Assembly (NCBI GenBank): GCA_902556205.1
Contig: CACDVH010000007.1
Span: forward strand, 1-64,000
DNA: 64,000 nucleotides
Reading direction: 5' to 3'
From: an uncultured Gammaproteobacteria bacterium
Lineage (GTDB): Bacteria; Pseudomonadota; Gammaproteobacteria; PS1; Pseudothioglobaceae
Made by a program: the position numbers and the translations under genes
Notes under the pieces: model-generated
The model's database searches: none
Told to the model about the DNA's origin: nothing
Seen by the model: the letters and a program-made list of their open reading frames with translations, nothing else
Shown here: positions 1 to 64,000 of the stretch, in pieces
Numbering within the stretch: the first letter of the stretch is position 1
Layout of the letters: each line of letters opens with the position of its first letter

Positions 1-273
1 TTTAGTTGCCTGAACTGCTCCATCTTTGAACAAAAGCATTGTTGGTATTCCTCTAATCCCATATTTTGGTGGAAGCTGAACATTTTCATCAACATTAACT
101 TTAGCTATAGTAATCTTACCGTCATATTCATCTGCTATTTCATCAAGAATAGGAGCAAGGGCTTTGCAAGGGCCGCACCATTCAGCCCAAAAATCTACTA
201 AAACTGGTTGAGAAGAGTTTACAACATCGCTCTCAAATGAGGCGTCACTGACTACTTTAATTTTGTCGTTCAT
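1..273 (-). CDS. trxA: Thioredoxin (3' end cut by window edge)
   Basis: Thioredoxin, the small cytoplasmic disulfide reductase that donates electrons to ribonucleotide reductase and other partners. The first 91 codons are present and the C-terminus lies outside the window. The active site WCGPC is seen at about residues 32-36 inside the classic [12 protein letters not shown] segment, and the cis-proline loop GIPTMLLF is also present. The start is the ATG whose complement is at 271-273; a shorter start would lose the first beta strand. No strong Shine-Dalgarno is visible. An extended -10 element lies about 50 bases upstream. It is probably monocistronic here, since the next gene upstream, the AEC transporter, is separated by 116 bases. 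Confidence 0.95.
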
Positions 274-322
274 TTATTAAATTATGGAATATACAAGGAG
301 AATTGAGGCAATTCTTAGTCAA

Positions 323-331
323 ATTATATCA
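323..331 (-). promoter_or_regulatory. Extended -10 promoter element for trxA
   Basis: Read on the minus strand this is TGATATAAT, a perfect extended -10 (TGnTATAAT). It would give a transcript start near 316 and a leader of about 43 bases before the trxA ATG at 273. No convincing -35 is needed for this class. Sequence-only prediction. Confidence 0.5.
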
Positions 332-389
332 CTTCTTTTTCCTTTTTCTTATTATTTATTAATTTAATTTAAGTTAAATTAAATAATAT

Positions 390-1340
390 TTATGCAATGA
401 AGGCAAGTAATAGCGGAATAGTGATAAATGATAACGCAACTTGAGTAGTCAGGATAGCCCTCATAAGTTGATGATCCGCACCAAACTGCTGAGCTAACGA
501 ATAGGACATTGCCGCAGTTGGAACTGAAGCAAAAATTACTGCAACAACTATCTCAATTTGACTTAAGTTGAAATAACTAGCTACAAAATAAACAATTACA
601 GGAAGGATAATTAGTTTAAGTGAATTGGAGATTATGATAGGAGTAATCTTTAATGTTAAATCTCTTACTTTTATCTTTGCGCCAATGGTTAATAGCATTA
701 TTGGGAGTGCGGCTGATCCGAGAAGTTCAGTTGTACCAATAAGAACACTCATTCTTTCTAAGGGAAACAACGAAACCAATAAACCAGCGATCATTGCCAA
801 AATGAATGGGTTTTTAGAGATTTCAATGAATATGTTTGATATGGCTTTTTTTGAGTCTTTTTGATTAGACTTATTGAGACTCATGACCATTGTGGTAATA
901 ATGATTATGTTGATAGTAGGAACATAAATAAACATAAAGAGGGAGGCTATTTTTAAGCCTTCTGAGCCATAAAAACTTCCAGCAATAGCAAGAGCAATAA
1001 AGGCATTCTGTCTCATCGAGCCCTGAAGAATTGAGGTCCAGACTTCAGGAGTGTAACCTAGAATTTTTCCAAGAAAAATCGAGGAGCTGAATGTAACAAC
1101 AAAACCAGCGAATACAATTACTGCATAGATGTATAACATCTCAGAGGACAAACTAACCTGAGAGATGAAATGAAATAAGAGGGCAGGTATTAAAACCCAA
1201 TAACACAGCTTGTCATTGACCTCCCAAAAGGAGAGATCGGGCACCCTAATCCTCCTAAGGATATTTCCAAGAATAATGAGAAGAAATACAGGTGAGATTA
1301 ATAAAAAGATTTGGAAAAAATTTGAAAGCATTGAATTCAA
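390..1340 (-). CDS. AEC-family (auxin efflux carrier) transporter
   Basis: Integral inner-membrane permease of 316 residues, the usual length for bacterial AEC proteins such as YfdV or MdcF, which move carboxylates or similar anions. About ten hydrophobic helices run from residue 8 to the C-terminus. The family-typical central segment between the two five-helix halves carries many Lys and Ser residues. The C-terminal half contains the AVPTAAMSY-like helix (here SVPTAAMSYSLAQQFG) typical of the family. It starts 10 bases after the gltX stop, so the two are probably co-transcribed. A second Met at residue 4 is an alternative start. Substrate cannot be told from sequence. Confidence 0.85.
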   Translation of the reverse strand: MNSMLSNFFQIFLLISPVFLLIILGNILRRIRVPDLSFWEVNDKLCYWVLIPALLFHFISQVSLSSEMLYIYAVIVFAGFVVTFSSSIFLGKILGYTPEVWTSILQGSMRQNAFIALAIAGSFYGSEGLKIASLFMFIYVPTINIIIITTMVMSLNKSNQKDSKKAISNIFIEISKNPFILAMIAGLLVSLFPLERMSVLIGTTELLGSAALPIMLLTIGAKIKVRDLTLKITPIIISNSLKLIILPVIVYFVASYFNLSQIEIVVAVIFASVPTAAMSYSLAQQFGADHQLMRAILTTQVALSFITIPLLLAFIA

Positions 1341-1350
1341 TCTAATTCAT

Positions 1351-2739
1351 TCAATTATTTTGACTATTAATCCATGATAAAGCCATATTTAATCGCGACA
1401 AAGTTCTTTTCTTTCCCACAAATTGAGCACTTTTATCAATACTTCCTGACTTCCCATCACCACTCAGCGCGAGCCTTAAAGGCTGACCAACCTTACCAAA
1501 ACCAATACTTCTAGACTCACAGATTGACTCGATAACGAAATGGATATTATTAGCATTCCAGTCATTTATTTCACTGAGTCGACTCTCTAAATCCTGCAAA
1601 ACTTCTTTTGTTTTTGATTTAAAAATTTTATGAGCTTGTGCCTCATCAAAATCCTCAAAGTCTTGATAAAACATCACGCAGCTTTGAGCCATATCAACTA
1701 AAGACTTTGACCTTTCTTTAAGGAAATCAACAACAACATAAATATCAGGTCCGTCTTCAAGGTTAATGTTGAGTTTCTCAAGATGCCAACCCAAATGCTC
1801 AACGAGATGAGTTGAAGGCAACGATTTAATATAACTTTGATTTAACCATTCAAGCTTCTCTTGATTGAAACTCGCGGGAGAGTTATTGATATTTTTAAGC
1901 TCAAAAAGCTCAATCATCTCATCAATGGAAAATATCTCCTGATCACCATTTGACCAACCAAGCCTAACAAGATAATTCAAAAGTGCGTCAGGCAAAAACC
2001 CTTCATCTCGATAAGATAATAGGTTCAGTGCACCGTGCCTTTTAGATAATCGTGAGCCATCTGATCCTAAAATCATTGGAACATGAGCAAATTTAGGAAT
2101 ATTCCAATCTAAGGCCTCATAAAGATTAATTTGTTTCGGGGTATTATTAATATGATCATCCCCCCTAATCACGCAATCAATTTGCATGTCATGATCATCA
2201 ACCACCACAGTTAAATTGTAAGTTGGTGTTCCATCGGACCTTGAAATGATCAAGTCATCAAGCTCCGAATTCTCAATACTTACCTCACCCTTGACAAAAT
2301 CACGAAAAGTAACGCTGCCTTTATCAGGATTACGAAATCGAATGACGCCACTCTTTAGAGATTTTTCTCTGCAACAGCCGTCGTATTTAGGCTTCTCTTT
2401 GTTTGCAATTTGACTCTCTCTCATTGACTCCAGTCGCTCTTTTGAGCAGTCGCAATAGTAAGCCTGGCTATTTGAAAGGAGCTCATGAATTACCTCATTA
2501 TATCTACCAAATCGATCGCTCTGATAGATAGGTCCCTCATCATAATCTAGCCCGATCCATTCGAGTCCATCTAAAATCGCGTTAACCGATTCTTTAGTTG
2601 AGCGCTCCCTATCGGTGTCTTCAATTCTGAGAACAAAGCTACTCTTATTTTTCCTTGCCCATAACCAAGCGAACAAGGCAGTTCTAGCACCACCAATATG
2701 CAAATAACCAGTCGGAGAAGGAGCAAATCTTGATTTCAT
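1351..2739 (-). CDS. gltX: Glutamyl-tRNA synthetase
   Basis: Class I aminoacyl-tRNA synthetase charging tRNA-Glu, 462 residues, standard length. The HIGH-type signature HIGGAR is at residues 14-19 and the KMSKS-type loop is seen as RLSKRHGA near residue 235. A Cys-rich segment (CDC at about 98-100, then GCC near 121) matches the zinc-binding insert of proteobacterial GltX. The Rossmann N-half is followed by an alpha-helical anticodon-binding C-half. The start ATG gives the canonical MKSRFAPSPTG opening. It heads a probable two-gene operon with the AEC transporter and diverges from the Mth938-rodA operon. Confidence 0.97.
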   Translation of the reverse strand: MKSRFAPSPTGYLHIGGARTALFAWLWARKNKSSFVLRIEDTDRERSTKESVNAILDGLEWIGLDYDEGPIYQSDRFGRYNEVIHELLSNSQAYYCDCSKERLESMRESQIANKEKPKYDGCCREKSLKSGVIRFRNPDKGSVTFRDFVKGEVSIENSELDDLIISRSDGTPTYNLTVVVDDHDMQIDCVIRGDDHINNTPKQINLYEALDWNIPKFAHVPMILGSDGSRLSKRHGALNLLSYRDEGFLPDALLNYLVRLGWSNGDQEIFSIDEMIELFELKNINNSPASFNQEKLEWLNQSYIKSLPSTHLVEHLGWHLEKLNINLEDGPDIYVVVDFLKERSKSLVDMAQSCVMFYQDFEDFDEAQAHKIFKSKTKEVLQDLESRLSEINDWNANNIHFVIESICESRSIGFGKVGQPLRLALSGDGKSGSIDKSAQFVGKKRTLSRLNMALSWINSQNN

Positions 2740-2837
2740 CTATAACTCTTTTAATAAAGAAATTGAAAATTTATTTTGAAAGCTTGATTTAAATAATAGT
2801 TATTTAAAGTTCAATTAAATCACTGTGAATTTTACAC

Positions 2838-2846
2838 TGTTATAAT
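2838..2846 (+). promoter_or_regulatory. Extended -10 promoter for the rodA operon
   Basis: TGTTATAAT is a perfect extended -10 (TGnTATAAT). Transcription would begin near 2853, downstream of a possible GTG start at 2850. This argues that the first gene of the operon begins at the ATG at 2880. No good -35 hexamer is seen. Confidence 0.55.
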
Positions 2847-2879
2847 GTTGTGCCAACAATCAAATATGCATACAAATTA

Positions 2880-3242
2880 ATGGAATTCACCCAGCAAAAC
2901 ACGAATACAAACACCATTATCTCGATTGAAGATTCTTCAATATCACTCTCACACATCAAATTAACTAGGCCTTGTTTTGTCTCTGCCAGTTCATCTAACG
3001 AAGTATCAAATATAGACATTACTGAAATTGGAAAAGAGTTTTTATTTCCTCTAATAATTAAAGACTCAGTCGACTTATTAATTATAGGAACCGGTGATTC
3101 CCCCAAATTTCTCTCACCCAAACAACAAATTGAGCTCTCCAGTATGGGTCTAGGAGTGGAGTGCATGAATAATACCTCAGCATGCTCAAGCTTTAACCTT
3201 CTTCTTGGAGATTTAAGGAAAGTTGGATTACTGCTGATATGA
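2880..3242 (+). CDS. Mth938/DUF498-domain protein
   Basis: Small cytoplasmic protein of the Mth938-like (DUF498) family, whose biochemical role is not established. Family marks are LLIIGTGDSPKFLS in the middle and a C-terminal segment with GLGVECMNNTSACSSFNLLL, matching the family pattern of a Gly-rich turn, a Met-Asp/Asn-Thr and an A-C-x-x-[FY]-N helix. I chose the ATG at 2880, giving 120 residues, because a promoter -10 ends at 2846 and a GTG start at 2850 would not be transcribed. The gene overlaps rodA by four bases (ATGA), implying coupled translation. Its position before rodA is context only and does not prove a wall-related role. Confidence 0.7.
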   Translation: MEFTQQNTNTNTIISIEDSSISLSHIKLTRPCFVSASSSNEVSNIDITEIGKEFLFPLIIKDSVDLLIIGTGDSPKFLSPKQQIELSSMGLGVECMNNTSACSSFNLLLGDLRKVGLLLI

Positions 3243-4375
3243 TTTTATTTTTATTAAAAAAGCTCCTACTTTTTTATAAATTTTTCAAAATCGATACGCC
3301 ACTTTTTATTCTTCTGATTTTGCTTTCCTCATTTGGTCTATTAATTTTATATAGCAGCTCAGGTGGCTCACTTAATCTTGTATACAGGCAAATGATTCAT
3401 TTAGGATTAGCCACTTCGGTCATGCTTGTAATAGCCCAAATACCACCCATCATTATGCTTCGAGCATCACCAATACTCATGATTCTTGGCGTTTTTCTGT
3501 TAATCCTAGTTCTATTTTTTGGTAGCTCAGGTGGTGGCGCTCAAAGATGGCTTGATTTAGGTTTTGTTAGATTCCAGCCATCTGAATTGATGAAAATCAT
3601 ATTGCCAATGACGATTGCTGCTATCCTCAGTGAAAAAACTCTTCCTCCTAGAGCGTTTCCTGTCATTATTTCACTCATAACGATTGTAACTGTGGTTCTT
3701 CTAATAGCAAGACAACCCGATCTTGGCACCTCACTATTGATTGGGGCCTCAGGAATCTATGTTTTATTCTTTTCAGGCTTCAGAGTAATGCTTGTGAGAA
3801 GCATTTGGCTTAATCTTGCAATCTTGATAAGTCTCTTCGCTGGGTCACTCTATTTTGCCTGGAACTATTTATTGATTGCTTACCAAAAAAGGCGAATTCT
3901 AACTCTGTTTAATCCAGAATCTGACCCGCTTGGCTCAGGCTACCATATTATTCAATCAAAAATAGCTATCGGCTCTGGAGGGTTTACTGGAAAAGGCATC
4001 GTAAGAGGCTCCCAGTCTCAACTTGATTTTGTGCCCGAGCAATCCACTGATTTCATTTTCTCTGTTTTAGCTGAAGAACTTGGGTTTATTGGATTTTTAT
4101 TACTAATTATTATTTATTCACTCATTATTTTCAGATGCATGAGTTTGTCTCTACGCTGTGAGGACAATTTTTCTAGGCTGCTAGGGGCAAGCCTCACCTT
4201 TGTGTTTTTTACTTACATTTTTGTCAATATTGGCATGGTGTCAGGCTTATTACCTGTTGTTGGAGTCCCACTACCTTTAATAAGCTATGGCGGGTCCTCT
4301 TTGATTACATTAATGGCTAGCTTTGGGATTATTATGTCAATTCACAAACATAAAAGTCCAAGATATTTACAGTAA
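3239..4375 (+). CDS. rodA: Rod-shape-determining peptidoglycan polymerase RodA
   Basis: SEDS-family glycosyltransferase that polymerises lateral-wall peptidoglycan with PBP2 in the elongasome, in the inner membrane. It has 378 residues and about ten membrane helices. The SEDS hallmarks are seen: GAQRWLDLGFVRFQPSELMK in the middle, RQPDLGTSLL after it, the FVPEQSTDFIFSVLAEELG loop and the C-terminal VVGVPLPLISYGGSS. The start ATG overlaps the preceding stop (ATGA). It is followed by dacA at 83 bases, a familiar rodA/dacA arrangement, though here no lytic transglycosylase or rlpA lies between them. Confidence 0.97.
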   Translation: MILFLLKKLLLFYKFFKIDTPLFILLILLSSFGLLILYSSSGGSLNLVYRQMIHLGLATSVMLVIAQIPPIIMLRASPILMILGVFLLILVLFFGSSGGGAQRWLDLGFVRFQPSELMKIILPMTIAAILSEKTLPPRAFPVIISLITIVTVVLLIARQPDLGTSLLIGASGIYVLFFSGFRVMLVRSIWLNLAILISLFAGSLYFAWNYLLIAYQKRRILTLFNPESDPLGSGYHIIQSKIAIGSGGFTGKGIVRGSQSQLDFVPEQSTDFIFSVLAEELGFIGFLLLIIIYSLIIFRCMSLSLRCEDNFSRLLGASLTFVFFTYIFVNIGMVSGLLPVVGVPLPLISYGGSSLITLMASFGIIMSIHKHKSPRYLQ

Positions 4376-4458
4376 CTCGTTATAATCAATCTGTATTTAG
4401 AATTAACTAAATTTTCAGCCTTTTTATCAACTCACTTAATCTGGATAAATAATATTTC

Positions 4459-5601
4459 ATGAAATCAAATATTCTTACTCTTTTTAAAACATTTTTTTTA
4501 ATACTTTTATTCACAAATGTGAGTGCTGACGAGCCTCGCTTTTACATTCCAGAATCTCCTCCTATTGCTGCAAAGTCCTATATTCTTATGGACCACAACT
4601 CAGGCAAAGTTCTGGCCGCTGAAAATGAAAATGAAAGAAGGTCTCCCGCTAGTTTGACAAAGATAATGACCTCTTATGTTGTCTTTAAGCGCCTCAAAGA
4701 AGACTTTATTTCTCTGGATGATGAGGTCAAAATTAGCGAAAAGGCATGGAAAACAGGTGGCTCTAGAAGCTTTATTGAGGTTGGCAAGATGATTAACCTA
4801 GAGGATCTTTTAAAAGGAATGATTATTCAATCAGGCAATGATGCCTCAGTAGCTTTGGCTGAGCACGTGGCTGGCTCAGAGGGTACATTCGTTTTGTTTA
4901 TGAATGACTATGCCCAGGAAATTGGTATGACAAATACTCGCTTTGAAAATTCATCAGGACTACCCCACAAAGATCAATACACAACAGCCAAAGATATGGC
5001 CCTCCTCTCGTCTGCAATCATTAAAGATTTTCCAGGCTTTTATGAGTGGTATGGCCAAAAAGAATTCACTTACAACAACATTAAGCAAATCAATCGCAAC
5101 AAGCTACTCTTTACAGATAGTACTGTCGATGGCTTGAAAACAGGCTGGACTCAGAAAGCAGGTTACTGTCTTGCAACAAGTGCTAACCGAGTTGGGATGA
5201 GACTGGTGTCAGTTGTGCTAGGCTCTGCGAGTCCAGCAATAAGGACTGCTGAGACAGAAAAGCTCCTTGATTATGGTTTCCGCTTCTTTGAAACACAATC
5301 AGTCAATGACATATCTCACCAAGTTCCAGTATTCAAATCTAAGAAAGGCAACATCAAGGTTGGAGTGGCTGACTCTAGTTTCTTGACCCTTCCAAGAAAC
5401 CAATTTAAGTACACTACTCAAACTATTGAGCTCTCCGGTGACTTGATTGCACCAATTAGCCAGGGTGATCAAGTGGGCACTCTTGCGATAAGTTTCAATG
5501 ACGAAGATATTGCAACGCTACCACTGATCGCACTTGAAAATGCCGAGGAGGCAGGATTCGTATCTAAAATGATAGATACAGTCAAACTAATGTTTAGATA
5601 A
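4459..5601 (+). CDS. dacA: D-alanyl-D-alanine carboxypeptidase (PBP5/6 type)
   Basis: Low-molecular-weight penicillin-binding protein that trims the terminal D-Ala of peptidoglycan pentapeptides in the periplasm. It has 380 residues. A signal peptide covers residues 1-23 (hydrophobic stretch then VSA-D). The three serine-transpeptidase motifs are SLTK at 65-68, SGN at 125-127 and KTG at 227-229. A PBP5 C-terminal beta domain follows, and the final residues (FVSKMIDTVKLMFR) form an amphipathic membrane anchor. It lies between rodA and a D-amino-acid aminotransferase, consistent with a wall-metabolism operon. Confidence 0.96.
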   Translation: MKSNILTLFKTFFLILLFTNVSADEPRFYIPESPPIAAKSYILMDHNSGKVLAAENENERRSPASLTKIMTSYVVFKRLKEDFISLDDEVKISEKAWKTGGSRSFIEVGKMINLEDLLKGMIIQSGNDASVALAEHVAGSEGTFVLFMNDYAQEIGMTNTRFENSSGLPHKDQYTTAKDMALLSSAIIKDFPGFYEWYGQKEFTYNNIKQINRNKLLFTDSTVDGLKTGWTQKAGYCLATSANRVGMRLVSVVLGSASPAIRTAETEKLLDYGFRFFETQSVNDISHQVPVFKSKKGNIKVGVADSSFLTLPRNQFKYTTQTIELSGDLIAPISQGDQVGTLAISFNDEDIATLPLIALENAEEAGFVSKMIDTVKLMFR

Positions 5602-5603
5602 TT

Positions 5604-6437
5604 TTGGTTTATCTAAACGGAAACTTTATAGAAAAAAACCAAGCTTATGTATCGGTCATGGATCGAGGATTCCTTTTTGGAGATGGTATCTATGAAGTCT
5701 TTCCAGTTTACAACAAAAAGATTATTGGTCTAGATTCTCACTTAAAGCGCCTGCAAGATGGCCTTGATGCAATCAACATTAAGAATCCTCACAGCAAAGA
5801 TGAATGGACAAAACTTATCCATAAAGTCATTTCATTTGATTCTATTCACCTCAACCAAGCGGTCTATTTACAGATCTCTAGGGGGAGCGATGAGAACAGA
5901 AAGCATACTTATAATGAATTAAAACCTACCGTCTATATCCAATCAAGCGCTATTAAACCAAGAAAAAAAAGTATGCTCTTAGATGGTATGTCAGCGATCA
6001 CGAGAGAAGACATCAGATGGCTTAAGAGCAATACGAAAGCTACATCACTTTTAGCCAACACTCTATATGCTCAGGAAGCAAAGAGTAACGGCGCTGAGGA
6101 AGCAATTCTTTATCGCGACGGTATAGTCACTGAAGCCTCCAGCTCAAATGTATTTATTGCAAAAAATAACTGCATTTACACTCACCCAAAGAGCCCTATG
6201 ATTCTTCCAGGTATTACTCGTGAAAAAGCCATTGAGTGTGCAAAAACTAACGATATTAGTGTTAAAGAGTCTTCATTCACAACACAACAGCTCATGGATG
6301 CTGACGAAGTATGGATCACCAGCTCAACAAGAGAGATTGTCCCGATCACCTCGATTGATGGCAGTCAGATTTCAAATGGTCGTGCTGGCCCAATCTGGTC
6401 AATAGTTTATGATGAATACCAGTCCCTTAAGTCATAA
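5604..6437 (+). CDS. D-amino-acid aminotransferase (class IV PLP)
   Basis: Fold-type IV PLP aminotransferase, most like D-alanine transaminase, which interconverts D-Ala and D-Glu with their keto acids. It has 277 residues. The opening V-Y-L-N-G and DRGFLFGDGIYEVFPVY are typical of the D-amino-acid branch. The Schiff-base Lys is K145 in SNTKATS and the phosphate-side glutamate is E177 in VTEASSSN. The start is TTG at 5604, two bases after the dacA stop. No ATG is near, and a later start would remove the conserved first strand. An aminodeoxychorismate lyase or branched-chain transaminase is less likely given the GDGIYE signature. Its place after dacA suggests supply of D-amino acids for the wall. 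Confidence 0.85.
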   Translation: MVYLNGNFIEKNQAYVSVMDRGFLFGDGIYEVFPVYNKKIIGLDSHLKRLQDGLDAINIKNPHSKDEWTKLIHKVISFDSIHLNQAVYLQISRGSDENRKHTYNELKPTVYIQSSAIKPRKKSMLLDGMSAITREDIRWLKSNTKATSLLANTLYAQEAKSNGAEEAILYRDGIVTEASSSNVFIAKNNCIYTHPKSPMILPGITREKAIECAKTNDISVKESSFTTQQLMDADEVWITSSTREIVPITSIDGSQISNGRAGPIWSIVYDEYQSLKS

Positions 6438-6502
6438 AAAATCGCATTGAATCCTTTAATATTAAATAACTAGAATATCCATTTCAAGTAAAATCTTGGT
6501 TA

Positions 6503-6603
6503 GTGTCGAGGGTAAACCGGCAATAAATGGTTATGAACCCCGCCAGGCCTGGAAGGGAGCAACGGTAATAATTTTTTTATGTGTTGGATTCTATTCTCGG
6601 CAC
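6503..6603 (+). ncRNA. ffs: Signal recognition particle 4.5S RNA
   Basis: Small SRP RNA that binds Ffh and guides co-translational targeting. The conserved domain IV is seen at 6541-6563, with the GCCAGGCCTGGAAGGGAGCA core (the family has a GGAAG-type loop flanked by A-rich bulges). The ends pair over eight bases, GTGTCGAG at 6503-6510 with CTCGGCAC at 6596-6603, including one G-U. The length of about 101 bases fits the short 4.5S class. A run of six T at 6608-6613 follows and may serve as terminator. dnaX starts 27 bases downstream, the ffs-dnaX-ybaB-recR order common in this group. Confidence 0.95.
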
Positions 6604-6630
6604 TACCTTTTTTCAATAATTTGATTGCTG

Positions 6631-8244
6631 ATGAGTCAACACTACGAAGTTTTAGCTAGGAAATACAGACCTCACAATTTTCAAGAGCTAGTCGGTCAAA
6701 CTCACACCATCAGAACACTTGTTAACGCACTCGATAATAACAATCTTCATCATGGATTTTTGTTTACAGGAACCCGAGGCGTTGGCAAAACTACAATTGC
6801 AAGAATTTTTGCTAAATCAGTAAACTGTGAGGAAGGGGTTAGCTCTACTCCATGCGGCAAATGTCCAACCTGTCTTGAGATTGACAAAGGTCAGTCTGTT
6901 GACCTAATCGAGCTGGATGCAGCTTCGAACACTGGCGTTGATCACATGCGAGAGATTCTCGAGAATGCGCAGTACACTCCAACTAAAAATTTATACAAAA
7001 TTTACCTCATTGATGAGGTACATATGCTTTCAAAAAGTAGCTTTAATGCACTTCTAAAGACTTTAGAAGAGCCCCCTGCTCACATCAAATTTTTACTGGC
7101 CACCACTGATCCTAAAAAATTACCAATCACCGTCCTCTCTAGATGCCTTCAGTTCAACCTAAATAAACTTTCACATGAGGAAATTCTTAATCACCTCAAG
7201 TTTATTATGGATGAAGAAAAACTTAAGTTTGATGAGAGCGCCTTATCAAAGATTGCCGAATTCGGTAATGGGTCGATGCGTGATGCTCTGAGCCTTCTTG
7301 ATCAGTCTATCTCCTATGGAAATGGGAGCGTTAAAGAAGAAGACTTAAAAGAAATGTTGGGGCTAGTTAATCATGACGAAATTATCAATCTTGCTAAACT
7401 TGTGAATGCTAGGGATGCCGAACAAATTTTATCGTTTGTAAAGAACCTAGCCCACAAGGGAGAGAACCTAGCTAACGCATTAAAAGACTTGACGTCCATT
7501 TTTCATCAAATTTCTTTAGCTCAAATTATCCAAGATAAGAAACAAATTGACTCTGATATTGCGAGTCTTGCCAGCAGTTTTTCAGCTCAAGATTTGCAGC
7601 TTTACTATCAAATAGCAATCAACGGCCAAAAAGATATGAGTCTTTCACCTAGTGAGCAAATTGGTCTCGAGATGACGCTCCTTAGAATGATTGCCTTTCA
7701 TCCTGACTATAAAGAGGTTGAAAAAAAAAATCTAAAGCCCTCTCCAACTGAAAACTCAAAGAACAAAGATAGTTCCATTCCAAAAGAATCTCAAGACTCT
7801 CCCACCACCAAGAAAGCACCAAAGGCAGATACTAATCAGCTTAATATTAAAAGCCAAGAGGAGTGGGAAGATATTATCAAGACCTTTGATTTTAATGGAG
7901 CTGCAAAAATGTTGGTCAAAAATACGGTATTCAAATCGCTTGAAGATCAGACACTGGTTTTGACATTGAGCTCAGACTTTCTGAATCTTCTCACTCCTAA
8001 AACGGAGGACTCAATACGAAACGGACTTCACAAAGAATATCCCACCGTTGACTTGATTTTTGAACCTGGTGAGACCAATGGACACTCACTATCTCAAAAG
8101 GAGTCTGATGAGAGGGAGCAAAAGCGTAAAGAAACAGAAAGTCAGTTTTTAAGTGATGATGGTCTCAAAGAATTACAGGAAGTATTCAATTCAAAAGTCG
8201 ACCTTAAATCTATCAAATCAATCAAGGAGTCAGACAATGTTTAA
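6631..8244 (+). CDS. dnaX: DNA polymerase III tau (and gamma) subunit
   Basis: Clamp-loader ATPase of the replicative polymerase, 537 residues. The Walker A loop GTRGVGKTT is at about 47-55 and four zinc Cys at about 66, 75, 78 and 81. Walker B plus sensor is LIDEVHMLS near 125, and SRC follows near 170. Domains I-III end near residue 365, then a Lys/Pro/Ser-rich linker leads to a tau-specific C-domain. The start is the ATG at 6631 (MSQHYEVLARKYRP); an in-frame TTG two codons earlier is less likely. A run of ten A at the domain III boundary may produce a short gamma form. The gene overlaps ybaB by eight bases. Confidence 0.97.
   Translation: MSQHYEVLARKYRPHNFQELVGQTHTIRTLVNALDNNNLHHGFLFTGTRGVGKTTIARIFAKSVNCEEGVSSTPCGKCPTCLEIDKGQSVDLIELDAASNTGVDHMREILENAQYTPTKNLYKIYLIDEVHMLSKSSFNALLKTLEEPPAHIKFLLATTDPKKLPITVLSRCLQFNLNKLSHEEILNHLKFIMDEEKLKFDESALSKIAEFGNGSMRDALSLLDQSISYGNGSVKEEDLKEMLGLVNHDEIINLAKLVNARDAEQILSFVKNLAHKGENLANALKDLTSIFHQISLAQIIQDKKQIDSDIASLASSFSAQDLQLYYQIAINGQKDMSLSPSEQIGLEMTLLRMIAFHPDYKEVEKKNLKPSPTENSKNKDSSIPKESQDSPTTKKAPKADTNQLNIKSQEEWEDIIKTFDFNGAAKMLVKNTVFKSLEDQTLVLTLSSDFLNLLTPKTEDSIRNGLHKEYPTVDLIFEPGETNGHSLSQKESDEREQKRKETESQFLSDDGLKELQEVFNSKVDLKSIKSIKESDNV
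7721..7751 (+). promoter_or_regulatory. Poly-A slippage site in dnaX (predicted gamma-form signal)
   Basis: Ten consecutive A (7721-7730) sit in dnaX codons 364-367. A -1 shift reads on to TGA at 7749-7751, giving a product of about 373 residues. A +1 shift meets TAA at 7733-7735 after one codon, giving about 367. Both end just after domain III, where E. coli gamma-form function resides. An SD-like AAAGAGG at 7711-7717 lies about nine bases before the slip codons, resembling the stimulator in E. coli dnaX. The mechanism could be ribosomal frameshifting or transcript slippage. Confidence 0.6.
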
Positions 8245-8542
8245 AGGTGGAATGGCAGGAATGATGCAAAAAGCAAAGCAAATGCAGGAAGATATGGAGG
8301 CTGTTCAGAAAGAAATTAAATTACTTCGCTGTGAGGGTGACGCAGCTTCAGGTGCTGTGAAAGTTGAAATGAATGGTGATTATACGCTCACTAATATCTC
8401 TATTGCTGACTCACTCACTTCAGACAAAGAGATGTTAGAGGATTTAATAATGATGGCCGTTAACGATGCCTCCACAAAGGTCAATCAAATTTCAAAGGAT
8501 AAAATGAAAAATGTGACTGGCGGGCTTAATCTGCCTTTCTAG
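8237..8542 (+). CDS. ybaB: YbaB/EbfC nucleoid-associated protein
   Basis: Small DNA-binding protein (101 residues) that forms tweezer-like dimers and associates with the nucleoid. The sequence opens with MFKGGMAGMMQKAKQMQEDM, typical of the family's N-terminal helix. It then has the conserved GAVKVEMNGDY strand and ends GGLNLPF, near the family's GG-(L/M)-x-(L/I)-P-(G/F) ending. The start is ATG 8237, preceded at proper distance by AAGGAG (8224-8229). A longer open frame beginning at 8153 lies inside dnaX and is rejected. It overlaps dnaX by eight bases and sits 20 bases before recR, the conserved dnaX-ybaB-recR trio. Confidence 0.95.
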   Translation: MFKGGMAGMMQKAKQMQEDMEAVQKEIKLLRCEGDAASGAVKVEMNGDYTLTNISIADSLTSDKEMLEDLIMMAVNDASTKVNQISKDKMKNVTGGLNLPF

Positions 8543-8562
8543 TTAACTATTTTGAATCAAAA

Positions 8563-9147
8563 ATGATTGAGAAATTAAATAAAGCTTTTAGCAAACTACC
8601 AGGAGTCGGCTCTAAAACAGCTCAAAGGTTTATTTATCACCTCCTTGAGAGAGACAGGTTAGGTGGACTAGAGCTTTCAAAAGCCCTCAAAGAGGCAATG
8701 GAAAATGTCAAGAACTGCGAAAAATGCCGCACCTTGACGGAAAAAAATATTTGCGAGATTTGCTCAAATGACTCTCGTGAAAACTCACAGCTCTGCGTTG
8801 TTGAAACGCCTTCTGATATTCATGTGATTGAACAAAGTGGGGTCTACAAGGGAAAATATTTCGTTTTAAGTGGTTATCTATCCCCGATAGATGGTATTGG
8901 AGCCGCAGAGCTTGGCCTTGATGAACTCGAAGCGTTATTGACAAATGATGAAGTAAAAGAACTCATCTTAGCCACCAATGCAACGATTGAGGGTGAGGTA
9001 ACCGCTCACTACATTCATAATTTAGCAAAAAAGTATCAAATAAAAACAACAAGAATAGCTCACGGAATCCCTCTAGGAGGTGAGCTAGAATATACCGATA
9101 TCAATACAATTGCGCACGCTCTTTCGGGACGAAAAGATTATAACTAG
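8563..9147 (+). CDS. recR: Recombination protein RecR
   Basis: RecFOR-pathway mediator that helps load RecA on gapped DNA. It has 194 residues, the usual length. The N-terminal helix-hairpin-helix is seen as LPGVGSKTAQRF at about 13-24. A C4 zinc finger follows (C-x2-C, then C-x2-C, residues about 52-67), then the Toprim domain with CVVETPSD and the YFVLSGYLSPIDGIG segment. The C-terminal HGIPLGGELEYTD is diagnostic. It is the third gene of dnaX-ybaB-recR and probably transcribed with them. Confidence 0.97.
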   Translation: MIEKLNKAFSKLPGVGSKTAQRFIYHLLERDRLGGLELSKALKEAMENVKNCEKCRTLTEKNICEICSNDSRENSQLCVVETPSDIHVIEQSGVYKGKYFVLSGYLSPIDGIGAAELGLDELEALLTNDEVKELILATNATIEGEVTAHYIHNLAKKYQIKTTRIAHGIPLGGELEYTDINTIAHALSGRKDYN

Positions 9148-9165
9148 TGAGCATTTAAAGGCCCA

Positions 9166-9192
9166 TTGCAATCAGCTTAGTTATTGTATAAT
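9166..9192 (+). promoter_or_regulatory. Predicted sigma-70 promoter for valS
   Basis: TTGCAA (9166-9171) and a perfect TATAAT (9187-9192) are separated by 15 bases, which is short. The -10 is strong and a transcript would begin near 9199, about 23 bases before the valS ATG. Confidence 0.45.
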
Positions 9193-9221
9193 GTGTCAGT
9201 TTTATCCGACACCTCGCCTTC

Positions 9222-11969
9222 ATGGAAAAAACATATAACCCAGAACTTATCGAGCAAAAGTATCGTGAATTGTGGGAGAAAGGCGACCTCTTTTCTTCAA
9301 GTGCCAATTCATCAAGTAGGGATGCTTTTAGTATAGTTCTTCCACCGCCTAACGTTACTGGGAGTTTGCATATGGGCCACGCCTTTCAGCATACGATTAT
9401 GGACGTTTACACCCGATACAACAGAAGCAAGGGAAATCAAACTCTGTGGCAACCTGGAACCGATCATGCAGGAATAGCTACTCAAATGGTTGTTGAGCGG
9501 CAACTCAGTATGCAGAACATTTCTAGACATGACTTGGGTAGAGAGAAATTTACTGAAAAGGTTTGGGACTGGAAGTCTCAGTCCGGCGGCACAATCACCT
9601 CACAGATGAGGCGTCTTGGGGCATCCGTTGACTGGGACAGAGAGCGCTTCACGATGGACGAGTCACTTTCTCAAGCAGTGAGAAAAGTCTTCGTTGAACT
9701 ATACAATGAAGGACTCATTTACCGAGGAAAAAGGCTTGTCAATTGGGATCCAGTCCTTTTAACTGCGGTCTCTGATCTTGAGGTCATCAGCAAAGAAGAA
9801 AATGGGTATTTATGGCATATCAGGTATCAGGTCGCTGACTCTGATGAGGTATTAGTGGTCGCAACGACAAGACCAGAGACGATGCTTGGAGATTCTGCAG
9901 TGGCTGTTCATCCAGATGATGAGCGCTATCAACACCTGGTTGGGCAATCAATCAATCTACCTCTCTCCAACAGAAAAATTCCAATTATTGCAGATGATTA
10001 TGTTGACATGGAGTTTGGAACTGGCTGCGTAAAAATAACGCCTGCGCATGACTTTAATGACTACGAGATTGGACAAAGACACAGCTTAGAGATCATCAAC
10101 GTTTTAACTCACGATGCCAAAATAAATTCAAACGCTCCAAGCGATTATCAAGATCTAGACCGCTTTGAAGCAAGAAAAAGAATTGTTGCAGATTTAGAGA
10201 AGCAAAATCTCATTGAAAAAATTGATCCACACACCCTCATGGTGCCAAGGGGTGACAGAACAAACAGCATTATTGAGCCTTACATGACAGACCAGTGGTT
10301 TGTCAAAGTCAAGCCATTAGCTGAGCCTGCTATAGAAGCAGTTAAAAATGGAAGCATTCGATTTGTCCCTGAAAACTGGGAAAAAACTTACTTTAATTGG
10401 ATGGAAAACATTGAAGACTGGTGCATCTCTCGTCAAATTTGGTGGGGGCATCGAATTCCAGCCTGGTATGACAAAGAGGGAAAATATTACGTTGCTGATA
10501 GCCTTGAGGAGGCCCAAATTCAAGCTGGCAGTGATGTAGAGCTAACTCAAGATGATGATGTTTTGGATACATGGTTTTCTTCAGCATTATGGCCTTTTTC
10601 AACCCTTGGATGGCCTGAAGAGACACCTGAATTATCAAGATTTTATCCAACCAGTGTTCTTGTTACTGGATTCGATATCATATTTTTCTGGGTAGCTCGA
10701 ATGATCATGTTTGGGATTAAATTTGCTGGTGATGTGCCATTTAGAGACATATACATAACCGGACTAATCAAAGATGGTAATGGCCAAAAAATGAGTAAGT
10801 CAAAGGGCAATGTTCTTGACCCTATTGATCTTATTGATGGAATTAATCTTGAGGAACTCCTAGACAAAAGAACTCAAGGTATGATGCAGCCAAAGTTAGC
10901 AGAAAAAATAAAAAAGCAAACCCAGAAAGAGTTCCCTAATGGAATCCCTTCCTTTGGTACTGATGCAATCAGGTTTACTTTTACTGCCTTGGCCTCGTTC
11001 GGTCGAGACATTAAATTCGACTTAAAACGAGTAGAAGGCTACAGAAACTTTTGCAATAAGCTATGGAATGCTTCTCGTTTCGTTTTAATGAATCTTGAAT
11101 CCAAAACAATCAATCATGAAGCAGCATTGTCGAGTCAAGATAAGTGGATTCTATCGAGACTGCAGCATGTAAAGATTGAGGTTCAAAAACACCTATCAGA
11201 CTATCGATTAGATTTAATGAGCCAAACCTTATACGAATTTGTTTGGCACGACTATTGTGACTGGTACTTAGAACTCTCCAAGCCTCTACTTGAAAATAGC
11301 CAAACCAAAGAGGGCTGTGAGTCGACCTTGATCAAAGTTTTAACTGAAACTCTAGTCTTGCTTCACCCAATAATTCCTTTCATCACTGAAGAGATATTTG
11401 AACAATCACAAAAAATATTATCAAAGTCTCATGATAAATTGATCTCTCAACCATTCCCAGAGATGCAAAATGAACTGGTTGATCATAAAGCTGAAGCAGA
11501 GATTGACTGGTTAAAGGACTTTATTCTTGGCATCAGGAAAATTCGAGGTGAAATGAATTTATCTCCTGGAAAGCCGCTGCCGTGCTTTATCAAAAATTTT
11601 AGTGCTCAAGACAAGTCATTCATCGAAAGCAATAGATCAATCCTGACAACTATCGCTAAGTTAGATTCTATTTCATTGCTATCAGAAACCGATGAGGAGG
11701 AAGAGTCTGCAATTGCCCTGGTTGGAGAAATGAAATTACTTATTCCATTAGCCGGTCTGATTGATAAAGGGGCTGAGCAAGAGCGATTGAATAAAGAGAT
11801 TGAAAAACTACTTAAATTGAAATCTCAATTTTCAGCTAAATTAAGTAACGAAAAATTTGTTAAAGGAGCTCCTGAAGCAGTTGTTAATAACGAAAAACAA
11901 AAACTTGCATCAACTGAGAGCGCTCTGAATGATCTCGAATCGCAACTCGAGAAAATTTCAAATCTATAG
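9222..11969 (+). CDS. valS: Valyl-tRNA synthetase
   Basis: Class I aminoacyl-tRNA synthetase for valine with editing domain, 915 residues. The HIGH-type motif HMGH is at 50-53, within [15 protein letters not shown]. The editing CP1 insert includes the [10 protein letters not shown] segment near 223. KMSKS appears as [13 protein letters not shown] near 523. The anticodon-binding domain (DKWILSRLQ onward) and a C-terminal coiled coil of about 60 residues (rich in Glu, Lys and Leu, from about 850) complete the protein; the coiled coil is normal for ValRS. It has its own predicted promoter after recR. Confidence 0.97.
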
Positions 11970-12056
11970 GAGCATAACTGTAATTCATTGAAAAAACACA
12001 TAAAACGTACATTTAATCTATAAGACAAAGATACAATATGCCAAATAAAAGAAAAT

Positions 12057-12707
12057 ATGAATAAACTCAAGATTCTTGCAATTGCACTAATGATCCTGAC
12101 TTTCAAAGTTGGTGCGGAGTCTTTTGTCTACATTACCGATCAACTTGACCTTCCAATCCGATCGGATAAAGCATTTGGCAACAATATAATTCGTCTACTT
12201 CCATCTGGAACTGAGCTATCTTTATTGCAGAGCACTGAGGACGGTTGGGCTCAAATACAGTTTGATGACACAATTGGCTGGATTAAGTCGTTCTATTTGT
12301 CACCTGACCCGTCTGCCAGGGAGAAACTAAAAAAGCTGACAAGAACAAATAACGCCAACAAACTTTTAATAACAAAACTAAGCACTGAGAAAGAGGAGCT
12401 TGAAAATCAGTTGTCCTCATTAAAACAGGAAAACACAGATTTAGTAGTTCAAAGCTCAAAATCACAGGCTGAAAAAGAGCACATTGAACAAATATATCAA
12501 GACGCCCTTAAATTAGAGCACGAAAATGAAAAACTCATTCAAGAAAAATTGCAATTAAAGGCTGAGCTTCAGCTCTCTGAAAACAACACTCAAATTCAAA
12601 AAGATACCAGTTCCAGAAATTGGTTTATAGTCGGTGCGATAGTTCTCTTCTTTGGAATGATGATTGGCTTTATTGTCCCTGGACTTCTTAACAAAAGACG
12701 GTTTTAA
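12057..12707 (+). CDS. YgiM-like SH3-domain membrane protein
   Basis: Predicted inner-membrane protein of 216 residues with a periplasmic bacterial SH3 domain. A signal peptide (residues 1-20, ending VGA-E) precedes an SH3b domain (about 21-87, with LDLPIRSDKAFGNNIIRLLPSG and GWAQIQF..GWI). A coiled coil follows (about 90-185, rich in Glu, Lys, Gln and Leu), then a C-terminal transmembrane helix (about 189-210) and a short basic tail RRF. This order is that of the YgiM/TIGR04211 family, thought to act at the cell wall. Its molecular function is not known. It is 15 bases ahead of guaB. Confidence 0.8.
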   Translation: MNKLKILAIALMILTFKVGAESFVYITDQLDLPIRSDKAFGNNIIRLLPSGTELSLLQSTEDGWAQIQFDDTIGWIKSFYLSPDPSAREKLKKLTRTNNANKLLITKLSTEKEELENQLSSLKQENTDLVVQSSKSQAEKEHIEQIYQDALKLEHENEKLIQEKLQLKAELQLSENNTQIQKDTSSRNWFIVGAIVLFFGMMIGFIVPGLLNKRRF

Positions 12708-12722
12708 CTTTAGGAGAACTAA

Positions 12723-14183
<1,461 letters not shown>

Positions 14184-14192
14184 ATACAACAA

Positions 14193-15455
14193 TCAAAGAA
14201 AACGATTGATTGAAAATAAACTACTCACAGATAAATTCTGATTATTTGTTAATAAATCACACACTAATTTAGCTGAGGTTGCTGCATGAGTCAGCCCATA
14301 ATGACCATGACCGCAGTTATAAAATACTCTATCTGATTTTTGAGATCTTGAAATTACTGGTAATGAATCTGGCATTGAAGGCCGACTTGCCATCCAATAA
14401 TTTGCCCCCTCCACATCCAGTCCAGGAAATAATTCTTGACTAATTCGAGCAATGGAATCGAAATAAGCTTGATTAGCTGGACGCATAGGATTAGCATATT
14501 CAGCCCAACCACCAATCCGAAGACCGCTTCTCAAACTTGTTGCTACGATTCCTCGATCAGCAAAAACAATTGGGATTTCTATTTGAATATTTGGAGAAGG
14601 AAGAGTTAGGTTGTATCCCCTTTCTGCTGTCATTGGTAAAAAGTCGCCTAAAGATTTTGCAAATGAAATTGAATCAATTCCAGCAGCTATAATTACTGCA
14701 TCATATTGAAAACTTCCATTTTCTGCCTCAATTAAAACAGACTTCAAACTTTCACTAATTCTCTCAACATGATTTTTATAAAACACAACTCCACCCTTCT
14801 GAGCTTCATTCGAAAGATTTTTTACTATGTCAACTGGCTCAGTTACTTTCCCCCATTCATGAGATAAGAAGGCGTGCTTGAATGTATTATTAATGGTTGG
14901 AGTAATTTTAGCGATTGATTCTTCATTTAATGATTCACTAGAAAATCCTCTTTTAGTTCTTTCATTCCAACTTTTCTTACTTGAATTAAAACTTTTTTTT
15001 GTGTCATAGATAAATGCACAGCCTCCATAATCAACCATCCCACCCAGACCATATGATTCTAGTAGTGCTTTGGTATCCTTTAAAGAATTTTTTCCAAGAA
15101 AACTGATGGCATCTGTTGCTTTTTGAAAACGACTTCCGTGAGATGTTTGTAAAAACCTCCAAAACCAGGGAATTTGTGGCCAAAAATCTTTAAGTGGGAC
15201 TTTTAAAGGGGCATCAGAATCCAAGAGCATTTTTAATGCCTTCCATTGAATTCCAGGCGTACTCAAAGGAAAAATATCAGAAGCTCCGATATGGCCTGCA
15301 TTTGCTTTTGATGATCCCCCTTCTCCCGGAAAATAAGGATCAAATACAGTAACTTCATAGCCTTTCTGGTTAAGGGTACATGCACTTGCTACCCCTACAA
15401 CACCTGCACCTATTATCGCCACTGAAGAAATTGGAGATATCTGCGCGTTTGGCAC
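14193..15455 (-). CDS. FAD-dependent D-amino-acid (D-hydroxyproline) dehydrogenase
   Basis: DadA-like flavoprotein of 420 residues. The FAD-binding GAGVVG is at residues 16-21, followed by the second-strand Asp and a SSKANAGHI segment typical of DadA. The C-terminal GHGHYGLTHA closes the FAD site. Last gene of the minus-strand hydroxyproline operon, ten bases from the upstream epimerase. Here it most likely oxidises cis-4-hydroxy-D-proline to 1-pyrroline-4-hydroxy-2-carboxylate. That substrate is an inference from the flanking epimerases and deaminase; plain D-proline or D-alanine is possible from sequence alone. Confidence 0.85.
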   Translation of the reverse strand: MPNAQISPISSVAIIGAGVVGVASACTLNQKGYEVTVFDPYFPGEGGSSKANAGHIGASDIFPLSTPGIQWKALKMLLDSDAPLKVPLKDFWPQIPWFWRFLQTSHGSRFQKATDAISFLGKNSLKDTKALLESYGLGGMVDYGGCAFIYDTKKSFNSSKKSWNERTKRGFSSESLNEESIAKITPTINNTFKHAFLSHEWGKVTEPVDIVKNLSNEAQKGGVVFYKNHVERISESLKSVLIEAENGSFQYDAVIIAAGIDSISFAKSLGDFLPMTAERGYNLTLPSPNIQIEIPIVFADRGIVATSLRSGLRIGGWAEYANPMRPANQAYFDSIARISQELFPGLDVEGANYWMASRPSMPDSLPVISRSQKSDRVFYNCGHGHYGLTHAATSAKLVCDLLTNNQNLSVSSLFSINRFL

Positions 15456-15464
15456 TATCTATTT

Positions 15465-16499
15465 CTAGCTAAGTAAATCAAAAGCGTCTCCCCAACAATC
15501 TGCAACCTTATAGCCTAATGGGTATGGGTCACTGGGATCTACTCCCACCTGATGAATTCCATGAATCCATCCCCGACCAGAGATCCTTGGAAGGATACCA
15601 CTCTTTCCAGCAATAGTCTTTTTAGCAACTATCTCAACTTGAAACTCACTATCAATGATTGATCGTGCTTTAAGACTTTGGCCAACTTCAACTTGACCAC
15701 GGGCCTCCATTACAGCAAGACGTGCAGAGTTACCAGTGCCGCATGGGGAACGATCAATTCGACCGGGTGGAAGAATTGTTGCTCCTTTCATAACTCCATC
15801 AGTATCATGACCAACAAACATAGTGTAAGAAATGCCTTTTAAGTCTTCAAGCACAGGATGTCTTATATCTAACTGACTATTGACTGCTCTATGAATCCTA
15901 GTTCCTATATCAACAAGTTGACGGGCATTTTCTGGCAAAATTTTCAAATCAAACTGGGCCGGGTCAATTAAGGCATAAAAAATACCTCCAAAAGCAATAT
16001 CAACACTTACTTCTCCTAACCCCTCTACTTCAATAATTGCATCAAGTTGATCTGCGTATGAAGGCGTCATATCCAATGTTACTCGTTCACATTTTCCATT
16101 TTTACAACTAGCAACAGCACGAACCAGTCCTGCTGGCGTATCTAATGTTACAATCGTTTCAGGCTCTAACATCTCAATCCTTCCAGTTTCGAGTATGACA
16201 GTAACTAAACAAATACTATTTGAACCAGACATTGCATGTGCCTTATCTCCTTGAAGAATTAAAAAACCTATATCAGCTTCTTTATGAATAGGCTCAAAAA
16301 TTAGATTTGTTGACATCTGGGCATATCCACGGGGTTCAAACACCAAAAAACGGCGTAAACTATCATCAACTTGATTTATATAGTTCATTTTTTCTAGCAT
16401 AGTCTCGCCAGGAATATCATTGACAACACTAGTAACTATTCGCCCAACCTCACCCTCTGCATGAGCTTCGACCATCGTTAAAGTTTTTTGCCAACGCAT
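15465..16499 (-). CDS. Proline racemase-family 4-hydroxyproline epimerase, copy B
   Basis: Member of the proline racemase superfamily, 344 residues. These cofactor-free enzymes invert C2 with two opposed acid/base residues. Here the first is Ser91 in AMSGSNSIC where proline racemase has Cys, and the second is Cys253 in [12 protein letters not shown]. As I recall, Ser-Cys members act as hydroxyproline 2-epimerases, while Cys-Thr members are trans-3-hydroxyproline dehydratases. It lies 27 bases downstream of copy A and 9 bases upstream of the dehydrogenase. The two copies differ greatly in sequence, so they are old paralogues and may handle different isomers (4-hydroxy versus 3-hydroxy). Confidence 0.85.
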   Translation of the reverse strand: MRWQKTLTMVEAHAEGEVGRIVTSVVNDIPGETMLEKMNYINQVDDSLRRFLVFEPRGYAQMSTNLIFEPIHKEADIGFLILQGDKAHAMSGSNSICLVTVILETGRIEMLEPETIVTLDTPAGLVRAVASCKNGKCERVTLDMTPSYADQLDAIIEVEGLGEVSVDIAFGGIFYALIDPAQFDLKILPENARQLVDIGTRIHRAVNSQLDIRHPVLEDLKGISYTMFVGHDTDGVMKGATILPPGRIDRSPCGTGNSARLAVMEARGQVEVGQSLKARSIIDSEFQVEIVAKKTIAGKSGILPRISGRGWIHGIHQVGVDPSDPYPLGYKVADCWGDAFDLLS

Positions 16500-16526
16500 T
16501 ATCTCAAAATCTTAATTGATTGAACT

Positions 16527-17558
16527 TCATTGCTTTATTGGCCATGTATCTGAAAGTCGATATCCTTCTGGCCATGGATCTTCAGGATCGAGCATTAATT
16601 GGTGAGTCCCAGTTATCCATGCCCTTCCTCGAATTGAGGGGATGATAGCCTTCTTGTCACCCACCATAGTCTCGTCAACTATACTGCAATCAAAGCGAGA
16701 ATCAAGAATTGAGCGTCCTATCATCCGATCGCCTTTTCTTAACTCTCCTTTTGCATAGAGAATTGCCATACGAGCAGAGCAGCCGGTTCCACAAGGAGAG
16801 CGGTCCAACTTTCCAGGATCAATTACAACAGTATTTTTACTAATCTTAACACCCTCCTCCTCAAATATAGGAAGAGCCATTTGACAAAAAGAAATATGAC
16901 TCCATTCAGAATTGGTTGGATGGGTAAAGTTTAATTGCTGATTAGCGGCTGCAGTTATTTTTGATCCAACATCAGATATATCTTTAGCTTCATCAGGTTT
17001 AATTTCAAAACCAAGATCATGGGCATTAATAACTACAAAACTATCCCCACCATAAGCAGTATCTACCTTAAGAGTGCCCAATCCTTCAACCTCAACAAAA
17101 ACACCTAGCTGGTCTGCAAAAGAGGCTACGTTATTGATCTCAATACTTTTAGCTTTTCCATCTTCACAGTATGCCTTTACTGGAACAAGACCTCCAGGAG
17201 CCTCAAGTATAAATTCTGTTATGGGCTCTTTCATCTCAATTAACCCAGTATCGAGCAAAACAGTCGAAACACAAATTGAGTTTGAACCAGACATAGGTGG
17301 AGTATGCTCTGGCTCCATAACAATAAAACCTTGTTGAGCCTTTGGATTTTGGGCTGGTACTAGAAGATTTACGTGTTTGAATACGCCTCCCCTAGGTTCA
17401 TTTAAAACAAATTGCCTTAATTTTTGATCTTGGTCAATCCACCGAGCCTTCTGCCAGAGACTATTTCCTTTTGGAGCTGCAATACCACCAACAATTACAT
17501 TTCCTACTTCACCTTCTGCGTGACAAGAGATAATATGAATCAGCTTACTACTATTCAT
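16527..17558 (-). CDS. Proline racemase-family 4-hydroxyproline epimerase, copy A
   Basis: Second proline racemase superfamily gene, 343 residues. Catalytic pair Ser90 (PMSGSNSIC) and Cys256 ([12 protein letters not shown]). The opening [13 protein letters not shown] and the closing [22 protein letters not shown] match hydroxyproline epimerases. Its start overlaps the aldehyde dehydrogenase stop by one base, showing tight coupling. Likely reaction: trans-4-hydroxy-L-proline to cis-4-hydroxy-D-proline, by context. Which of the two copies performs it cannot be settled by eye. Confidence 0.85.
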
Positions 17559-19066
17559 TACGTATCATCACTGATATCAATCCAAAGCGTTTTAGTCTCA
17601 GTATATTGATCATGGGCCATTAGGGAGTTATCACGGCCACCAAACCCTGATAGCTTATAGCCACCAAAAGGAGTTGATATATCACCTTCTCCATAACAAT
17701 TTACAGACACAGTCCCCGCTTGAAGAGCTCTGCCGTATTTATGAGCCTTAGTCACGCTTGAAGTGAATAACGAAGCTTGAAGTCCATAAGAGGTATCATT
17801 GGCAAGCTTAATGGCATCTTCATCACTCTCAACAACCATCATAGCAAATACTGGGCCAAAAATCTCTTCCTTGGCAATAACCATCTCTGAATTTACACCT
17901 GAAAACAGAGTTGGCTCAATAAATAGACCGTCGCCTGAAGCAATAGAGTTTCCTCCAGCAATAACTTCAGCACCCTGTTCTTTAGCACTTTCAATGTAGC
18001 CTAAAATCTTATCATACTGCTCACGTGAGATAATCGCACCAAGCTGATTTTTTGGGTCCAACGGGTCTCCAGTATGCCAGTCTGCCATTTTTTCTTTCAC
18101 TTTTGAAAGCATCTTGTCTTTTAGATTTTTATGAACAATTAATCTAGAATTGGCAGTACAATTCTGACCCATATTCCAAAGTGCAGCAAACACTGCATGC
18201 TCTGCAACACCATCAAGATTAGTAGCATCTGAAAGCACAACTGCAGGGTTTTTTCCACCACATTCAAGAATGATTTTTTTCAAATTACTTTGCCCAGAAA
18301 ACTCAAGGAACAGCCTTCCAACCTCAGTTGAGCCAGTAAAAGAAATCGCATCAATATCTTGATGTCGTCCCATCGGCTCTCCTACATCTGGTCCCTCGCC
18401 TGGGAGAACATTTAAAACTCCTGGAGGAATTCCTGCTTCACTCGCTAGCTCAGCAACACGAAGGGCTGTCATCGAAGTCTGTTCAGCTGGTTTAACGATA
18501 ACACTATTACCTCCAGCTAATGCTGGGGCAATTTTCCAAGCTAACATCATTAATGGAAAGTTCCAGGGCAGGACGCAACCGACAACACCTAATGGCTCAC
18601 GAGTAATTAAACCGACTGCATCAGCATTAGCTGGAGAAACTTGATCATAAATCTTATCTATAGCCTCAGCATGCCACTTTATAGTAACAATTGTTTCTGG
18701 AAGGTCAGTTAGTACGCACTCACTAATTGGCTTTCCACTTTCTAAACTTTCCAGAACTGCAAGTTCTAATTGATTTTTCTCAATAAGGTCTGCTAACTTC
18801 AGCAATAACTCCTTACGCTCACTAGGATGTTTAGTGGACCACTCACCAGAATTAAAAGCATCTCTGGAAACCTCTACCGCATAATCAACATCGTTATAAT
18901 CACATGCAGATACTTTTGCTAAAACTGTTCCATCAGCAGGATTAATAGTTTCCATAGTATTTCCAGCTTTTGTTTTTTGAAACTTACCATTTATATAAGG
19001 ATCAATTGGAAATTTTATTTTTGCAGCAATATCTGCATATTCATCTTTGCTAAGAAGATCTGACAT
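17558..19066 (-). CDS. Aldehyde dehydrogenase, probable 2-oxoglutarate semialdehyde dehydrogenase
   Basis: NAD(P)-dependent aldehyde dehydrogenase, 502 residues. Catalytic Cys303 is in [10 protein letters not shown] and the general base Glu268 in LECGGKNPA. The cofactor loop FTGSTEVG is near 243-250. In the canonical hydroxyproline route this position is filled by 2-oxoglutarate semialdehyde dehydrogenase, feeding the TCA cycle. The pairing with the DapA-family deaminase directly upstream (13-base gap) supports that. The sequence also resembles gamma-glutamyl-aminobutyraldehyde dehydrogenases (PuuC type), so substrate is inferred from context. Confidence 0.85.
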
Positions 19067-19079
19067 TTACATACTCCTG

Positions 19080-19979
19080 TTAATTTAAAATTGAATGAAG
19101 TGACGAACGAGTCTTATCTATTACCCCGATCATTTCTTTTCGAAGTGAGTCCTCAATAGGAAGCAATGGAAGTCTAACTTTTCCAGAAGGTCGACCTTGC
19201 TGCTCACATCCTAATTTAACACATTGTAAAAACTTACCGCCCTGTTCTAAAGCTTTCATGAGAGGCATAAAAGCTGCCATGAGGCGTTTTCCCTTTTCAA
19301 AATCAGACTGCTTTCCAAGTATATCCATTAACTGGACACACTCTGATGGGAAAAAATTAGCAGTGGCGCATACCCAAGACTTTGCCCCCCAGGCTGCAAA
19401 TTCAAGAACTTGCTCTTCTCCACCAACTGCAAGTTCAATTGAAGAATAGTTGTTAGACAATAGTGGTAATCTAGAGTAATCACCACTGGATTCTTTAATT
19501 GCAGCTATCAATGGATTATCTGCAACAATATCTAAAAAGATTTCACCCATCTCCACTCCAGTTCTTCCTGGGTAGTTGTAAAGCATTATAGGTAAACCAG
19601 TTTTATTGGCTATATCAAGCACATGGCTTGCTAGCTCTTCTTCTGATGGCAATGAGTATGGGGGAGCAGCCACTAAAAGTGATTTAGCTCCTGCATCAAC
19701 CGCTGCTAATGAGATTTCTAGACATTCATCAACTCTAATATCGTTTACTCCCGCCATAAATTCGACTTGATTATTGATTCGATCTGCTGCAAATTTAAAT
19801 TGCTGAATACGCTCTTCTTTAGAAAGAGCATAAAACTCTCCAGTTGAACCACCAACAATAATTCCAGCAACACCATTCTCAATTTGCCAATCAATGCCCT
19901 CTGCATACATATCCCAATCAATTTCACCACTGTCCTTAAAAGGGGTAATAATAGGTGTATATATTCCTTCAAATCTCAT
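19080..19979 (-). CDS. DapA-family lyase, probable 1-pyrroline-4-hydroxy-2-carboxylate deaminase
   Basis: Class I aldolase of the dihydrodipicolinate synthase/N-acetylneuraminate lyase superfamily, 299 residues. The Schiff-base Lys162 is in AAIKESSGD, Tyr136 in MLYNYPGRTG, and the GGSTGEFYALS loop at 43-53. Housekeeping DapA is unlikely to sit with two epimerases and a semialdehyde dehydrogenase. The expected role is deamination of 1-pyrroline-4-hydroxy-2-carboxylate to 2-oxoglutarate semialdehyde. First gene of the minus-strand operon, with TTGGAG before its ATG. Confidence 0.82.
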   Translation of the reverse strand: MRFEGIYTPIITPFKDSGEIDWDMYAEGIDWQIENGVAGIIVGGSTGEFYALSKEERIQQFKFAADRINNQVEFMAGVNDIRVDECLEISLAAVDAGAKSLLVAAPPYSLPSEEELASHVLDIANKTGLPIMLYNYPGRTGVEMGEIFLDIVADNPLIAAIKESSGDYSRLPLLSNNYSSIELAVGGEEQVLEFAAWGAKSWVCATANFFPSECVQLMDILGKQSDFEKGKRLMAAFMPLMKALEQGGKFLQCVKLGCEQQGRPSGKVRLPLLPIEDSLRKEMIGVIDKTRSSLHSILN

Positions 19980-20206
19980 TTATATTCTCCAATTAGAAAA
20001 CTTTTAAAATGAAAATAATATACTAAATTAAACTTTTGACGGCACTTTGTAATCAATTAAGCTATGAAAATCTTAAAAGTTTATTTTAATAATTATGTCA
20101 AAAATTGAACTTACATTTTTTGATTAAAAATGATAAGATGTCATCAACATTGAACTAAGCCATTTGGAATATTCAGTGTTTTGTTTAAATTTAATAGGAG
20201 AAATAA
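19980..20206 (+). promoter_or_regulatory. Divergent control region of the hydroxyproline island
   Basis: This 227-base AT-rich gap separates the catabolic operon (minus) and the transporter operon (plus). A weak minus-strand promoter may be TTGATT (20056-20051) and TTTAAT (20032-20027) with 18 bases between. A small dyad GATG-T-CATC at 20137-20145, flanked by TGAT/ATCA halves, may be a regulator site. No regulator gene is in the island. The binding-protein gene has a strong TAGGAG Shine-Dalgarno. Confidence 0.35.
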
Positions 20207-21022
20207 ATGAAAATGTTTTCTAAAACATTAGTGTCGCTTACTGCTGCAGCAGTTATGCTTACAGGAGCGACAACTGCATTTGCAGATAAGTTAGATGATG
20301 TAATTGATGCAGGTGTCTTAAGATGCGGAGTAGTTCTTGACTTTCCACCTATCGGATATCGAGATGCAAATAATGAGCCAGCAGGTTTTGATGTTGAGTA
20401 CTGTAAAGACCTGGCAGCAGCACTAGAAGTTGATTATGAAATTATTGCTGTGACTTGGGCTGAGCGCCTTCCACTCATTGTTACTAATCGTGGTGATGTT
20501 GTTTTTGGCGGTACTTCCGATACCCTATCTCGTGCTAAGACAGTTGGCTTTACAATACCTTATGCAATTTATTATGCTCAGGCAGTTGTAGGCGCCAATA
20601 GTGGCATCGTTACTGTTGAAGATATGTACGACAAAAAAGTTGCTGCAGCTGTTGGAACTGTCCCTGAACAGGAATGGCTAAAAATTGCTGAAGAATTAGG
20701 AATTGAAGGCAACTATCAAGGCTATCAGTCTGAGAATGAAGTGTTCTTAGCGGTAGCTCAAGGTAAAGCTGATGCAGGTATAACAACTAATACAACAGTT
20801 TTGCCAATTACTCAGCAGTTTGATACAGTTATTGCTGGTCCACGTATGCCATGGGGTACTGACTATACTTCAGTAGTTGGCCCACGTATGGATGTTACTT
20901 GGCTGAACTATCTTAATCTTTTTGTAACGCAGCAAGTTCGTTCTGGGCGTTATCAAGAGCTTTGGGGTAAGTTTGTTGGTGGCGAAGCACCTGAATTACG
21001 CATTCCTGGTGTTTACTACTAA
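20207..21022 (+). CDS. Polar amino acid ABC transporter, periplasmic binding protein
   Basis: Solute-binding protein of the type II (family 3, SBP_bac_3) class, 271 residues. Signal peptide of 26 residues ending TAFA-D. The mature part has the standard LRCGVVLDFPPIGYRDANNEPAGFDVEYCKD opening pattern of lobe 1 (quoted in parts: LRCGV, PPIGYRD, GFDVEYCKD) and the second-lobe switch near KVAAAVGTVPEQE. Likely ligand is hydroxyproline or a related imino acid, inferred from the surrounding catabolic genes. A terminator hairpin follows before the permease genes, which should raise binding protein above permease levels. Confidence 0.88.
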   Translation: MKMFSKTLVSLTAAAVMLTGATTAFADKLDDVIDAGVLRCGVVLDFPPIGYRDANNEPAGFDVEYCKDLAAALEVDYEIIAVTWAERLPLIVTNRGDVVFGGTSDTLSRAKTVGFTIPYAIYYAQAVVGANSGIVTVEDMYDKKVAAAVGTVPEQEWLKIAEELGIEGNYQGYQSENEVFLAVAQGKADAGITTNTTVLPITQQFDTVIAGPRMPWGTDYTSVVGPRMDVTWLNYLNLFVTQQVRSGRYQELWGKFVGGEAPELRIPGVYY

Positions 21023-21036
21023 TAGTTAATTTCAAT

Positions 21037-21063
21037 ATGGCCGGCTTGCCGGCCATTTTTTTT
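21037..21063 (+). terminator. Rho-independent terminator/attenuator after the binding-protein gene
   Basis: A nine-base perfect inverted repeat, ATGGCCGGC (21037-21045) and GCCGGCCAT (21048-21056), is followed by eight T (21056-21063). The arms are only two bases apart, so the innermost pairs would open into the loop. It stands 14 bases after the binding-protein stop and 13 bases before the first permease ATG. Permease transcription must read through it or start anew; no promoter is visible in the short gap. Confidence 0.9.
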
Positions 21064-21076
21064 AAAATAATCAATT

Positions 21077-21736
21077 ATGGATTACAACTTCCATTGGAGA
21101 CCAGTATTTAAATCTCTTCCTGATTTATTAGAATCAGCATTATTAACTTTAGAGGTTGCAATCCTTTCGATGATATTAGGAATATTATTTGGTCTTGCCC
21201 TCTCTTTAATTAGAATTAAAATGACAGGGCCTTTAAAGTGGTTCGCTGTCTCATGGATTGAACTTGCTCGAAATACTCCAGCCCTATTACAATTATTTTT
21301 CTTTGGCTTTGGGCTTGGTGCATTTGGAATTCACTTTAGCCCTTTTCTTATAGTTTTATTAGGTTTAACCTTTAATAATTCAGGCTACTTAGCTGAAAAT
21401 TTTCGAGGTGGATTTAACTCTATTCCAGATACGCAAATTCGAGCCTCACTAAGCCTTGGAATGAATAATTTTCAAACTTACACTAGAATAATAATTCCTC
21501 AAGTTCTTAGAGTTGTCTATCACCCAATGACTAATCAAATGGTGTGGGCTGTTTTGATGTCTTCTTTAGGAATGCTAGTTGGCTTTCGTGAACTCTCAGG
21601 TGAAACACAATTTTTTGCATCTAAAACGTACCGTATTTTTGAGTATTTTGCTGCAACTGCAATTATTTACTACGTTATAGTAAAGATTATTCTTGGCCTT
21701 TCGAGATTAATGGCTTCACGTCTTTTTAAGTATTAG
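21077..21736 (+). CDS. Amino acid ABC transporter permease 1
   Basis: HisM/GlnP-type inner-membrane permease of 219 residues with about five helices. The ABC coupling motif is seen as the EAA-like loop ASLSLGMNNFQTYTRIIIPQ near residues 130-150. The N-terminal E-S-A-L-L-T-L-E-V-A segment is typical of this family. Works with the second permease and ATPase downstream. Starts 13 bases after a terminator-like hairpin. Confidence 0.9.
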   Translation: MDYNFHWRPVFKSLPDLLESALLTLEVAILSMILGILFGLALSLIRIKMTGPLKWFAVSWIELARNTPALLQLFFFGFGLGAFGIHFSPFLIVLLGLTFNNSGYLAENFRGGFNSIPDTQIRASLSLGMNNFQTYTRIIIPQVLRVVYHPMTNQMVWAVLMSSLGMLVGFRELSGETQFFASKTYRIFEYFAATAIIYYVIVKIILGLSRLMASRLFKY

Positions 21737-21746
21737 GAGGATCTTA

Positions 21747-22406
21747 ATGGAATCGCCTTCTACATACTTTTCAGGATTTAATATCAATGATTTATTGTAT
21801 CTTGGTGAAGCCGCCTTAAGAACACTATGGATCTCATTCTGGGCTATCAGTATTGGATCTTTTATTGGAATCTTTCTAGGATTAGCATTAAGCGTTTCAA
21901 GGGTTATAGCATATACACTCGGTGCAGTTTTAGATGTATTTAGATCCGTACCCTTAATTATTCAACTCGTATTATTTTTTAATTTTGCACCGATTATTGG
22001 TCTTAGACTTAACCCATTTGAAGCGGGCCTAATTGTCCTTATTGTTTACACTTCAGCTTATGTTGCCAATGTAGCAAGGGGAGGAATTGAAGCTGTTGGA
22101 ATTCCAATGAGAAGAGCTGCAAGAAGCTTAGGAATGACTTATTGGCAAGATTTACGTTATGTAGTATGGCCAATTGGACTTCGTGCTGTATTTCCTGCTT
22201 GGGTGGGAGTTGCTTTAGGAGTTCTAAAGGATAGTGCATTAGTTTCAATACTTGGATATATTGAACTTCTAAAAGCTTCTCAAATACTTATGACACGAAC
22301 GCAAGAGGCAATCCTAATATTATCAATTGCTGGTGCATTCTATTTTGCTTTATCTTATCCAATTTCTTATTATGCAACTCGACTTGAACAAAGGTGGTCT
22401 GAATGA
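21747..22406 (+). CDS. Amino acid ABC transporter permease 2
   Basis: Second HisQ/GlnP-type permease, also 219 residues. The coupling loop is RRAARSLGMTYWQDLRYVVWP near 125-145, and VALGVLKDSALVSILG near the end matches the family consensus. A Shine-Dalgarno TAGGAGG lies before its ATG. Overlaps the ATPase start by four bases (ATGA), so translation is probably coupled. Confidence 0.9.
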   Translation: MESPSTYFSGFNINDLLYLGEAALRTLWISFWAISIGSFIGIFLGLALSVSRVIAYTLGAVLDVFRSVPLIIQLVLFFNFAPIIGLRLNPFEAGLIVLIVYTSAYVANVARGGIEAVGIPMRRAARSLGMTYWQDLRYVVWPIGLRAVFPAWVGVALGVLKDSALVSILGYIELLKASQILMTRTQEAILILSIAGAFYFALSYPISYYATRLEQRWSE

Positions 22407-23128
22407 TTAAAATTACAAACCTGCACAAACAATATGGTGAACTTGAAGTCTTAAAGGGAATTGACCTTGACGTACCAAAAGGAGAAGTGCTAAGTGTTAT
22501 TGGATCCTCTGGCTCAGGAAAATCAACATTGCTATATTGTATAAATGGTCTGGAACCAATTCAAAAAGGTCAAATTATTGTAGATGATATTGATGTTCAT
22601 GCCAGTGATACAAACCTTAACTCAGTTCGCCAAAATATGGGAATGGTTTTTCAACAGTGGAATAGTTTTCCACATTTAACAGTTCTTGAAAATGTAGCAC
22701 TAGCACCAAAAATCGTTAGTAAACTTTCAAAGAAAGAAGCGCTAGAAGTTGCAGAAAAACAGCTGCTTCATGTTGGACTTGGAGATAAACTAACTCAATA
22801 CCCCTCTGCACTTTCAGGTGGACAACAACAGCGTCTCGCTATTGCTCGTGCTTTAGCAATGGAGCCAAAATGCATGTTGTTTGACGAAGCCACATCTGCT
22901 TTAGATCCAGAGCTTGTGGGAGAAGTTCTTGACACAATTAGACTTCTTGCTGATGAGGGCATGACTATGATTTGTGTTACTCATGAGATGGGATTTGCTA
23001 GAGAAGTCTCTGATAGAGTGGCTTTTTTTCATGAAGGCAAGATTGAAGAAATCAATCAACCAGAAGAATTATTTGGCTCTGCTAAATCTAAGTATTTACA
23101 AAAATTTCTTTCAAAAGTTAAAACATAG
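22403..23128 (+). CDS. Amino acid ABC transporter ATPase
   Basis: Cytoplasmic ATP-binding subunit of 241 residues, GlnQ/HisP type. Walker A GSSGSGKST at about 33-41, Q-loop near VFQQW at about 83-87, signature LSGGQQQRLAIARAL near 136, Walker B MLFDEATSALDPE near 158, and H-loop VCTHEMGF-like segment (here CVTHEMGFA) near 192. Completes the polar amino acid importer with the genes upstream. Followed at 29 bases by the aconitase-X gene. Confidence 0.93.
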   Translation: MIKITNLHKQYGELEVLKGIDLDVPKGEVLSVIGSSGSGKSTLLYCINGLEPIQKGQIIVDDIDVHASDTNLNSVRQNMGMVFQQWNSFPHLTVLENVALAPKIVSKLSKKEALEVAEKQLLHVGLGDKLTQYPSALSGGQQQRLAIARALAMEPKCMLFDEATSALDPELVGEVLDTIRLLADEGMTMICVTHEMGFAREVSDRVAFFHEGKIEEINQPEELFGSAKSKYLQKFLSKVKT

Positions 23129-23157
23129 AACTATTAAGTACTTACCGGAGTTTAGCT

Positions 23158-24864
23158 ATGGGTGAACTTTCCAATAACGAAGCCATTATCTTTGTACAAA
23201 ATAATGTGGAAGGTGATGTTGTAGTTTGTAATGAAGGGGTGAGTTTCTGGGGGGGTGTTGACCCAGAGACAGGAGTAGTTATTGATATTCATCATCCTAA
23301 TTGTGGAGAACAGCTTTCAGGAAAAATCGTACTTATGCCCACTTCTCGAGGTTCATGCAGCGGAAGCGGGGTATTACTTCAGCTTGCGCAAAATGGAAAT
23401 GCACCAGCTGCACTTATATTTAGAGAAAATGAAGATATCTTAACTCTTGGAGCAATGATTGCCGAAAGACTCTTTAACAAGAAAATTGCTATATTACGAC
23501 TTGAGCCTAACATTTATAATTTATTATCTTTACAAAAATCTGCAAAAATTGATAGTCTCAAATTATATTTCTCAACTACCTTAATTAATTTATGTCAGCC
23601 TGATTTAAGTAGAATTTACTTGAATAATTCAGATAAAAAAATGTTGGCTGGCAATCACGGTAAAGCCACAAAAATTGCAATGGAAATATTATGTTTGATG
23701 GCTGCTTCTCAAAATGCAGATAAATTAATCGATGTTTCAAGAGGTCATATTGATGGTTGTATCTTAGCACATGAAGCTAATCTCAATTTTGCAGAAAAAA
23801 TGCTAAATATGGGTGCGCGTGTTACTATTCCAACTACAATAAATGCAATCTCAGTAGATAGGGATAATTGGAAGTCACAAGCTGTAGCTCCTGAGCTGGG
23901 CGATAAAGCTAGCCGACTTGCTGATGCATATGTCAAAATGGGTGCTCATCCTACATTTACATGTGCGCCTTATCTTTTAAGTGAAAAACCAACTAAAGAT
24001 GAGGTTATTGGATGGTCTGAGTCAAATGCTGTTATTTATGCAAATTCTGTAATTGGTGCTCGAACTCAGAAACATCCAGATTATTTAGATTTATTCATAG
24101 CCATGACTGGGCGAACTCCGAATACTGGTGTTTATTTAGAAGAGAATCGAAAGCCTAGCTGCGAAATTAGAATATCGTTACCTTTAAAATTTGATGAGTC
24201 TATTTGGCCAATGCTAGGTTGGCTGGCTGGCTATAAATCACCAAATGGAATTCCAGTATTAATTGGCCTTGAAGATATTTCACTGAGTAATGATGATTTA
24301 AAAGCTTTATGTGCAGCATTTGGTACAACATCTGCATCTCCAATGTTGCATATTAAAGGACATACGCCAGAAGATGGTCTTTCAAGTACTGAAGATGCTG
24401 TTTCTAAATCTATAAGGCCTAATGATTTATTAAATTTGTGGCAAAAATTTAATACTGGCAATAACAAGATAGACTTAGTTGCTATTGGGAGTCCGCATGC
24501 ATCTGCTGCTGAGTGTATGAAGTTTTTGAAATTGCTATTGGAAAAAAATCAAAATGTTGTTGTTCCAACTATTTTGACTGTTGGGCGAGAAACTCTAGCA
24601 AAAATAGGTGATCATGGGAATTTAAATCAACTTTCCAGATTAGGAGTTCAAATTATCCCTGATATTTGTTGGTGCTCAATAACTGAACCAGTTTTTCCAT
24701 CAAAGACACAATCATTAATTACTAATTCTGGTAAATACGCTCACTATGGTGAGGGTTTGACAGGGAGAAATATAAGGTTTGGAAGTTTGAGCGACTGTGC
24801 AAATGCTGCTTTAACTGGCTTTGTTAATGATGAGCCGCCTAATTGGTTGAATTCCTCCACTTAA
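23158..24864 (+). CDS. Aconitase-X-type cis-3-hydroxy-L-proline dehydratase (fused subunits)
   Basis: Protein of 568 residues combining the DUF126 swivel domain (about 1-135) with the DUF521 catalytic domain (about 155-568), the fused form of aconitase X. In characterised members the enzyme dehydrates cis-3-hydroxy-L-proline to 1-pyrroline-2-carboxylate using an iron-sulfur cluster. Seen here: the swivel motif PTSRGSCSGSGVLLQL near 60-75, GNHGKATKIAMEIL at the domain junction, the IGWSESNAVIYANSVIGART segment near 290, and the C-terminal TNSGKYAHYG..TGRNIRFGS. Context with epimerases and importer supports hydroxyproline use. No obvious 1-pyrroline-2-carboxylate reductase gene is in the window. 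Confidence 0.85.
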   Translation: MGELSNNEAIIFVQNNVEGDVVVCNEGVSFWGGVDPETGVVIDIHHPNCGEQLSGKIVLMPTSRGSCSGSGVLLQLAQNGNAPAALIFRENEDILTLGAMIAERLFNKKIAILRLEPNIYNLLSLQKSAKIDSLKLYFSTTLINLCQPDLSRIYLNNSDKKMLAGNHGKATKIAMEILCLMAASQNADKLIDVSRGHIDGCILAHEANLNFAEKMLNMGARVTIPTTINAISVDRDNWKSQAVAPELGDKASRLADAYVKMGAHPTFTCAPYLLSEKPTKDEVIGWSESNAVIYANSVIGARTQKHPDYLDLFIAMTGRTPNTGVYLEENRKPSCEIRISLPLKFDESIWPMLGWLAGYKSPNGIPVLIGLEDISLSNDDLKALCAAFGTTSASPMLHIKGHTPEDGLSSTEDAVSKSIRPNDLLNLWQKFNTGNNKIDLVAIGSPHASAAECMKFLKLLLEKNQNVVVPTILTVGRETLAKIGDHGNLNQLSRLGVQIIPDICWCSITEPVFPSKTQSLITNSGKYAHYGEGLTGRNIRFGSLSDCANAALTGFVNDEPPNWLNSST

Positions 24865-24898
24865 AATGTTATTAAAAAATCTGAAAGATCTATACTAA

Positions 24899-25021
24899 GC
24901 TAAATGTTATACGAGTTGCGCACCAACTCGAGTTAATGTCAAAAGGGCTGCTTCAAACCTTCCAGGACTAGGGATTGAGCCAAACTTTGATATTCTTGGA
25001 GATATAATTCTTTCTTTTTAA
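24899..25021 (+). pseudogene. Relic C-terminus of an enolase-superfamily dehydratase gene
   Basis: An open stretch of 40 codons plus stop, with no start codon, ends in a frame that reads PGLGIEPNFDILGD followed by six residues and TAA. This closely matches the C-terminal end of enolase-superfamily cis-3-hydroxyproline dehydratases as I remember them (PGLG-[VI]-x-P-x-x-D-x-LGD). An in-frame stop lies just upstream at 24896-24898 and no barrel sequence precedes it, so only the tail remains. It sits in the same strand right after the aconitase-X gene, which would have the same reaction. Contains a small hairpin at 24913-24929. Not translated as far as I can tell. Confidence 0.5.
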
Positions 25022-25036
25022 AAAATTTATTAATCT

Positions 25037-25831
25037 CTAATTCAATTTGCCAAAAAAAGTCATTCTGGCTGACTCAGATAGCTGGACACCTGCACTTGCA
25101 TTGTATGCTAAAACCGATAATATTCTAGTCCTATCCCCAATGGTTGGAGTAACGCGATGAATAGCATCCTTTCCCCTAAAAAGAACCAGTGAGCCATTTT
25201 CCATAGTGAGTTTTTTAGGTTTGCTATGTCCATTAATCAAGTCCAAAACTTGATCATAGTTATTGTCATTATTTTTTGAGTTTCTAAAATCTCTGATATA
25301 TTCAAACTCACCTCCTGCCTCAGGCTTCTGTATAAGCAAAGTAATTGCAAAAGATGAGTTATCAAAGTGCCAACCAAGCTCCTGCCCCTCATTTGCATAA
25401 TGAATGTTAATTGAAGATAGGTTGTCATCATATTTATAAAGTGCTTTCTCATCAAGAACTGAACAAAGAAAGTCTCTAAACTTCTCTGAGTCATACAATG
25501 CTCTCAATGCTGAGTCTTTCGGAACCTGATCATCGGTTATACAGCCTTTTGAGGAGACAACTGTTCTATTTCTTGGGTGACTATTAGGGTAGTTATTGTC
25601 ATAAGGATCTAGGTAAACATTGTGTTCATTTACACAATAATAAGCTAATCTTTCTTGTTGTTTGGCCTCTTCAAGAATACTTTGAATGGATTCTTTCAAA
25701 AGAAATTTTTTAAGGACTAGAACGCCATCCCTATCAAGTATTGATTTACATTTAGATCTATACTTGGGGGCATCAATAGGATGACTCTTAGTATTTAAAA
25801 TTGAAGCGAGTTTATTGGTATTGTTAATCAA
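25037..25831 (-). CDS. 2-oxoglutarate/Fe(II)-dependent oxygenase, substrate unknown
   Basis: Double-stranded beta-helix oxygenase of 264 residues. The iron triad is visible as H-x-D in GWHFDNSSFAITLL (about residues 154-156) and a distal His in DAIHRVTP near 228, with the 2-oxoglutarate Arg in DRTRILSVLAY ten residues later. The arrangement is like prolyl-4-hydroxylase-type domains. The start is TTG at 25831; the frame is closed four codons upstream and no ATG occurs before the core. It converges on the aconitase-X gene and enolase relic. A role in hydroxylating an amino or imino acid is possible but unproven. Confidence 0.75.
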   Translation of the reverse strand: MINNTNKLASILNTKSHPIDAPKYRSKCKSILDRDGVLVLKKFLLKESIQSILEEAKQQERLAYYCVNEHNVYLDPYDNNYPNSHPRNRTVVSSKGCITDDQVPKDSALRALYDSEKFRDFLCSVLDEKALYKYDDNLSSINIHYANEGQELGWHFDNSSFAITLLIQKPEAGGEFEYIRDFRNSKNNDNNYDQVLDLINGHSKPKKLTMENGSLVLFRGKDAIHRVTPTIGDRTRILSVLAYNASAGVQLSESARMTFFGKLN

Positions 25832-25937
25832 AGTAATAATTTAGACTATTTGTTTTAAATATAATTTTAAAGATAATTGCTCATAATGAGTCTATATGTT
25901 ATTAGATAATTAAATGGAAAAAATAAATAACAATTAA

Positions 25938-27056
25938 ATGATTCATTTTGGTCAAGTATCTAGAGAAGAATTCTTAGCAGAGTATTGGCAAAAAAAGCCT
26001 TTACTCATTAAGCATGCGCTACCAAATTTTATCTCTCCTTTGTCTCCAGATGAGCTGGCTGGACTCTCCTGCGAGGAAGAGTTCGAATCAAGAGTAGTCA
26101 AAGGCTCAACTCAAAGAAATGATTGGTCTCTTGAGAATGGCCCCTTTAAAGATGATTATTTTGAAAGTGTGCCTCAAAATGATTGGACGCTTCTTATTCA
26201 AGGCGTCGATAAACACATTCTTGAAGTCTACAAACTGATTGAAGAATTTGACTTTATTCCAAGATGGCGATTTGACGATGTAATGATTTCATTTGCAGCC
26301 AAAGGAGGGAGTGTTGGGCCTCACTACGACCACTATGATGTCTTTTTACTTCAGAGCCTTGGAAGAAGGCAATGGCAAATCAGCTCAATTGATTGCAATC
26401 CAAACAACTATGTTAAAAATAGTCAGCTCAGAATAATGCAAAGCTTTCAGGAGGAGGATACATTTATTGCTGAGCCAGGTGATATTTTATATGTCCCGCC
26501 AGGAATAGCGCACCACGGAACAAGTCTTGACAGTGAATGCATCACCCTTTCATTTGGCTACAGATCATACTCAGCAAATGAAATGATGGAGGTACTCGAC
26601 TTAAAGCCTCATAAGCCTAACAATGGCTATTATATTGACCCTAGCTGGCTGATAGATAGAGGTAATTCTGAAATTTCTAATTCAGCCGTTAATCAAGCAT
26701 TGGATCTCTTAAATGTCGATCAATTACCAACCGAGTTCTTTGGTTGCTTCGTAACAAGACTGGACCCCTTTGATCAGCAAAAAATTAGCGAAATGATGGC
26801 TTTTGAAGAGCCGATAGAAATCCAAGAATCTGTATCCTATATTTTATCCCCGATATGTCGCATTGCTTACCAAATGATTAAGAGCGAGCTTCATGTTTTT
26901 ATTAACGGAGAGCCTTTTGATAGCCAAAACTTTGATAATGACTTACTCATAATATTTTGTAACTCGAGAGTGATAAAAATTAATAACCAAAACATCTCTC
27001 TAGCTAAAAAACTCTCTTCTCTATATCTATTAGAAAAAATTTCTGATCATTTTTGA
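25938..27056 (+). CDS. roxA: Ribosomal oxygenase RoxA-like (JmjC/cupin) protein
   Basis: Fe(II)/2-oxoglutarate oxygenase of the YcfD/RoxA family, which in E. coli hydroxylates an arginine of ribosomal protein L16. It has 372 residues. The JmjC iron motif is GPHYDHYDVFLLQSLGRRQW near residues 130-150 and the distal His is in PPGIAHHGTS near 192. The opening REEFLAEYWQKKPLLI is a family signature, and a C-terminal winged-helix region follows. Transcribed divergently from the neighbouring oxygenase, with 106 bases between them. Substrate assignment rests on family similarity. Confidence 0.87.
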   Translation: MIHFGQVSREEFLAEYWQKKPLLIKHALPNFISPLSPDELAGLSCEEEFESRVVKGSTQRNDWSLENGPFKDDYFESVPQNDWTLLIQGVDKHILEVYKLIEEFDFIPRWRFDDVMISFAAKGGSVGPHYDHYDVFLLQSLGRRQWQISSIDCNPNNYVKNSQLRIMQSFQEEDTFIAEPGDILYVPPGIAHHGTSLDSECITLSFGYRSYSANEMMEVLDLKPHKPNNGYYIDPSWLIDRGNSEISNSAVNQALDLLNVDQLPTEFFGCFVTRLDPFDQQKISEMMAFEEPIEIQESVSYILSPICRIAYQMIKSELHVFINGEPFDSQNFDNDLLIIFCNSRVIKINNQNISLAKKLSSLYLLEKISDHF

Positions 27057-27159
27057 ATTAGTAAATATCCTCAATTCACTTAAATACAGTCTACTTTGAG
27101 GCATTATTACATCTACTAAATTAGTATATTTATAGATAGAATTAGGGGATAATTCAACT

Positions 27160-27243
27160 GTTTTATGGATTTTGGTAAGTTTTATCTCAAGCATACCTAG
27201 ACGGTATGTTTTATATAAAGCTTATTGCGTTAAACCATAAAAC
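27160..27243 (+). ncRNA. Structured pnp 5' leader (predicted RNase III hairpin)
   Basis: Three nested nine-base helices stack into one long hairpin. GTTTTATGG (27160-27168) pairs with CCATAAAAC (27235-27243). AAGTTTTAT (27177-27185) pairs with ATAAAGCTT (27215-27223, one G-U). AAGCATACC (27189-27197) pairs with GGTATGTTT (27203-27211, one G-U), with loop TAGAC. Internal loops are 8/11 and 3/3. It ends 26 bases before the pnp ATG. In E. coli, PNPase controls its own mRNA after RNase III cuts a leader hairpin; this looks equivalent. A -10-like GATAAT at 27148-27153 would start the transcript at the base of the hairpin. Confidence 0.75.
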
Positions 27244-27269
27244 ACTTTTAATTTTATTGGAGTAACACA

Positions 27270-29363
27270 ATGGACATGAAAATAGTTCAAAAAAGTTTTA
27301 CGTTTGGCAACAGCCAAATTTCATTTGAAACAGGAAGAATCGCTAGACAAGCTCATGGAGCTGTTTTAGCTAGTATGGATGACACGCAAGTTCTAGTATC
27401 AGTTGTTGGTGCAAAAGAAGCAAAGCCAGGTCAATCCTTTTTTCCGTTATCTGTAGACTATATCGAGAAAACATATGCTGCCGGAAAAATCCCTGGTGGT
27501 TTCCTGAAAAGAGAGGGTAGACCAAGCGAGAAAGAGACCTTAACCTCAAGACTCATTGACCGCCCTATTCGTCCGCTATTTCCTAATGGCTATATGAATG
27601 AGGTTCAGGTCATGATTCAGGTTATTTCATCGAACAAAAATGTAGACCCTGATGTTTTAGCGATGATCGCTACATCTGCCGCTTTAGCAATCTCTGGAGT
27701 GCCATTTAAAGGCCCAATCGGTGCGGCTCGAGTCGGCTATCAAGATGGCAACTACACAATCAACCCAACATACAGTGATCTCGAGTCATCAGAACTAGAT
27801 ATGGTGGTTGCAGGAACCAAAGATGCAGTTCTTATGGTGGAGTCTGAAGCCAGTGAGCTATCTGAAGATATTATGCTAGGTGCTGTAATGTATGCGCATG
27901 AGCAATTTCAAGTAGTAATCGATAGTGTTGCAGAATTTGCTAAAGAAGTAGGTGTGTCTCCGCGTGAGTGGGTTGCACCTGAAGAAAACGAATCTCTATT
28001 AAGCTCGATTAAATCCAAATTTGAAAGTCAAATTTCTGAGGCTTATCAGACAGTCGATAAGATGGATCGTTATGAAAAAATGGGAGAAATCAAAGACGCT
28101 GCTGTTGAAGAATTTGTCAGTGAAGATGATTCTGTAAGTGAAGACGAGGTTAAAAATTACATTAAAAAAATTGAGAAATCAACTGTAAGAGAGAGAATTT
28201 TAGCTGGAGAACCTAGAATAGATGGTAGAGATAGCTCAACAGTTAGAGAGCTTGCTATTGAAACAAGTGTTTTAGAGAATACTCATGGCTCCGCCCTTTT
28301 CACAAGAGGAGAAACTCAGGCATTGGTAGTTACCACTCTAGGCTCTAAGAGAGATGCACAGCTGATTGAAAAACTTGAATCAAATGATCGAATCGAAGAT
28401 CACTTTATGCTTCACTACAATTTTCCTCCATACTGTGTAGGTGAGACTGGACGCGTGATGGGTGTTAAGAGGCGTGAAGTCGGACATGGCAGATTGGCAA
28501 GAAGAGGTATCTCAGCTTGCCTTCCAAATCTTGATGACTTCCCTTACACAATCCGTGTAGTGTCTGAAATAACTGAATCTAATGGTTCAAGCTCAATGGC
28601 AAGTGTCTGTGGCTCATCGCTCTCATTGATGGATGCAGGTGTACCTCTCAAAGCTCCTGTTGCAGGAATTGCAATGGGTCTAGTTAAGGATGAGGATCGA
28701 TTCACTGTTTTAACGGATATTCTTGGAGATGAAGATCATCTTGGCGACATGGACTTTAAGGTTGCTGGAACATCTAAAGGTATTAACGCCCTTCAAATGG
28801 ATATCAAGATTGATGGGATTACAGAAGACATTATGTCAATCGCACTTAAACAGGCAAAAGATGCAAGATTGAATATTCTCGGTCAAATGAATCAGGTCAT
28901 TTCAGAGCCAAATTCAGCCTCTAAAAATGCCCCTAAAACAAAGGTCATTAAAATCCCTACCGATAAAATTAGAGATGTTATCGGCAAAGGTGGAGAGACG
29001 ATTAGAGGTATTGTTTCTCAGTCTGGTGCTAGCGTTGATGTTGATGATGATGGCAATGTAAACATCTTTGCAAATGATTCAGAAAGCTTTGAAAAGGCAG
29101 TTCAAATGGTCAAAGATGTAACCGCTGTTCCTGAAGTCAATAAAGTCTACATGGGCAAGGTTGCCAAAATCGTTGAATTTGGAGCTTTTGTGACTATCAT
29201 GCCGAATCAAGATGGCCTCTTACACGTCTCTGAAATTGCTCACGAGAGAGTAGAGAAAGTTGAGGACTACCTGAAAGAAGGTGAGGAAGTGGAGGTTAAA
29301 GTTCTTGGAATTGATCGAGGACGAATCAAGCTTTCTAGAAAAGTATTAATCGAAAAGTCATAA
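27270..29363 (+). CDS. pnp: Polynucleotide phosphorylase
   Basis: 3'-5' phosphorolytic exoribonuclease of the RNA degradosome, 697 residues. Two RNase PH domains (about 1-230 and 310-540, with [20 protein letters not shown]), a KH domain ([12 protein letters not shown] near 570) and an S1 domain ([17 protein letters not shown] near 625) appear in order. GGAG lies nine bases before the ATG; a second in-frame ATG two codons on is possible. A clear terminator follows. Unlike the common arrangement, rpsO is not directly upstream. Confidence 0.97.
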
Positions 29364-29365
29364 AT

Positions 29366-29392
29366 AAAGCCACCGCAAGGTGGCTTTTTTTT
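29366..29392 (+). terminator. Rho-independent terminator after pnp
   Basis: AGCCACC (29368-29374), a GCAA tetraloop, and GGTGGCT (29379-29385) form a seven-pair GC-rich stem directly followed by eight T (29385-29392). GCAA is a stable GNRA loop. It separates pnp from slyX. Confidence 0.93.
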
Positions 29393-29401
29393 AAAAATAT
29401 A

Positions 29402-29614
29402 ATGATGTCAGAAGAAAAAATAGTCGAGCTTGAGGAAAAAATTGCTTTTCTTCAAAATATGATTGATGAATTAAATATGGTTGTTTTTCGTCAGGGTGAA
29501 AAACTTGAGAAGCTCAATTTAAAACTCAAAGATACCAATGAAAAATTACTGAATCAATCTGAGGCATCTACTTTGGAATCCAAGGATTTAGACGAGAGAC
29601 CGCCTCACTACTAA
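29402..29614 (+). CDS. slyX: SlyX-family coiled-coil protein
   Basis: Small protein of 70 residues, almost entirely a coiled coil (heptads of Leu/Ile with Glu and Lys, residues 5-50), ending in the SlyX signature ERPPHY. Function is unknown although the gene is widespread in proteobacteria. Two consecutive ATG codons open it; either may be used. Its start lies only ten bases after the pnp terminator, so it may depend on readthrough or an internal promoter. Its stop overlaps the convergent MFS gene by four bases. Confidence 0.88.
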   Translation: MMSEEKIVELEEKIAFLQNMIDELNMVVFRQGEKLEKLNLKLKDTNEKLLNQSEASTLESKDLDERPPHY

Positions 29615-30789
29615 GGGCTTGATTTAATTCGACCCATCATAACGATCAGCGCAACTCCATTTAAACCCCATACAACGCTTAGAAGGTACATATTAAAGGT
29701 TAAACTTAAGAATTCTGCTAAGTAGCCTACCAGTGCCGGTCCAAATATAAAGCCAGAAAATCCAAGGGTAATTAAATTTGCAACTGTAAGATTGATTGGC
29801 TCATCTGTGACCCGAATAGCTAATCTAAATATTATGGCAATAAAGTTCGCAGTTCCAAAGCCAAAAAGGAGCATGCCAATAACAATTAGATAAAAATTTG
29901 AGGTGAGTATAGATACAAATAGAACGAACCCAGCAGCAATACTTAAGTAGCCGCCTACAAACTTTTCACTTAATTTTTTAATCATTTTTGATGCAATCAA
30001 CCTTGCAGATATTTCACCGATATTGAATGCAAATATGATTGCTCCTCCAAGGTATAAGGGAACAAGCAAGTCCTTGGTTAACCAAAGGGCGGACCAATCT
30101 AAAATAATCCCCATCGTTGCATAATTAAGCATCATTAAGATACCAAAGACAAGTATTGAGTTTTTAGGTAATTTAAATTTGGGTGTCTTTTCAAGATTTT
30201 CGAAAGATTTATCTAGGCCAAACTTATTAATCAAGAGCGCTCCTACTATCAAAGCAGTCCCTGTGATAGAGAATATTAAGATTGGACTGTCGACATACCT
30301 TATAGTGAAAAATGCACTAAAAGCACCAACGAGGGAGCCAAAACTGAATGCAGCATGATATAGAGGCGTGAGAACTCTTGATGTTTTACTCTCAATCATA
30401 GAAATTTGCGATTGAGATGATGGACTGAAAAGGCCAACAAAAAATCCAAATGGCATAAAAGCAATCAAAAACCACTGGTAGCTTGGAGCCAAGATGAGTA
30501 ATAATGGACAATAGGCTATACCCAATAGGCCAATTACAATAGAGTTCTTTGTGCCTATTCTAGGAACAATAAGCCTACCTGAAGTCTGATTACCAATTAG
30601 ATTTAAAAGCCCAAAAGCAAACAGCCCTATTCCAATTTCTGCCTCTGTAATTTGAAGTCTTTCAGCATTCCACGGAATATAAACAAAATATATACCAATC
30701 TGAAACAAAACAAGAAAAGCGCCTAAAAATGTAGCATATATACCTCTATCGTATGCCTTCGCCTCTTCTTTAGAAATTACTATTTCCAT
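29611..30789 (-). CDS. MFS transporter
   Basis: Major facilitator superfamily permease of 392 residues with about twelve hydrophobic helices. A short motif-A-like loop appears between helices 2 and 3 (GRLIVPRIGTKNS near 70-85). It resembles the YbjJ/FucP-like group of uncharacterised MFS proteins with no ligand I can name. It is the last gene of aceE-hopJ-MFS, four bases after the HopJ-type gene, and overlaps slyX convergently by four bases. Confidence 0.8.
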   Translation of the reverse strand: MEIVISKEEAKAYDRGIYATFLGAFLVLFQIGIYFVYIPWNAERLQITEAEIGIGLFAFGLLNLIGNQTSGRLIVPRIGTKNSIVIGLLGIAYCPLLLILAPSYQWFLIAFMPFGFFVGLFSPSSQSQISMIESKTSRVLTPLYHAAFSFGSLVGAFSAFFTIRYVDSPILIFSITGTALIVGALLINKFGLDKSFENLEKTPKFKLPKNSILVFGILMMLNYATMGIILDWSALWLTKDLLVPLYLGGAIIFAFNIGEISARLIASKMIKKLSEKFVGGYLSIAAGFVLFVSILTSNFYLIVIGMLLFGFGTANFIAIIFRLAIRVTDEPINLTVANLITLGFSGFIFGPALVGYLAEFLSLTFNMYLLSVVWGLNGVALIVMMGRIKSSP

Positions 30790-30793
30790 TTAA

Positions 30794-31138
30794 CTATGTT
30801 TTAATTTTTAAGGCATCGAAATCTAATAGAAGTCCTTCCCAACCCTGTTTCATGAAGCTTCTAATGTTTAAGTGTGAGCTATTATCTTCTGGACTGTGTA
30901 ATACTGACTGATAGTGCTCTGCAAAGCAATGAAGTGTCTCCAGCTCAGAAAGTGAATACATATGTCCAAAACAGAAAACTTTAGCAGAGCCCTGGTTTTC
31001 AAATTTTGAGTTAATAATTTCACCATTCTCAAAGGCGATATTTGAAAAATGATATTCGCTATCAATCAACTCAATAAAATCAGAAAATTTTACTAAGGAA
31101 CCAGATTTAACCTTGTTTAGATACTCTTCGGTATTCAT
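30794..31138 (-). CDS. HopJ-type III effector family protein
   Basis: Cytosolic protein of 114 residues matching the HopJ family. Family pattern seen: F-x-x-x-I-x-x-I-D-x-x-Y-x-x-x-x-x-A-F-E-N-G, then a C-F-G-H-M segment, the ETLHCFAEHYQSVLHSPEDN region, and NIRSFMKQGWEGL near the end. The family is named for a Pseudomonas syringae protein, but most members occur in free-living marine bacteria with no secretion system and their role is unknown. Here it lies five bases downstream of aceE, so a metabolic role is likelier than an effector role. Confidence 0.8.
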   Translation of the reverse strand: MNTEEYLNKVKSGSLVKFSDFIELIDSEYHFSNIAFENGEIINSKFENQGSAKVFCFGHMYSLSELETLHCFAEHYQSVLHSPEDNSSHLNIRSFMKQGWEGLLLDFDALKIKT

Positions 31139-31143
31139 TAATT

Positions 31144-33789
31144 TTAGGTATGCATTGGATTAGATTTACCAGAATCAATATTAAGTTTTTTTGCAGCCTT
31201 AGTTAATATTTTGGCATCCAAACTACCCTCATCTACTAGAGTGCTTAGAGTTGCATAGGTAATATAATCAGCGTTCACCTCAAAAAAGTATCTAAGCTCC
31301 TTGCGGGAGTCAGACCTTCCAAAACCATCTGTACCTAGTACCTCATATCGCATGGGAACATATTTTCGAATTTGTTCAGCGTAATTTTTCATGTAATCAG
31401 TTGCAGCAATGGCTGGACCCTTTGATTTGCTTAAACATTGAGTGACATAGGGAACTTTCTGAGTTTTACTATATAAGTTCTGACGATCAATATTCTGAGC
31501 CTCTCTTGTTACCTCATTAAAGCTTGTTACGCTCCAAACATTGGACATGACGCCCCAGTCTTTTTCAAGCATATCCGCAGCCTTCTCGACCTCACGAAGG
31601 ATTGCTCCACTACCAAGCAACTGGACTTGTATTTTAGATTTTCCAACTGTTTTTAGAGGATACATTCCCTTGATAATTCCTTCTTCAACACCCTTTGGCA
31701 TCTGTGGATGAGCATAATTCTCATTCATAAGAGTAATGTAATAGAAGATATTTTCCATCTTCTCATACATGCGATACATTCCATCTCTAATAATAACAGC
31801 CAGTTCATAGGCGTATGTAGGGTCATAAGAAACACAATTTGGTATCGTATTGGCAACAATCAATGAGTCGCCATCTTGGTGCTGAAGACCTTCACCAGCT
31901 AGTGTTGTTCTTCCTGCTGTGCCACCCATTAAAAAACCTTTTGCTTGCATATCACCCGCTGCCCATGCAAGATCTCCAACTCGTTGGAAGCCAAACTTAG
32001 AGTAATAGATATAAAAAGGAATCATGGTTACATTGTGCGATGCGTAAGCTGTCGCAGCTGCTATCCAATCTGAAATTGCTCCAGCTTCATTAATGCCCTC
32101 CTGTAAGACTTGGCCTTTGATATCCTCTTTGTACCACATCACCTTGTCAGAATCTTCTGGTTCATAAAGTTGGCCTGACGATGAGTAAATACCCATTTGC
32201 CTAAAAAGGCCTTCCATCCCAAAAGTTCTAGCCTCGTCAGGAACAATAGGCACAACTCTTGGACCAATTTCTTTATCTCTAATTAATAGAGATAAGAATC
32301 GAACGAAAGCCATAGTACTAGACATTTCTTTATCATCAGTCGACTTAAGAAGGGGTTCAAAAGTGTCTAACTGAGGAATATTAAACGACTCAAGCTTAAA
32401 GTTTCTCGTGGGAAGGTATCCTCCCAAAGCCTCTCTTCTTTCTCTCAAATAAGTTAATTCTTCACTATCCTCAGCCGGCTTGTAGAAATTTAACTCCTCA
32501 GCATCTTTTTTGGTAACAGGAATATCAAATCTCTGGGCTACTTTTACTAGCGCATCAACGCCTAATTTTTTTTGGCTATGGGTTGTATTTTTTCCCTCTC
32601 CAGCCTCACCCATTCCGTACCCCTTAACAGTCTTAGCTAGAATGACTGTAGGTTGGCCTTTATGCTCTTTAGCAGACTTATAGGCCTGGTAAACTTTATT
32701 TGGATCGTGTCCACCTCGAGTTAGGCCGAATATCTCATCGTCTGACATATGCTCAACAAGCTTCAGGGTTTCTGGATATTTTCCGAAAAAGTGTTTTCTT
32801 ACATAGGCCCCATCTTTTGCCTTGTAAGCCTGGTACTCACCATCAACCACCTCTTCCATTCTCTGCTTGAGAAGTCCAGATGTATCATTTGCGAGCAACT
32901 TATCCCATCCTCTTCCCCAAATAACTTTAATTACGTTCCAGCCTGCGCCTCTAAACATGCCTTCTAGCTCTTGGATAATTTTTCCATTTCCCCTTACGGG
33001 TCCGTCAAGGCGTTGAAGATTACAATTGATAACAAATATTAGGTTATCAAGTTTCTCTCTTCCAGCAAGAGATATGGCGCCAAGAGATTCAGGCTCATCA
33101 GTTTCGCCATCTCCCAAGTATGCCCATACAGTTCTCTTGTCAGTTTTAACAATATCGCGATGCTGCAAATACTTCATAAAGCGAGCTTGAAATATGGACA
33201 TGATTGGACCTAAACCCATTGAGACAGTTGGGAACTCCCAAAAATCTGGCATGAGCCATGGATGAGGGTAAGAAGAAAGACCCTCTTTGTTAGCCTCTTG
33301 TCTAAAGTTCAACATTTGATCTTCAGATATTCGCCCTTCAAGATAAGCTCGTGAGTATATTCCAGGAGCGATATGGCCTTGAAAAAATATGAGATCCGCA
33401 CCCTGATCTAAATCATTACCTCGATAAAAATGATTAAATCCAACTTCATACAAAGTCGCACTAGATGCAAATGAGGCTATATGGCCACCCAGCTCAGAAG
33501 AAACTTGATTTGCCTTTACCACCATAATCATCGCATTCCACCGGATGATTGATTTAATACGATGTTCAATTTTGTGCATCACAACTAACTCACTCTCCTT
33601 TTCAACTGGAATGGAGTTTAAATAGGCTGTATTGACACCCTGAGGCAGATCCATACCATCCTCATGCGCCATGTCCATAAGCTTTTGTAGAATGTATTTG
33701 GCTCTATCTTCCCCTCCAAAACGAGCAACCGATCTAAAGGCCTCTAACCATTCAATAGTTTCTTGGGGGTCAATATCTTTTTCAGACAT
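31144..33789 (-). CDS. aceE: Pyruvate dehydrogenase E1 component (homodimeric type)
   Basis: Thiamine-diphosphate-dependent decarboxylase of the pyruvate dehydrogenase complex, 881 residues, the single-chain gammaproteobacterial type. The TPP/Mg motif is GDGETDEPES near 230. The active-site His region GHIAPGIYSRAYLEG lies near 140 and the SKFGFQRVGDLAWAAGD region near 610. E2 (aceF) and E3 (lpd) are not next to it; instead it leads a HopJ-MFS operon. It is divergent from algC with 132 bases between. Confidence 0.96.
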   Translation of the reverse strand: MSEKDIDPQETIEWLEAFRSVARFGGEDRAKYILQKLMDMAHEDGMDLPQGVNTAYLNSIPVEKESELVVMHKIEHRIKSIIRWNAMIMVVKANQVSSELGGHIASFASSATLYEVGFNHFYRGNDLDQGADLIFFQGHIAPGIYSRAYLEGRISEDQMLNFRQEANKEGLSSYPHPWLMPDFWEFPTVSMGLGPIMSIFQARFMKYLQHRDIVKTDKRTVWAYLGDGETDEPESLGAISLAGREKLDNLIFVINCNLQRLDGPVRGNGKIIQELEGMFRGAGWNVIKVIWGRGWDKLLANDTSGLLKQRMEEVVDGEYQAYKAKDGAYVRKHFFGKYPETLKLVEHMSDDEIFGLTRGGHDPNKVYQAYKSAKEHKGQPTVILAKTVKGYGMGEAGEGKNTTHSQKKLGVDALVKVAQRFDIPVTKKDAEELNFYKPAEDSEELTYLRERREALGGYLPTRNFKLESFNIPQLDTFEPLLKSTDDKEMSSTMAFVRFLSLLIRDKEIGPRVVPIVPDEARTFGMEGLFRQMGIYSSSGQLYEPEDSDKVMWYKEDIKGQVLQEGINEAGAISDWIAAATAYASHNVTMIPFYIYYSKFGFQRVGDLAWAAGDMQAKGFLMGGTAGRTTLAGEGLQHQDGDSLIVANTIPNCVSYDPTYAYELAVIIRDGMYRMYEKMENIFYYITLMNENYAHPQMPKGVEEGIIKGMYPLKTVGKSKIQVQLLGSGAILREVEKAADMLEKDWGVMSNVWSVTSFNEVTREAQNIDRQNLYSKTQKVPYVTQCLSKSKGPAIAATDYMKNYAEQIRKYVPMRYEVLGTDGFGRSDSRKELRYFFEVNADYITYATLSTLVDEGSLDAKILTKAAKKLNIDSGKSNPMHT

Positions 33790-33921
33790 AAAATCTCATT
33801 TTTGTAAAAAATAGGATTGTTATTATCCCTTAAAAAAGTTAAAGATACCAAGCAGGTCGTGTTATATTTTTGAACTTTAGATGCTGTAAAATATCACGCT
33901 TCTAAATAAACAAAAAATTTC

Positions 33922-35295
33922 ATGAAAGTCCCAAGTTCAATCTTTAAAGCCTATGACATAAGAGGCATTGTAGAAACAGAATTAACACCCGAAATAGTAA
34001 AACTGATAGGCAGGGCTGTTGGCAGTGAATCCATTAAAAAAGGCGAAAGAGGAGTTGTGGTTGGAAGAGATGGTAGATTATCAGGTCCTGAACTGTCTGA
34101 GGCTTTAATTTCAGGCCTTATAGAGAGTGGTTGCCATGTTGTGAACATTGGTATGGTGCCCTCCCCAGTTGTTTATTTCGCAACTCATACAAAAGCAGCT
34201 TCATCAGGAGTCATGATTACAGGCTCACACAATCCAGCTGAATATAATGGCTTAAAGATTATGATTGCTGGGGAAACTTTATCTGCAGAAAGAATTCAAG
34301 ATTTGTACTCAAGAATTTTAGAGAGTGACTTCTCAAATGGTCACGGCACATCAACCTCTATTAACATTGATCAGGACTATATTGATACCATTAAATCAGA
34401 CATAAAATTAGAGAAAGAGATCAAGGTGGTGATCGATTGTGGAAATGGAGTTGCGGGCAGTATCGCACCCAAACTCTTCGAAGCCTTAGGAGTAAAAGTA
34501 TCTAAATTATTTTGTCTAGTTGATGGTAGGTTTCCTAATCATCATCCTGACCCCTCAAAGCCTGAAAACTTGGAGGATCTCATTCAAGAAGTTATTGAAA
34601 CCGATGCTGATTTAGGTCTTGCTTTTGATGGTGATGGTGACAGACTTGGAGTGGTAGATAATAACGGAAGGGTCATATGGGCTGATCACCAAATGATGCT
34701 TTATGCAATGGATGTACTTAGTCGAAATAAGGGTGCAAAAGTCATCTATGATGTCAAATGCACTTCTCTTCTCCCAAAGCTTATTTCTGAGAATGGTGGC
34801 AATCCGATCTTATCCAGAACTGGACATAGCTTTATCAAAAAGAAACTCAAAGAAACCAATGCTGAGCTCGCTGGCGAGATGTCAGGGCACATCTTTTTTA
34901 AGGAGCGATGGTATGGTTTCGATGATGCGCTATATACAGGTGCAAGACTGTTAGAGATTGTCTCAAAAAGTGACAAGACATGCTCGGAGATTTTCGATGA
35001 ATTGCCTGTCAATCTGAGCACACCAGAAATTAATATCAACTTTGAGAAGCATGGCCAGCAATATGAGGCAATGGAATCGTTATCAAATAATATAGATTTT
35101 CCTGATGCTAGTGTTAATACCATTGATGGCTTCAGAGTCGACTTTGACGATTGTTGGGGGCTCGTTAGACCATCGAACACAACGCCATGCCTGGTATTAC
35201 GCTTTGAGGGAAACAGTGAAACTGAACTCAACAAGATACAAGAAAGATTTAAAAAATGGCTTGAGGCAAGCGGTATTCCAGCAGAGAATTTATAG
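33922..35295 (+). CDS. algC: Phosphomannomutase/phosphoglucomutase
   Basis: Alpha-D-phosphohexomutase interconverting mannose- or glucose-1- and -6-phosphates for surface polysaccharides. It has 457 residues. Phosphoserine loop TGSHNPAEYNG near 104-114, metal loop DGDGDRLG near 237-244, sugar-specificity loop GEMSGHIFF near 321-329 and phosphate-binding RPSNTTP near 416. The opening FKAYDIRGIV and length fit the dual-specificity AlgC group. Monocistronic; dmdA follows behind its own promoter. Confidence 0.94.
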   Translation: MKVPSSIFKAYDIRGIVETELTPEIVKLIGRAVGSESIKKGERGVVVGRDGRLSGPELSEALISGLIESGCHVVNIGMVPSPVVYFATHTKAASSGVMITGSHNPAEYNGLKIMIAGETLSAERIQDLYSRILESDFSNGHGTSTSINIDQDYIDTIKSDIKLEKEIKVVIDCGNGVAGSIAPKLFEALGVKVSKLFCLVDGRFPNHHPDPSKPENLEDLIQEVIETDADLGLAFDGDGDRLGVVDNNGRVIWADHQMMLYAMDVLSRNKGAKVIYDVKCTSLLPKLISENGGNPILSRTGHSFIKKKLKETNAELAGEMSGHIFFKERWYGFDDALYTGARLLEIVSKSDKTCSEIFDELPVNLSTPEININFEKHGQQYEAMESLSNNIDFPDASVNTIDGFRVDFDDCWGLVRPSNTTPCLVLRFEGNSETELNKIQERFKKWLEASGIPAENL

Positions 35296-35323
35296 TTGGA
35301 AATTCTAAAAAAATAGGTATAAA
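35296..35323 (+). promoter_or_regulatory. Predicted sigma-70 promoter for dmdA
   Basis: TTGGAA (35296-35301) and TATAAA (35318-35323) with a 16-base spacer, starting immediately after the algC stop. Transcription would begin near 35330, leaving about 57 bases of leader. Confidence 0.5.
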
Positions 35324-35340
35324 ATACGAATTTTTTATCC

Positions 35341-35375
35341 TTGAACAAGTTTTACTCGTTCAGTTCATTTTTTTT
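35341..35375 (+). terminator. Weak hairpin with T-run in the dmdA leader
   Basis: TGAAC (35342-35346) and GTTCA (35358-35362) can pair, with a second GTTCA offset by five bases, and eight T (35368-35375) follow. The T-run is directly before the dmdA Shine-Dalgarno (GGAG). It could end algC transcripts or attenuate dmdA. The stem is short and AT-rich, so this is uncertain. Confidence 0.3.
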
Positions 35376-35386
35376 GGAGTTTGCAA

Positions 35387-36502
35387 ATGGAAGGACATGT
35401 CAACTTTACGCTATCAGATCGCTTAAGAAAGTCGCCCTATTATGAGTCTACTCTGAAAGCAGGCGCCAAAACTTTCACAATCTATAACCACATGATCATG
35501 CCCACTTCTTATGAGGGAGCTGAAGCGGATTACTGGAACCTAATGAATAATGTCACCATGTGGGATGTTGCTGCTGAACGCCAAGTTGAGATTACTGGAA
35601 GTGACGCCTACAGGTTTGTTGAATACATTACCTCAAGAGACCTTTCAAAGCTCCAGATTGGTCAAGGAAAATATGCTCTGATCACTGATGAAGATGGTGG
35701 AATCATCAATGATCCTATCATTTTAAGACTGGGTGAGAGTCATTTTTGGCTATCGATTGCAGACAGTGATGTGCTACTTTGGACCCGTGGCCTTGCCTGT
35801 GGACTTGGATGGGATGTTAATATTTGTGAGCCAGATGTCTCCCCCTTAGCAATTCAAGGCCCTAACCATTTACCTTTAATGATTGATTTATTTGGAGACT
35901 GGGTTAAAGATGTTAAGTACTTCTTTTTTAGAGAATACGAACTTGAAGGAATACCTCTAATTGTTCAAAAGTCAGGATGGAGCAAACAGGGAGGCTTTGA
36001 GCTCTATCTTCGTGACGGATCACAAGGTGAAAAGCTATGGGACATCGTTGCTGGTGCAGGAAAGAAATATGACATTAAGCCAGGAACCCCAAATAATATC
36101 GAAAGGGTTGAATCGGGACTATTCTCATGGGGAAATGATATGGATATCAATAGTAACCCGTTAGAGCTTCCATTAGGTAATTTTTGTCAACTGGATAAAG
36201 AGGCTGATTACTTAAGCAGGGAAGCTCTTCATAAGATACGCTCTGAAGGTGTTACCAAAAAACTTGTTGGACTGATTGTCGATGGTGATCCATTTGTTGG
36301 CGGTTGTGCCAGCCCATGGCAGGTCATGAGTGATAATCAAATGTGCGGCAAAGTTTCTAGTGCTGCTTACTCTCCAAGATTAAAAATTAATATGGCTATG
36401 GCGACAATAGATAGCGCTCATAATGCAATTGACTCCGAGGTCACTGTTGAAACGCCATGGGGTTTAAGATCTGCAAAAGTGACTTCGATTCCCTTTAATT
36501 AA
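35387..36502 (+). CDS. dmdA: Dimethylsulfoniopropionate demethylase (DmdA-like, GcvT family)
   Basis: Cytoplasmic tetrahydrofolate-dependent demethylase of the GcvT family, 371 residues, DmdA length (about 369 in SAR11). DmdA turns DMSP into methylmercaptopropionate, passing the methyl to folate. DmdA-type segments seen in order: YNHMIMPTS, WDVAAERQVEI, SRDLSK, DEDGGIINDP, WLSIADSDVLLW, KSGWSKQGGFE, GTPNNIERVESGL and SWGNDMD. These resemble the SAR11 protein more than glycine-cleavage T proteins. The start is ATG 35387 with GGAG eleven bases upstream. A paralogous GcvT-family methyltransferase is the alternative. dmdB/C/D are not in the window. Confidence 0.82.
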   Translation: MEGHVNFTLSDRLRKSPYYESTLKAGAKTFTIYNHMIMPTSYEGAEADYWNLMNNVTMWDVAAERQVEITGSDAYRFVEYITSRDLSKLQIGQGKYALITDEDGGIINDPIILRLGESHFWLSIADSDVLLWTRGLACGLGWDVNICEPDVSPLAIQGPNHLPLMIDLFGDWVKDVKYFFFREYELEGIPLIVQKSGWSKQGGFELYLRDGSQGEKLWDIVAGAGKKYDIKPGTPNNIERVESGLFSWGNDMDINSNPLELPLGNFCQLDKEADYLSREALHKIRSEGVTKKLVGLIVDGDPFVGGCASPWQVMSDNQMCGKVSSAAYSPRLKINMAMATIDSAHNAIDSEVTVETPWGLRSAKVTSIPFN

Positions 36503-36524
36503 TTTAGCAGGAAGAACTAAATTG

Positions 36525-36755
36525 ATGCGATTCGCTAAATATGAACAACACTTAAAGTGGTTCGCGCTATTCCTTGGTATCCTTAGCACCATAGCTATTA
36601 TCAATGACTTATATCCTTACACAATGTTTATTGGGCTCCCTTTTTGCTTAATATGGGTTTATTGTGCTTGGCTTCATACTGAAAAGCAATTGAAATGGAT
36701 TAATATAATCTTTACCGGGTTATATACATTCGGAATAGTTAATTACTATATCTAG
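36525..36755 (+). CDS. Small three-helix membrane protein
   Basis: Protein of 76 residues that I cannot assign. Three hydrophobic segments (about 11-27, 33-48 and 57-75) are joined by short loops, a layout like half-size SemiSWEET-type proteins, but the diagnostic PQ motif is missing. The ATG at 36525 is preceded by AGGAAG (36509-36514). It follows dmdA by 22 bases on the same strand and may be co-transcribed, which hints at transport or sensing near DMSP use, without proof. Confidence 0.6.
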   Translation: MRFAKYEQHLKWFALFLGILSTIAIINDLYPYTMFIGLPFCLIWVYCAWLHTEKQLKWINIIFTGLYTFGIVNYYI

Positions 36756-36778
36756 GACATAAACCAGCTTAAAGCAAT

Positions 36779-37489
36779 TTACTTGTTACCAAAGCTTGAG
36801 CAAACCTTTTGGGAGGTTGATATCAACTCCTCTAAAAAGCTTTCAATATTCTCGTCATTGAATCTACTAATAAGGCCTGACAGCGAAAGAACACCAATGA
36901 GTTCACTATCTCGACCTAAAACAGGAACTGAGATGCCAGCAATTTCAGGATCACGCTCTCCACGACTAATATAGTATCCTTGGTTCTGTATAACTATAGA
37001 TTGAGATGTTTTAGAGTTTACAAATGCTTCAAGAACCTTTCCAGAAGAGCCTAAATTAAGCGGAGTAATTTCTCCTTCATCAATATGATAGCGCATTCTT
37101 CTTTTAGAATTTTCGCAATAAAGAACTACACCTGAATTTCCACGCAAAACATGAAAAGCAGCTGTTTCTGTTGTTTTTTCAACAAGCTCAATCAACGCTG
37201 GACGAATTATTTTTCCCAACTGAAGATTATCTCGGTAAATTGAACCAGCTTTCCATAATGAAGACCCAAGATGAAAATTGCCATCATCATCTCGAGAAAG
37301 ATAGCCAAACTTTTCAAGTGAGGCACTAAGTCGAAGTATTGTAGCTTTATTTAGGCCTGTTCTTTGAGCAAGCTCTTTCAATGTAAGACCATTATCACCC
37401 ATATTAAAAGCTTCAAGAAGACTCAGCGCACGTTCTACGGACTCAACCCCACTTTTGATAGGTTTTATTTTTTCTGTCGATTTGGCCAT
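36779..37489 (-). CDS. IclR-family transcriptional regulator
   Basis: Regulator of 236 residues. An N-terminal winged helix (about 13-75: VERALSLLEAF, LTLKELAQRTGLNKATILRLSASLEKFGYL) is followed by the IclR ligand domain (about 90-230). It is divergent from the spermidine-type ABC/ureohydrolase operon at 37695, with a perfect GAAAC-N3-GTTTC dyad in between, so it probably controls that operon in response to its substrate or a breakdown product. It converges on the small membrane protein gene. Confidence 0.9.
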   Translation of the reverse strand: MAKSTEKIKPIKSGVESVERALSLLEAFNMGDNGLTLKELAQRTGLNKATILRLSASLEKFGYLSRDDDGNFHLGSSLWKAGSIYRDNLQLGKIIRPALIELVEKTTETAAFHVLRGNSGVVLYCENSKRRMRYHIDEGEITPLNLGSSGKVLEAFVNSKTSQSIVIQNQGYYISRGERDPEIAGISVPVLGRDSELIGVLSLSGLISRFNDENIESFLEELISTSQKVCSSFGNK

Positions 37490-37587
37490 TTAGATATTAT
37501 TTAATTAGGTGGAATATAAATATTTAATAACAAACTGAAGCATTTTTATTTTTTTTTCTTGACTTTTTATTAATTATACATGAAAAT

Positions 37588-37600
37588 GAAACGATGTTTC
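37588..37600. promoter_or_regulatory. Palindrome, probable IclR operator
   Basis: GAAAC-GAT-GTTTC is a perfect 5-3-5 inverted repeat midway between iclR (start 37489) and the binding-protein gene (start 37695). A TTGACT at 37559-37564 upstream may be the -35 of the plus-strand promoter; the palindrome would then overlap the transcript start. Predicted from position and symmetry only. Confidence 0.5.
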
Positions 37601-37694
37601 GTAGAGTGAAATTTATTTTATTTAAGTTTTTTAATATGAGACAATTTCCAAGTTAAATTTTTAGCCTGGATAACATAACTAAAGGAGATAACAA

Positions 37695-38753
37695 ATGAAA
37701 AAATATTCAAAAATAGTGTGTTTAGCGCTATCAATAGGAATGGTACTTGGTCTTAGTAATGTTGCTAAAGCTGATGGCCATTCTGTAATGTTTGCATCAT
37801 GGGGTGGCTCATTCCAAGATGCGCTTAGATCATCTATGCTAGCACCAGCTGCTGCAGATCTTGGCATTGAAGTTAAAGAAGATACAACAAATGGTATTCA
37901 AGATATTCGTGCTCAGATTTCTGCTAATGCCGTAGCTTGGGATGTAGCTGAAATGGAACTTTCTGCTTGTGAGACACTTTCAAGAGATGGAATGTTAGAG
38001 CCTATCGACTATAAAATGGTTGATGCTTCAGGAATTCCATCTGATTTAAGACAAGACAACTATATTGGTTTTATTAACTTCACAAAAGTTATCGCCTACA
38101 GAAAAGATCAGTTTGGTGATAATGGACCACAAAGCTGGGCAGATTTTTGGGATGTTGAAAAATTCCCAGGAAAGCGCGGTATGCATGGAAAAGTTAACTA
38201 CAACCTAGAGGCTGCTCTTATGGCTGATGGTGTAGATAAGAGTGAAATTTATAATGTTCTTTCAACCAAAGCTGGACAGGAACGTGCTTGGGCCAAGCTT
38301 GCTGAAATTGTTCCACATGTGACTGTATGGTATCGTGGAGGATCTCAATCAGCTCAAATTCTTCGCGATGGTGAAGTTGATGTAGTCCACATGGGGCATA
38401 ACCGTGTTGAGAGTGTTGCAAACTCTGGTGTAGATGTTGCTTACACATTCCAGGATGGTACGATGGATGTTGACTGCCTACTTGTACCAAAAGGTGCGCC
38501 AAATTATGACAATGCAATGCATTTAATAAATTCTGTTTTATCAGCGACATCTCAGGCTACATTAGCAAAGACGATGCCTCTTGGTCCTGTAAATAAGTAT
38601 GCATTTGATGCAGGAGTTCTAAGCATTGAGCAAGCAAAGAATGTTAATACTCATCCAGACAATTATGACAAGCAACTTTTAGTAGACCCAAATTTCTACA
38701 TTGGTCAACTCGATATACTAACAGAGCGCTTTGATACGCTTATCCAGCAATAG
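37695..38753 (+). CDS. Spermidine/putrescine-type ABC transporter binding protein
   Basis: Periplasmic solute-binding protein of the PotD (SBP_bac_8-like) class, 352 residues. The signal peptide covers about 1-26 (ending KA-DGHS). The mature protein opens VMFASWGGSFQDALRSS, a PotD-family mark, and keeps the hinge segment near FINFTKVIAYRKDQFG. Context with four ureohydrolases suggests a cationic guanidino compound or polyamine as ligand, but the binding residues cannot be judged by eye. A hairpin terminator follows, then the ATPase. AAAGGAG precedes the ATG. Confidence 0.88.
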   Translation: MKKYSKIVCLALSIGMVLGLSNVAKADGHSVMFASWGGSFQDALRSSMLAPAAADLGIEVKEDTTNGIQDIRAQISANAVAWDVAEMELSACETLSRDGMLEPIDYKMVDASGIPSDLRQDNYIGFINFTKVIAYRKDQFGDNGPQSWADFWDVEKFPGKRGMHGKVNYNLEAALMADGVDKSEIYNVLSTKAGQERAWAKLAEIVPHVTVWYRGGSQSAQILRDGEVDVVHMGHNRVESVANSGVDVAYTFQDGTMDVDCLLVPKGAPNYDNAMHLINSVLSATSQATLAKTMPLGPVNKYAFDAGVLSIEQAKNVNTHPDNYDKQLLVDPNFYIGQLDILTERFDTLIQQ

Positions 38754-38769
38754 AAAGGATAAAATGTGA

Positions 38770-38797
38770 GGGTGTAGTTATATAGCTACACCCTTTT
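38770..38797 (+). terminator. Terminator/attenuator after the binding-protein gene
   Basis: GGGTGTAG (38770-38777) and CTACACCC (38786-38793) form an eight-pair perfect stem with an eight-base loop, followed by TTTT and more AT. It sits 16 bases after the binding-protein stop, the same design as at 21037-21063 in the hydroxyproline transporter operon. Confidence 0.82.
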
Positions 38798-38844
38798 AAT
38801 TTAAGTAATTTTTAATTTTTTGGGCTTGACCAAGGATAAAAGGT

Positions 38845-39945
38845 ATGTCAAATACAGACAACGAAAATCATAAATCTTTACCGATTGGGATCAAAAGCTT
38901 AAGCAAATCCTATGGTGATGTTTATGCTCTAGAGAATGTTTCATTAGATATTAAGGCTGGAGAATTTATCACCTTACTTGGGCCCTCTGGATCCGGAAAA
39001 ACAACCTTATTGATGACTATAGCAGGATTTTGTAGTCCAGATCAGGGTAGTATTTATTTTGGTCAGCAAGAAATGACCATGACGCCACCTCACATGCGTG
39101 GTTTGGGAATGGTATTCCAGAATTATGCACTATTTCCGTTTATGTCAGTCGCTGAAAATGTTGGTTATCCACTTCGTGTTCGAGGCATGACAGATTCAGA
39201 TCAAAAAACTAAAATTGAAGCAGCCCTTGAAATGGTTCAACTTGGAGGATATGGTGAACGAAGAATTCACCAACTTTCAGGTGGACAAAAACAGCGCGTT
39301 GCTCTTGCACGTGCAATGGTTTTTGAACCTAAGATTATTTTGATGGATGAGCCTCTTTCTGCATTGGATAAAAAGTTACGAGAGCACATGCAAATAGAAC
39401 TCAAGGCGCTTCATCAGAAACTTGAAGCAACTATTGTCTATGTGACACATGACCAGCGAGAAGCATTGACTATGTCAGATCGTATCGCAGTTATTAATAA
39501 TGGTCGTCTTGTTCAAGTTGATGCCCCAAAGGCACTATATGATAATCCGAATGACTTATTTGTTGCTGATTTTATTGGTGAATCAGTTCTTCTTCAATTA
39601 GAGAATTCAATCAAAGGTCTTACTCTAAGGGGCAAGCCCTTAAAAATGACAAATCCTCAACCCAAAGGTGGGGAACCGCACTGTCTTGTTATTCGACCTG
39701 AGCTTCTAGTGATGTCTAATTCAAAAGATGATTCTTTGAATGATCTTTCTGGAATAGTAAATGCATCGGTCTATCAGGGAGAAAGTGTACTAGTCATGGT
39801 AGATCTTGGTGAAAACACTATGATTAGCGTCAGATTACCTGCTAACAAGTCACAAAGCAGTAATATTATTCCTGATGTAGGTAAGCCAATATATCTTGGT
39901 CTTCATGCTGAAGATGTTATTACCGTTAAAGGAAGAGTTGAATGA
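38845..39945 (+). CDS. Spermidine/putrescine-type ABC transporter ATPase
   Basis: Cytoplasmic ATPase of 366 residues, PotA type. Walker [10 protein letters not shown] near 48, Q-loop [10 protein letters not shown] near 92, signature [15 protein letters not shown] near 145, Walker [14 protein letters not shown] near 167, H-loop YVTHDQREA near 200. A C-terminal TOBE regulatory domain (about 280-360) is present. Overlaps the next permease by four bases. It lies downstream of the attenuator. Confidence 0.93.
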
Positions 39946-40838
39946 ATATAGCCTCTAACAATCAATTAGAAGGTCTTAATAGTAAGGAACTTGCAAAAGC
40001 CCGTCGAAAAGAAGGTCGATTGTTTTTTAACTTATCACTTCCATCACTTATCACCATTTTGATAGTTGTATTTATTCCAGTATTCTGGCTATCATCTCTT
40101 TCATTTTTTGACCGCGCGGGAGATTTCTCTTGGGAGAATTATGATCGAATTTTTCAAAGTCAACTCTATATCAAGACATTCATAGTTACACTCAAAATAA
40201 GTTTTATTACCTTATTCTTTTGCATACTGCTTGGTTACCCGTTGTGTTACTGGTTATCACAACTTCCCAACCGTTTAGCAAGTATCCTGATGATCTTTGT
40301 TTTGCTGCCGTTTTGGACTTCAATTCTGGTAAGAACATATGCCTGGCTCGTTATTCTCCAACGTAATGGAATTATTAACGACACCCTTATTTCAATAGGA
40401 TGGATTGATGAACCACTTCAATTAGCACATAATTTAACCGGAAGTATTATTGGCATGGTTCATATTTTATTACCATTTTTCATACTTCCACTATTCGCAT
40501 CAATGCGCTCAATTGATAACAATTTCATTAGAGCTGCAATTAGTTTAGGTTCAACACCTCGGGGTGCATTCTGGCAGGTGTTCTTCAAAATGTCTCTGCC
40601 AGGTTTTTTTGCTGGAACAGTGCTTGTATTTGTTCTTGCATTAGGGACTTATGTAACACCAGCCTTGCTTGGAGGTGGAAAAATACAGATGCTGGCTCAA
40701 CGAATAGATTCAACTATTATGCTCTATTCAAACTGGGGCGCAGCAAGTGCGCTTGGTGTAGTTCTTCTGATTTTGGCGTTTGCCGTAATCTGGATCTTCA
40801 ATCGTGCCTTTGGCATTGATAAATTGTTTATGAGGTAG
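39942..40838 (+). CDS. Spermidine/putrescine-type ABC permease 1
   Basis: PotB-type inner-membrane permease, 298 residues with about six helices and a long basic N-terminus. The coupling loop is RAAISLGSTPRGAFWQVFFKMSLP near 205-228, with the family pattern G-A-x-x-x-x-x-F-x-x-V-x-x-P. ATGA overlap with the ATPase gene indicates coupled translation. Confidence 0.9.
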   Translation: MNIASNNQLEGLNSKELAKARRKEGRLFFNLSLPSLITILIVVFIPVFWLSSLSFFDRAGDFSWENYDRIFQSQLYIKTFIVTLKISFITLFFCILLGYPLCYWLSQLPNRLASILMIFVLLPFWTSILVRTYAWLVILQRNGIINDTLISIGWIDEPLQLAHNLTGSIIGMVHILLPFFILPLFASMRSIDNNFIRAAISLGSTPRGAFWQVFFKMSLPGFFAGTVLVFVLALGTYVTPALLGGGKIQMLAQRIDSTIMLYSNWGAASALGVVLLILAFAVIWIFNRAFGIDKLFMR

Positions 40839-40843
40839 GTAGA

Positions 40844-41659
40844 ATGGCTGCAGTCGAAATGGTTGGCAAAAGAAAATATAATAATCTCTGGCTTGATTTC
40901 GCTGGAGTTTGTATACTCTTCTTTCTTGCACTTCCAACTTTTATAGTAATTCCAATGTCATTTTCTGGAGCCTCATATTTGGAGTTTCCTCCTGAGTCAT
41001 GGTCGTTTCGTTGGTATGAGTCTTATTTTGGGTCGAGTGAATGGATGAGGTCAACAAGAACTTCATTGCTTGTTGCTTTTCTAACTACAATTATTGCAAC
41101 TCCACTAGGATCTTTAGCAGCTTATGGACTAACATTTACATCTGCAAGAGTGCGGAATGTCTCTCAATTAATTGTAGTTGTTCCAATCCTTGTGCCAGTA
41201 ATTCTAATTGCAATTGGTGTGTTTCATCTTTATGCAAAACTTGGTCTAAATTACACAATCACTGGAATCGTTATTGCTCACACTTCATTAGCAGTCCCAT
41301 TTGTTATTATTACTGTACTTGCTGGGTTAAAAAATTATGACTTCAATCAAGAGCTCGCTGCAAGAAGTCTTGGTGCATCTCGCCCAAGAGCTCTTTTAAC
41401 AATTACCCTCCCTCAAGTAAAATTTTCTATCCAAACTGGTGCATTGCTAGCATTTATTACTTCTCTAGACGAAGTAGTTGTCTCAATGTTTGTTTCGGGT
41501 GGAGAAAATGCTACGATTACAAGACGAATGTTTAATTCTTTAAGGGATCAGGTTGACCCAACTATAGCTGCGATATCATCTTGTCTGATCATTATCTCTG
41601 TCAGTGCTTTAGTTACCGTCCTTATTTTTAATAGGAATCAAAGCAAGGATCAAATATGA
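40844..41659 (+). CDS. Spermidine/putrescine-type ABC permease 2
   Basis: PotC-type permease, 271 residues with six predicted helices. The coupling loop AARSLGASRPRALLTITLPQ near 173-192 and the FITSLDEVVVSMFVSG segment near 205-220 are family hallmarks. Starts six bases after the first permease. The ureohydrolase genes follow 57 bases later on the same strand, so transporter and enzymes probably share an operon. Confidence 0.92.
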   Translation: MAAVEMVGKRKYNNLWLDFAGVCILFFLALPTFIVIPMSFSGASYLEFPPESWSFRWYESYFGSSEWMRSTRTSLLVAFLTTIIATPLGSLAAYGLTFTSARVRNVSQLIVVVPILVPVILIAIGVFHLYAKLGLNYTITGIVIAHTSLAVPFVIITVLAGLKNYDFNQELAARSLGASRPRALLTITLPQVKFSIQTGALLAFITSLDEVVVSMFVSGGENATITRRMFNSLRDQVDPTIAAISSCLIIISVSALVTVLIFNRNQSKDQI

Positions 41660-41716
41660 TTACTCATAATAAATCAATGCTATTTTTACAGCTATTCAAT
41701 ATTAGGATGAAATCAT

Positions 41717-42679
41717 ATGAGTAAGAATTTTGGTGAATCTTCAACAGCTAGTGCAACATTTGCTGGATTTCCTGAAAGAAATCTAGAAGATATTTCTCAA
41801 GGAAGTATTGTTGTTTTTGGAGCGCCTGCTGACTCTACTTTACCCAGAAGAAGTGGATGTTCAAAGGGTCCCAAGGCTATAAGACAGGCTACTATGAATG
41901 CACTATCTTGTTATTTTAATTCTCCATCAAAGTCGGTCGTATCAATTGACACAGGAAAGACTACTCGATTCAGAAGTGAAGCGGTTGGGATAGATCTTGG
42001 AGACCTCGCAGACTGTACTGAGGTTTCAACAGAGACTTTAAAACAAATTGAAAAATTAACTACAGGTATAAATGATCAAGGTGGACTGCCAGTTATTCTT
42101 GGGGGGGATGGAAGAATTCTAGAGGGATTTGTTAATGGTCTCCAAAGATCTTTACCTGAGCTTGGAGTGCTTGTTTTTTCAAACCGATTAGATATACCAG
42201 AAGCAAACGATCTACCCTCTAAAGCACTTTCTACGCTTCTCACATCGAAGCCTAGTTCTGAAAGTTATCCCCTGCTAGCTATAGGTACAAATGGCATCCA
42301 ACCTCATAAAAACTGGAAAGAAATACAGAAGATTCATGGAAACATTATTTCCGCTGAGGATATTCATGATCAGGGTATAGATGCTGCCTCAAATGAGATT
42401 CAACAATTCTCTCTTCAGAACAAGCAAATTTTGTGCGTAGTAGATGCTGGAGTTTTGGATACTGGATATGCAGCAGGAACACCGAGTTTAAACGTCGGCG
42501 GTCTATCACCTTTGCAGTTAATTGATATTCTTTCTAAAACTAATTTTACTGAAAAGTTAGTAGGTGTTTGTGTATCAAATGTTGCACCTTCACTTGATGC
42601 TCGAGGTCATTCTCAATACGCTAGTGCAGAGGCACTATTAGCAATACTCGGTGAGAGACTTTTTGAGGATATTTCCTGA
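41717..42679 (+). CDS. Degenerate ureohydrolase paralogue 1 (arginase/agmatinase fold)
   Basis: Ureohydrolase-fold protein of 320 residues. N-terminal signature GAPAD..RSGCSKGPKAIRQAT and the nucleotide-like fold order match agmatinases. Metal-binding motifs are altered. The GGDH motif reads GGDG (Gly132 for His). The DAHxD motif reads SNRLD (155-159), losing Asp and His. The DxD motif reads DAG (243-245), losing the second Asp. Only two of six ligands remain, so it is unlikely to bind the usual two metals. It may be a structural or regulatory subunit for the paralogue at 44623. It overlaps the next paralogue by one base (TGATG). Confidence 0.82.
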   Translation: MSKNFGESSTASATFAGFPERNLEDISQGSIVVFGAPADSTLPRRSGCSKGPKAIRQATMNALSCYFNSPSKSVVSIDTGKTTRFRSEAVGIDLGDLADCTEVSTETLKQIEKLTTGINDQGGLPVILGGDGRILEGFVNGLQRSLPELGVLVFSNRLDIPEANDLPSKALSTLLTSKPSSESYPLLAIGTNGIQPHKNWKEIQKIHGNIISAEDIHDQGIDAASNEIQQFSLQNKQILCVVDAGVLDTGYAAGTPSLNVGGLSPLQLIDILSKTNFTEKLVGVCVSNVAPSLDARGHSQYASAEALLAILGERLFEDIS

Positions 42680-43614
42680 TGAGTAAAGTCGATTTAAACC
42701 TATCAATGCAGTCAGTACCATCTTTTTTTGGTGCTCCAATTGGTGATATTGAAGACCTTTCAGAGAAAAAAATAGCTGTTGCAGGGCTATTCTGTGACCA
42801 TTTTTCTCAGGGTGAGCCAGGCGCGAGATATGCAGCTAGGCAATTAAGGTATGCATCGACTCCATTGTTAGCTAATGGACTCAAAATTTCTACTCCTAGC
42901 AACATTATTGACGTTGGTGAGTTAAATGTTTTTCCAATTGAGCCTATAAAAACGCAGTCAATTTTAGAAGAACAAAGCTCTAGGATTCAACAAACCGGTG
43001 CTAGACTTCTCGCATTGGGTGGAGACTATAGCCTCATTCCTGCTTTGGTATCTGGGCAGTTAAAGGCAAAACCCGATTGTCATTTGAAATTTATTCGAAT
43101 TTCACGCAATCTGGATGCAGCAGAAACCCCAGTTGCACAAAAAAACCCAATGAATCGTTCATCTGCAACAAGACAAATTGCTGAATTCTGCGGTGGTGCA
43201 AGTTCAATTGCAATGCTTGGTGTTAGTGATTTAAGCTCCATAGAGGAGTATGAATATTTATCTGATGGCTTTGTTCGTTCTGCTCATCAACTTTCAAAAT
43301 CCTTAACAGGATTATCCGAACAGATAGTCGATGATCTGCAAGACGAAGAGGTTGGCTTTTATCTTAGTGTAGATGTCGATGTTCTTGCATTACCTTCTAT
43401 TCGCTCTAATTCTCCATACCTTGGAACTGGTCTTTCGCCAGAGCAGCTAACCTCACTCATCTCTGAACTTGGAAAGCTACCCATCATAGGTGCTGATGTT
43501 ACTGGATTTATACCGGACCTAGATCTTTCGGGCAGCGCTGCGAGTCTCACTGTTATCGAGATTATTAGGTGCGTGATTGAAGCAATGTCTCAGGAGAGCG
43601 CCTTATGCCACTGA
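42679..43614 (+). CDS. Degenerate ureohydrolase paralogue 2
   Basis: Ureohydrolase-fold protein of 311 residues. The GGDH motif reads GGDY (Tyr117) and DAHxD reads SRNLD (142-146), while the DxD pair is kept as DVD (232-234) inside LSVDVDVLA. The Asp of the following DP is Ala237. Three of six ligands remain. Starts inside the TGATG overlap with paralogue 1 and overlaps paralogue 3 by ten bases, so all three are likely made in fixed ratio. Catalysis looks lost. Confidence 0.82.
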   Translation: MSKVDLNLSMQSVPSFFGAPIGDIEDLSEKKIAVAGLFCDHFSQGEPGARYAARQLRYASTPLLANGLKISTPSNIIDVGELNVFPIEPIKTQSILEEQSSRIQQTGARLLALGGDYSLIPALVSGQLKAKPDCHLKFIRISRNLDAAETPVAQKNPMNRSSATRQIAEFCGGASSIAMLGVSDLSSIEEYEYLSDGFVRSAHQLSKSLTGLSEQIVDDLQDEEVGFYLSVDVDVLALPSIRSNSPYLGTGLSPEQLTSLISELGKLPIIGADVTGFIPDLDLSGSAASLTVIEIIRCVIEAMSQESALCH

Positions 43615-44600
43615 GAACCGCTCCAATTCCACGTATGGCCGGCCATTTGTCATTTATGAGGTCAGTTAGGGCAAATTTTGAGGATTTATCATCAGGATCA
43701 CTAGCAGTCATTGGTGCTCCGATGGAAGATAGTAACAATCTAAAGTCTGGAGCACGCTTTTCGCCTTTGGCAATAAGAGAAACGTCAGTCTATTTTGGAT
43801 GGTATGCCAATCCACAATTCAGTAATCCAATTAATATTGATGAGCTAGAGTTGTTTGACACATCATCTATCAACGAACAACTGTTTGATCTTGGAGATAT
43901 TCCAATTTTAGGACAAACTAAATTCAAAGCTGATGAGCTAATTACTCGTTCAATTGAAGAAGTCTATAAGCGCAATGCAACGAGCATTGTCCTTGGTGGA
44001 GATAGCAGCATTATTGCTCCAGTTTCAAGAGGCATTGCAGAAGGTAAGTCTGCCGCATATATTCAAATTGGTGGGAAAACGCCAGGTACTTCGAATACAG
44101 AGCTGAGTCAACAAACTTCTGCACCACTTGCTTCTCTGTTAGCAAGCGGAAAAGTTAAGCTGAAAGATACATGTATACTCGCCCCATCTGAGAATCCTTC
44201 TGTAGAGTTTATTAAGGAGCTTACAGACACTAGTGCAAAAATATTTTCATCAAACCAACTTAATAATATGGACTCAAATGAGATTTCAGATTTAAGTCTA
44301 ACATTATCGAACCGTAATTTACCAGTCATTGTTAACCTTGACCTATCGTCAGTATCCTCAGAGCTTCATGGTATGTCGGATAAACCAGTATTTAACGGAA
44401 TGAGTCTAAAACTGTTAAGGCGAGTTTTAGTGGCAATTGCCAGAGCGCCTATAGCCACCCTAATTTTGACGGGTCATAACCCAACAGTCAATGGACTAAG
44501 CATAGTAAAAACTGGCCAGCGTCTAATTGTTACTGCGCTGGTTGGATACCTCTGTTCACGCCTGGGACTTATTAACGATTTCAAATCTAATGATAATTAA
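43605..44600 (+). CDS. Degenerate ureohydrolase paralogue 3
   Basis: Ureohydrolase-fold protein of 331 residues, the most eroded copy. GGDH reads GGDS (Ser134). DAHxD reads GGKTP (156-160), with all ligands gone. DxD reads DLS (246-248). One of six ligands is left. The N-terminal half still carries GAPMED..KSGARFSPLAIRET, equivalent to the GxP..G-x-R-x-x-P-x-A-I-R signature of the family. The gene is intact and in tight overlap with its neighbour, so it is maintained, not decaying. Probably a non-catalytic subunit. Confidence 0.8.
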   Translation: MPLRTAPIPRMAGHLSFMRSVRANFEDLSSGSLAVIGAPMEDSNNLKSGARFSPLAIRETSVYFGWYANPQFSNPINIDELELFDTSSINEQLFDLGDIPILGQTKFKADELITRSIEEVYKRNATSIVLGGDSSIIAPVSRGIAEGKSAAYIQIGGKTPGTSNTELSQQTSAPLASLLASGKVKLKDTCILAPSENPSVEFIKELTDTSAKIFSSNQLNNMDSNEISDLSLTLSNRNLPVIVNLDLSSVSSELHGMSDKPVFNGMSLKLLRRVLVAIARAPIATLILTGHNPTVNGLSIVKTGQRLIVTALVGYLCSRLGLINDFKSNDN

Positions 44601-44622
44601 TAAAAGGAGAAAACTTTAATTT

Positions 44623-45609
44623 ATGTCAAATTATCCAAAAATGAATACTGTCGCCTCCTCTCTATTTGGAGCGCCGCTAGGATCTCCAAAACAGCTTAAA
44701 CCTGGGGTTCTTGGAGTAGTTGGGATGCCATCTGATTGGACACATTCCAGTCGTATTGGAACGCGTTTTGGTCCAGATGCATTAAGAGTAGCAACAACAG
44801 AAATATCAAAATCCATATCAAATGATCAAACTGAATTGTTCGACCCTACTGTGAAAAGTGTACTTCGAAAACGACAAGATGGTTGGATTATTGATTGTGG
44901 TGACGCTGATATTTTCCCTGATAGTGTTGAGGATACAACTGAATCAATAGCTTCTATGACACAAGCAGTTACTGCAGCTGGTGCAATTCCGCTTGCATTA
45001 GGAGGTGACCACTACAATGGCTACCCTTCCTGCCTTGGTTATTCAAGAGGTCTTTTAGATCGGGATCCAAATCGAAAGTTTGGTTACATCCAGGTTGATG
45101 GACACTTAGATTTTACAAATCGTCTTGGAGCTTGGGGTAAATACAATCATGCTACTAATGGTCGACGCATTACTGAAGTCTCTAATATTATTCAAGCAAA
45201 TATGGTTTGGATTGGCATATCAGGCTGGATTGATGGAGGCGAGTATGAGTTAATTGAGAGTATGGGAGGAAAGGTTTTCTCTTCTCAGGATGTTCATCGC
45301 CTTGGATCCGCCAAAGTTATGGAGCTTGCTATTGAGCATGCAACAAGAGGATGCGAAAGCCTATATGTTTCTCTTTGCATTGATGCTATGGATGCTGGCT
45401 ATTTACCTGGTACAGGATCAATTGTTCATAGTGGGATTACTCCAAGACAATATTGCCAAATGCTTGATATTCTCTCTGAAGCACCATTTGATGGGCTGGA
45501 TATTGTAGAAACCTGCCCACCACTTGACCCCTCAGGACGCACACAACAAATTGCTGGACATCTCCTCTTACGCACTCTTCGTAAGTATATGTTCCAAACT
45601 GGTAAGTAA
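44623..45609 (+). CDS. Ureohydrolase paralogue 4, probable catalytic subunit
   Basis: Arginase/agmatinase-family enzyme of 328 residues. Ligands seen: His130 in LGGDHYN, Asp159/His161/Asp163 in VDGHLDF, and Asp254 in the third motif. That motif reads SLCIDAMDAGYLPGTG, where the first Asp of DxD is Cys252, a notable change from S-x-D-x-D. Five of six ligands are kept and Cys can also bind metal, so it is likely active on a guanidino (or formimidoyl) substrate, releasing urea (or similar). AGGAG precedes the ATG by about 14 bases. It is the last of the four tandem paralogues. Confidence 0.85.
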   Translation: MSNYPKMNTVASSLFGAPLGSPKQLKPGVLGVVGMPSDWTHSSRIGTRFGPDALRVATTEISKSISNDQTELFDPTVKSVLRKRQDGWIIDCGDADIFPDSVEDTTESIASMTQAVTAAGAIPLALGGDHYNGYPSCLGYSRGLLDRDPNRKFGYIQVDGHLDFTNRLGAWGKYNHATNGRRITEVSNIIQANMVWIGISGWIDGGEYELIESMGGKVFSSQDVHRLGSAKVMELAIEHATRGCESLYVSLCIDAMDAGYLPGTGSIVHSGITPRQYCQMLDILSEAPFDGLDIVETCPPLDPSGRTQQIAGHLLLRTLRKYMFQTGK

Positions 45610-45617
45610 AATTGATT

Positions 45618-46328
45618 ATGCACATTTTTGAAGGTATTAAATCTTTTGGCTCTCTATATCATGACAAAGAGCCTCAGCCTCTTCCAACTCGCCCATGGGT
45701 TGTTGATTTCTCTATATTACCAGTACCCTATAAGGGTATGAAACCTGGCAATATTGCAGAGTTTGAGCCTAGTCCTGATTGGAGTCGATGGTGGTTGGGA
45801 GATACCTCAAGCAATACTAAAAATACATTAAACTGGATTGTTCTTAATGACAATACTCGCCGTCTTTATATCTGCGATCGCATGATTCTTGTTCGCGTTA
45901 GTTGGCAAGATTTATATGATGCGGGATATGTTGATGGAAAAATGACCATCATTGATGGAAAAAAATATAAATGTCGATTAATGACTGGAGGTAATGATTT
46001 TTATGATGAGAATAACGGTCTAAGCGGTGGTCTTCCAGCAGATAACGAATGGGATCGTTTTATCTCTGGTGGAGAAACGATTAAGGGTTTGCCATCATTA
46101 TCTTCCAATGATAAGATTGGAGTCTTAAGTGATGAGGTACTTCAAGCACCGCATAATCAATTCTGGAATTGGGCTGGTGCATACAGCTGGACTTCAATGC
46201 CATATTTAAATCGGGACAATGCTCGTTGTTGTCGGGGTTATGAGGCCGGTCAGTGTTTTTACTTAAATACCTTTGATCATCGGCATGAGGATATTGGTTG
46301 GCGACCTGTTTTAGAGGAATTACTATGA
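45618..46328 (+). CDS. Unrecognised protein with a C-type-lectin-like ending
   Basis: Protein of 236 residues I cannot assign. It is rich in Trp, Tyr, Asp and Gly, has no signal peptide or membrane helix, and ends with RCCRGYEAGQCFYLNTFDHRHEDIGWRP-like features (key parts: CCRGYEAG, IGWRPVLE). The tail resembles the GFRPVL ending of formylglycine-generating-enzyme/C-type-lectin-like proteins. The middle NEWDRFI also recalls that group. ATG at 45618 is preferred to an in-frame TTG at 45612. It overlaps the aldehyde dehydrogenase by four bases (ATGA), so it belongs to the operon. Its role there is unknown. Confidence 0.65.
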   Translation: MHIFEGIKSFGSLYHDKEPQPLPTRPWVVDFSILPVPYKGMKPGNIAEFEPSPDWSRWWLGDTSSNTKNTLNWIVLNDNTRRLYICDRMILVRVSWQDLYDAGYVDGKMTIIDGKKYKCRLMTGGNDFYDENNGLSGGLPADNEWDRFISGGETIKGLPSLSSNDKIGVLSDEVLQAPHNQFWNWAGAYSWTSMPYLNRDNARCCRGYEAGQCFYLNTFDHRHEDIGWRPVLEELL

Positions 46329-47818
46329 CTATTCAAAATAATAATGAACATGAGATAAAACATAACTTCATTGCAGGAGAATGGCGAAATAGCTCAAATC
46401 ACATCCAAAATATTAATCCATCAGACACAAATGATGTAATCGCTAGTTACTCAATTGCCACAAAAGATGACGTTGAAGATGCAGTTTTAGCAGCAATGAG
46501 TGCACTACCAGCCTGGTCATCCAGCACTTCTGGAGAGAGATTTGATATTCTTGATGCAATCGGCACGGAGATTATTCAACGTAAAGATGAATTAGGCGAC
46601 CTTTTAGCTCGCGAAGAAGGAAAAACACTCAAAGAAGCGGTGGCTGAGGCTCATCGTGCGGGTAGCCTCTTTAAGTTTTTTGCAGCTGAAGTTTATCGCT
46701 CTCATACAGAGGGTTATCGTTCACTTCGGGAAGGCATATCGCTTCAGGTTCAGCGCGAACCAATCGGTGTAGTTGCTGCTATAACACCCTGGAACTTTCC
46801 ATTGGCGATTCCTGCATGGAAAATTGCACCAGCGCTTGCTTATGGCAATACAGTTGTTTTCAAACCTTCTGAACTGGTATGTGGGTCTGCATGGGCTCTT
46901 GCAGAGATTATTTCTAGAGCAGGTCTCCCAGATGGCGTATTTAACCTATTGATGGGACAAGGCTCGGAAACAGGCGCCGCTATTGTGGAACACCCAAATG
47001 TGGCAGGCGTCACCTTCACTGGCTCTTCAGATATTGGACGCAAGATTGGCGCCAGTGTATTTGCACGAGGCGGCAAGATTCAGCTTGAAATGGGCGGTAA
47101 GAATCCACTCATTGTACTTGATGATGCTGACCTCGATAAAGCTGTCGAATACGCAATCAATGGCGCATTCTTTTCTTGTGGACAACGATGCACTGCCTCT
47201 TCTCGACTAATTGTCACTAAAAATATTCATGATTCTTTTGTCGATGCAATGTCAAATCGAATCGAACTTCTTAGAATTGGAGATGCACGAAATCCAAATA
47301 CAGATATTGGCCCTGTTGTTAGTGAAGCACAGCTTAAGAAAAACCTTGAATACCTTCAAATTGGTTTGAAGGATGGTGCAAAGCAATTAACGGGTGGAAA
47401 ACAAGTTGAACAGGCTACACCTGGGTGGTATTTATCGCCAGCACTTTTTATTGATGCTAAGAGTGAGATGAAGATTTGTCGTGAGGAAATATTTGGACCA
47501 ATTGCTGCCGTAATGCCTGTAAATGATTATGATGAAGCGCTCAATCTAGCTAATGATAGTGAATTTGGCCTTTCAGCAGGAATTGTTACAAATGATCGTT
47601 TGATAATTGATCACTTTATAGACAACATCCAATCTGGAATGGTACAGATTAATCTTCCAACTGCTGGTATGGATTTTCACGCGCCGATTACTGGTCGAAA
47701 AAATTCATCATTTGGTCCACCTGAAAAGAGTAGTTATTGCCGTGAGTTTTTCACAAATACAAAGGTGGTACACGCAAATTATGGTAAACGCTTAAATTCT
47801 AAAAAGGAGGAGTCATGA
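46325..47818 (+). CDS. Aldehyde dehydrogenase (semialdehyde type) of the ureohydrolase operon
   Basis: NAD(P)-dependent aldehyde dehydrogenase, 497 residues. Catalytic Cys289 in [12 protein letters not shown], general base Glu255 in LEMGGKNPL, cofactor loop FTGSSDIG. It resembles succinate- and 2-oxoglutarate-semialdehyde dehydrogenases. The ATG at 46325 in the ATGA overlap is chosen; a nine-residue longer frame lies inside the previous gene. Likely oxidises an aldehyde produced after removal of the guanidino group. Overlaps the CoA-transferase gene by four bases. Confidence 0.88.
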
Positions 47819-49011
47819 AATCTCTAGCGGGGTATCGCGTACTTGATCTTTCAAATGTTCTCTCTGGGCCCTTCTGTACCTGTCAATTAGCTCATCTTGG
47901 AGCTGAAGTTATAAAAATTGAATTCCCTATCAGGGGTGATTTAGCAAGACAATTGGGGTTGGATATTGAACTCAATCAAAAACTCATGGGTGCTACTTTT
48001 CTTGCTCAAAACTCAGGTAAACGCTCAATTACCATTAATCTTAAAACAGCAGAGGGAGTCGATGTATTTAAGCGCCTAGTGAAAACTGCTGATGTTTTAG
48101 TCGAAAACTTCAGGCCAGGAGTCATGGATCGTCTTGGTTTAGGCTATGAAGTGCTACGAGATTTAAATCCAAATCTAGTTTATTGTGCAATATCTGGCTT
48201 TGGACAAGAAGGCTCACTAAAAAGTCGACCGGCATATGATCAAATTATTCAAGGCATGTCAGGCACTATGAATATTACAGGTGATAAAGAATCAGCCCCT
48301 CTAAGGGTAGGTTATCCTATAGCTGACACTATTGGAGGTTTGACAGCAGCCTTTGCCGTTTCAGCTGCACTTGCACAGCAAGGAGGAAAGCGTGGAACCT
48401 TTATAGACGTTTCAATGCTGGAATCTGTAATGTGTACAATGGGTTTTCAAATTTCAAACTACTTTAACGCTAATACAGAACCTCAAGCGATGGGTAATGA
48501 AAATTTTACGAGTAGTCCATCAGGAACATTTAAAACGAGCAATGGACAAATAAATATTGCTGCCAATAAACAGGAGCAGTTTGAAGCAATGTGCCAAGTT
48601 TTAGGTCTTAATGAACTGCTTGAAAATCCTAAATTTGCGACCAGAGAGGCAAGACTCGAAAATCGCACTGAACTCTCTGAGATTCTAAACTCAACCCTAA
48701 AGACTCGTTCTACAGATGAGTGGACTGAATCATTAAACAATGTTGGAGTACCCTGTGGCCCTATCTTAACTGTACCAGAGGCGCTTGCTCAACCGCAGAT
48801 TGCAGAGCGTGGAATGGTAGGTACTTATTCCGATGTTCCAGGAGTAGGTCGAGATATTCAAATTACTCGAACGGGTATCAAACTTGATGGAAAAGCACCA
48901 ACTGTTGATAACCCGCCTCCAATGCTTGGAGAGCACACTGACGAGATTCTGGGTGAGCTTGGTTTGACGGATACTGAAATCAAAACACTTAAAGAGCAAA
49001 AAGCGATATAA
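47815..49011 (+). CDS. CaiB/BaiF-family CoA-transferase
   Basis: Class III CoA-transferase of 398 residues. The family opening LAGYRVLDLSNVLSGPFCTCQLAHLGAEVIKIE and the NLKTAEG..LVKTADVLVENFRPGVMDRLGLGYE pattern are present in part-quoted form: LDLSNVLSGPF, GAEVIKIE, NFRPGVMDRLG. The catalytic Asp is expected in PAYDQIIQGMSG near 142. It moves CoA from a donor (often succinyl-CoA) to a carboxylic acid. AAGGAGG precedes the start, which overlaps the previous stop (ATGA). With the lyase downstream it suggests an acid-to-CoA-thioester-to-cleavage route. Confidence 0.9.
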   Translation: MKSLAGYRVLDLSNVLSGPFCTCQLAHLGAEVIKIEFPIRGDLARQLGLDIELNQKLMGATFLAQNSGKRSITINLKTAEGVDVFKRLVKTADVLVENFRPGVMDRLGLGYEVLRDLNPNLVYCAISGFGQEGSLKSRPAYDQIIQGMSGTMNITGDKESAPLRVGYPIADTIGGLTAAFAVSAALAQQGGKRGTFIDVSMLESVMCTMGFQISNYFNANTEPQAMGNENFTSSPSGTFKTSNGQINIAANKQEQFEAMCQVLGLNELLENPKFATREARLENRTELSEILNSTLKTRSTDEWTESLNNVGVPCGPILTVPEALAQPQIAERGMVGTYSDVPGVGRDIQITRTGIKLDGKAPTVDNPPPMLGEHTDEILGELGLTDTEIKTLKEQKAI

Positions 49012-49057
49012 GTGATTATGTGCCATTAAGAAATACAATTATAAGTTAAGCAAAATT

Positions 49058-49993
49058 ATGAGTGAAATTGACATTGAGGTGAGTGAAGTTGGACCCAGAG
49101 ATGGTCTGCAAAGTATAAGTCAGATCATGCCCACTGAGTCTAAAAAGAGATGGATTAAGGCTTTGGCTTTAGCAGGCATTCCTGAGATTGAAGTTGGATC
49201 ATTTGTTCCAGCTCATATTTTCCCTCAGCTTTCAGATACTATGGAGATAGCAAAGTATGCTGGGACTATTGAAGGCCTCAAAGTGGCTGCATTAGTGCCA
49301 AACTTGAGGGGAGCTGAAAATGCCATCCTCGCAGGAGTAAATAAGCTGACTATTCCCCTATCTGTCAGTGAGACTCACAGCATGAGAAATGTCAATCGAA
49401 CGCATGACCAGATGCTGGATGAAGTGAAGCGAATAGTCGAGCTAATTAGAGATCTTCCAATCGATGAGAGGCCTTTAATTGAAGGTGCACTCTCAACCGC
49501 ATTTGGCTGCACTATTGAAGGCAGCATTTCGGAGGATCGGGTCGTGGAACTGGCGGAGGCATTAATGGAGGCAGGATGCAGTGAGGTTGGCCTCTCAGAT
49601 ACAACCGGTTATGCCAATCCTGTTCAGGTTAAGCGACTCATTGGAAAGGTTTGGGATGCAATTGGTCGTGATCATCTTACGGGAATTCATCTGCACAACA
49701 CACGTGGTCAAGGATTGGCAAATGTATTAGCAGCGTTGGAAGTTGGACTGACCACCATTGACTCATCAATGGGGGGTATTGGCGGCTGTCCCGCAGCTCC
49801 AGGAGCCAGCGGTAATATAGTTACTGAAGATCTAGTTTTCTTACTAGAGGCAATGGGTCTAAAAACGGGTATTGATTTTGATAAGCTCATTTCTGCTAGA
49901 AATGTCGTTGCTAAAGCGCTACCGGATGTTGAATTGTATGGCTTCACACCGGATGCTGGGTTACCTCTTAGCTCTCCCTCACACATCAAATGA
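49058..49993 (+). CDS. Hydroxymethylglutaryl-CoA lyase-family enzyme
   Basis: DRE-TIM metallolyase of 311 residues. VGPRDGLQ at 11-18 has the catalytic Arg and metal Asp. HLHNTRGQG near 215 gives two metal His. The mobile loop GGIGGCPAAPGASGN near 240 has the family's essential Cys. Cleaves a 3-hydroxy-3-methyl-type acyl-CoA to a ketone body plus acetyl-CoA, or citramalyl-type esters. The substrate in this operon may be a product of the CoA-transferase 46 bases upstream. Leucine catabolism is the usual home, but no other leucine genes are here. Confidence 0.88.
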   Translation: MSEIDIEVSEVGPRDGLQSISQIMPTESKKRWIKALALAGIPEIEVGSFVPAHIFPQLSDTMEIAKYAGTIEGLKVAALVPNLRGAENAILAGVNKLTIPLSVSETHSMRNVNRTHDQMLDEVKRIVELIRDLPIDERPLIEGALSTAFGCTIEGSISEDRVVELAEALMEAGCSEVGLSDTTGYANPVQVKRLIGKVWDAIGRDHLTGIHLHNTRGQGLANVLAALEVGLTTIDSSMGGIGGCPAAPGASGNIVTEDLVFLLEAMGLKTGIDFDKLISARNVVAKALPDVELYGFTPDAGLPLSSPSHIK

Positions 49994-50111
49994 AATTTGG
50001 ACTTATAATTCTTTTATATAGTTTGCACTTTTAAATAATAAGAGTATTTCAGATAAGGAGCCTGTTCTAGGCTTTGCTATGTAATAACTACTGATGGCCC
50101 TGCATCAATAA

Positions 50112-51545
50112 TTAATTAATCATTGGTAAAAGTTTATCGATTGATGTTTTTGCATTTCCATAAAACATTCTTGTATTCTCCTTAAAGAATAACGGATTTT
50201 CAATCCCAGAGTATCCAGTTCCCTGCCCTCTTTTAGAGACAAACACGTGCTTAGCCTTCCAGCATTCTAGAACAGGCATTCCAGCTATAGGACTGTTTGG
50301 GTCATCTTGAGCGGCAGGATTCACAATGTCATTTGATCCAATTACTATAGCAACATCTGTATCAGGAAAATCATCATTAATCTCATCCATCTCTAAAACA
50401 ATGTCATATGGTACTCGGGCCTCTGCTAAAAGAACATTCATATGCCCAGGTAAACGACCAGCAACTGGATGAATCGCAAAACGTACATCTTTGCCTTGCT
50501 CTCTTAACTTACGCACTAATTCAGAGACTGACTGTTGGGCTTGTGCTACAGCCATACCGTAGCCTGGAATAATTATGATGCTGTCAGCATCATTTAGAAC
50601 AGAAGCCACTTCATCAGCCTCAATAGCATTTTGTTCACCCTCAATCTCCATTTGTGGGCCCGAATACTCTCCAAACCCACCAAGAATAACACTCACAAAA
50701 GACCTATTCATAGCTTTACACATAATGTAAGACAAAATAGCGCCAGATGATCCTACAAGAGCTCCTACAACAATCAGAAGATCATTTCCAAGACTAAACC
50801 CGATTGCAGCGGCGGCCCATCCAGAATAAGAATTCAGCATTGATACAACTACTGGCATATCTGCACCACCAATTCCCATGATCAGGTGATAACCAATAAA
50901 AACTGCAAGAATTGTTAAGACAATTATTGGCAAAAGTTCACCTGAATTTAAGTACCAAATCATTGCTATTACTGACACAATAGCAGCAGTGGCATTTAGA
51001 TAGTTACCCCCTGGCAGTTTAGTGGCTGCTGAAGTTACTTTGCCTGCCAACTTACCATAAGCAATGATTGAACCCATAAATGTGACAGCACCAATCCAGA
51101 TACCCAATGAAGACTCAACTCGGAGTATGCTAATCTCAACATCTGATTTTTTAGCAAGAAGTGCGGAGAACCCTTCAAGTGTTTTTTGAATCGAATCATC
51201 CATTGACGCTACATTGATGAGTTCAAAATGTGTATTAAATCCTACAAATACTGCAACAAGACCCACAAGTGCATGCATCCCGGCAACTAACTCTGGCATT
51301 TGAGTCATTTCGACTCTTGAGGCCAGCTGATAACCCACGAGGCCACCAGCAGCAATCAGGATAAGCGAGAGCCACCATAGTCCAAATCCAGGGCCAAACA
51401 AGGTCACAGAAACAGCCAGGGCCATAGCAACAATGCCATACCAAACCGCACGCTTCGCACTTTCTTGACCAGAAAGCCCTCCAAGAGAGAGTATGAATAA
51501 AACAATTGCTACAACGTAAATAGCGGTAGTAAATCCCATTTCCAT
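50112..51545 (-). CDS. pntB: NAD(P) transhydrogenase subunit beta
   Basis: Inner-membrane subunit of the proton-translocating transhydrogenase, 477 residues. About nine helices (residues 1-270) form the proton channel. The C-terminal NADP-binding domain III has the [10 protein letters not shown] loop near 337, [20 protein letters not shown] near 363, and [17 protein letters not shown] near the end. Lies 13 bases downstream of pntA. A short stem (50059-50073) downstream has too few T to be a sure terminator. Confidence 0.95.
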
Positions 51546-51558
51546 AATACCGTCCTCG

Positions 51559-53130
51559 TTAAGATTTTTGGAACATGGCGAGCATACGCTTTGTTACTAG
51601 GAAACCACCAAAGATGTTGATGCCAGCTAAAAACAAAGATACTGCAGCGAGTATAAAAACTGTATAGCTCGTTGATCCTATTTGTAGGAGCGCTCCCAAT
51701 ATAATAATTGACGAAATGGCATTGGTAACCGCCATAAGAGGGGTATGCAGTGAGTGACTGACATTCCAGATCACCTGAAAGCCTACAAAAACTGACAAAA
51801 TAAACACAATAAAATGCTGCATAAAGCTAGCAGGTGCATAGATACCAACCAGGAATATCAATATGCCGCCAACTGCTAGCAAGACAACTTGGTTTTTGGT
51901 TTGTTTTTTAAAAGCGGCAACTTCCTCAGCACGAATTTCTTCTGGGGTTTTCTCTGGGGTTTTCTCTTTCGGTCTAGCCGCTATGGCTTGAACCTTCGGA
52001 GGAGGCGGTGGATAGGTAATTTCACCATCATGAACTACTGTTGCCCCGCGAATAATGTCGTCCTCCATATTGTGAGCAATCACTCCATTTTTGTCTGGAG
52101 TTAAATCTGCAATCATGTGTCGAATATTGCTTGCATATAGCATGCTGGCTTGCTCAGCCATTCTGCTTGGAAAGTCTGTATAACCAATGATGACTACGCC
52201 ATTATCAGTCACGATGCGCTCATCCATCACAGTGAGCTTACAATTCCCTCCTTTTTCAGCTGCTAGATCGACAATTACAGAGCCTGGCTTCATACTGGCA
52301 ACCATGTCTGATGTCCAAAGCTCAGGAGCCTCACGATTTGGAATCAAAGCGGTAGTGATGACAATGTCTATTTCAGGTGCAATCTCACGAAACTTTGCCA
52401 ATTGCGCGGCAGAAAACTCAGGCGATGATACTGCGGCATAGCCGCCAGTTGAAGCGCCGTCTTCTTGTTCACTCTCAAAATCAAGGAAGACAAACTCAGC
52501 GCCCATAGATTCAACCTGTTCGGCGACCTCTGGACGGACATCAAATGCATAAGTGATCGCCCCAAGAGAGGTAGAAGTTCCAATCGCTGCAAGACCTGCA
52601 ACGCCAGCACCCACAACCAAAACCTTTGCTGGTGGTACCTTTCCAGCAGCTGTGACTTGACCTGTAAAAAATCGGCCAAAGTTGTTTCCAGATTCAATCA
52701 CAGCACGATACCCTGCGATATTGGCCATAGACGATAGCGCGTCCATTTTTTGCGCTCTACTAATCCGCGGGACCATATCCATAGCAATGACACTAATCTC
52801 TTTGGACTTGGCCAGATCCATCAGCGCTTCATTTGCCCCAGGATTGAAGAATGAAATTAGCGTCTTTTTCGAAGGGAGATTGCCTAGCTCATGCTCGCTT
52901 GATGGACGAACCTTAACAATTAAATCACTCGCCTCAGCAAGCGCGCTTGCTGAAGACAAAATTTCAACGCCTTCAGCTTCATATTGCTCATTACTAAAAC
53001 CAGCTAGTAGGCCTGCATCTTTCTCGAGGAGACACTCATGGCCTAGTTTTTGTAACTGAATTGCACTTTCAGGAGTTAGGGCAACGCGCTGTTCACCTGT
53101 AATAGTTTCTTTTAAAGCCCCAATTTTCAT
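51559..53130 (-). CDS. pntA: NAD(P) transhydrogenase subunit alpha
   Basis: Fused alpha subunit of 523 residues. It joins the NAD-binding domain I (opening [22 protein letters not shown]) with four C-terminal helices from about 410. The dinucleotide fold is [17 protein letters not shown] near 170 and the RQD-like loop region lies near 130. A linker with the PPPPPKVQA segment precedes the membrane part. The start is the ATG at 53130, preceded by AAGGA; an in-frame earlier ATG at 53172 would add 14 non-family residues. The enzyme makes NADPH from NADH using proton flow. Confidence 0.95.
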
Positions 53131-53256
53131 AATTTTCGTCCTTGGTTGACGCGGTCTTTCACCGTATTTCAATGCTTCTATTATCAGTTAAATAGAATGT
53201 TTATTTAGTTACTTTAAAGCAACATAAAAGAATTTTATCATACTATCATAAAATAG

Positions 53257-53278
53257 ATATATATGTTTTCATATATAT
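53257..53278. repeat. Perfect AT-rich inverted repeat upstream of pntA
   Basis: ATATATATG-TTTT-CATATATAT is a nine-base perfect inverted repeat with a four-base loop, in the 227-base gap between pntA and the oxidoreductase gene. No T-run follows on either strand, so it is more likely an operator, cruciform or chance AT repeat than a terminator. Apart from this the gap shows nothing I can name. Confidence 0.4.
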
Positions 53279-53357
53279 GATAATTTAATCTTAACTTTTA
53301 ATTCTATCAAAATAGTTTAATTTATACCCATACAAAATTACTGGTCATAAATGAAAT

Positions 53358-54365
53358 CTATTCACGAATTTTTACGACTACTTTTCCTTTTGCATGGCCC
53401 TTAGATAAGTACTCTAGTGCTTGAATACTCTCAGAAAATTTATAAGTCTTATCAAGTATAGGCTTAAGTTTGCCTGATTCATATAACTTTGCAATCTTTT
53501 TTAGCTGCTCACCATTTGGAGACATGTACAAAAACCTATATGTTGCATTCATTTTTGATGCTGTTCTTGTTACTTTTCTTGCTTGAAAAGCTAAAATCAT
53601 CCGAATAAACTTGTTTAATCCAAATTGTTCAGCGGTAATACTGTCAATAGTGCCAGCGATAGACAACACTCTTCCTCCCTCTTTAAGGACATTGAAAGAG
53701 TTTAAAGTGTGATCACCTCCCAGAGTGTCATAAACCACATCAAACGCAGCACCTTCATCAAGGTAGTTTTGTGAAGTGTAATCGATCACTTTATCAGCAC
53801 CTAAGCCTTTTACAAATGAAACATTTTTAGAGCTAGTCGTGGTAGTTACTTTCGCTCCAAGATGCTTAGCAAGCTGAATAGCAAAAGTACCAATACCGCC
53901 TGATCCAGCGTGGATCAATACGCTCTCTCCTTTAGAGAGTTTTGCGACGTCCACAAGCGCTTGGTACGTTGTCAAACCAACAAGAGGGATGCTTGCAGAC
54001 TCATCAAATCCTAGATTTGAGGGCATTAACGCTGTATCTTCAACATTTGACAAAACATACTCAGCCATAGTTCCAACAAAGCTCTCATTAATCCTTGAAT
54101 AGACCTTGTCACCAGTCTTAAATTTTCTGACGTTCTTACCGACCTCATCAACAATGCCGCTTACATCTCTTCCAATTCCTGCTGGAAAAGAAAGTTTGCC
54201 TAATGCTTTATAAGCACCACTAACAATTTTGTAATCTATAGGATTAAAACTTGACGAGTATGTTTTGATTAAGATTTGGTTCGCTTTAACTGCTGGTTTT
54301 GGAACTTCTTGCTCCTCTAAACTAGAATTGACATCCCCATACTTTGTGATCATTAATGATTTCAT
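53358..54365 (-). CDS. Zinc-independent quinone oxidoreductase/alcohol dehydrogenase (MDR family)
   Basis: Medium-chain dehydrogenase/reductase of 335 residues. The NADPH fold loop is HAGSGGIGTFAIQLAKHLGA near 150, and the opening MKSLMITKYG and FNPIDYKIVSG fit quinone-reductase-like proteins. The catalytic zinc Cys and His are lacking, as expected for the quinone branch. I start at 54365; a longer frame to 54470 adds a hydrophobic stretch that would overlap the divergent promoter. Divergent from an HxlR regulator, which likely controls it in response to electrophile or quinone stress. Confidence 0.87.
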   Translation of the reverse strand: MKSLMITKYGDVNSSLEEQEVPKPAVKANQILIKTYSSSFNPIDYKIVSGAYKALGKLSFPAGIGRDVSGIVDEVGKNVRKFKTGDKVYSRINESFVGTMAEYVLSNVEDTALMPSNLGFDESASIPLVGLTTYQALVDVAKLSKGESVLIHAGSGGIGTFAIQLAKHLGAKVTTTTSSKNVSFVKGLGADKVIDYTSQNYLDEGAAFDVVYDTLGGDHTLNSFNVLKEGGRVLSIAGTIDSITAEQFGLNKFIRMILAFQARKVTRTASKMNATYRFLYMSPNGEQLKKIAKLYESGKLKPILDKTYKFSESIQALEYLSKGHAKGKVVVKIRE

Positions 54366-54400
54366 TTTTGCCTCTAAGATTAAAAAACTGTTAATTTTAG

Positions 54401-54421
54401 TTGTATATACTATAATTACAA
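54401..54421. promoter_or_regulatory. Dyad between quinone reductase and hxlR, probable HxlR operator
   Basis: TTGTA (54401-54405) and TACAA (54417-54421) form an inverted repeat with 11 bases between, overlapping a TATAAT-like box. It lies midway in the 97-base divergent gap. HxlR/YodB-type regulators bind such spaced dyads. Predicted from symmetry. Confidence 0.45.
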
Positions 54422-54462
54422 GTACAAACATAATTAATACTACTATCAACAAACATACCATT

Positions 54463-54771
54463 ATGAGCAAGATTAAAAAAAATGATTCGCCTACAACTGC
54501 TGCTATTAAGCTTATTGGAGGAAAATGGAAGCTGTGTATTCTTTGGCAATTATCTCAAAAAAAAATGCGTTTTGGAGAACTTCAAAGAGCTGTTGGTGAC
54601 ATAACCCAACAAATGCTATCGAAACAATTAAAAGAAATGTCGAATGACAATCTAATCAAAAGAAAGGTTTATGAGGTCATTCCTCCTAAAGTTGAATACT
54701 CATTAACTGCTTTTGGAAAATCAGGAATACCAGTGCTCACTGAGCTCTGTAATTGGGCTAGTAAAAAATAA
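54463..54771 (+). CDS. HxlR-family transcriptional regulator
   Basis: Winged-helix regulator of 102 residues. Family core GGKWKLCILWQLSQKKMRFGEL and the TQQMLSKQLKEM recognition helix are clear. The start is the ATG at 54463. There is a Cys at 25 (KLCIL); many HxlR proteins sense electrophiles by a Cys, but this one's position is not the classical N-terminal Cys. Divergent from the quinone oxidoreductase. One base separates it from the acetyltransferase gene. Confidence 0.9.
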   Translation: MSKIKKNDSPTTAAIKLIGGKWKLCILWQLSQKKMRFGELQRAVGDITQQMLSKQLKEMSNDNLIKRKVYEVIPPKVEYSLTAFGKSGIPVLTELCNWASKK

Positions 54772-54772
54772 T

Positions 54773-55276
54773 TTGTTTAAAATTACGACACAACGGCTTG
54801 TTTTAAAACGCCCTGATAAAACATTCAATAAGAGTGTGTTTGCTTCGCTCGTTGGTGATTGGGATATCGCTAAATGGTTATCTGATGTCCCCTTTCCATA
54901 CACTGAGAAGCATGCTGAAAAGTTTATAAAAAGGTCAAGTCCTGATGACTTAAGATTTAGTGTGTTTTATGACGAAATATTGGTCGGAGGAGTTGGAGTC
55001 AGTTTTGAAGAGCATAATCAATTAGATCTAGGTTATTGGATTGCTAAAGATTATTGGGGCAATGGCTTTGCAACTGAAGCATCAGAAGGATTGATTGATT
55101 ATGTAAAAAATGAAACAGAATTTAAAGCCATTACTGCCTGCTATGTAAAGGGAAACAATGCCTCTGCAAAGGTACTTAAGAAGCTTGGGTTCATTGAGAT
55201 TGGAGAATGCGAAGAATACTTCCTTTCTCGTAAAGAGACTGTGTCATGCGTTGACCTCATTCTTAATCTGGATTAA
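54773..55276 (+). CDS. GNAT acetyltransferase, RimJ/RimL type
   Basis: N-acetyltransferase of 167 residues. The opening T-T-Q-R-L-V-L-K-R-P, the LDLGYWIAKDYWGNGFATEA acetyl-CoA loop and the NNASAKVLKKLGF helix fit the RimJ/RimL group. Start is TTG at 54773, one base after the HxlR stop. Another TTG at 54713 inside hxlR would add 20 non-family residues. Acceptor unknown; ribosomal-protein or small-molecule acetylation are both possible. Confidence 0.82.
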   Translation: MFKITTQRLVLKRPDKTFNKSVFASLVGDWDIAKWLSDVPFPYTEKHAEKFIKRSSPDDLRFSVFYDEILVGGVGVSFEEHNQLDLGYWIAKDYWGNGFATEASEGLIDYVKNETEFKAITACYVKGNNASAKVLKKLGFIEIGECEEYFLSRKETVSCVDLILNLD

Positions 55277-55280
55277 CAAT

Positions 55281-55703
55281 CTAATTCAGTTTTTTTGACA
55301 TTTTGATGTGATCAATACCAGCCTCTTCGTAGATTTCACCTTCACAATCAAAGCCAAGATCTAAATAGAATCCGTGTGCATGCCATTGAGATGAAAGCCA
55401 AAGTTTTTCTAAATTAGCTTCCTCTGCCCATTGAATGAGTTCTTGCATCATTAATTTACCAATACCTAGGCCTCGATGCTTCTTGAGAACCGCAACCCTT
55501 CCAATATGGCCATCACTTAAGATCCTTCCCGTCCCTATAGCCTCATTATCTATAAAGGCCAAGACATGTTTTGCCTCTTCATCAAGACCATCAATTTCAA
55601 GCTCTTCAGGCACATTTTGTTCATCGACAAAGACTTCAAATCTTATTTTGCAGATATCTTTCACATTGCCTTGATAGCTACAAATTATTGATTTAATATT
55701 CAT
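55281..55703 (-). CDS. GNAT acetyltransferase, ElaA/YjcF-like
   Basis: N-acetyltransferase of 140 residues. IRFEVFVDEQNVPEELEIDGLDEEA near 21 (part: RFEVFVDEQNVP) is the ElaA/YjcF family mark. The acetyl-CoA loop is VLKKHRGLGIGKLMM near 72-86. Function is not known for this family. It is convergent with the RimJ/RimL-type gene and 14 bases downstream of a LysE-family gene. Confidence 0.82.
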   Translation of the reverse strand: MNIKSIICSYQGNVKDICKIRFEVFVDEQNVPEELEIDGLDEEAKHVLAFIDNEAIGTGRILSDGHIGRVAVLKKHRGLGIGKLMMQELIQWAEEANLEKLWLSSQWHAHGFYLDLGFDCEGEIYEEAGIDHIKMSKKLN

Positions 55704-55716
55704 GAATTAAATTTTT

Positions 55717-56346
55717 TTAAAGAAAAAATAGATTGATTGCAAGTGCAAAATATACCAAAGCTGCGAGTTTATTTATATTTTTATTGATGGTGTTAGATTT
55801 CTTTAAATAACCCTCAAGGAAGCTTCCAAGAAACGCTATAGATGAAAAAACAAATAGCGCACTTAAAATAAATAAAAACCCTAGAATAAAGATTTGTATT
55901 GTTACGCTTCCGTTTATAGGGTTTATAAACTGTGGAAGAAAAACCAAGAAAAAAAGTGCAACCTTTGGGTTGGTCAAATTCATGACTATTCCAGTAATAT
56001 AATAGGATCGGTTGACACTTTCAGCATCATTGGAATCTATAGCTAACTCTTTACTCTTGAGAGAAAGCCAACCTAAATAGATAAGGTAGCATGCACCAAC
56101 AATCTTCAGTCCATTAAAGGCAAGCACACTCGTCTGAAATATAACGCTGACACCAATAGCAACGAGGATTGTATGGCCGATTAGACCAGTGCATAGACCT
56201 AATGTTATATAGAATCCAGACTTCCAACCCTTTAGTGCTGAATTAGTCATGACGAAGATATTATCAGGCCCTGGAACAAGACTTAGGACAACGGATGCTA
56301 AAACAAATGCAATAATGGTTTCAAGGCTTAGGATTTCAAATATCAT
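55717..56346 (-). CDS. LysE/RhtB-family amino acid exporter, copy 1
   Basis: Inner-membrane exporter of 209 residues with about six helices. LVPGPDNIFVMTNSALKGWKSGFYITLGLCTG near 23-55 matches RhtB/LysE, and LTNPKVALFFLVFLPQFI near 125 is typical. The exported solute may be an amino acid such as threonine or homoserine. Likely in one minus-strand run with the VOC and second LysE genes. Confidence 0.85.
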   Translation of the reverse strand: MIFEILSLETIIAFVLASVVLSLVPGPDNIFVMTNSALKGWKSGFYITLGLCTGLIGHTILVAIGVSVIFQTSVLAFNGLKIVGACYLIYLGWLSLKSKELAIDSNDAESVNRSYYITGIVMNLTNPKVALFFLVFLPQFINPINGSVTIQIFILGFLFILSALFVFSSIAFLGSFLEGYLKKSNTINKNINKLAALVYFALAINLFFL

Positions 56347-56362
56347 TCAATTCCATCAATTA

Positions 56363-56776
56363 TTAAGAAGTAAAAACCTCTTCAGGGTTTCGATAGGCTT
56401 TAAATTCTAGAGCATTCCCTGAATAATCCTCAAAAAACATCGTAGCCTGCTCTCCAGGACGCCCTTCATATCTGACACAAGGATCAATAATAAATGTCAT
56501 ACCTTTAGATTGAAGTTTTGCCGCCAAGTCATAAAAAACTCCCCACTCTATCACGCATCCATAGTGAGGCATAGGAACTGAGATGTCATCCACTTTAGAG
56601 TTTGTCTTACTTCTTTGGACGACTTCTCCAACGTGAAGTGAAAGCTGATGCCCAAAAAAGTTAAAGTCAACCCAAGTTTCCGAACTTCTTCCCTCTCGAC
56701 ACCCTAACAACTCTCCATAGAACTGTCTTGTTGAATCTAAATCTTTGACTGTGAAAGCTAAATGAAAAATTTGCAT
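56363..56776 (-). CDS. VOC-family (glyoxalase/bleomycin-resistance fold) protein
   Basis: Vicinal oxygen chelate protein of 137 residues. Opening FHLAFTVKDLDSTRQFYGELLGC is characteristic, with likely metal ligands His4 (QIFHLAF) and Glu near the end (ALEFKAY). The central CVIEWGVF and DPCVRYEGRPGEQATMFFEDYSGN segments fit the dioxygenase-like branch. Substrate unknown. Sits between two LysE genes. Confidence 0.82.
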   Translation of the reverse strand: MQIFHLAFTVKDLDSTRQFYGELLGCREGRSSETWVDFNFFGHQLSLHVGEVVQRSKTNSKVDDISVPMPHYGCVIEWGVFYDLAAKLQSKGMTFIIDPCVRYEGRPGEQATMFFEDYSGNALEFKAYRNPEEVFTS

Positions 56777-56788
56777 AAATACAGAGTG

Positions 56789-57409
56789 TTAAGTGGTACC
56801 CATAATCAATCCAACAACAATTAAAGTTGAACCTGTTAATCTATTTTGCCATAATATTTTTTTTGGATCAGCCAGTAAAGTCTTTGATATTTCAGCAAGG
56901 GTTACATACCCAGCCATAACGAGCAGGTCAATAACAATTAGTGTTGCAGTAAAGATAATGCAAGTTGATAGTTTGAGAGCGGTCAAATCAATGAATAGCG
57001 GGATTAGTGCAAGAAAAAATACTGTTCCCTTTATATTTGTTAAATTAACAAAAAAACCTTGCAGGAGTGCTTTTAGAGGTCTAAAGGAAAGGCTCTGATG
57101 ATCCTCATTTGTATCTATCTGTTCAATTTTTTTAAGCCACTGCAAAATTCCTAATACTATTAAATACATCATGCCCAGTATTTTTATGACTATAAATACG
57201 GAGGGAAATTGGTTGATTAAAACCCCCAAACCAAACAGTAAAAATAGTATTTGACTGACCAAGCCTAATTGCAAACCAGCCACAGAGAACATCGCCCTTT
57301 TGAATCCATACTGTGTTCCTTGGCTTATTGAAAATATTGCTCCAGGGCCTGGAGAAATGCTTATAAATAGAGCTGATGCCAATAACCCAAGCCAGACAGT
57401 AAGTTCCAT
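56789..57409 (-). CDS. LysE/RhtB-family amino acid exporter, copy 2
   Basis: Second LysE-family exporter, 206 residues and six predicted helices. ISPGPGAIFSISQGTQYGFKRAMFSVAGLQLG and NLTNIKGTVFFLALIPLFI are visible (family marks: SPGPG, NLTNIKG). It differs strongly from copy 1, so it is not a recent duplicate. Twelve bases upstream of the VOC gene. It lies 19 bases downstream of the DUF2007 gene. Confidence 0.85.
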   Translation of the reverse strand: MELTVWLGLLASALFISISPGPGAIFSISQGTQYGFKRAMFSVAGLQLGLVSQILFLLFGLGVLINQFPSVFIVIKILGMMYLIVLGILQWLKKIEQIDTNEDHQSLSFRPLKALLQGFFVNLTNIKGTVFFLALIPLFIDLTALKLSTCIIFTATLIVIDLLVMAGYVTLAEISKTLLADPKKILWQNRLTGSTLIVVGLIMGTT

Positions 57410-57428
57410 AATTTTTTATCTTAAAAAA

Positions 57429-57734
57429 TCAAATATTTTCTGCATGACAACTCCAGCAAAAATCAAACGATTGATCGTTCTCCTCTTGGCAGTTTTTACA
57501 CTCCCAGCCCTCTAAATTGCTCTCGAGAGAGATAGAATCGATAATTTTTTTCGCTTTGTCATAGTCATTATCCTTCAGCAGCCAAACTTCGGGCCATGTA
57601 TCAAAAGGGGCCAAACCACCTGATGCGCTGGATGCAAATTCGTTGTTCAGTGTAACGTCTATATCATAGCTCATGAGGACATTTTTAATATTGAGAACCA
57701 TGATTCGATTTTCATTAGTATAGATAAGCCTCAT
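57429..57734 (-). CDS. DUF2007-domain protein with C-terminal zinc ribbon
   Basis: Protein of 101 residues. N-terminal DUF2007 domain (about 1-70; IYTNENRIMVLNIKNVLMSYDI with a PEVWLLKDNDYDKAKKII ending) resembles the PII-like signal-transducer fold. A zinc ribbon follows with C-x2-C (GWECKNCQ) and C-x2-C (FCWSCH). Function unknown. Downstream of mgtE by 16 bases. Confidence 0.78.
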   Translation of the reverse strand: MRLIYTNENRIMVLNIKNVLMSYDIDVTLNNEFASSASGGLAPFDTWPEVWLLKDNDYDKAKKIIDSISLESNLEGWECKNCQEENDQSFDFCWSCHAENI

Positions 57735-57750
57735 TATTTAATAAATCTTT

Positions 57751-59106
57751 CTAAATAAACAGTGAAGCTAAACCTAAAAACGCCACAAAACCAATGACAT
57801 CGGTAATCGTCGTGAGAATTACTCCTCCAGCTAGTGCAGGGTCAATCCTTAGTTTTGAGAGAAGAAGTGGAAGAAACGCACCCGAGAAAGCGGCAACAAC
57901 TAGATTAGTAATAATCGCAAGAGCGATTATAAGACTTAACAGCATATCAGAGAACCAGTAATAGGTAATCAGGCCAATCACTATAGACCAGATAATCCCA
58001 TTCAGTCCGCTCACAGCGACCTCTTTATTGATTAAAGCCTTTATGTTTGCAGTGGTTACCCTTCCCGTTGCAATACCTCGAGTAACTATGATGAGGGTTT
58101 GCGTTCCCGCAATACCCCCCATACTGGCAACAACGGGCATGAGAATAGCGAGTGCTATTTTCTGTTGCAGCGTGGCCTCAAAAAGACCAATAAAATAGAC
58201 CGCAATGAAAGCCGTTATCAGGTTAACACCAAGCCAAATACTTCTTTTTTTTGAGCTCTGAATGATGGGCGCAAAGACGTCCTCATCCTCATCTAAACCG
58301 ACCATTGACATCACAGAGTGTTCTGCCTGGTCTCTGATTACATCGACCACATCATCAATAGTAATTCTTCCAACGAGCTGGTTATTCTCATCTATAACTG
58401 GGGCAGAAATTAAATTTCTTTGTTCAAACAAGAGTGCAACCTCTGATTCATCCGTGTCAGCTCTGACTGGCTTTGAAAAGTCATTACTAATGAATTGTTC
58501 AACCATTTGTCCCGGATCCTCAGTCAGCAGCGAGGTTATAAGGAGTGAGCCTAAGTAATTAAAATCCCTATCAACTATAAAAACTTGATCGGTGTCGACT
58601 GGCATCTCCTTTAAGAGCCTTAAATACCTAATAACAGCCCTAATTGAGACATCTGGCCTGACTGTAATAAAGTCTGTATTCATCAGTCCTCCAGCTGAAT
58701 TCTCTGGATAACTCAGGACTGTATTGAGGCGTTCTCGATGCTTGAAATCGAGCGTTAACAAAAGACTATGAACTGCAGACTCAGGCATATTTGGCACAAT
58801 ATCTGCCAAATCATCCGTATCTAATTTTTCTGTCGCTTTGACTAGGGAGTCAACGCTCATTTCAGCTATCAGTTGAGACTGAACATCTTCGCTAACCTCC
58901 TTTAAAATCTCTCCTTGAATAGAAATTTCAATGCCTGGCCAGAGAATCGATCGATCTTTTGGCTGAATAGCCTCAAAGAGGAGTGCTATCTCTCCTGGAT
59001 GAAGTTCTTTAATTTGATGTTTGGCCTCATCATGGTCTGATGCTTCTAGCGCTGTCATTAAATTTTGAAGACTTACTTCGAAACTAGTAAGCTCTATCTC
59101 AGCCAT
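57751..59106 (-). CDS. mgtE: Magnesium transporter MgtE
   Basis: Homodimeric Mg2+ channel, 451 residues. N-terminal superhelical domain (about 1-130), two CBS domains (about 135-255, e.g. YLGSLLITSLLTEDPG) that sense Mg, a connecting helix and five transmembrane helices from about 285. The pore motif region PVVASMGGIAGTQTLIIVTRGIA and AGGVILTTITDVIGF are conserved. Usually its expression is independent of PhoPQ; I see no M-box leader. Confidence 0.94.
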   Translation of the reverse strand: MAEIELTSFEVSLQNLMTALEASDHDEAKHQIKELHPGEIALLFEAIQPKDRSILWPGIEISIQGEILKEVSEDVQSQLIAEMSVDSLVKATEKLDTDDLADIVPNMPESAVHSLLLTLDFKHRERLNTVLSYPENSAGGLMNTDFITVRPDVSIRAVIRYLRLLKEMPVDTDQVFIVDRDFNYLGSLLITSLLTEDPGQMVEQFISNDFSKPVRADTDESEVALLFEQRNLISAPVIDENNQLVGRITIDDVVDVIRDQAEHSVMSMVGLDEDEDVFAPIIQSSKKRSIWLGVNLITAFIAVYFIGLFEATLQQKIALAILMPVVASMGGIAGTQTLIIVTRGIATGRVTTANIKALINKEVAVSGLNGIIWSIVIGLITYYWFSDMLLSLIIALAIITNLVVAAFSGAFLPLLLSKLRIDPALAGGVILTTITDVIGFVAFLGLASLFI

Positions 59107-59184
59107 AATTTATATCCGTTTTTGAACTGCATAACAAGTCAAACTCGTTATGCAGCTATTACAACGTATTATAATTTATATGGG

Positions 59185-59478
59185 CTAACCTCTGTGGTTA
59201 TGTAGTTTTTCTTTGTGTTTTATGATTTGACTATCTAATTTATTTATTAACTGATCAATTGAAACATACATGTCGTTACTTTGGGCTTTAGCAAATAAAT
59301 CAGCGCCTCTGACGTGGATTGTTGCTTCAGCAGTTTGAACGTCTTTTTGGACTTCTAAAATCATATTAACGTTCATGACATTGTCAAAATGATGTTTAAT
59401 TTTTGAGAGCTTATCGCTTGTATGTTGCCTGATGGCGGATGTAATATCGAGATGGTGACCAGAAAGGTTTAATTGCAT
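59185..59478 (-). CDS. hpf: Ribosome hibernation promoting factor (short form)
   Basis: Small protein of 97 residues that binds the 30S subunit and promotes inactive 100S dimers in stationary phase. MQLNLSGHHLDITSAIRQHTSDKLSKIKHHFD opening (parts: GHHLDIT, KLSKIKHHFD) and the DLFAKAQSNDMYVSIDQLINKLDSQI segment are typical of short HPF. AAGGAG precedes the ATG. A dyad TTGTG-T-CACAA is at 59527-59537 upstream and may be regulatory. In many relatives hpf follows rpoN; here mgtE is the downstream neighbour. Confidence 0.93.
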   Translation of the reverse strand: MQLNLSGHHLDITSAIRQHTSDKLSKIKHHFDNVMNVNMILEVQKDVQTAEATIHVRGADLFAKAQSNDMYVSIDQLINKLDSQIIKHKEKLHNHRG

Positions 59479-59654
59479 TTTTACTCCTTAGATTAATGAA
59501 ATAAAATTGTTTTTCTTGCATTTCTATTGTGTCACAAAATGTGATTAAAATTTAACTTTTTTATCTTTTAATAAGCTTAAATTACAGAAAGAATAAATAT
59601 CGGAATTAGGTTATAATATTCCTTTTGTGATTTTACAGTTGTACTTTAAGAGAT

Positions 59655-59738
59655 ATGATTTTTAAAACGAATAGACAATTGAATACCCGAAGATTTTGTC
59701 TTCAATCCAATCTCCCACTGGCGGCTTTCTTGTCTTAA
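59655..59738 (+). CDS. Possible leader peptide ORF in the argD leader
   Basis: An ATG at 59655 opens a 27-codon frame ending TAA at 59736-59738, inside the 3' arm of the closing stem. It encodes a hydrophobic-ended peptide with three Arg codons, two of them adjacent (CGA AGA, codons 12-13). The AAGAG before it is only two bases away, a poor Shine-Dalgarno. It could be a translational sensor for arginine attenuation or just chance. Confidence 0.25.
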   Translation: MIFKTNRQLNTRRFCLQSNLPLAAFLS

Positions 59739-59760
59739 GTACAACAATATACCTAATTTC

Positions 59761-59787
59761 AAAAGCCCCAAATTGGGGCTTTTTTTA
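59761..59787 (+). terminator. Rho-independent terminator in the argD leader
   Basis: AAAAGCCCCAA and TTGGGGCTTTT form an 11-pair near-loopless inverted repeat with seven or more T at the end. The GC core is GCCCC/GGGGC. It lies in front of argD and so acts as an attenuator or ends a separate small RNA. Confidence 0.9.
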
Positions 59788-59810
59788 TTTAACTAACTTA
59801 ATTATTTTAT

Positions 59811-60974
59811 ATGTCTAATTTAATGTCTAACTACTCTCCACTTGATGTGACCTTTGTCAAGGGAGAAGGTTGCTGGCTCACTGATTCAAAGGGTGATGAA
59901 TATCTTGATGCTCTTTCAGGCATTGGAGTTGTTAATCTTGGGCATTGCCACCCAACGGTTACAAAAAATCTAGTTGATCAATCTCAAAAGCTACTTCATA
60001 CTTCAAATGTTTACCGGATAGATAATCAAGAAAAGTTAGCAAAAAAATTATGTGGTTTTGCCAAAATGGATAAGGTTTTTTTCTCTAACTCCGGAGCTGA
60101 AGCTAATGAGGCTGCGATTAAAATTGCAAGGCTTTATGCTCGAAGTAAAGATATTGAAAACCCAATAATCTTAACTGCAAGTCAGAGCTTTCATGGAAGG
60201 ACTATGGCAACCTTATCGGCAACAGGACAAGCAAAGGTTCAGGCTGGATTCTCACCTCTGATGAGTGAGTTCATGCATGTCAACTATGATGATACGGATG
60301 CCATTCAAAAATTTAATGGTAACAGTGATATTGTGGCTGTAATGATTGAACCTATTCAGGGAGAGGCTGGCATCATTATCCCAAAAAATGACTACCTAAA
60401 TCAGGTACAAGATATTTGTAGAAAGAATGGATGGCTACTCATACTGGATGGGGTTCAGTCCTGTATGGGAAGAACAGGCAAGCTTTTTGCACATGAGCAT
60501 AACGAAATCACTCCAGACATACTTTGCTTAGCAAAAGGACTCGGTAATGGTGTACCGATAGGAGCCTGCCTAGCAAAAGGCATTGCCTCAGAAATGCTCA
60601 CGCCCGGCACTCATGGCTCAACCTTTGGTGGAAACCCTTTGGTCACAGCAGCTGCACTAGGCGTCCTAGATGTATTTCAAAATACAAAAGTACTCGATAA
60701 TGTCAATCAAATGAGTGATTATTTTAGGTCTGAATTTGATAAAAAATTTAGCAACAATGACTCTATCAAAGAATTAAGAATAAAAGGATTAATGATTGGA
60801 ATTGGACTTGATAGCGATAAGGTTGATTGCACTCAGCTAGTCAAAAAAGCTTTAAATGATAAACTCCTTATCAACGTGACTGGAAGCTCAATTAGAATGC
60901 TGCCACCTTTAATTATTTCCAAAAAGGAGGTCGACACCTTAATCAGTAAACTTGAAACACTCATAGGTAATTAG
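59811..60974 (+). CDS. argD: Acetylornithine aminotransferase
   Basis: Class III PLP aminotransferase, 387 residues, fourth step of arginine synthesis (N-acetylglutamate semialdehyde to N-acetylornithine). GAEANEAAIKIARLY near 97 and FHGRTMATLSATGQ near 130 are present. The Schiff-base Lys is in CLAKGLGNGVPIGA near 243. Context with argF supports the arginine role. It starts 24 bases after a terminator hairpin, so expression may be attenuated. Confidence 0.93.
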   Translation: MSNLMSNYSPLDVTFVKGEGCWLTDSKGDEYLDALSGIGVVNLGHCHPTVTKNLVDQSQKLLHTSNVYRIDNQEKLAKKLCGFAKMDKVFFSNSGAEANEAAIKIARLYARSKDIENPIILTASQSFHGRTMATLSATGQAKVQAGFSPLMSEFMHVNYDDTDAIQKFNGNSDIVAVMIEPIQGEAGIIIPKNDYLNQVQDICRKNGWLLILDGVQSCMGRTGKLFAHEHNEITPDILCLAKGLGNGVPIGACLAKGIASEMLTPGTHGSTFGGNPLVTAAALGVLDVFQNTKVLDNVNQMSDYFRSEFDKKFSNNDSIKELRIKGLMIGIGLDSDKVDCTQLVKKALNDKLLINVTGSSIRMLPPLIISKKEVDTLISKLETLIGN

Positions 60975-60984
60975 GGAAAAAATT

Positions 60985-61887
60985 ATGACAAAAAACTTTA
61001 TTAATTTTGACGACTTAAGCCATCAAGAATTGCAGAGCATCATCGATCGTGCTATTTCTCTGAAAAAAGAACACAAAAGTGGAAGGCATAACGACACGCT
61101 AAAAAATAAAACATTGGCAATGATTTTTGACAAATCCTCCACTCGAACAAGAGTTTCATTTGAGGCAGGAATGACTCAGCTTGGAGGGCAATCATTATTC
61201 TTGTCTGAAAAAGATATTCAACTAGGCAGGGGTGAGCCAATTACTGATAGTGCGATTGTTATCAGCTCTATGGTGGATGCAGTGATGCTAAGGCTTTCTT
61301 CTCATGAAGATATTGTGGAATTCTCAAAACATTCAAGTAAACCCGTTATTAATGCCCTTTCGGATGAATCACATCCATGTCAAATTCTTGCTGACTTAAT
61401 GACCTATCAGGAAGAAAAGGGCTCAATTCAGGGCAAAAAAATTGCATGGATTGGGGATGGATGTAATGTCTGTCAAACCTACATGCAGGCTGCAGAAATA
61501 TTTGATTTCGAGTTATCGATTGCAACTCCAGCTGGATATGAGCCCTCAGAAGTATTCTCACAAAAGTATAAGAAAAACATTAATTTCTTTAATAACCCTA
61601 TGCAGGCCTGTCAAGAGGCAGATGTAGTTGTTACTGATGTTTGGACCAGTATGGGTCAAGAATCTGAGAAAAAACAGCGAGAAAGCTCTTTTAAAGGCTT
61701 TCAGGTCGACCAATTAATGATGAATCAGGCAAAGGCAGATGCTATCTTCATGCATTGCCTTCCTGCCTATCGAGGAATTGAGGTTAGCTCAGAGGTGATT
61801 GATGGGAGTCAGAGCGTTGTCTGGAGCGAGGCTGAGAACCGCCTTCATGCTCAAAAGTCTCTGCTTCTTTACCTGATTGAGGATTAG
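60985..61887 (+). CDS. argF: Ornithine carbamoyltransferase
   Basis: Forms citrulline from ornithine and carbamoyl phosphate, 300 residues. Carbamoyl-phosphate loop [12 protein letters not shown] near 50-61, [11 protein letters not shown] near 130, ornithine loop DVWTSMGQE near 216, and HCLPAYRG near 253. Lies ten bases after argD, an argD-argF operon. The stop overlaps the convergent queH by four bases. Confidence 0.96.
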
Positions 61888-62576
61888 TCTAATTGAGATA
61901 ACTTGAGTTTAGCTTCCTGATAAAACTTGACGCCTCTCTCCACCTTATCTCTTCCTTTTGAAACTCTCCAGTTGTTGGTATCTCTTAGCGAGTAAACACA
62001 ACCACAGTACTCTTGCTGATAGAAATTTTCCTTTTTTGAAATCTCTAGCATTCTTGAAGACCCACCTTGTTTTCGCCAATTGAAATCCCAATACGGAAGC
62101 TCGTGAGGTTCAGAGGATCTCGCACCAGAGTCATTAATTTGCTTCATATCTTTCCACCTTGAGATGCCAAGCGTTGATGAAATAATATCAAAATTGTTTT
62201 CTGAGGCGTATTTCGCCGTTTTCTGAAACCTCATATCAAAACAGGTCGTACATCTTGCGCCCCTCTCAGGCTCATTTTCTTGACCTTTAGTTCTAGAGAA
62301 CCATTCATCCCTATCATAATCTGCATCAATAATGGGCATTCCTAATTTCTCTGCAAAACGAATATTCTCTTCTTTTCTGAGCTCGTACTCATCGAAAGGA
62401 TGAATATTGGGATTATAGAAATATATCGTGGTATCAATATCAGAGGCGGCTAAGGCTTCCATAATTTCACCTGCACACGGCGCGCAGCACGAGTGAAGCA
62501 GAAGCTTTTTCTCACCATTTGGAGTCTCAAGCTTGGGCCTCTCATACGATTCAAGGGAGTAATCTATTTTAGACAT
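61884..62576 (-). CDS. queH: Epoxyqueuosine reductase QueH
   Basis: Alternative epoxyqueuosine reductase completing queuosine in tRNA, 230 residues. Family cysteines: HSCCAPC at 28-34, the CTTCFDMRF segment near 120 and [10 protein letters not shown] near 190. An N-terminal extension of about 20 residues precedes the core. I start at ATG 62576; a TTG at 62603 would lie in the previous gene. The two overlap by about 13 bases. E. coli-type QueG is absent from this window. Confidence 0.92.
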
Positions 62577-62974
62577 AGTTTCACTTGTTTTAAAACCTCC
62601 CAAGAATCTCTTTTGAGCTTGGGATTCTCAATTATATCTTTTGGATGATGCGTCACAAACAAAGTTTTACCCTCAAGAGAGATAGATGAATCCATAACTA
62701 ATATCAAATCCGAAGCGTGTTTCTGAATCACTGTATCAACTTCAGATTTAGTGACTGACAGAAGATTACAGTCATTGAGACTAAGTCCGATTGACGCTAA
62801 CATTTTGAATAACAAATCTTGACTAGCACCAGCTTGACAAAACGAACCCTGAGAATCTAGCTCAACAACCAATAACTTAAATTTTTCTTGAGCAGAACCC
62901 TCTGGGCTGACTGAAGCATACAAAAAATCAGGTATCCCTAATGCCTCAAGATATTTATCTCTCTGAGGGTTCAT
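62564..62974 (-). CDS. Small unknown protein, possibly HolD/uracil-glycosylase-like
   Basis: Protein of 136 residues. Opening [20 protein letters not shown] is like gammaproteobacterial proteins of the HolD (polymerase III psi) neighbourhood. The C-terminus, with [23 protein letters not shown], matches the motif of uracil-DNA-glycosylase-fold proteins (V-T-x-HP-x-x-(L/I)-x-x-(N/D)-P-x-x-K-x-x-x-W). The catalytic N-terminal UDG motif is not seen. The ATG at 62974 overlaps the leuA stop by one base. It lies between leuA and queH. I cannot assign function firmly. Confidence 0.5.
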
Positions 62975-64000
62975 CAAATCTGTGGGTGCGCCCTTTCTAC
63001 ATTAGCCATAACTTTATTGAGTGCATGCACATAAGCTTTTGCAGATGAAGTGATGATATCAGTATCAACTCCTTGGCCGTTCACTATCTTTCCCTCATGT
63101 TCCAGCCTGACATTGACTTCACCTAAAGAATCTGTACCCTGAGTCACATTTGAGACCGAGTAAAGCTGTAGCTTTGGCTCAATATCAACCAATGACAAAA
63201 TAGCATTGAATGTGGCATCAACAGCGCCCGAGGTATTAGCTGACGCGCTATGTTCATTTCCATTAATAGAAAGCGTTACGTCTGCCGTATTGACCTTACC
63301 TGACTCAGCCGACACCTTCAAAGAAACAAGTTGAATAATTTCTGTATTCTCAGTTTGAGTCTCAGAAACAAGAGCTTGGAGGTCCTCATCAAAGATGTCA
63401 TGTTTTTTATCCGCAAGAGTTTTAAATCTTGAGAAAGCATCATTTAGATCTTCATCAGACTCAAACTCAACTCCGAGCTCGCTGAGTCTAGATTTAAAGG
63501 CATTTCGACCCGAGTGCTTTCCTAGAACGAGAGAGTTGTTATTCCAGCCAACATCTTCCGCCTTCATGATTTCATAAGTCTCTCTGTGTTTTAGAACACC
63601 GTCCTGATGGATTCCAGCCTCGTGAGCAAATGCATTAGCACCAACAATCGCTTTGTTGGGTTGAACGACGAAGCCTGTTATTGAGGACACCAGTCTAGAG
63701 GCAGCTAGAATTCCTGTAGCGTCTATATTTGTATCACAACCAAAGACATCTTGCCTAGTTCTAACAGCCATTACCACCTCTTCTAGAGATGTATTTCCAG
63801 CCCTTTCACCAAGCCCATTAATCGTACACTCAATCTGCCTTGCACCATTTAAGACCGCTGACAGAGAATTAGAAACGGCTAGTCCAAGATCATTATGACA
63901 GTGCGCAGAAAAGATTGCCTTATCAGAATTTGGAATTCGCTCAATAAGCTCTTTCATTGTTTTTCCAAACTGGTGTGGAATATTGTATCCAACTGTATCT
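62974..64000 (-). CDS. leuA: 2-isopropylmalate synthase (5' part outside the window)
   Basis: First enzyme of leucine synthesis, condensing acetyl-CoA and 2-oxoisovalerate. Only the C-terminal 341 residues are in the window; the frame is open to base 64000 with [12 protein letters not shown], matching the LeuA barrel. [18 protein letters not shown] has the metal His, followed by [17 protein letters not shown] and [20 protein letters not shown]. The C-terminal regulatory domain that binds leucine is present (about the last 130 residues, with [19 protein letters not shown]). The ATG at 63957 is an internal Met, not the start. Downstream the small unknown gene overlaps by one base. Confidence 0.95.

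Follow-up and report, generated by a model that had tools for sequence, protein, structure and literature searches.

The question raised by this locus was why one operon should encode four adjacent proteins of the arginase fold when none of them carries the standard metal site of ureohydrolases. In the window, the whole analysed stretch of 64,000 nucleotides, the initial annotation had reported four intact genes of this fold at positions 41717-45609, and four complete forward-strand reading frames were found there: U1 (41717..42679), U2 (42679..43614), U3 (43605..44600) and U4 (44623..45609). They matched PF00491 with 112.2, 87.9, 56.6 and 191.6 bits, respectively, all above the curated Pfam cut-off of 22 bits, which assigned them to the ureohydrolase superfamily. 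An alignment at the six metal positions revealed that two of the six ligands were retained in U1 (GSRDDG), three in U2 (YSNDDD), one in U3 (SGKPDS) and five in U4 (HDHDCD), in agreement with the counts of the initial annotation. U1-U3 were classed as ureohydrolase-fold pseudoenzymes and U4 as the presumed catalytic subunit, and the standard dinuclear site (HDHDDD) was found in none of the four. The comparison set consisted of 51 non-cassette ureohydrolases from the fetched loci, three of which were cut by contig ends and left out. An alignment artefact at the metal motifs was ruled out because the same alignment yielded HDHDDD in all 48 controls with all six columns, and intact motifs in U1-U3, which the annotation had named as contrary evidence, did not appear on it.

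The patterns of U1 and U2 were identical in the four genomes carrying the cassette. U3 kept a single ligand in all four, with CGKPDS instead of SGKPDS at locus L073. U4 was HDHDCD throughout, with Cys252 standing for the first Asp of the SxDxD motif, and two additional positions held H and E in every carrier. The earlier picture of three intact pseudoenzymes beside one catalytic copy therefore held for the pseudoenzymes, which were intact and under selection, and had to be qualified for U4, whose own site was altered. With one standard ligand missing, U4 may fall outside the usual type of hydrolase. Its scores were below the NCBIfam equivalog cut-offs for agmatinase (97.0 against 174.3), arginase (91.3 against 227.6) and formimidoylglutamase (101.2 against 229.15), and those of U1-U3 were even lower.

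Profile scans confirmed the neighbours named in the initial annotation. An IclR-family regulator (36779..37489, reverse strand; PF01614/PF09339 over cut-off) was divergent from the operon, and it also adjoined the cassette at loci L067 and L073 (82-84% identity). All other genes were on the forward strand. The importer consisted of a PotD-type binding protein (37695..38753; PF13416, 127.1 bits), a PotA-type ATPase (38845..39945; TIGR01187 potA, 366.8 bits, cut-off 355.6), a PotB-type permease (39942..40838; NF007044, 170.5 bits, under the equivalog cut-off of 348) and a PotC-type permease (40844..41659), the last assigned from its position and a weak blastp match to the PotB-type permease. Solved relatives of the PotD-type protein included MotA and agropine-, mannopine-, polyamine- and GABA-type binding proteins. 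Downstream of U4 were orf238 (45618..46328), a further operon gene overlooked in the initial annotation, and an aldehyde dehydrogenase (ALDH, 46325..47818; PF00171, 516.5 bits), whose start was taken as the ATG overlapping orf238, the PF00171 scan having been run from 46298. They were followed by a CaiB/BaiF CoA-transferase (47815..49011), with succinate--glutarate CoA-transferase as its best NCBIfam match (310.8 bits, under the cut-off of 750), and an HMG-CoA-lyase family protein (49058..49993; PF00682, 170.4 bits), placed among the HMG-CoA lyases by NF004283 (280.2 bits against a cut-off of 246). The ALDH, CoA-transferase, lyase and importer genes upheld a catabolic setting. No enzyme converting an amine to an aldehyde by deamination was recognised among the operon genes in the profile scans, so that the link between the ureohydrolase product and the ALDH was missing.

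The spacing of the genes was tight and largely constant. As had been described, short overlaps joined the first three paralogues, one base at U1/U2 and 10 bases at U2/U3, and a gap of 22 bases separated U3 from U4. Counted from U1 onward, five of the seven junctions were identical to the base in all four genomes: U2/U3 (-10), U3/U4 (22), U4/orf238 (8), orf238/ALDH (-4) and ALDH/CoA-transferase (-4). The genes from U1 through the lyase were present at both further loci retrieved from genome contigs.

The co-occurrence check proposed with the annotation gave a strict result, with all four genes or none: all four were present in 3 of 29 genomes of the genus and none in the other 26. Doubtful fragments in G006, G018 and G020 were 90-97% identical to the ordinary gene of the genus, L001. 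The whole cassette was also found in one Pseudomonadales MAG, giving four known carriers, three of them from one genus. A widespread cassette was not borne out by wider searches of class, phylum, family, viral and plasmid sequences, which relied on drawn samples or on peptide patterns, so that carriers can escape them. The U4 profile matched 12 of 369 class genomes at E <= 1e-25, only the window's own (763.8 bits; next, 121.4 bits) at the level of an ortholog; the U2 profile among 398 phylum genomes and the orf238 profile among the 369 class genomes each matched the window's own alone. The known carriers G005 and G010 were absent from the lists of all three of these searches. Two of 116 genomes in the family of carrier G448 matched U4, G448 itself (762.5 bits) and G549 (94 bits). 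A U4 ortholog parted from its companions, a pattern that the annotation had held would speak against it, was not seen in the samples searched. Viral contigs gave no match for U3 or U4, nor for orf238 when cassette-only patterns were used, and the plasmid records with relatives of U4 (443) or U3 (133) were all below 60% identity.

All four genes are under purifying selection. Across all six genome pairs, omega was 0.16-0.24 for U1, 0.14-0.31 for U2, 0.10-0.22 for U3 and 0.07-0.13 for U4, and U3, with the fewest ligands, had a lower value than U1 and U2 in 6/6 pairs. The motif loops are the most constrained part of U4, with 70 of 73 positions invariant against 203 of 255 elsewhere (4 of 10000 shuffles as high). 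The former pocket loops of U1 were also conserved above the rest (52/69 against 150/250; 148 of 10000 shuffles as high), and no such clear difference was found in U2 (1127/10000) or U3 (4811/10000). U2, U3 and U4 shared just 17-25% identity with U1, and the tree grouping U1-U4 on one side had weak support (83/88), with long branches meeting. The four genes may therefore have been brought together instead of arising by local duplication.

The best solved relatives of U4 were "agmatinase 2" and guanidinopropionase entries. The "agmatinase 2"/guanidine hydrolase entries PDB 7esr/7oi1 and 9fek, the latter presumably the N. inopinata enzyme, were at the top for U4 (101.7 and 100.3 bits) and also for U1 (52.0 and 50.1 bits). 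U4 aligned with 7esr only from residue 86 of 392 onward and is missing one ligand. PMC11410670 describes 7oi1, which shares its sequence with 7esr, as a guanidinase, and describes 7OI1 and the N. inopinata enzyme as hexamers of the single-chain type, modelled with nickel and manganese.

Metformin hydrolase, the parallel drawn in the initial annotation, was distant in sequence, its best chain scoring 65.8 bits to U4. It is described as an alpha2beta4 enzyme that is inactive without its degenerate subunit (PMC11399263) and as nickel-dependent, with hypA/hypB beside its genes (PMC11399263, PMC11271267). By the account of PMC11271267, three to five of the six ligands are mutated in the MetCb clade and all six are retained in the MetCa clade, and hypA/hypB lie near most, not all, of the MetCaCb pairs. 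As in MefH/MetCaCb and DmgH in these accounts, adjacent ureohydrolase genes lay here in a catabolic operon with a degenerate partner beside a near-complete copy, and the ligands lost from U2 (three), U1 (four) and U3 (five) were within the range given for MetCb. Unlike those systems, which are described as two genes with a six-ligand alpha subunit, nickel and adjoining hypA/hypB, this cassette had four genes, a U4 with five ligands and Cys252, by motif at the position of D276 in MefH-alpha, and no hypA or hypB among its genes in the profile scans. HypA was found in none of the four carrier genomes (control matches in 7/14), and the HypB matches in three of them all stayed under the cut-off of 121.2 bits, the highest being that of G448 with 87.0 bits. 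The parallel was thus kept for the degenerate partners and lost for the nickel chaperones and the active site; judged from sequence, the altered U4 site and the missing chaperones argue against membership in the metformin-hydrolase type.

The reading that we prefer, to which we give about an even chance, is that U1-U4 form one heteromeric ureohydrolase-fold enzyme, with U4 catalytic and U1-U3 as pseudoenzyme subunits, feeding the ALDH, CoA-transferase and lyase. The one metal centre close to complete would be that of U4, where Cys252 replaces a ligand Asp. U1, U2 and U3 would be distinct subunits, needed in trimers or hexamers of mixed composition for the assembly or the shape of this centre, on the model of the metal-free beta subunit of metformin/dimethylguanidine hydrolase. 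The substrate of the complex would be a small imported molecule, cationic or zwitterionic and in all likelihood a guanidino or amidino acid, in which a C-N bond would be hydrolysed; its carbon skeleton would pass through an aldehyde (ALDH) and a CoA thioester (CoA-transferase) to an HMG-CoA-lyase-type cleavage into acetyl-CoA and a keto acid. Mevaldate/HMG-like or 3-hydroxyglutarate-like skeletons would fit these three enzymes. The protein orf238 may be an accessory whose frozen face binds a constant partner, either the complex, its metal or its ligand. We infer complex formation, catalysis by U4, the substrate class, the order of reactions and the role of orf238 alike. The literature search found nothing on Thioglobus with agmatinase, and work on homarine and on guanidino compounds and osmolytes gave no substrate lead. 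The heteromer is supported by the intact genes, fixed ligand patterns, all-or-none presence, low omega, exact junctions, the constrained motif loops of U4 and the metformin hydrolase precedent. Counted against it are the small number of carriers, the ligand missing from U4, the failure to find urease in the three carriers of the genus or HypA in the four genomes, the missing step from amine to aldehyde, and the divergence and weak tree grouping of the paralogues; nor does a ureohydrolase trimer have any obvious need of four different chains. A bolder version, possible but doubtful, is an obligate four-chain enzyme lacking a standard site, in which a bridging-Cys metal centre in U4 would be completed or gated by U1-U3 and aided by a phage-type lectin-fold protein with its hypervariable face frozen to one partner. 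It would open a route of hydrolysis, oxidation, CoA transfer and HMG-CoA-lyase-type cleavage for a marine nitrogen compound so far tied to no pathway.

The heteromer might also form without releasing urea, which we regard as unlikely, if a different or single-metal centre created by the Cys-for-Asp exchange acted on another C-N bond (amidine, formimino, amide or enamine). Such chemistry could directly supply an aldehyde to the ALDH in an operon where no deaminating enzyme was recognised, and it is favoured by the invariance of Cys252 in four genomes, by U4 scores as far under cut-off as that for agmatinase, and by the lack of a HypA match in the carriers. Urease was likewise not found in the three carriers of the genus (G000, G005 and G010), so that urea, if released, would not enter the urease route. 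Against it, U4 retained five ligands together with the additional H and E, and its closest solved relatives were "agmatinase 2" and guanidinopropionase, with 7oi1 described as a guanidinase (PMC11410670).

Separate action of the proteins, with U4 as the enzyme and U1-U3 as ligand-binding sensors, storage proteins or pathway regulators, is less probable still. The great divergence of U2-U4 from U1 would suit it, as would the conserved former pocket loops of U1, which a retained ligand pocket would also show, but the overlaps and spacings between the genes were fixed, and degenerate ureohydrolases are described as obligate partners in PMC11399263 and PMC11271267. That U1-U3 are relics of duplication on the way to loss is highly improbable: three genes with lost ligands beside one near-intact copy could look like decay, but all copies were intact in four genomes with omega well below 1, U3 was more constrained than U1 and U2 in every pair, and the two lineages shared their ligand states, except at one position of U3 where the ligand was gone already. 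Decay was rejected on intactness and omega.

Ureohydrolase-fold pseudoenzyme partners are described as pairs in the accounts of PMC11399263 and PMC11271267. If the heteromer is real, a conserved set of four with an altered catalytic member would extend the pair principle, and U1-U4 would offer a direct test of the way in which a live copy is rescued by dead ones. The cassette points to an unassigned catabolic route in marine Thioglobus-type bacteria.

The product of orf238 is kin to the DGR variable proteins of phages (PHROG 36643, 172.4 bits), which are diversified by retroelements, and probably has a C-type-lectin fold. It was 39% identical to the DGR target of phage Mushu over its full length, including the VR segment. 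Mushu (L097) carries a repeat pair at 1523-1615 and 3578-3670 (85% identical), the second copy of which aligned to residues ~200-230 of orf238; the protein to which orf238 is homologous thus has a VR with a corresponding TR. Unlike DGR variable proteins, orf238 lay in a metabolic operon and its VR-equivalent was conserved (26/31 positions invariant against 132/205 elsewhere), so the variable face is frozen. No reverse transcriptase (RVT_1) was found in the four carrier genomes (control matches in 3/14), and no TR-like template repeat in the stretches scanned, namely the window, L072, L067 and L073, not whole genomes. An active DGR on orf238 was therefore rejected as far as tested. A Foldseek search of PDB with the orf238 model gave nothing at E <= 0.001, and the C-type-lectin fold therefore rests on homology and on suggestive top matches, none significant, to formylglycine-generating-enzyme-fold proteins and Treponema variable protein 1. 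The predicted structure had a pLDDT of 93.0 with 25 rows and 29.8 with 4 rows. The gene points to the recruitment of a phage-type diversifiable domain into metabolism.

The proteins encoded by the tandem genes U1 (41717-42679), U2 (42679-43614), U3 (43605-44600) and U4 (44623-45609) all exceeded the PF00491 cut-off. U2, U3 and U4 were 17-25% identical to U1 of the window, and profile comparison against U4 gave E values of 2e-16, 2e-13 and 1e-7 for U1, U2 and U3, respectively. At the six aligned ligand positions (order H-D-H-D-D-D), U1 carried GSRDDG, U2 YSNDDD, U3 SGKPDS and U4 HDHDCD, giving the same numbers of retained ligands (2, 3, 1 and 5) as the initial annotation, which had described three of the paralogues as having ruined metal sites. 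These states were constant in the four genomes carrying the cassette (the U genes and their neighbours), the sole exception being a C at position one in U3 of L073, the Pseudomonadales locus. A control set of 51 other ureohydrolases was drawn from the retrieved loci and included many near-identical genus orthologs; all six columns were present in 48, every one of which read HDHDDD; the other three were cut by contig ends and agreed with HDHDDD in the letters present. Two further positions, which we take to be equivalent to the catalytic His141 and Glu277 of arginase, were H and E in U4 and were lost in U1-U3. Another ureohydrolase of the genus (L002, L057, L059, L060 and L061) kept the six ligands with A and C at these two positions, where the other controls had H and E. 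The Pseudomonadales carrier genome also contained, at L089, a PF00491 match that includes a single in-frame TAG.

The Cys of U4 replaced the first Asp of the SxDxD motif, which, from arginase, we assume to bridge both metals. As Cys can in principle ligate metal, U4 could have activity at a modified metal centre. By motif, the replaced Asp was equivalent to D276 of the alpha subunit of the metformin hydrolase MefH, one of the six nickel ligands of that subunit (PMC11399263). Invariant sites among the four genomes were counted in “pocket loops”, four motif stretches of our own choice, and elsewhere. The counts were 70/73 vs 203/255 for U4 (4 of 10000 shuffles as high), 52/69 vs 150/250 for U1 (148), 51/68 vs 161/243 for U2 (1127) and 55/71 vs 198/260 for U3 (4811). 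The pocket therefore stood out as the most constrained part of U4; this focus was weak in U1 and not clear in U2 and U3. Omega, calculated by the Nei-Gojobori method for six pairs per gene, was 0.16-0.24 for U1, 0.14-0.31 for U2, 0.10-0.22 for U3, 0.07-0.13 for U4 and 0.15-0.23 for orf238 (45618-46328), the gene following U4; the highest values came from the closest pair, window-G10.

The cassette is real and selected, and was rare in the samples searched. Co-occurrence was compatible with the putative obligate hetero-oligomer of the initial annotation: the four U genes were present together in 3 of the 29 genus genomes (G000, the window's genome, G005 and G010) and all absent from 26, and no carrier with an incomplete set was found in the genus, relatives and genome_contigs samples searched. 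These absences are soft because only 11 of the 29 genomes combine a completeness of 90% or more with contamination of 5% or less. Some PF00491 gene was present in 27/29. Three truncated matches, in G006, G018 and G020, could have concealed cassette members but were 90-97% identical to the ordinary gene of the genus, L001. The U3 query matched 27 of 145 relatives, with full-length orthologs (84-100% identity) in three, including the window's genome, and weak paralogue matches alone in 24. When genome_contigs (84,980 species per the tool description) was scanned with peptide patterns, 91 stretches matched, two of which encoded relatives: L072, from the MAG Candidatus Thioglobus sp. REDSEA-S12_B1 of the same genus as the window, and L073, from an uncultured Pseudomonadales MAG (isolate FRAM_RAS_EGC1617_bin32). 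The genes of L072 matched those of the G010 locus L066, and the two were taken as the same. The cassette ran from IclR through the lyase in L073 and from inside PotA, at the contig end, through the lyase in L072.

In the window, whose genome comprises 1.65 Mb in 32 contigs (92% complete), the + strand order was PotD, PotA, PotB, PotC, U1, U2, U3, U4, orf238, aldehyde dehydrogenase (ALDH), CoA-transferase (CoAT) and HMG-CoA-lyase-type gene, with a divergent IclR gene at the start of the operon. Five junctions were identical in all four genomes (U2/U3 -10, U3/U4 22, U4/orf238 8, orf238/ALDH -4 and ALDH/CoAT -4). The U1/U2 junction varied (-1, -1, 2 and -4, where the value of 2, in L067 of G005, hinges on start codon choice), as did CoAT/lyase (46, 134, -4 and -4). 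A DMSP-demethylase-type gene (35381-36502; NF009133, 423.8 bits against a cut-off of 410) adjoined the IclR gene, and two exporter-type genes occupied that side in L067. Also in L067, IclR was separated from the importer by an additional PotD-type gene (71% identical) together with an alpha/beta-hydrolase-type gene (L067:2628-4488).

The synonymous difference (pS) between the window and L073 was 0.50-0.58 for U1-U4, orf238, ALDH, CoA-transferase, lyase and IclR, vs 0.79-0.88 for PotD, PotB and PotC (importer genes computed without PotA). It therefore seems that these lineages shared the enzyme cassette and its regulator as one unit, and that the importer had a history of its own. In a 52-row tree, U1, U2, U3 and U4 each grouped with strong support (100/97 or higher), whereas their union against the 36 others reached only 83/88, where long branches meet. 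The four genes may have arisen by local duplication and then diverged rapidly.

MefH is an alpha2beta4 hexamer with nickel bound by alpha alone and inactive single subunits (PMC11399263). MetCaCb is likewise a heterohexamer with neither subunit active alone; 56 pairs of this type were reported, with six ligands kept in the Ca clade and 3-5 mutated in the Cb clade (PMC11271267). The U1-U4 set was not classed with the metformin hydrolases because it departed from them in two features. A MefH-type nickel enzyme is disfavoured, since HypA matched in none of the four carrier genomes and HypB in three, never above cut-off (G000 and G010 being only about 90% complete). Among the listed literature on pseudoenzymes of the ureohydrolase type, on heteromeric or arginase-family heterohexamers, and on Thioglobus with agmatinase or guanidino terms, no title or abstract opening mentioned a set of four. 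U1-U4 likely work like a heteromeric ureohydrolase, with a putative complex and a putative substrate.

The solved relatives of the PotD-type binding protein included MotA and agropine-, mannopine-, polyamine- and GABA-type proteins. The lyase passed the HMG-CoA lyase cut-off. Both other enzymes stayed below cut-off: the CoA-transferase came closest to the succinate-glutarate type, and the best resemblance of the ALDH was to alpha-ketoglutaric-semialdehyde dehydrogenases. These enzymes fit a route in which a semialdehyde would be converted to a dicarboxylate, its CoA ester, and then acetyl-CoA and a keto acid. Of the catabolic system for a guanidino compound proposed in the initial annotation, the operon context was supported by the importer, ALDH, CoA-transferase and lyase, and the guanidino substrate is putative. 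A simple urea-release scheme is disfavoured because urease was not found in G000, G005 or G010 and no deaminating enzyme was recognised in the operon. A urease alpha match occurred in one of the 29 genus genomes (L096, G017).

orf238 had no match in Pfam (E <= 0.1), NCBIfam (E <= 0.01) or a PDB sequence search. It matched six PHROGs, the best two being PHROG 36643 (172.4 bits) and PHROG 1062 (81.1 bits), and gave 15 matches in phage records, five of them covering at least 80% of the query. A Mushu phage protein, 39% identical over a full-length alignment, adjoined Avd and reverse transcriptase genes; its annotated start lay downstream of the homologous start. The Mushu stretch contained a 93-base repeat pair, 85% identical (L097:1523-1615 and 3578-3670), with the second copy within the orf238-matching protein, which is the template repeat/variable region (VR) layout of a diversity-generating retroelement. 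Relatives were encoded at 46 viral-contig loci, 22 of which were aligned with three cassette copies. The predicted model (pLDDT 93.0) had formylglycine-generating-enzyme-fold proteins and Treponema variable protein 1 as best Foldseek matches, none at E <= 0.001. In the cassette copies, the VR-equivalent was the more conserved part (26/31 invariant vs 132/205 elsewhere), no template-like repeat was found in the four cassette stretches scanned, and RVT_1 matched in none of the four carrier genomes. We therefore concluded that orf238 is a “frozen”, domesticated member of a phage retroelement variable protein family. Within the VR-equivalent, two Cys and two His were invariant; speculatively, these residues could bind metal.
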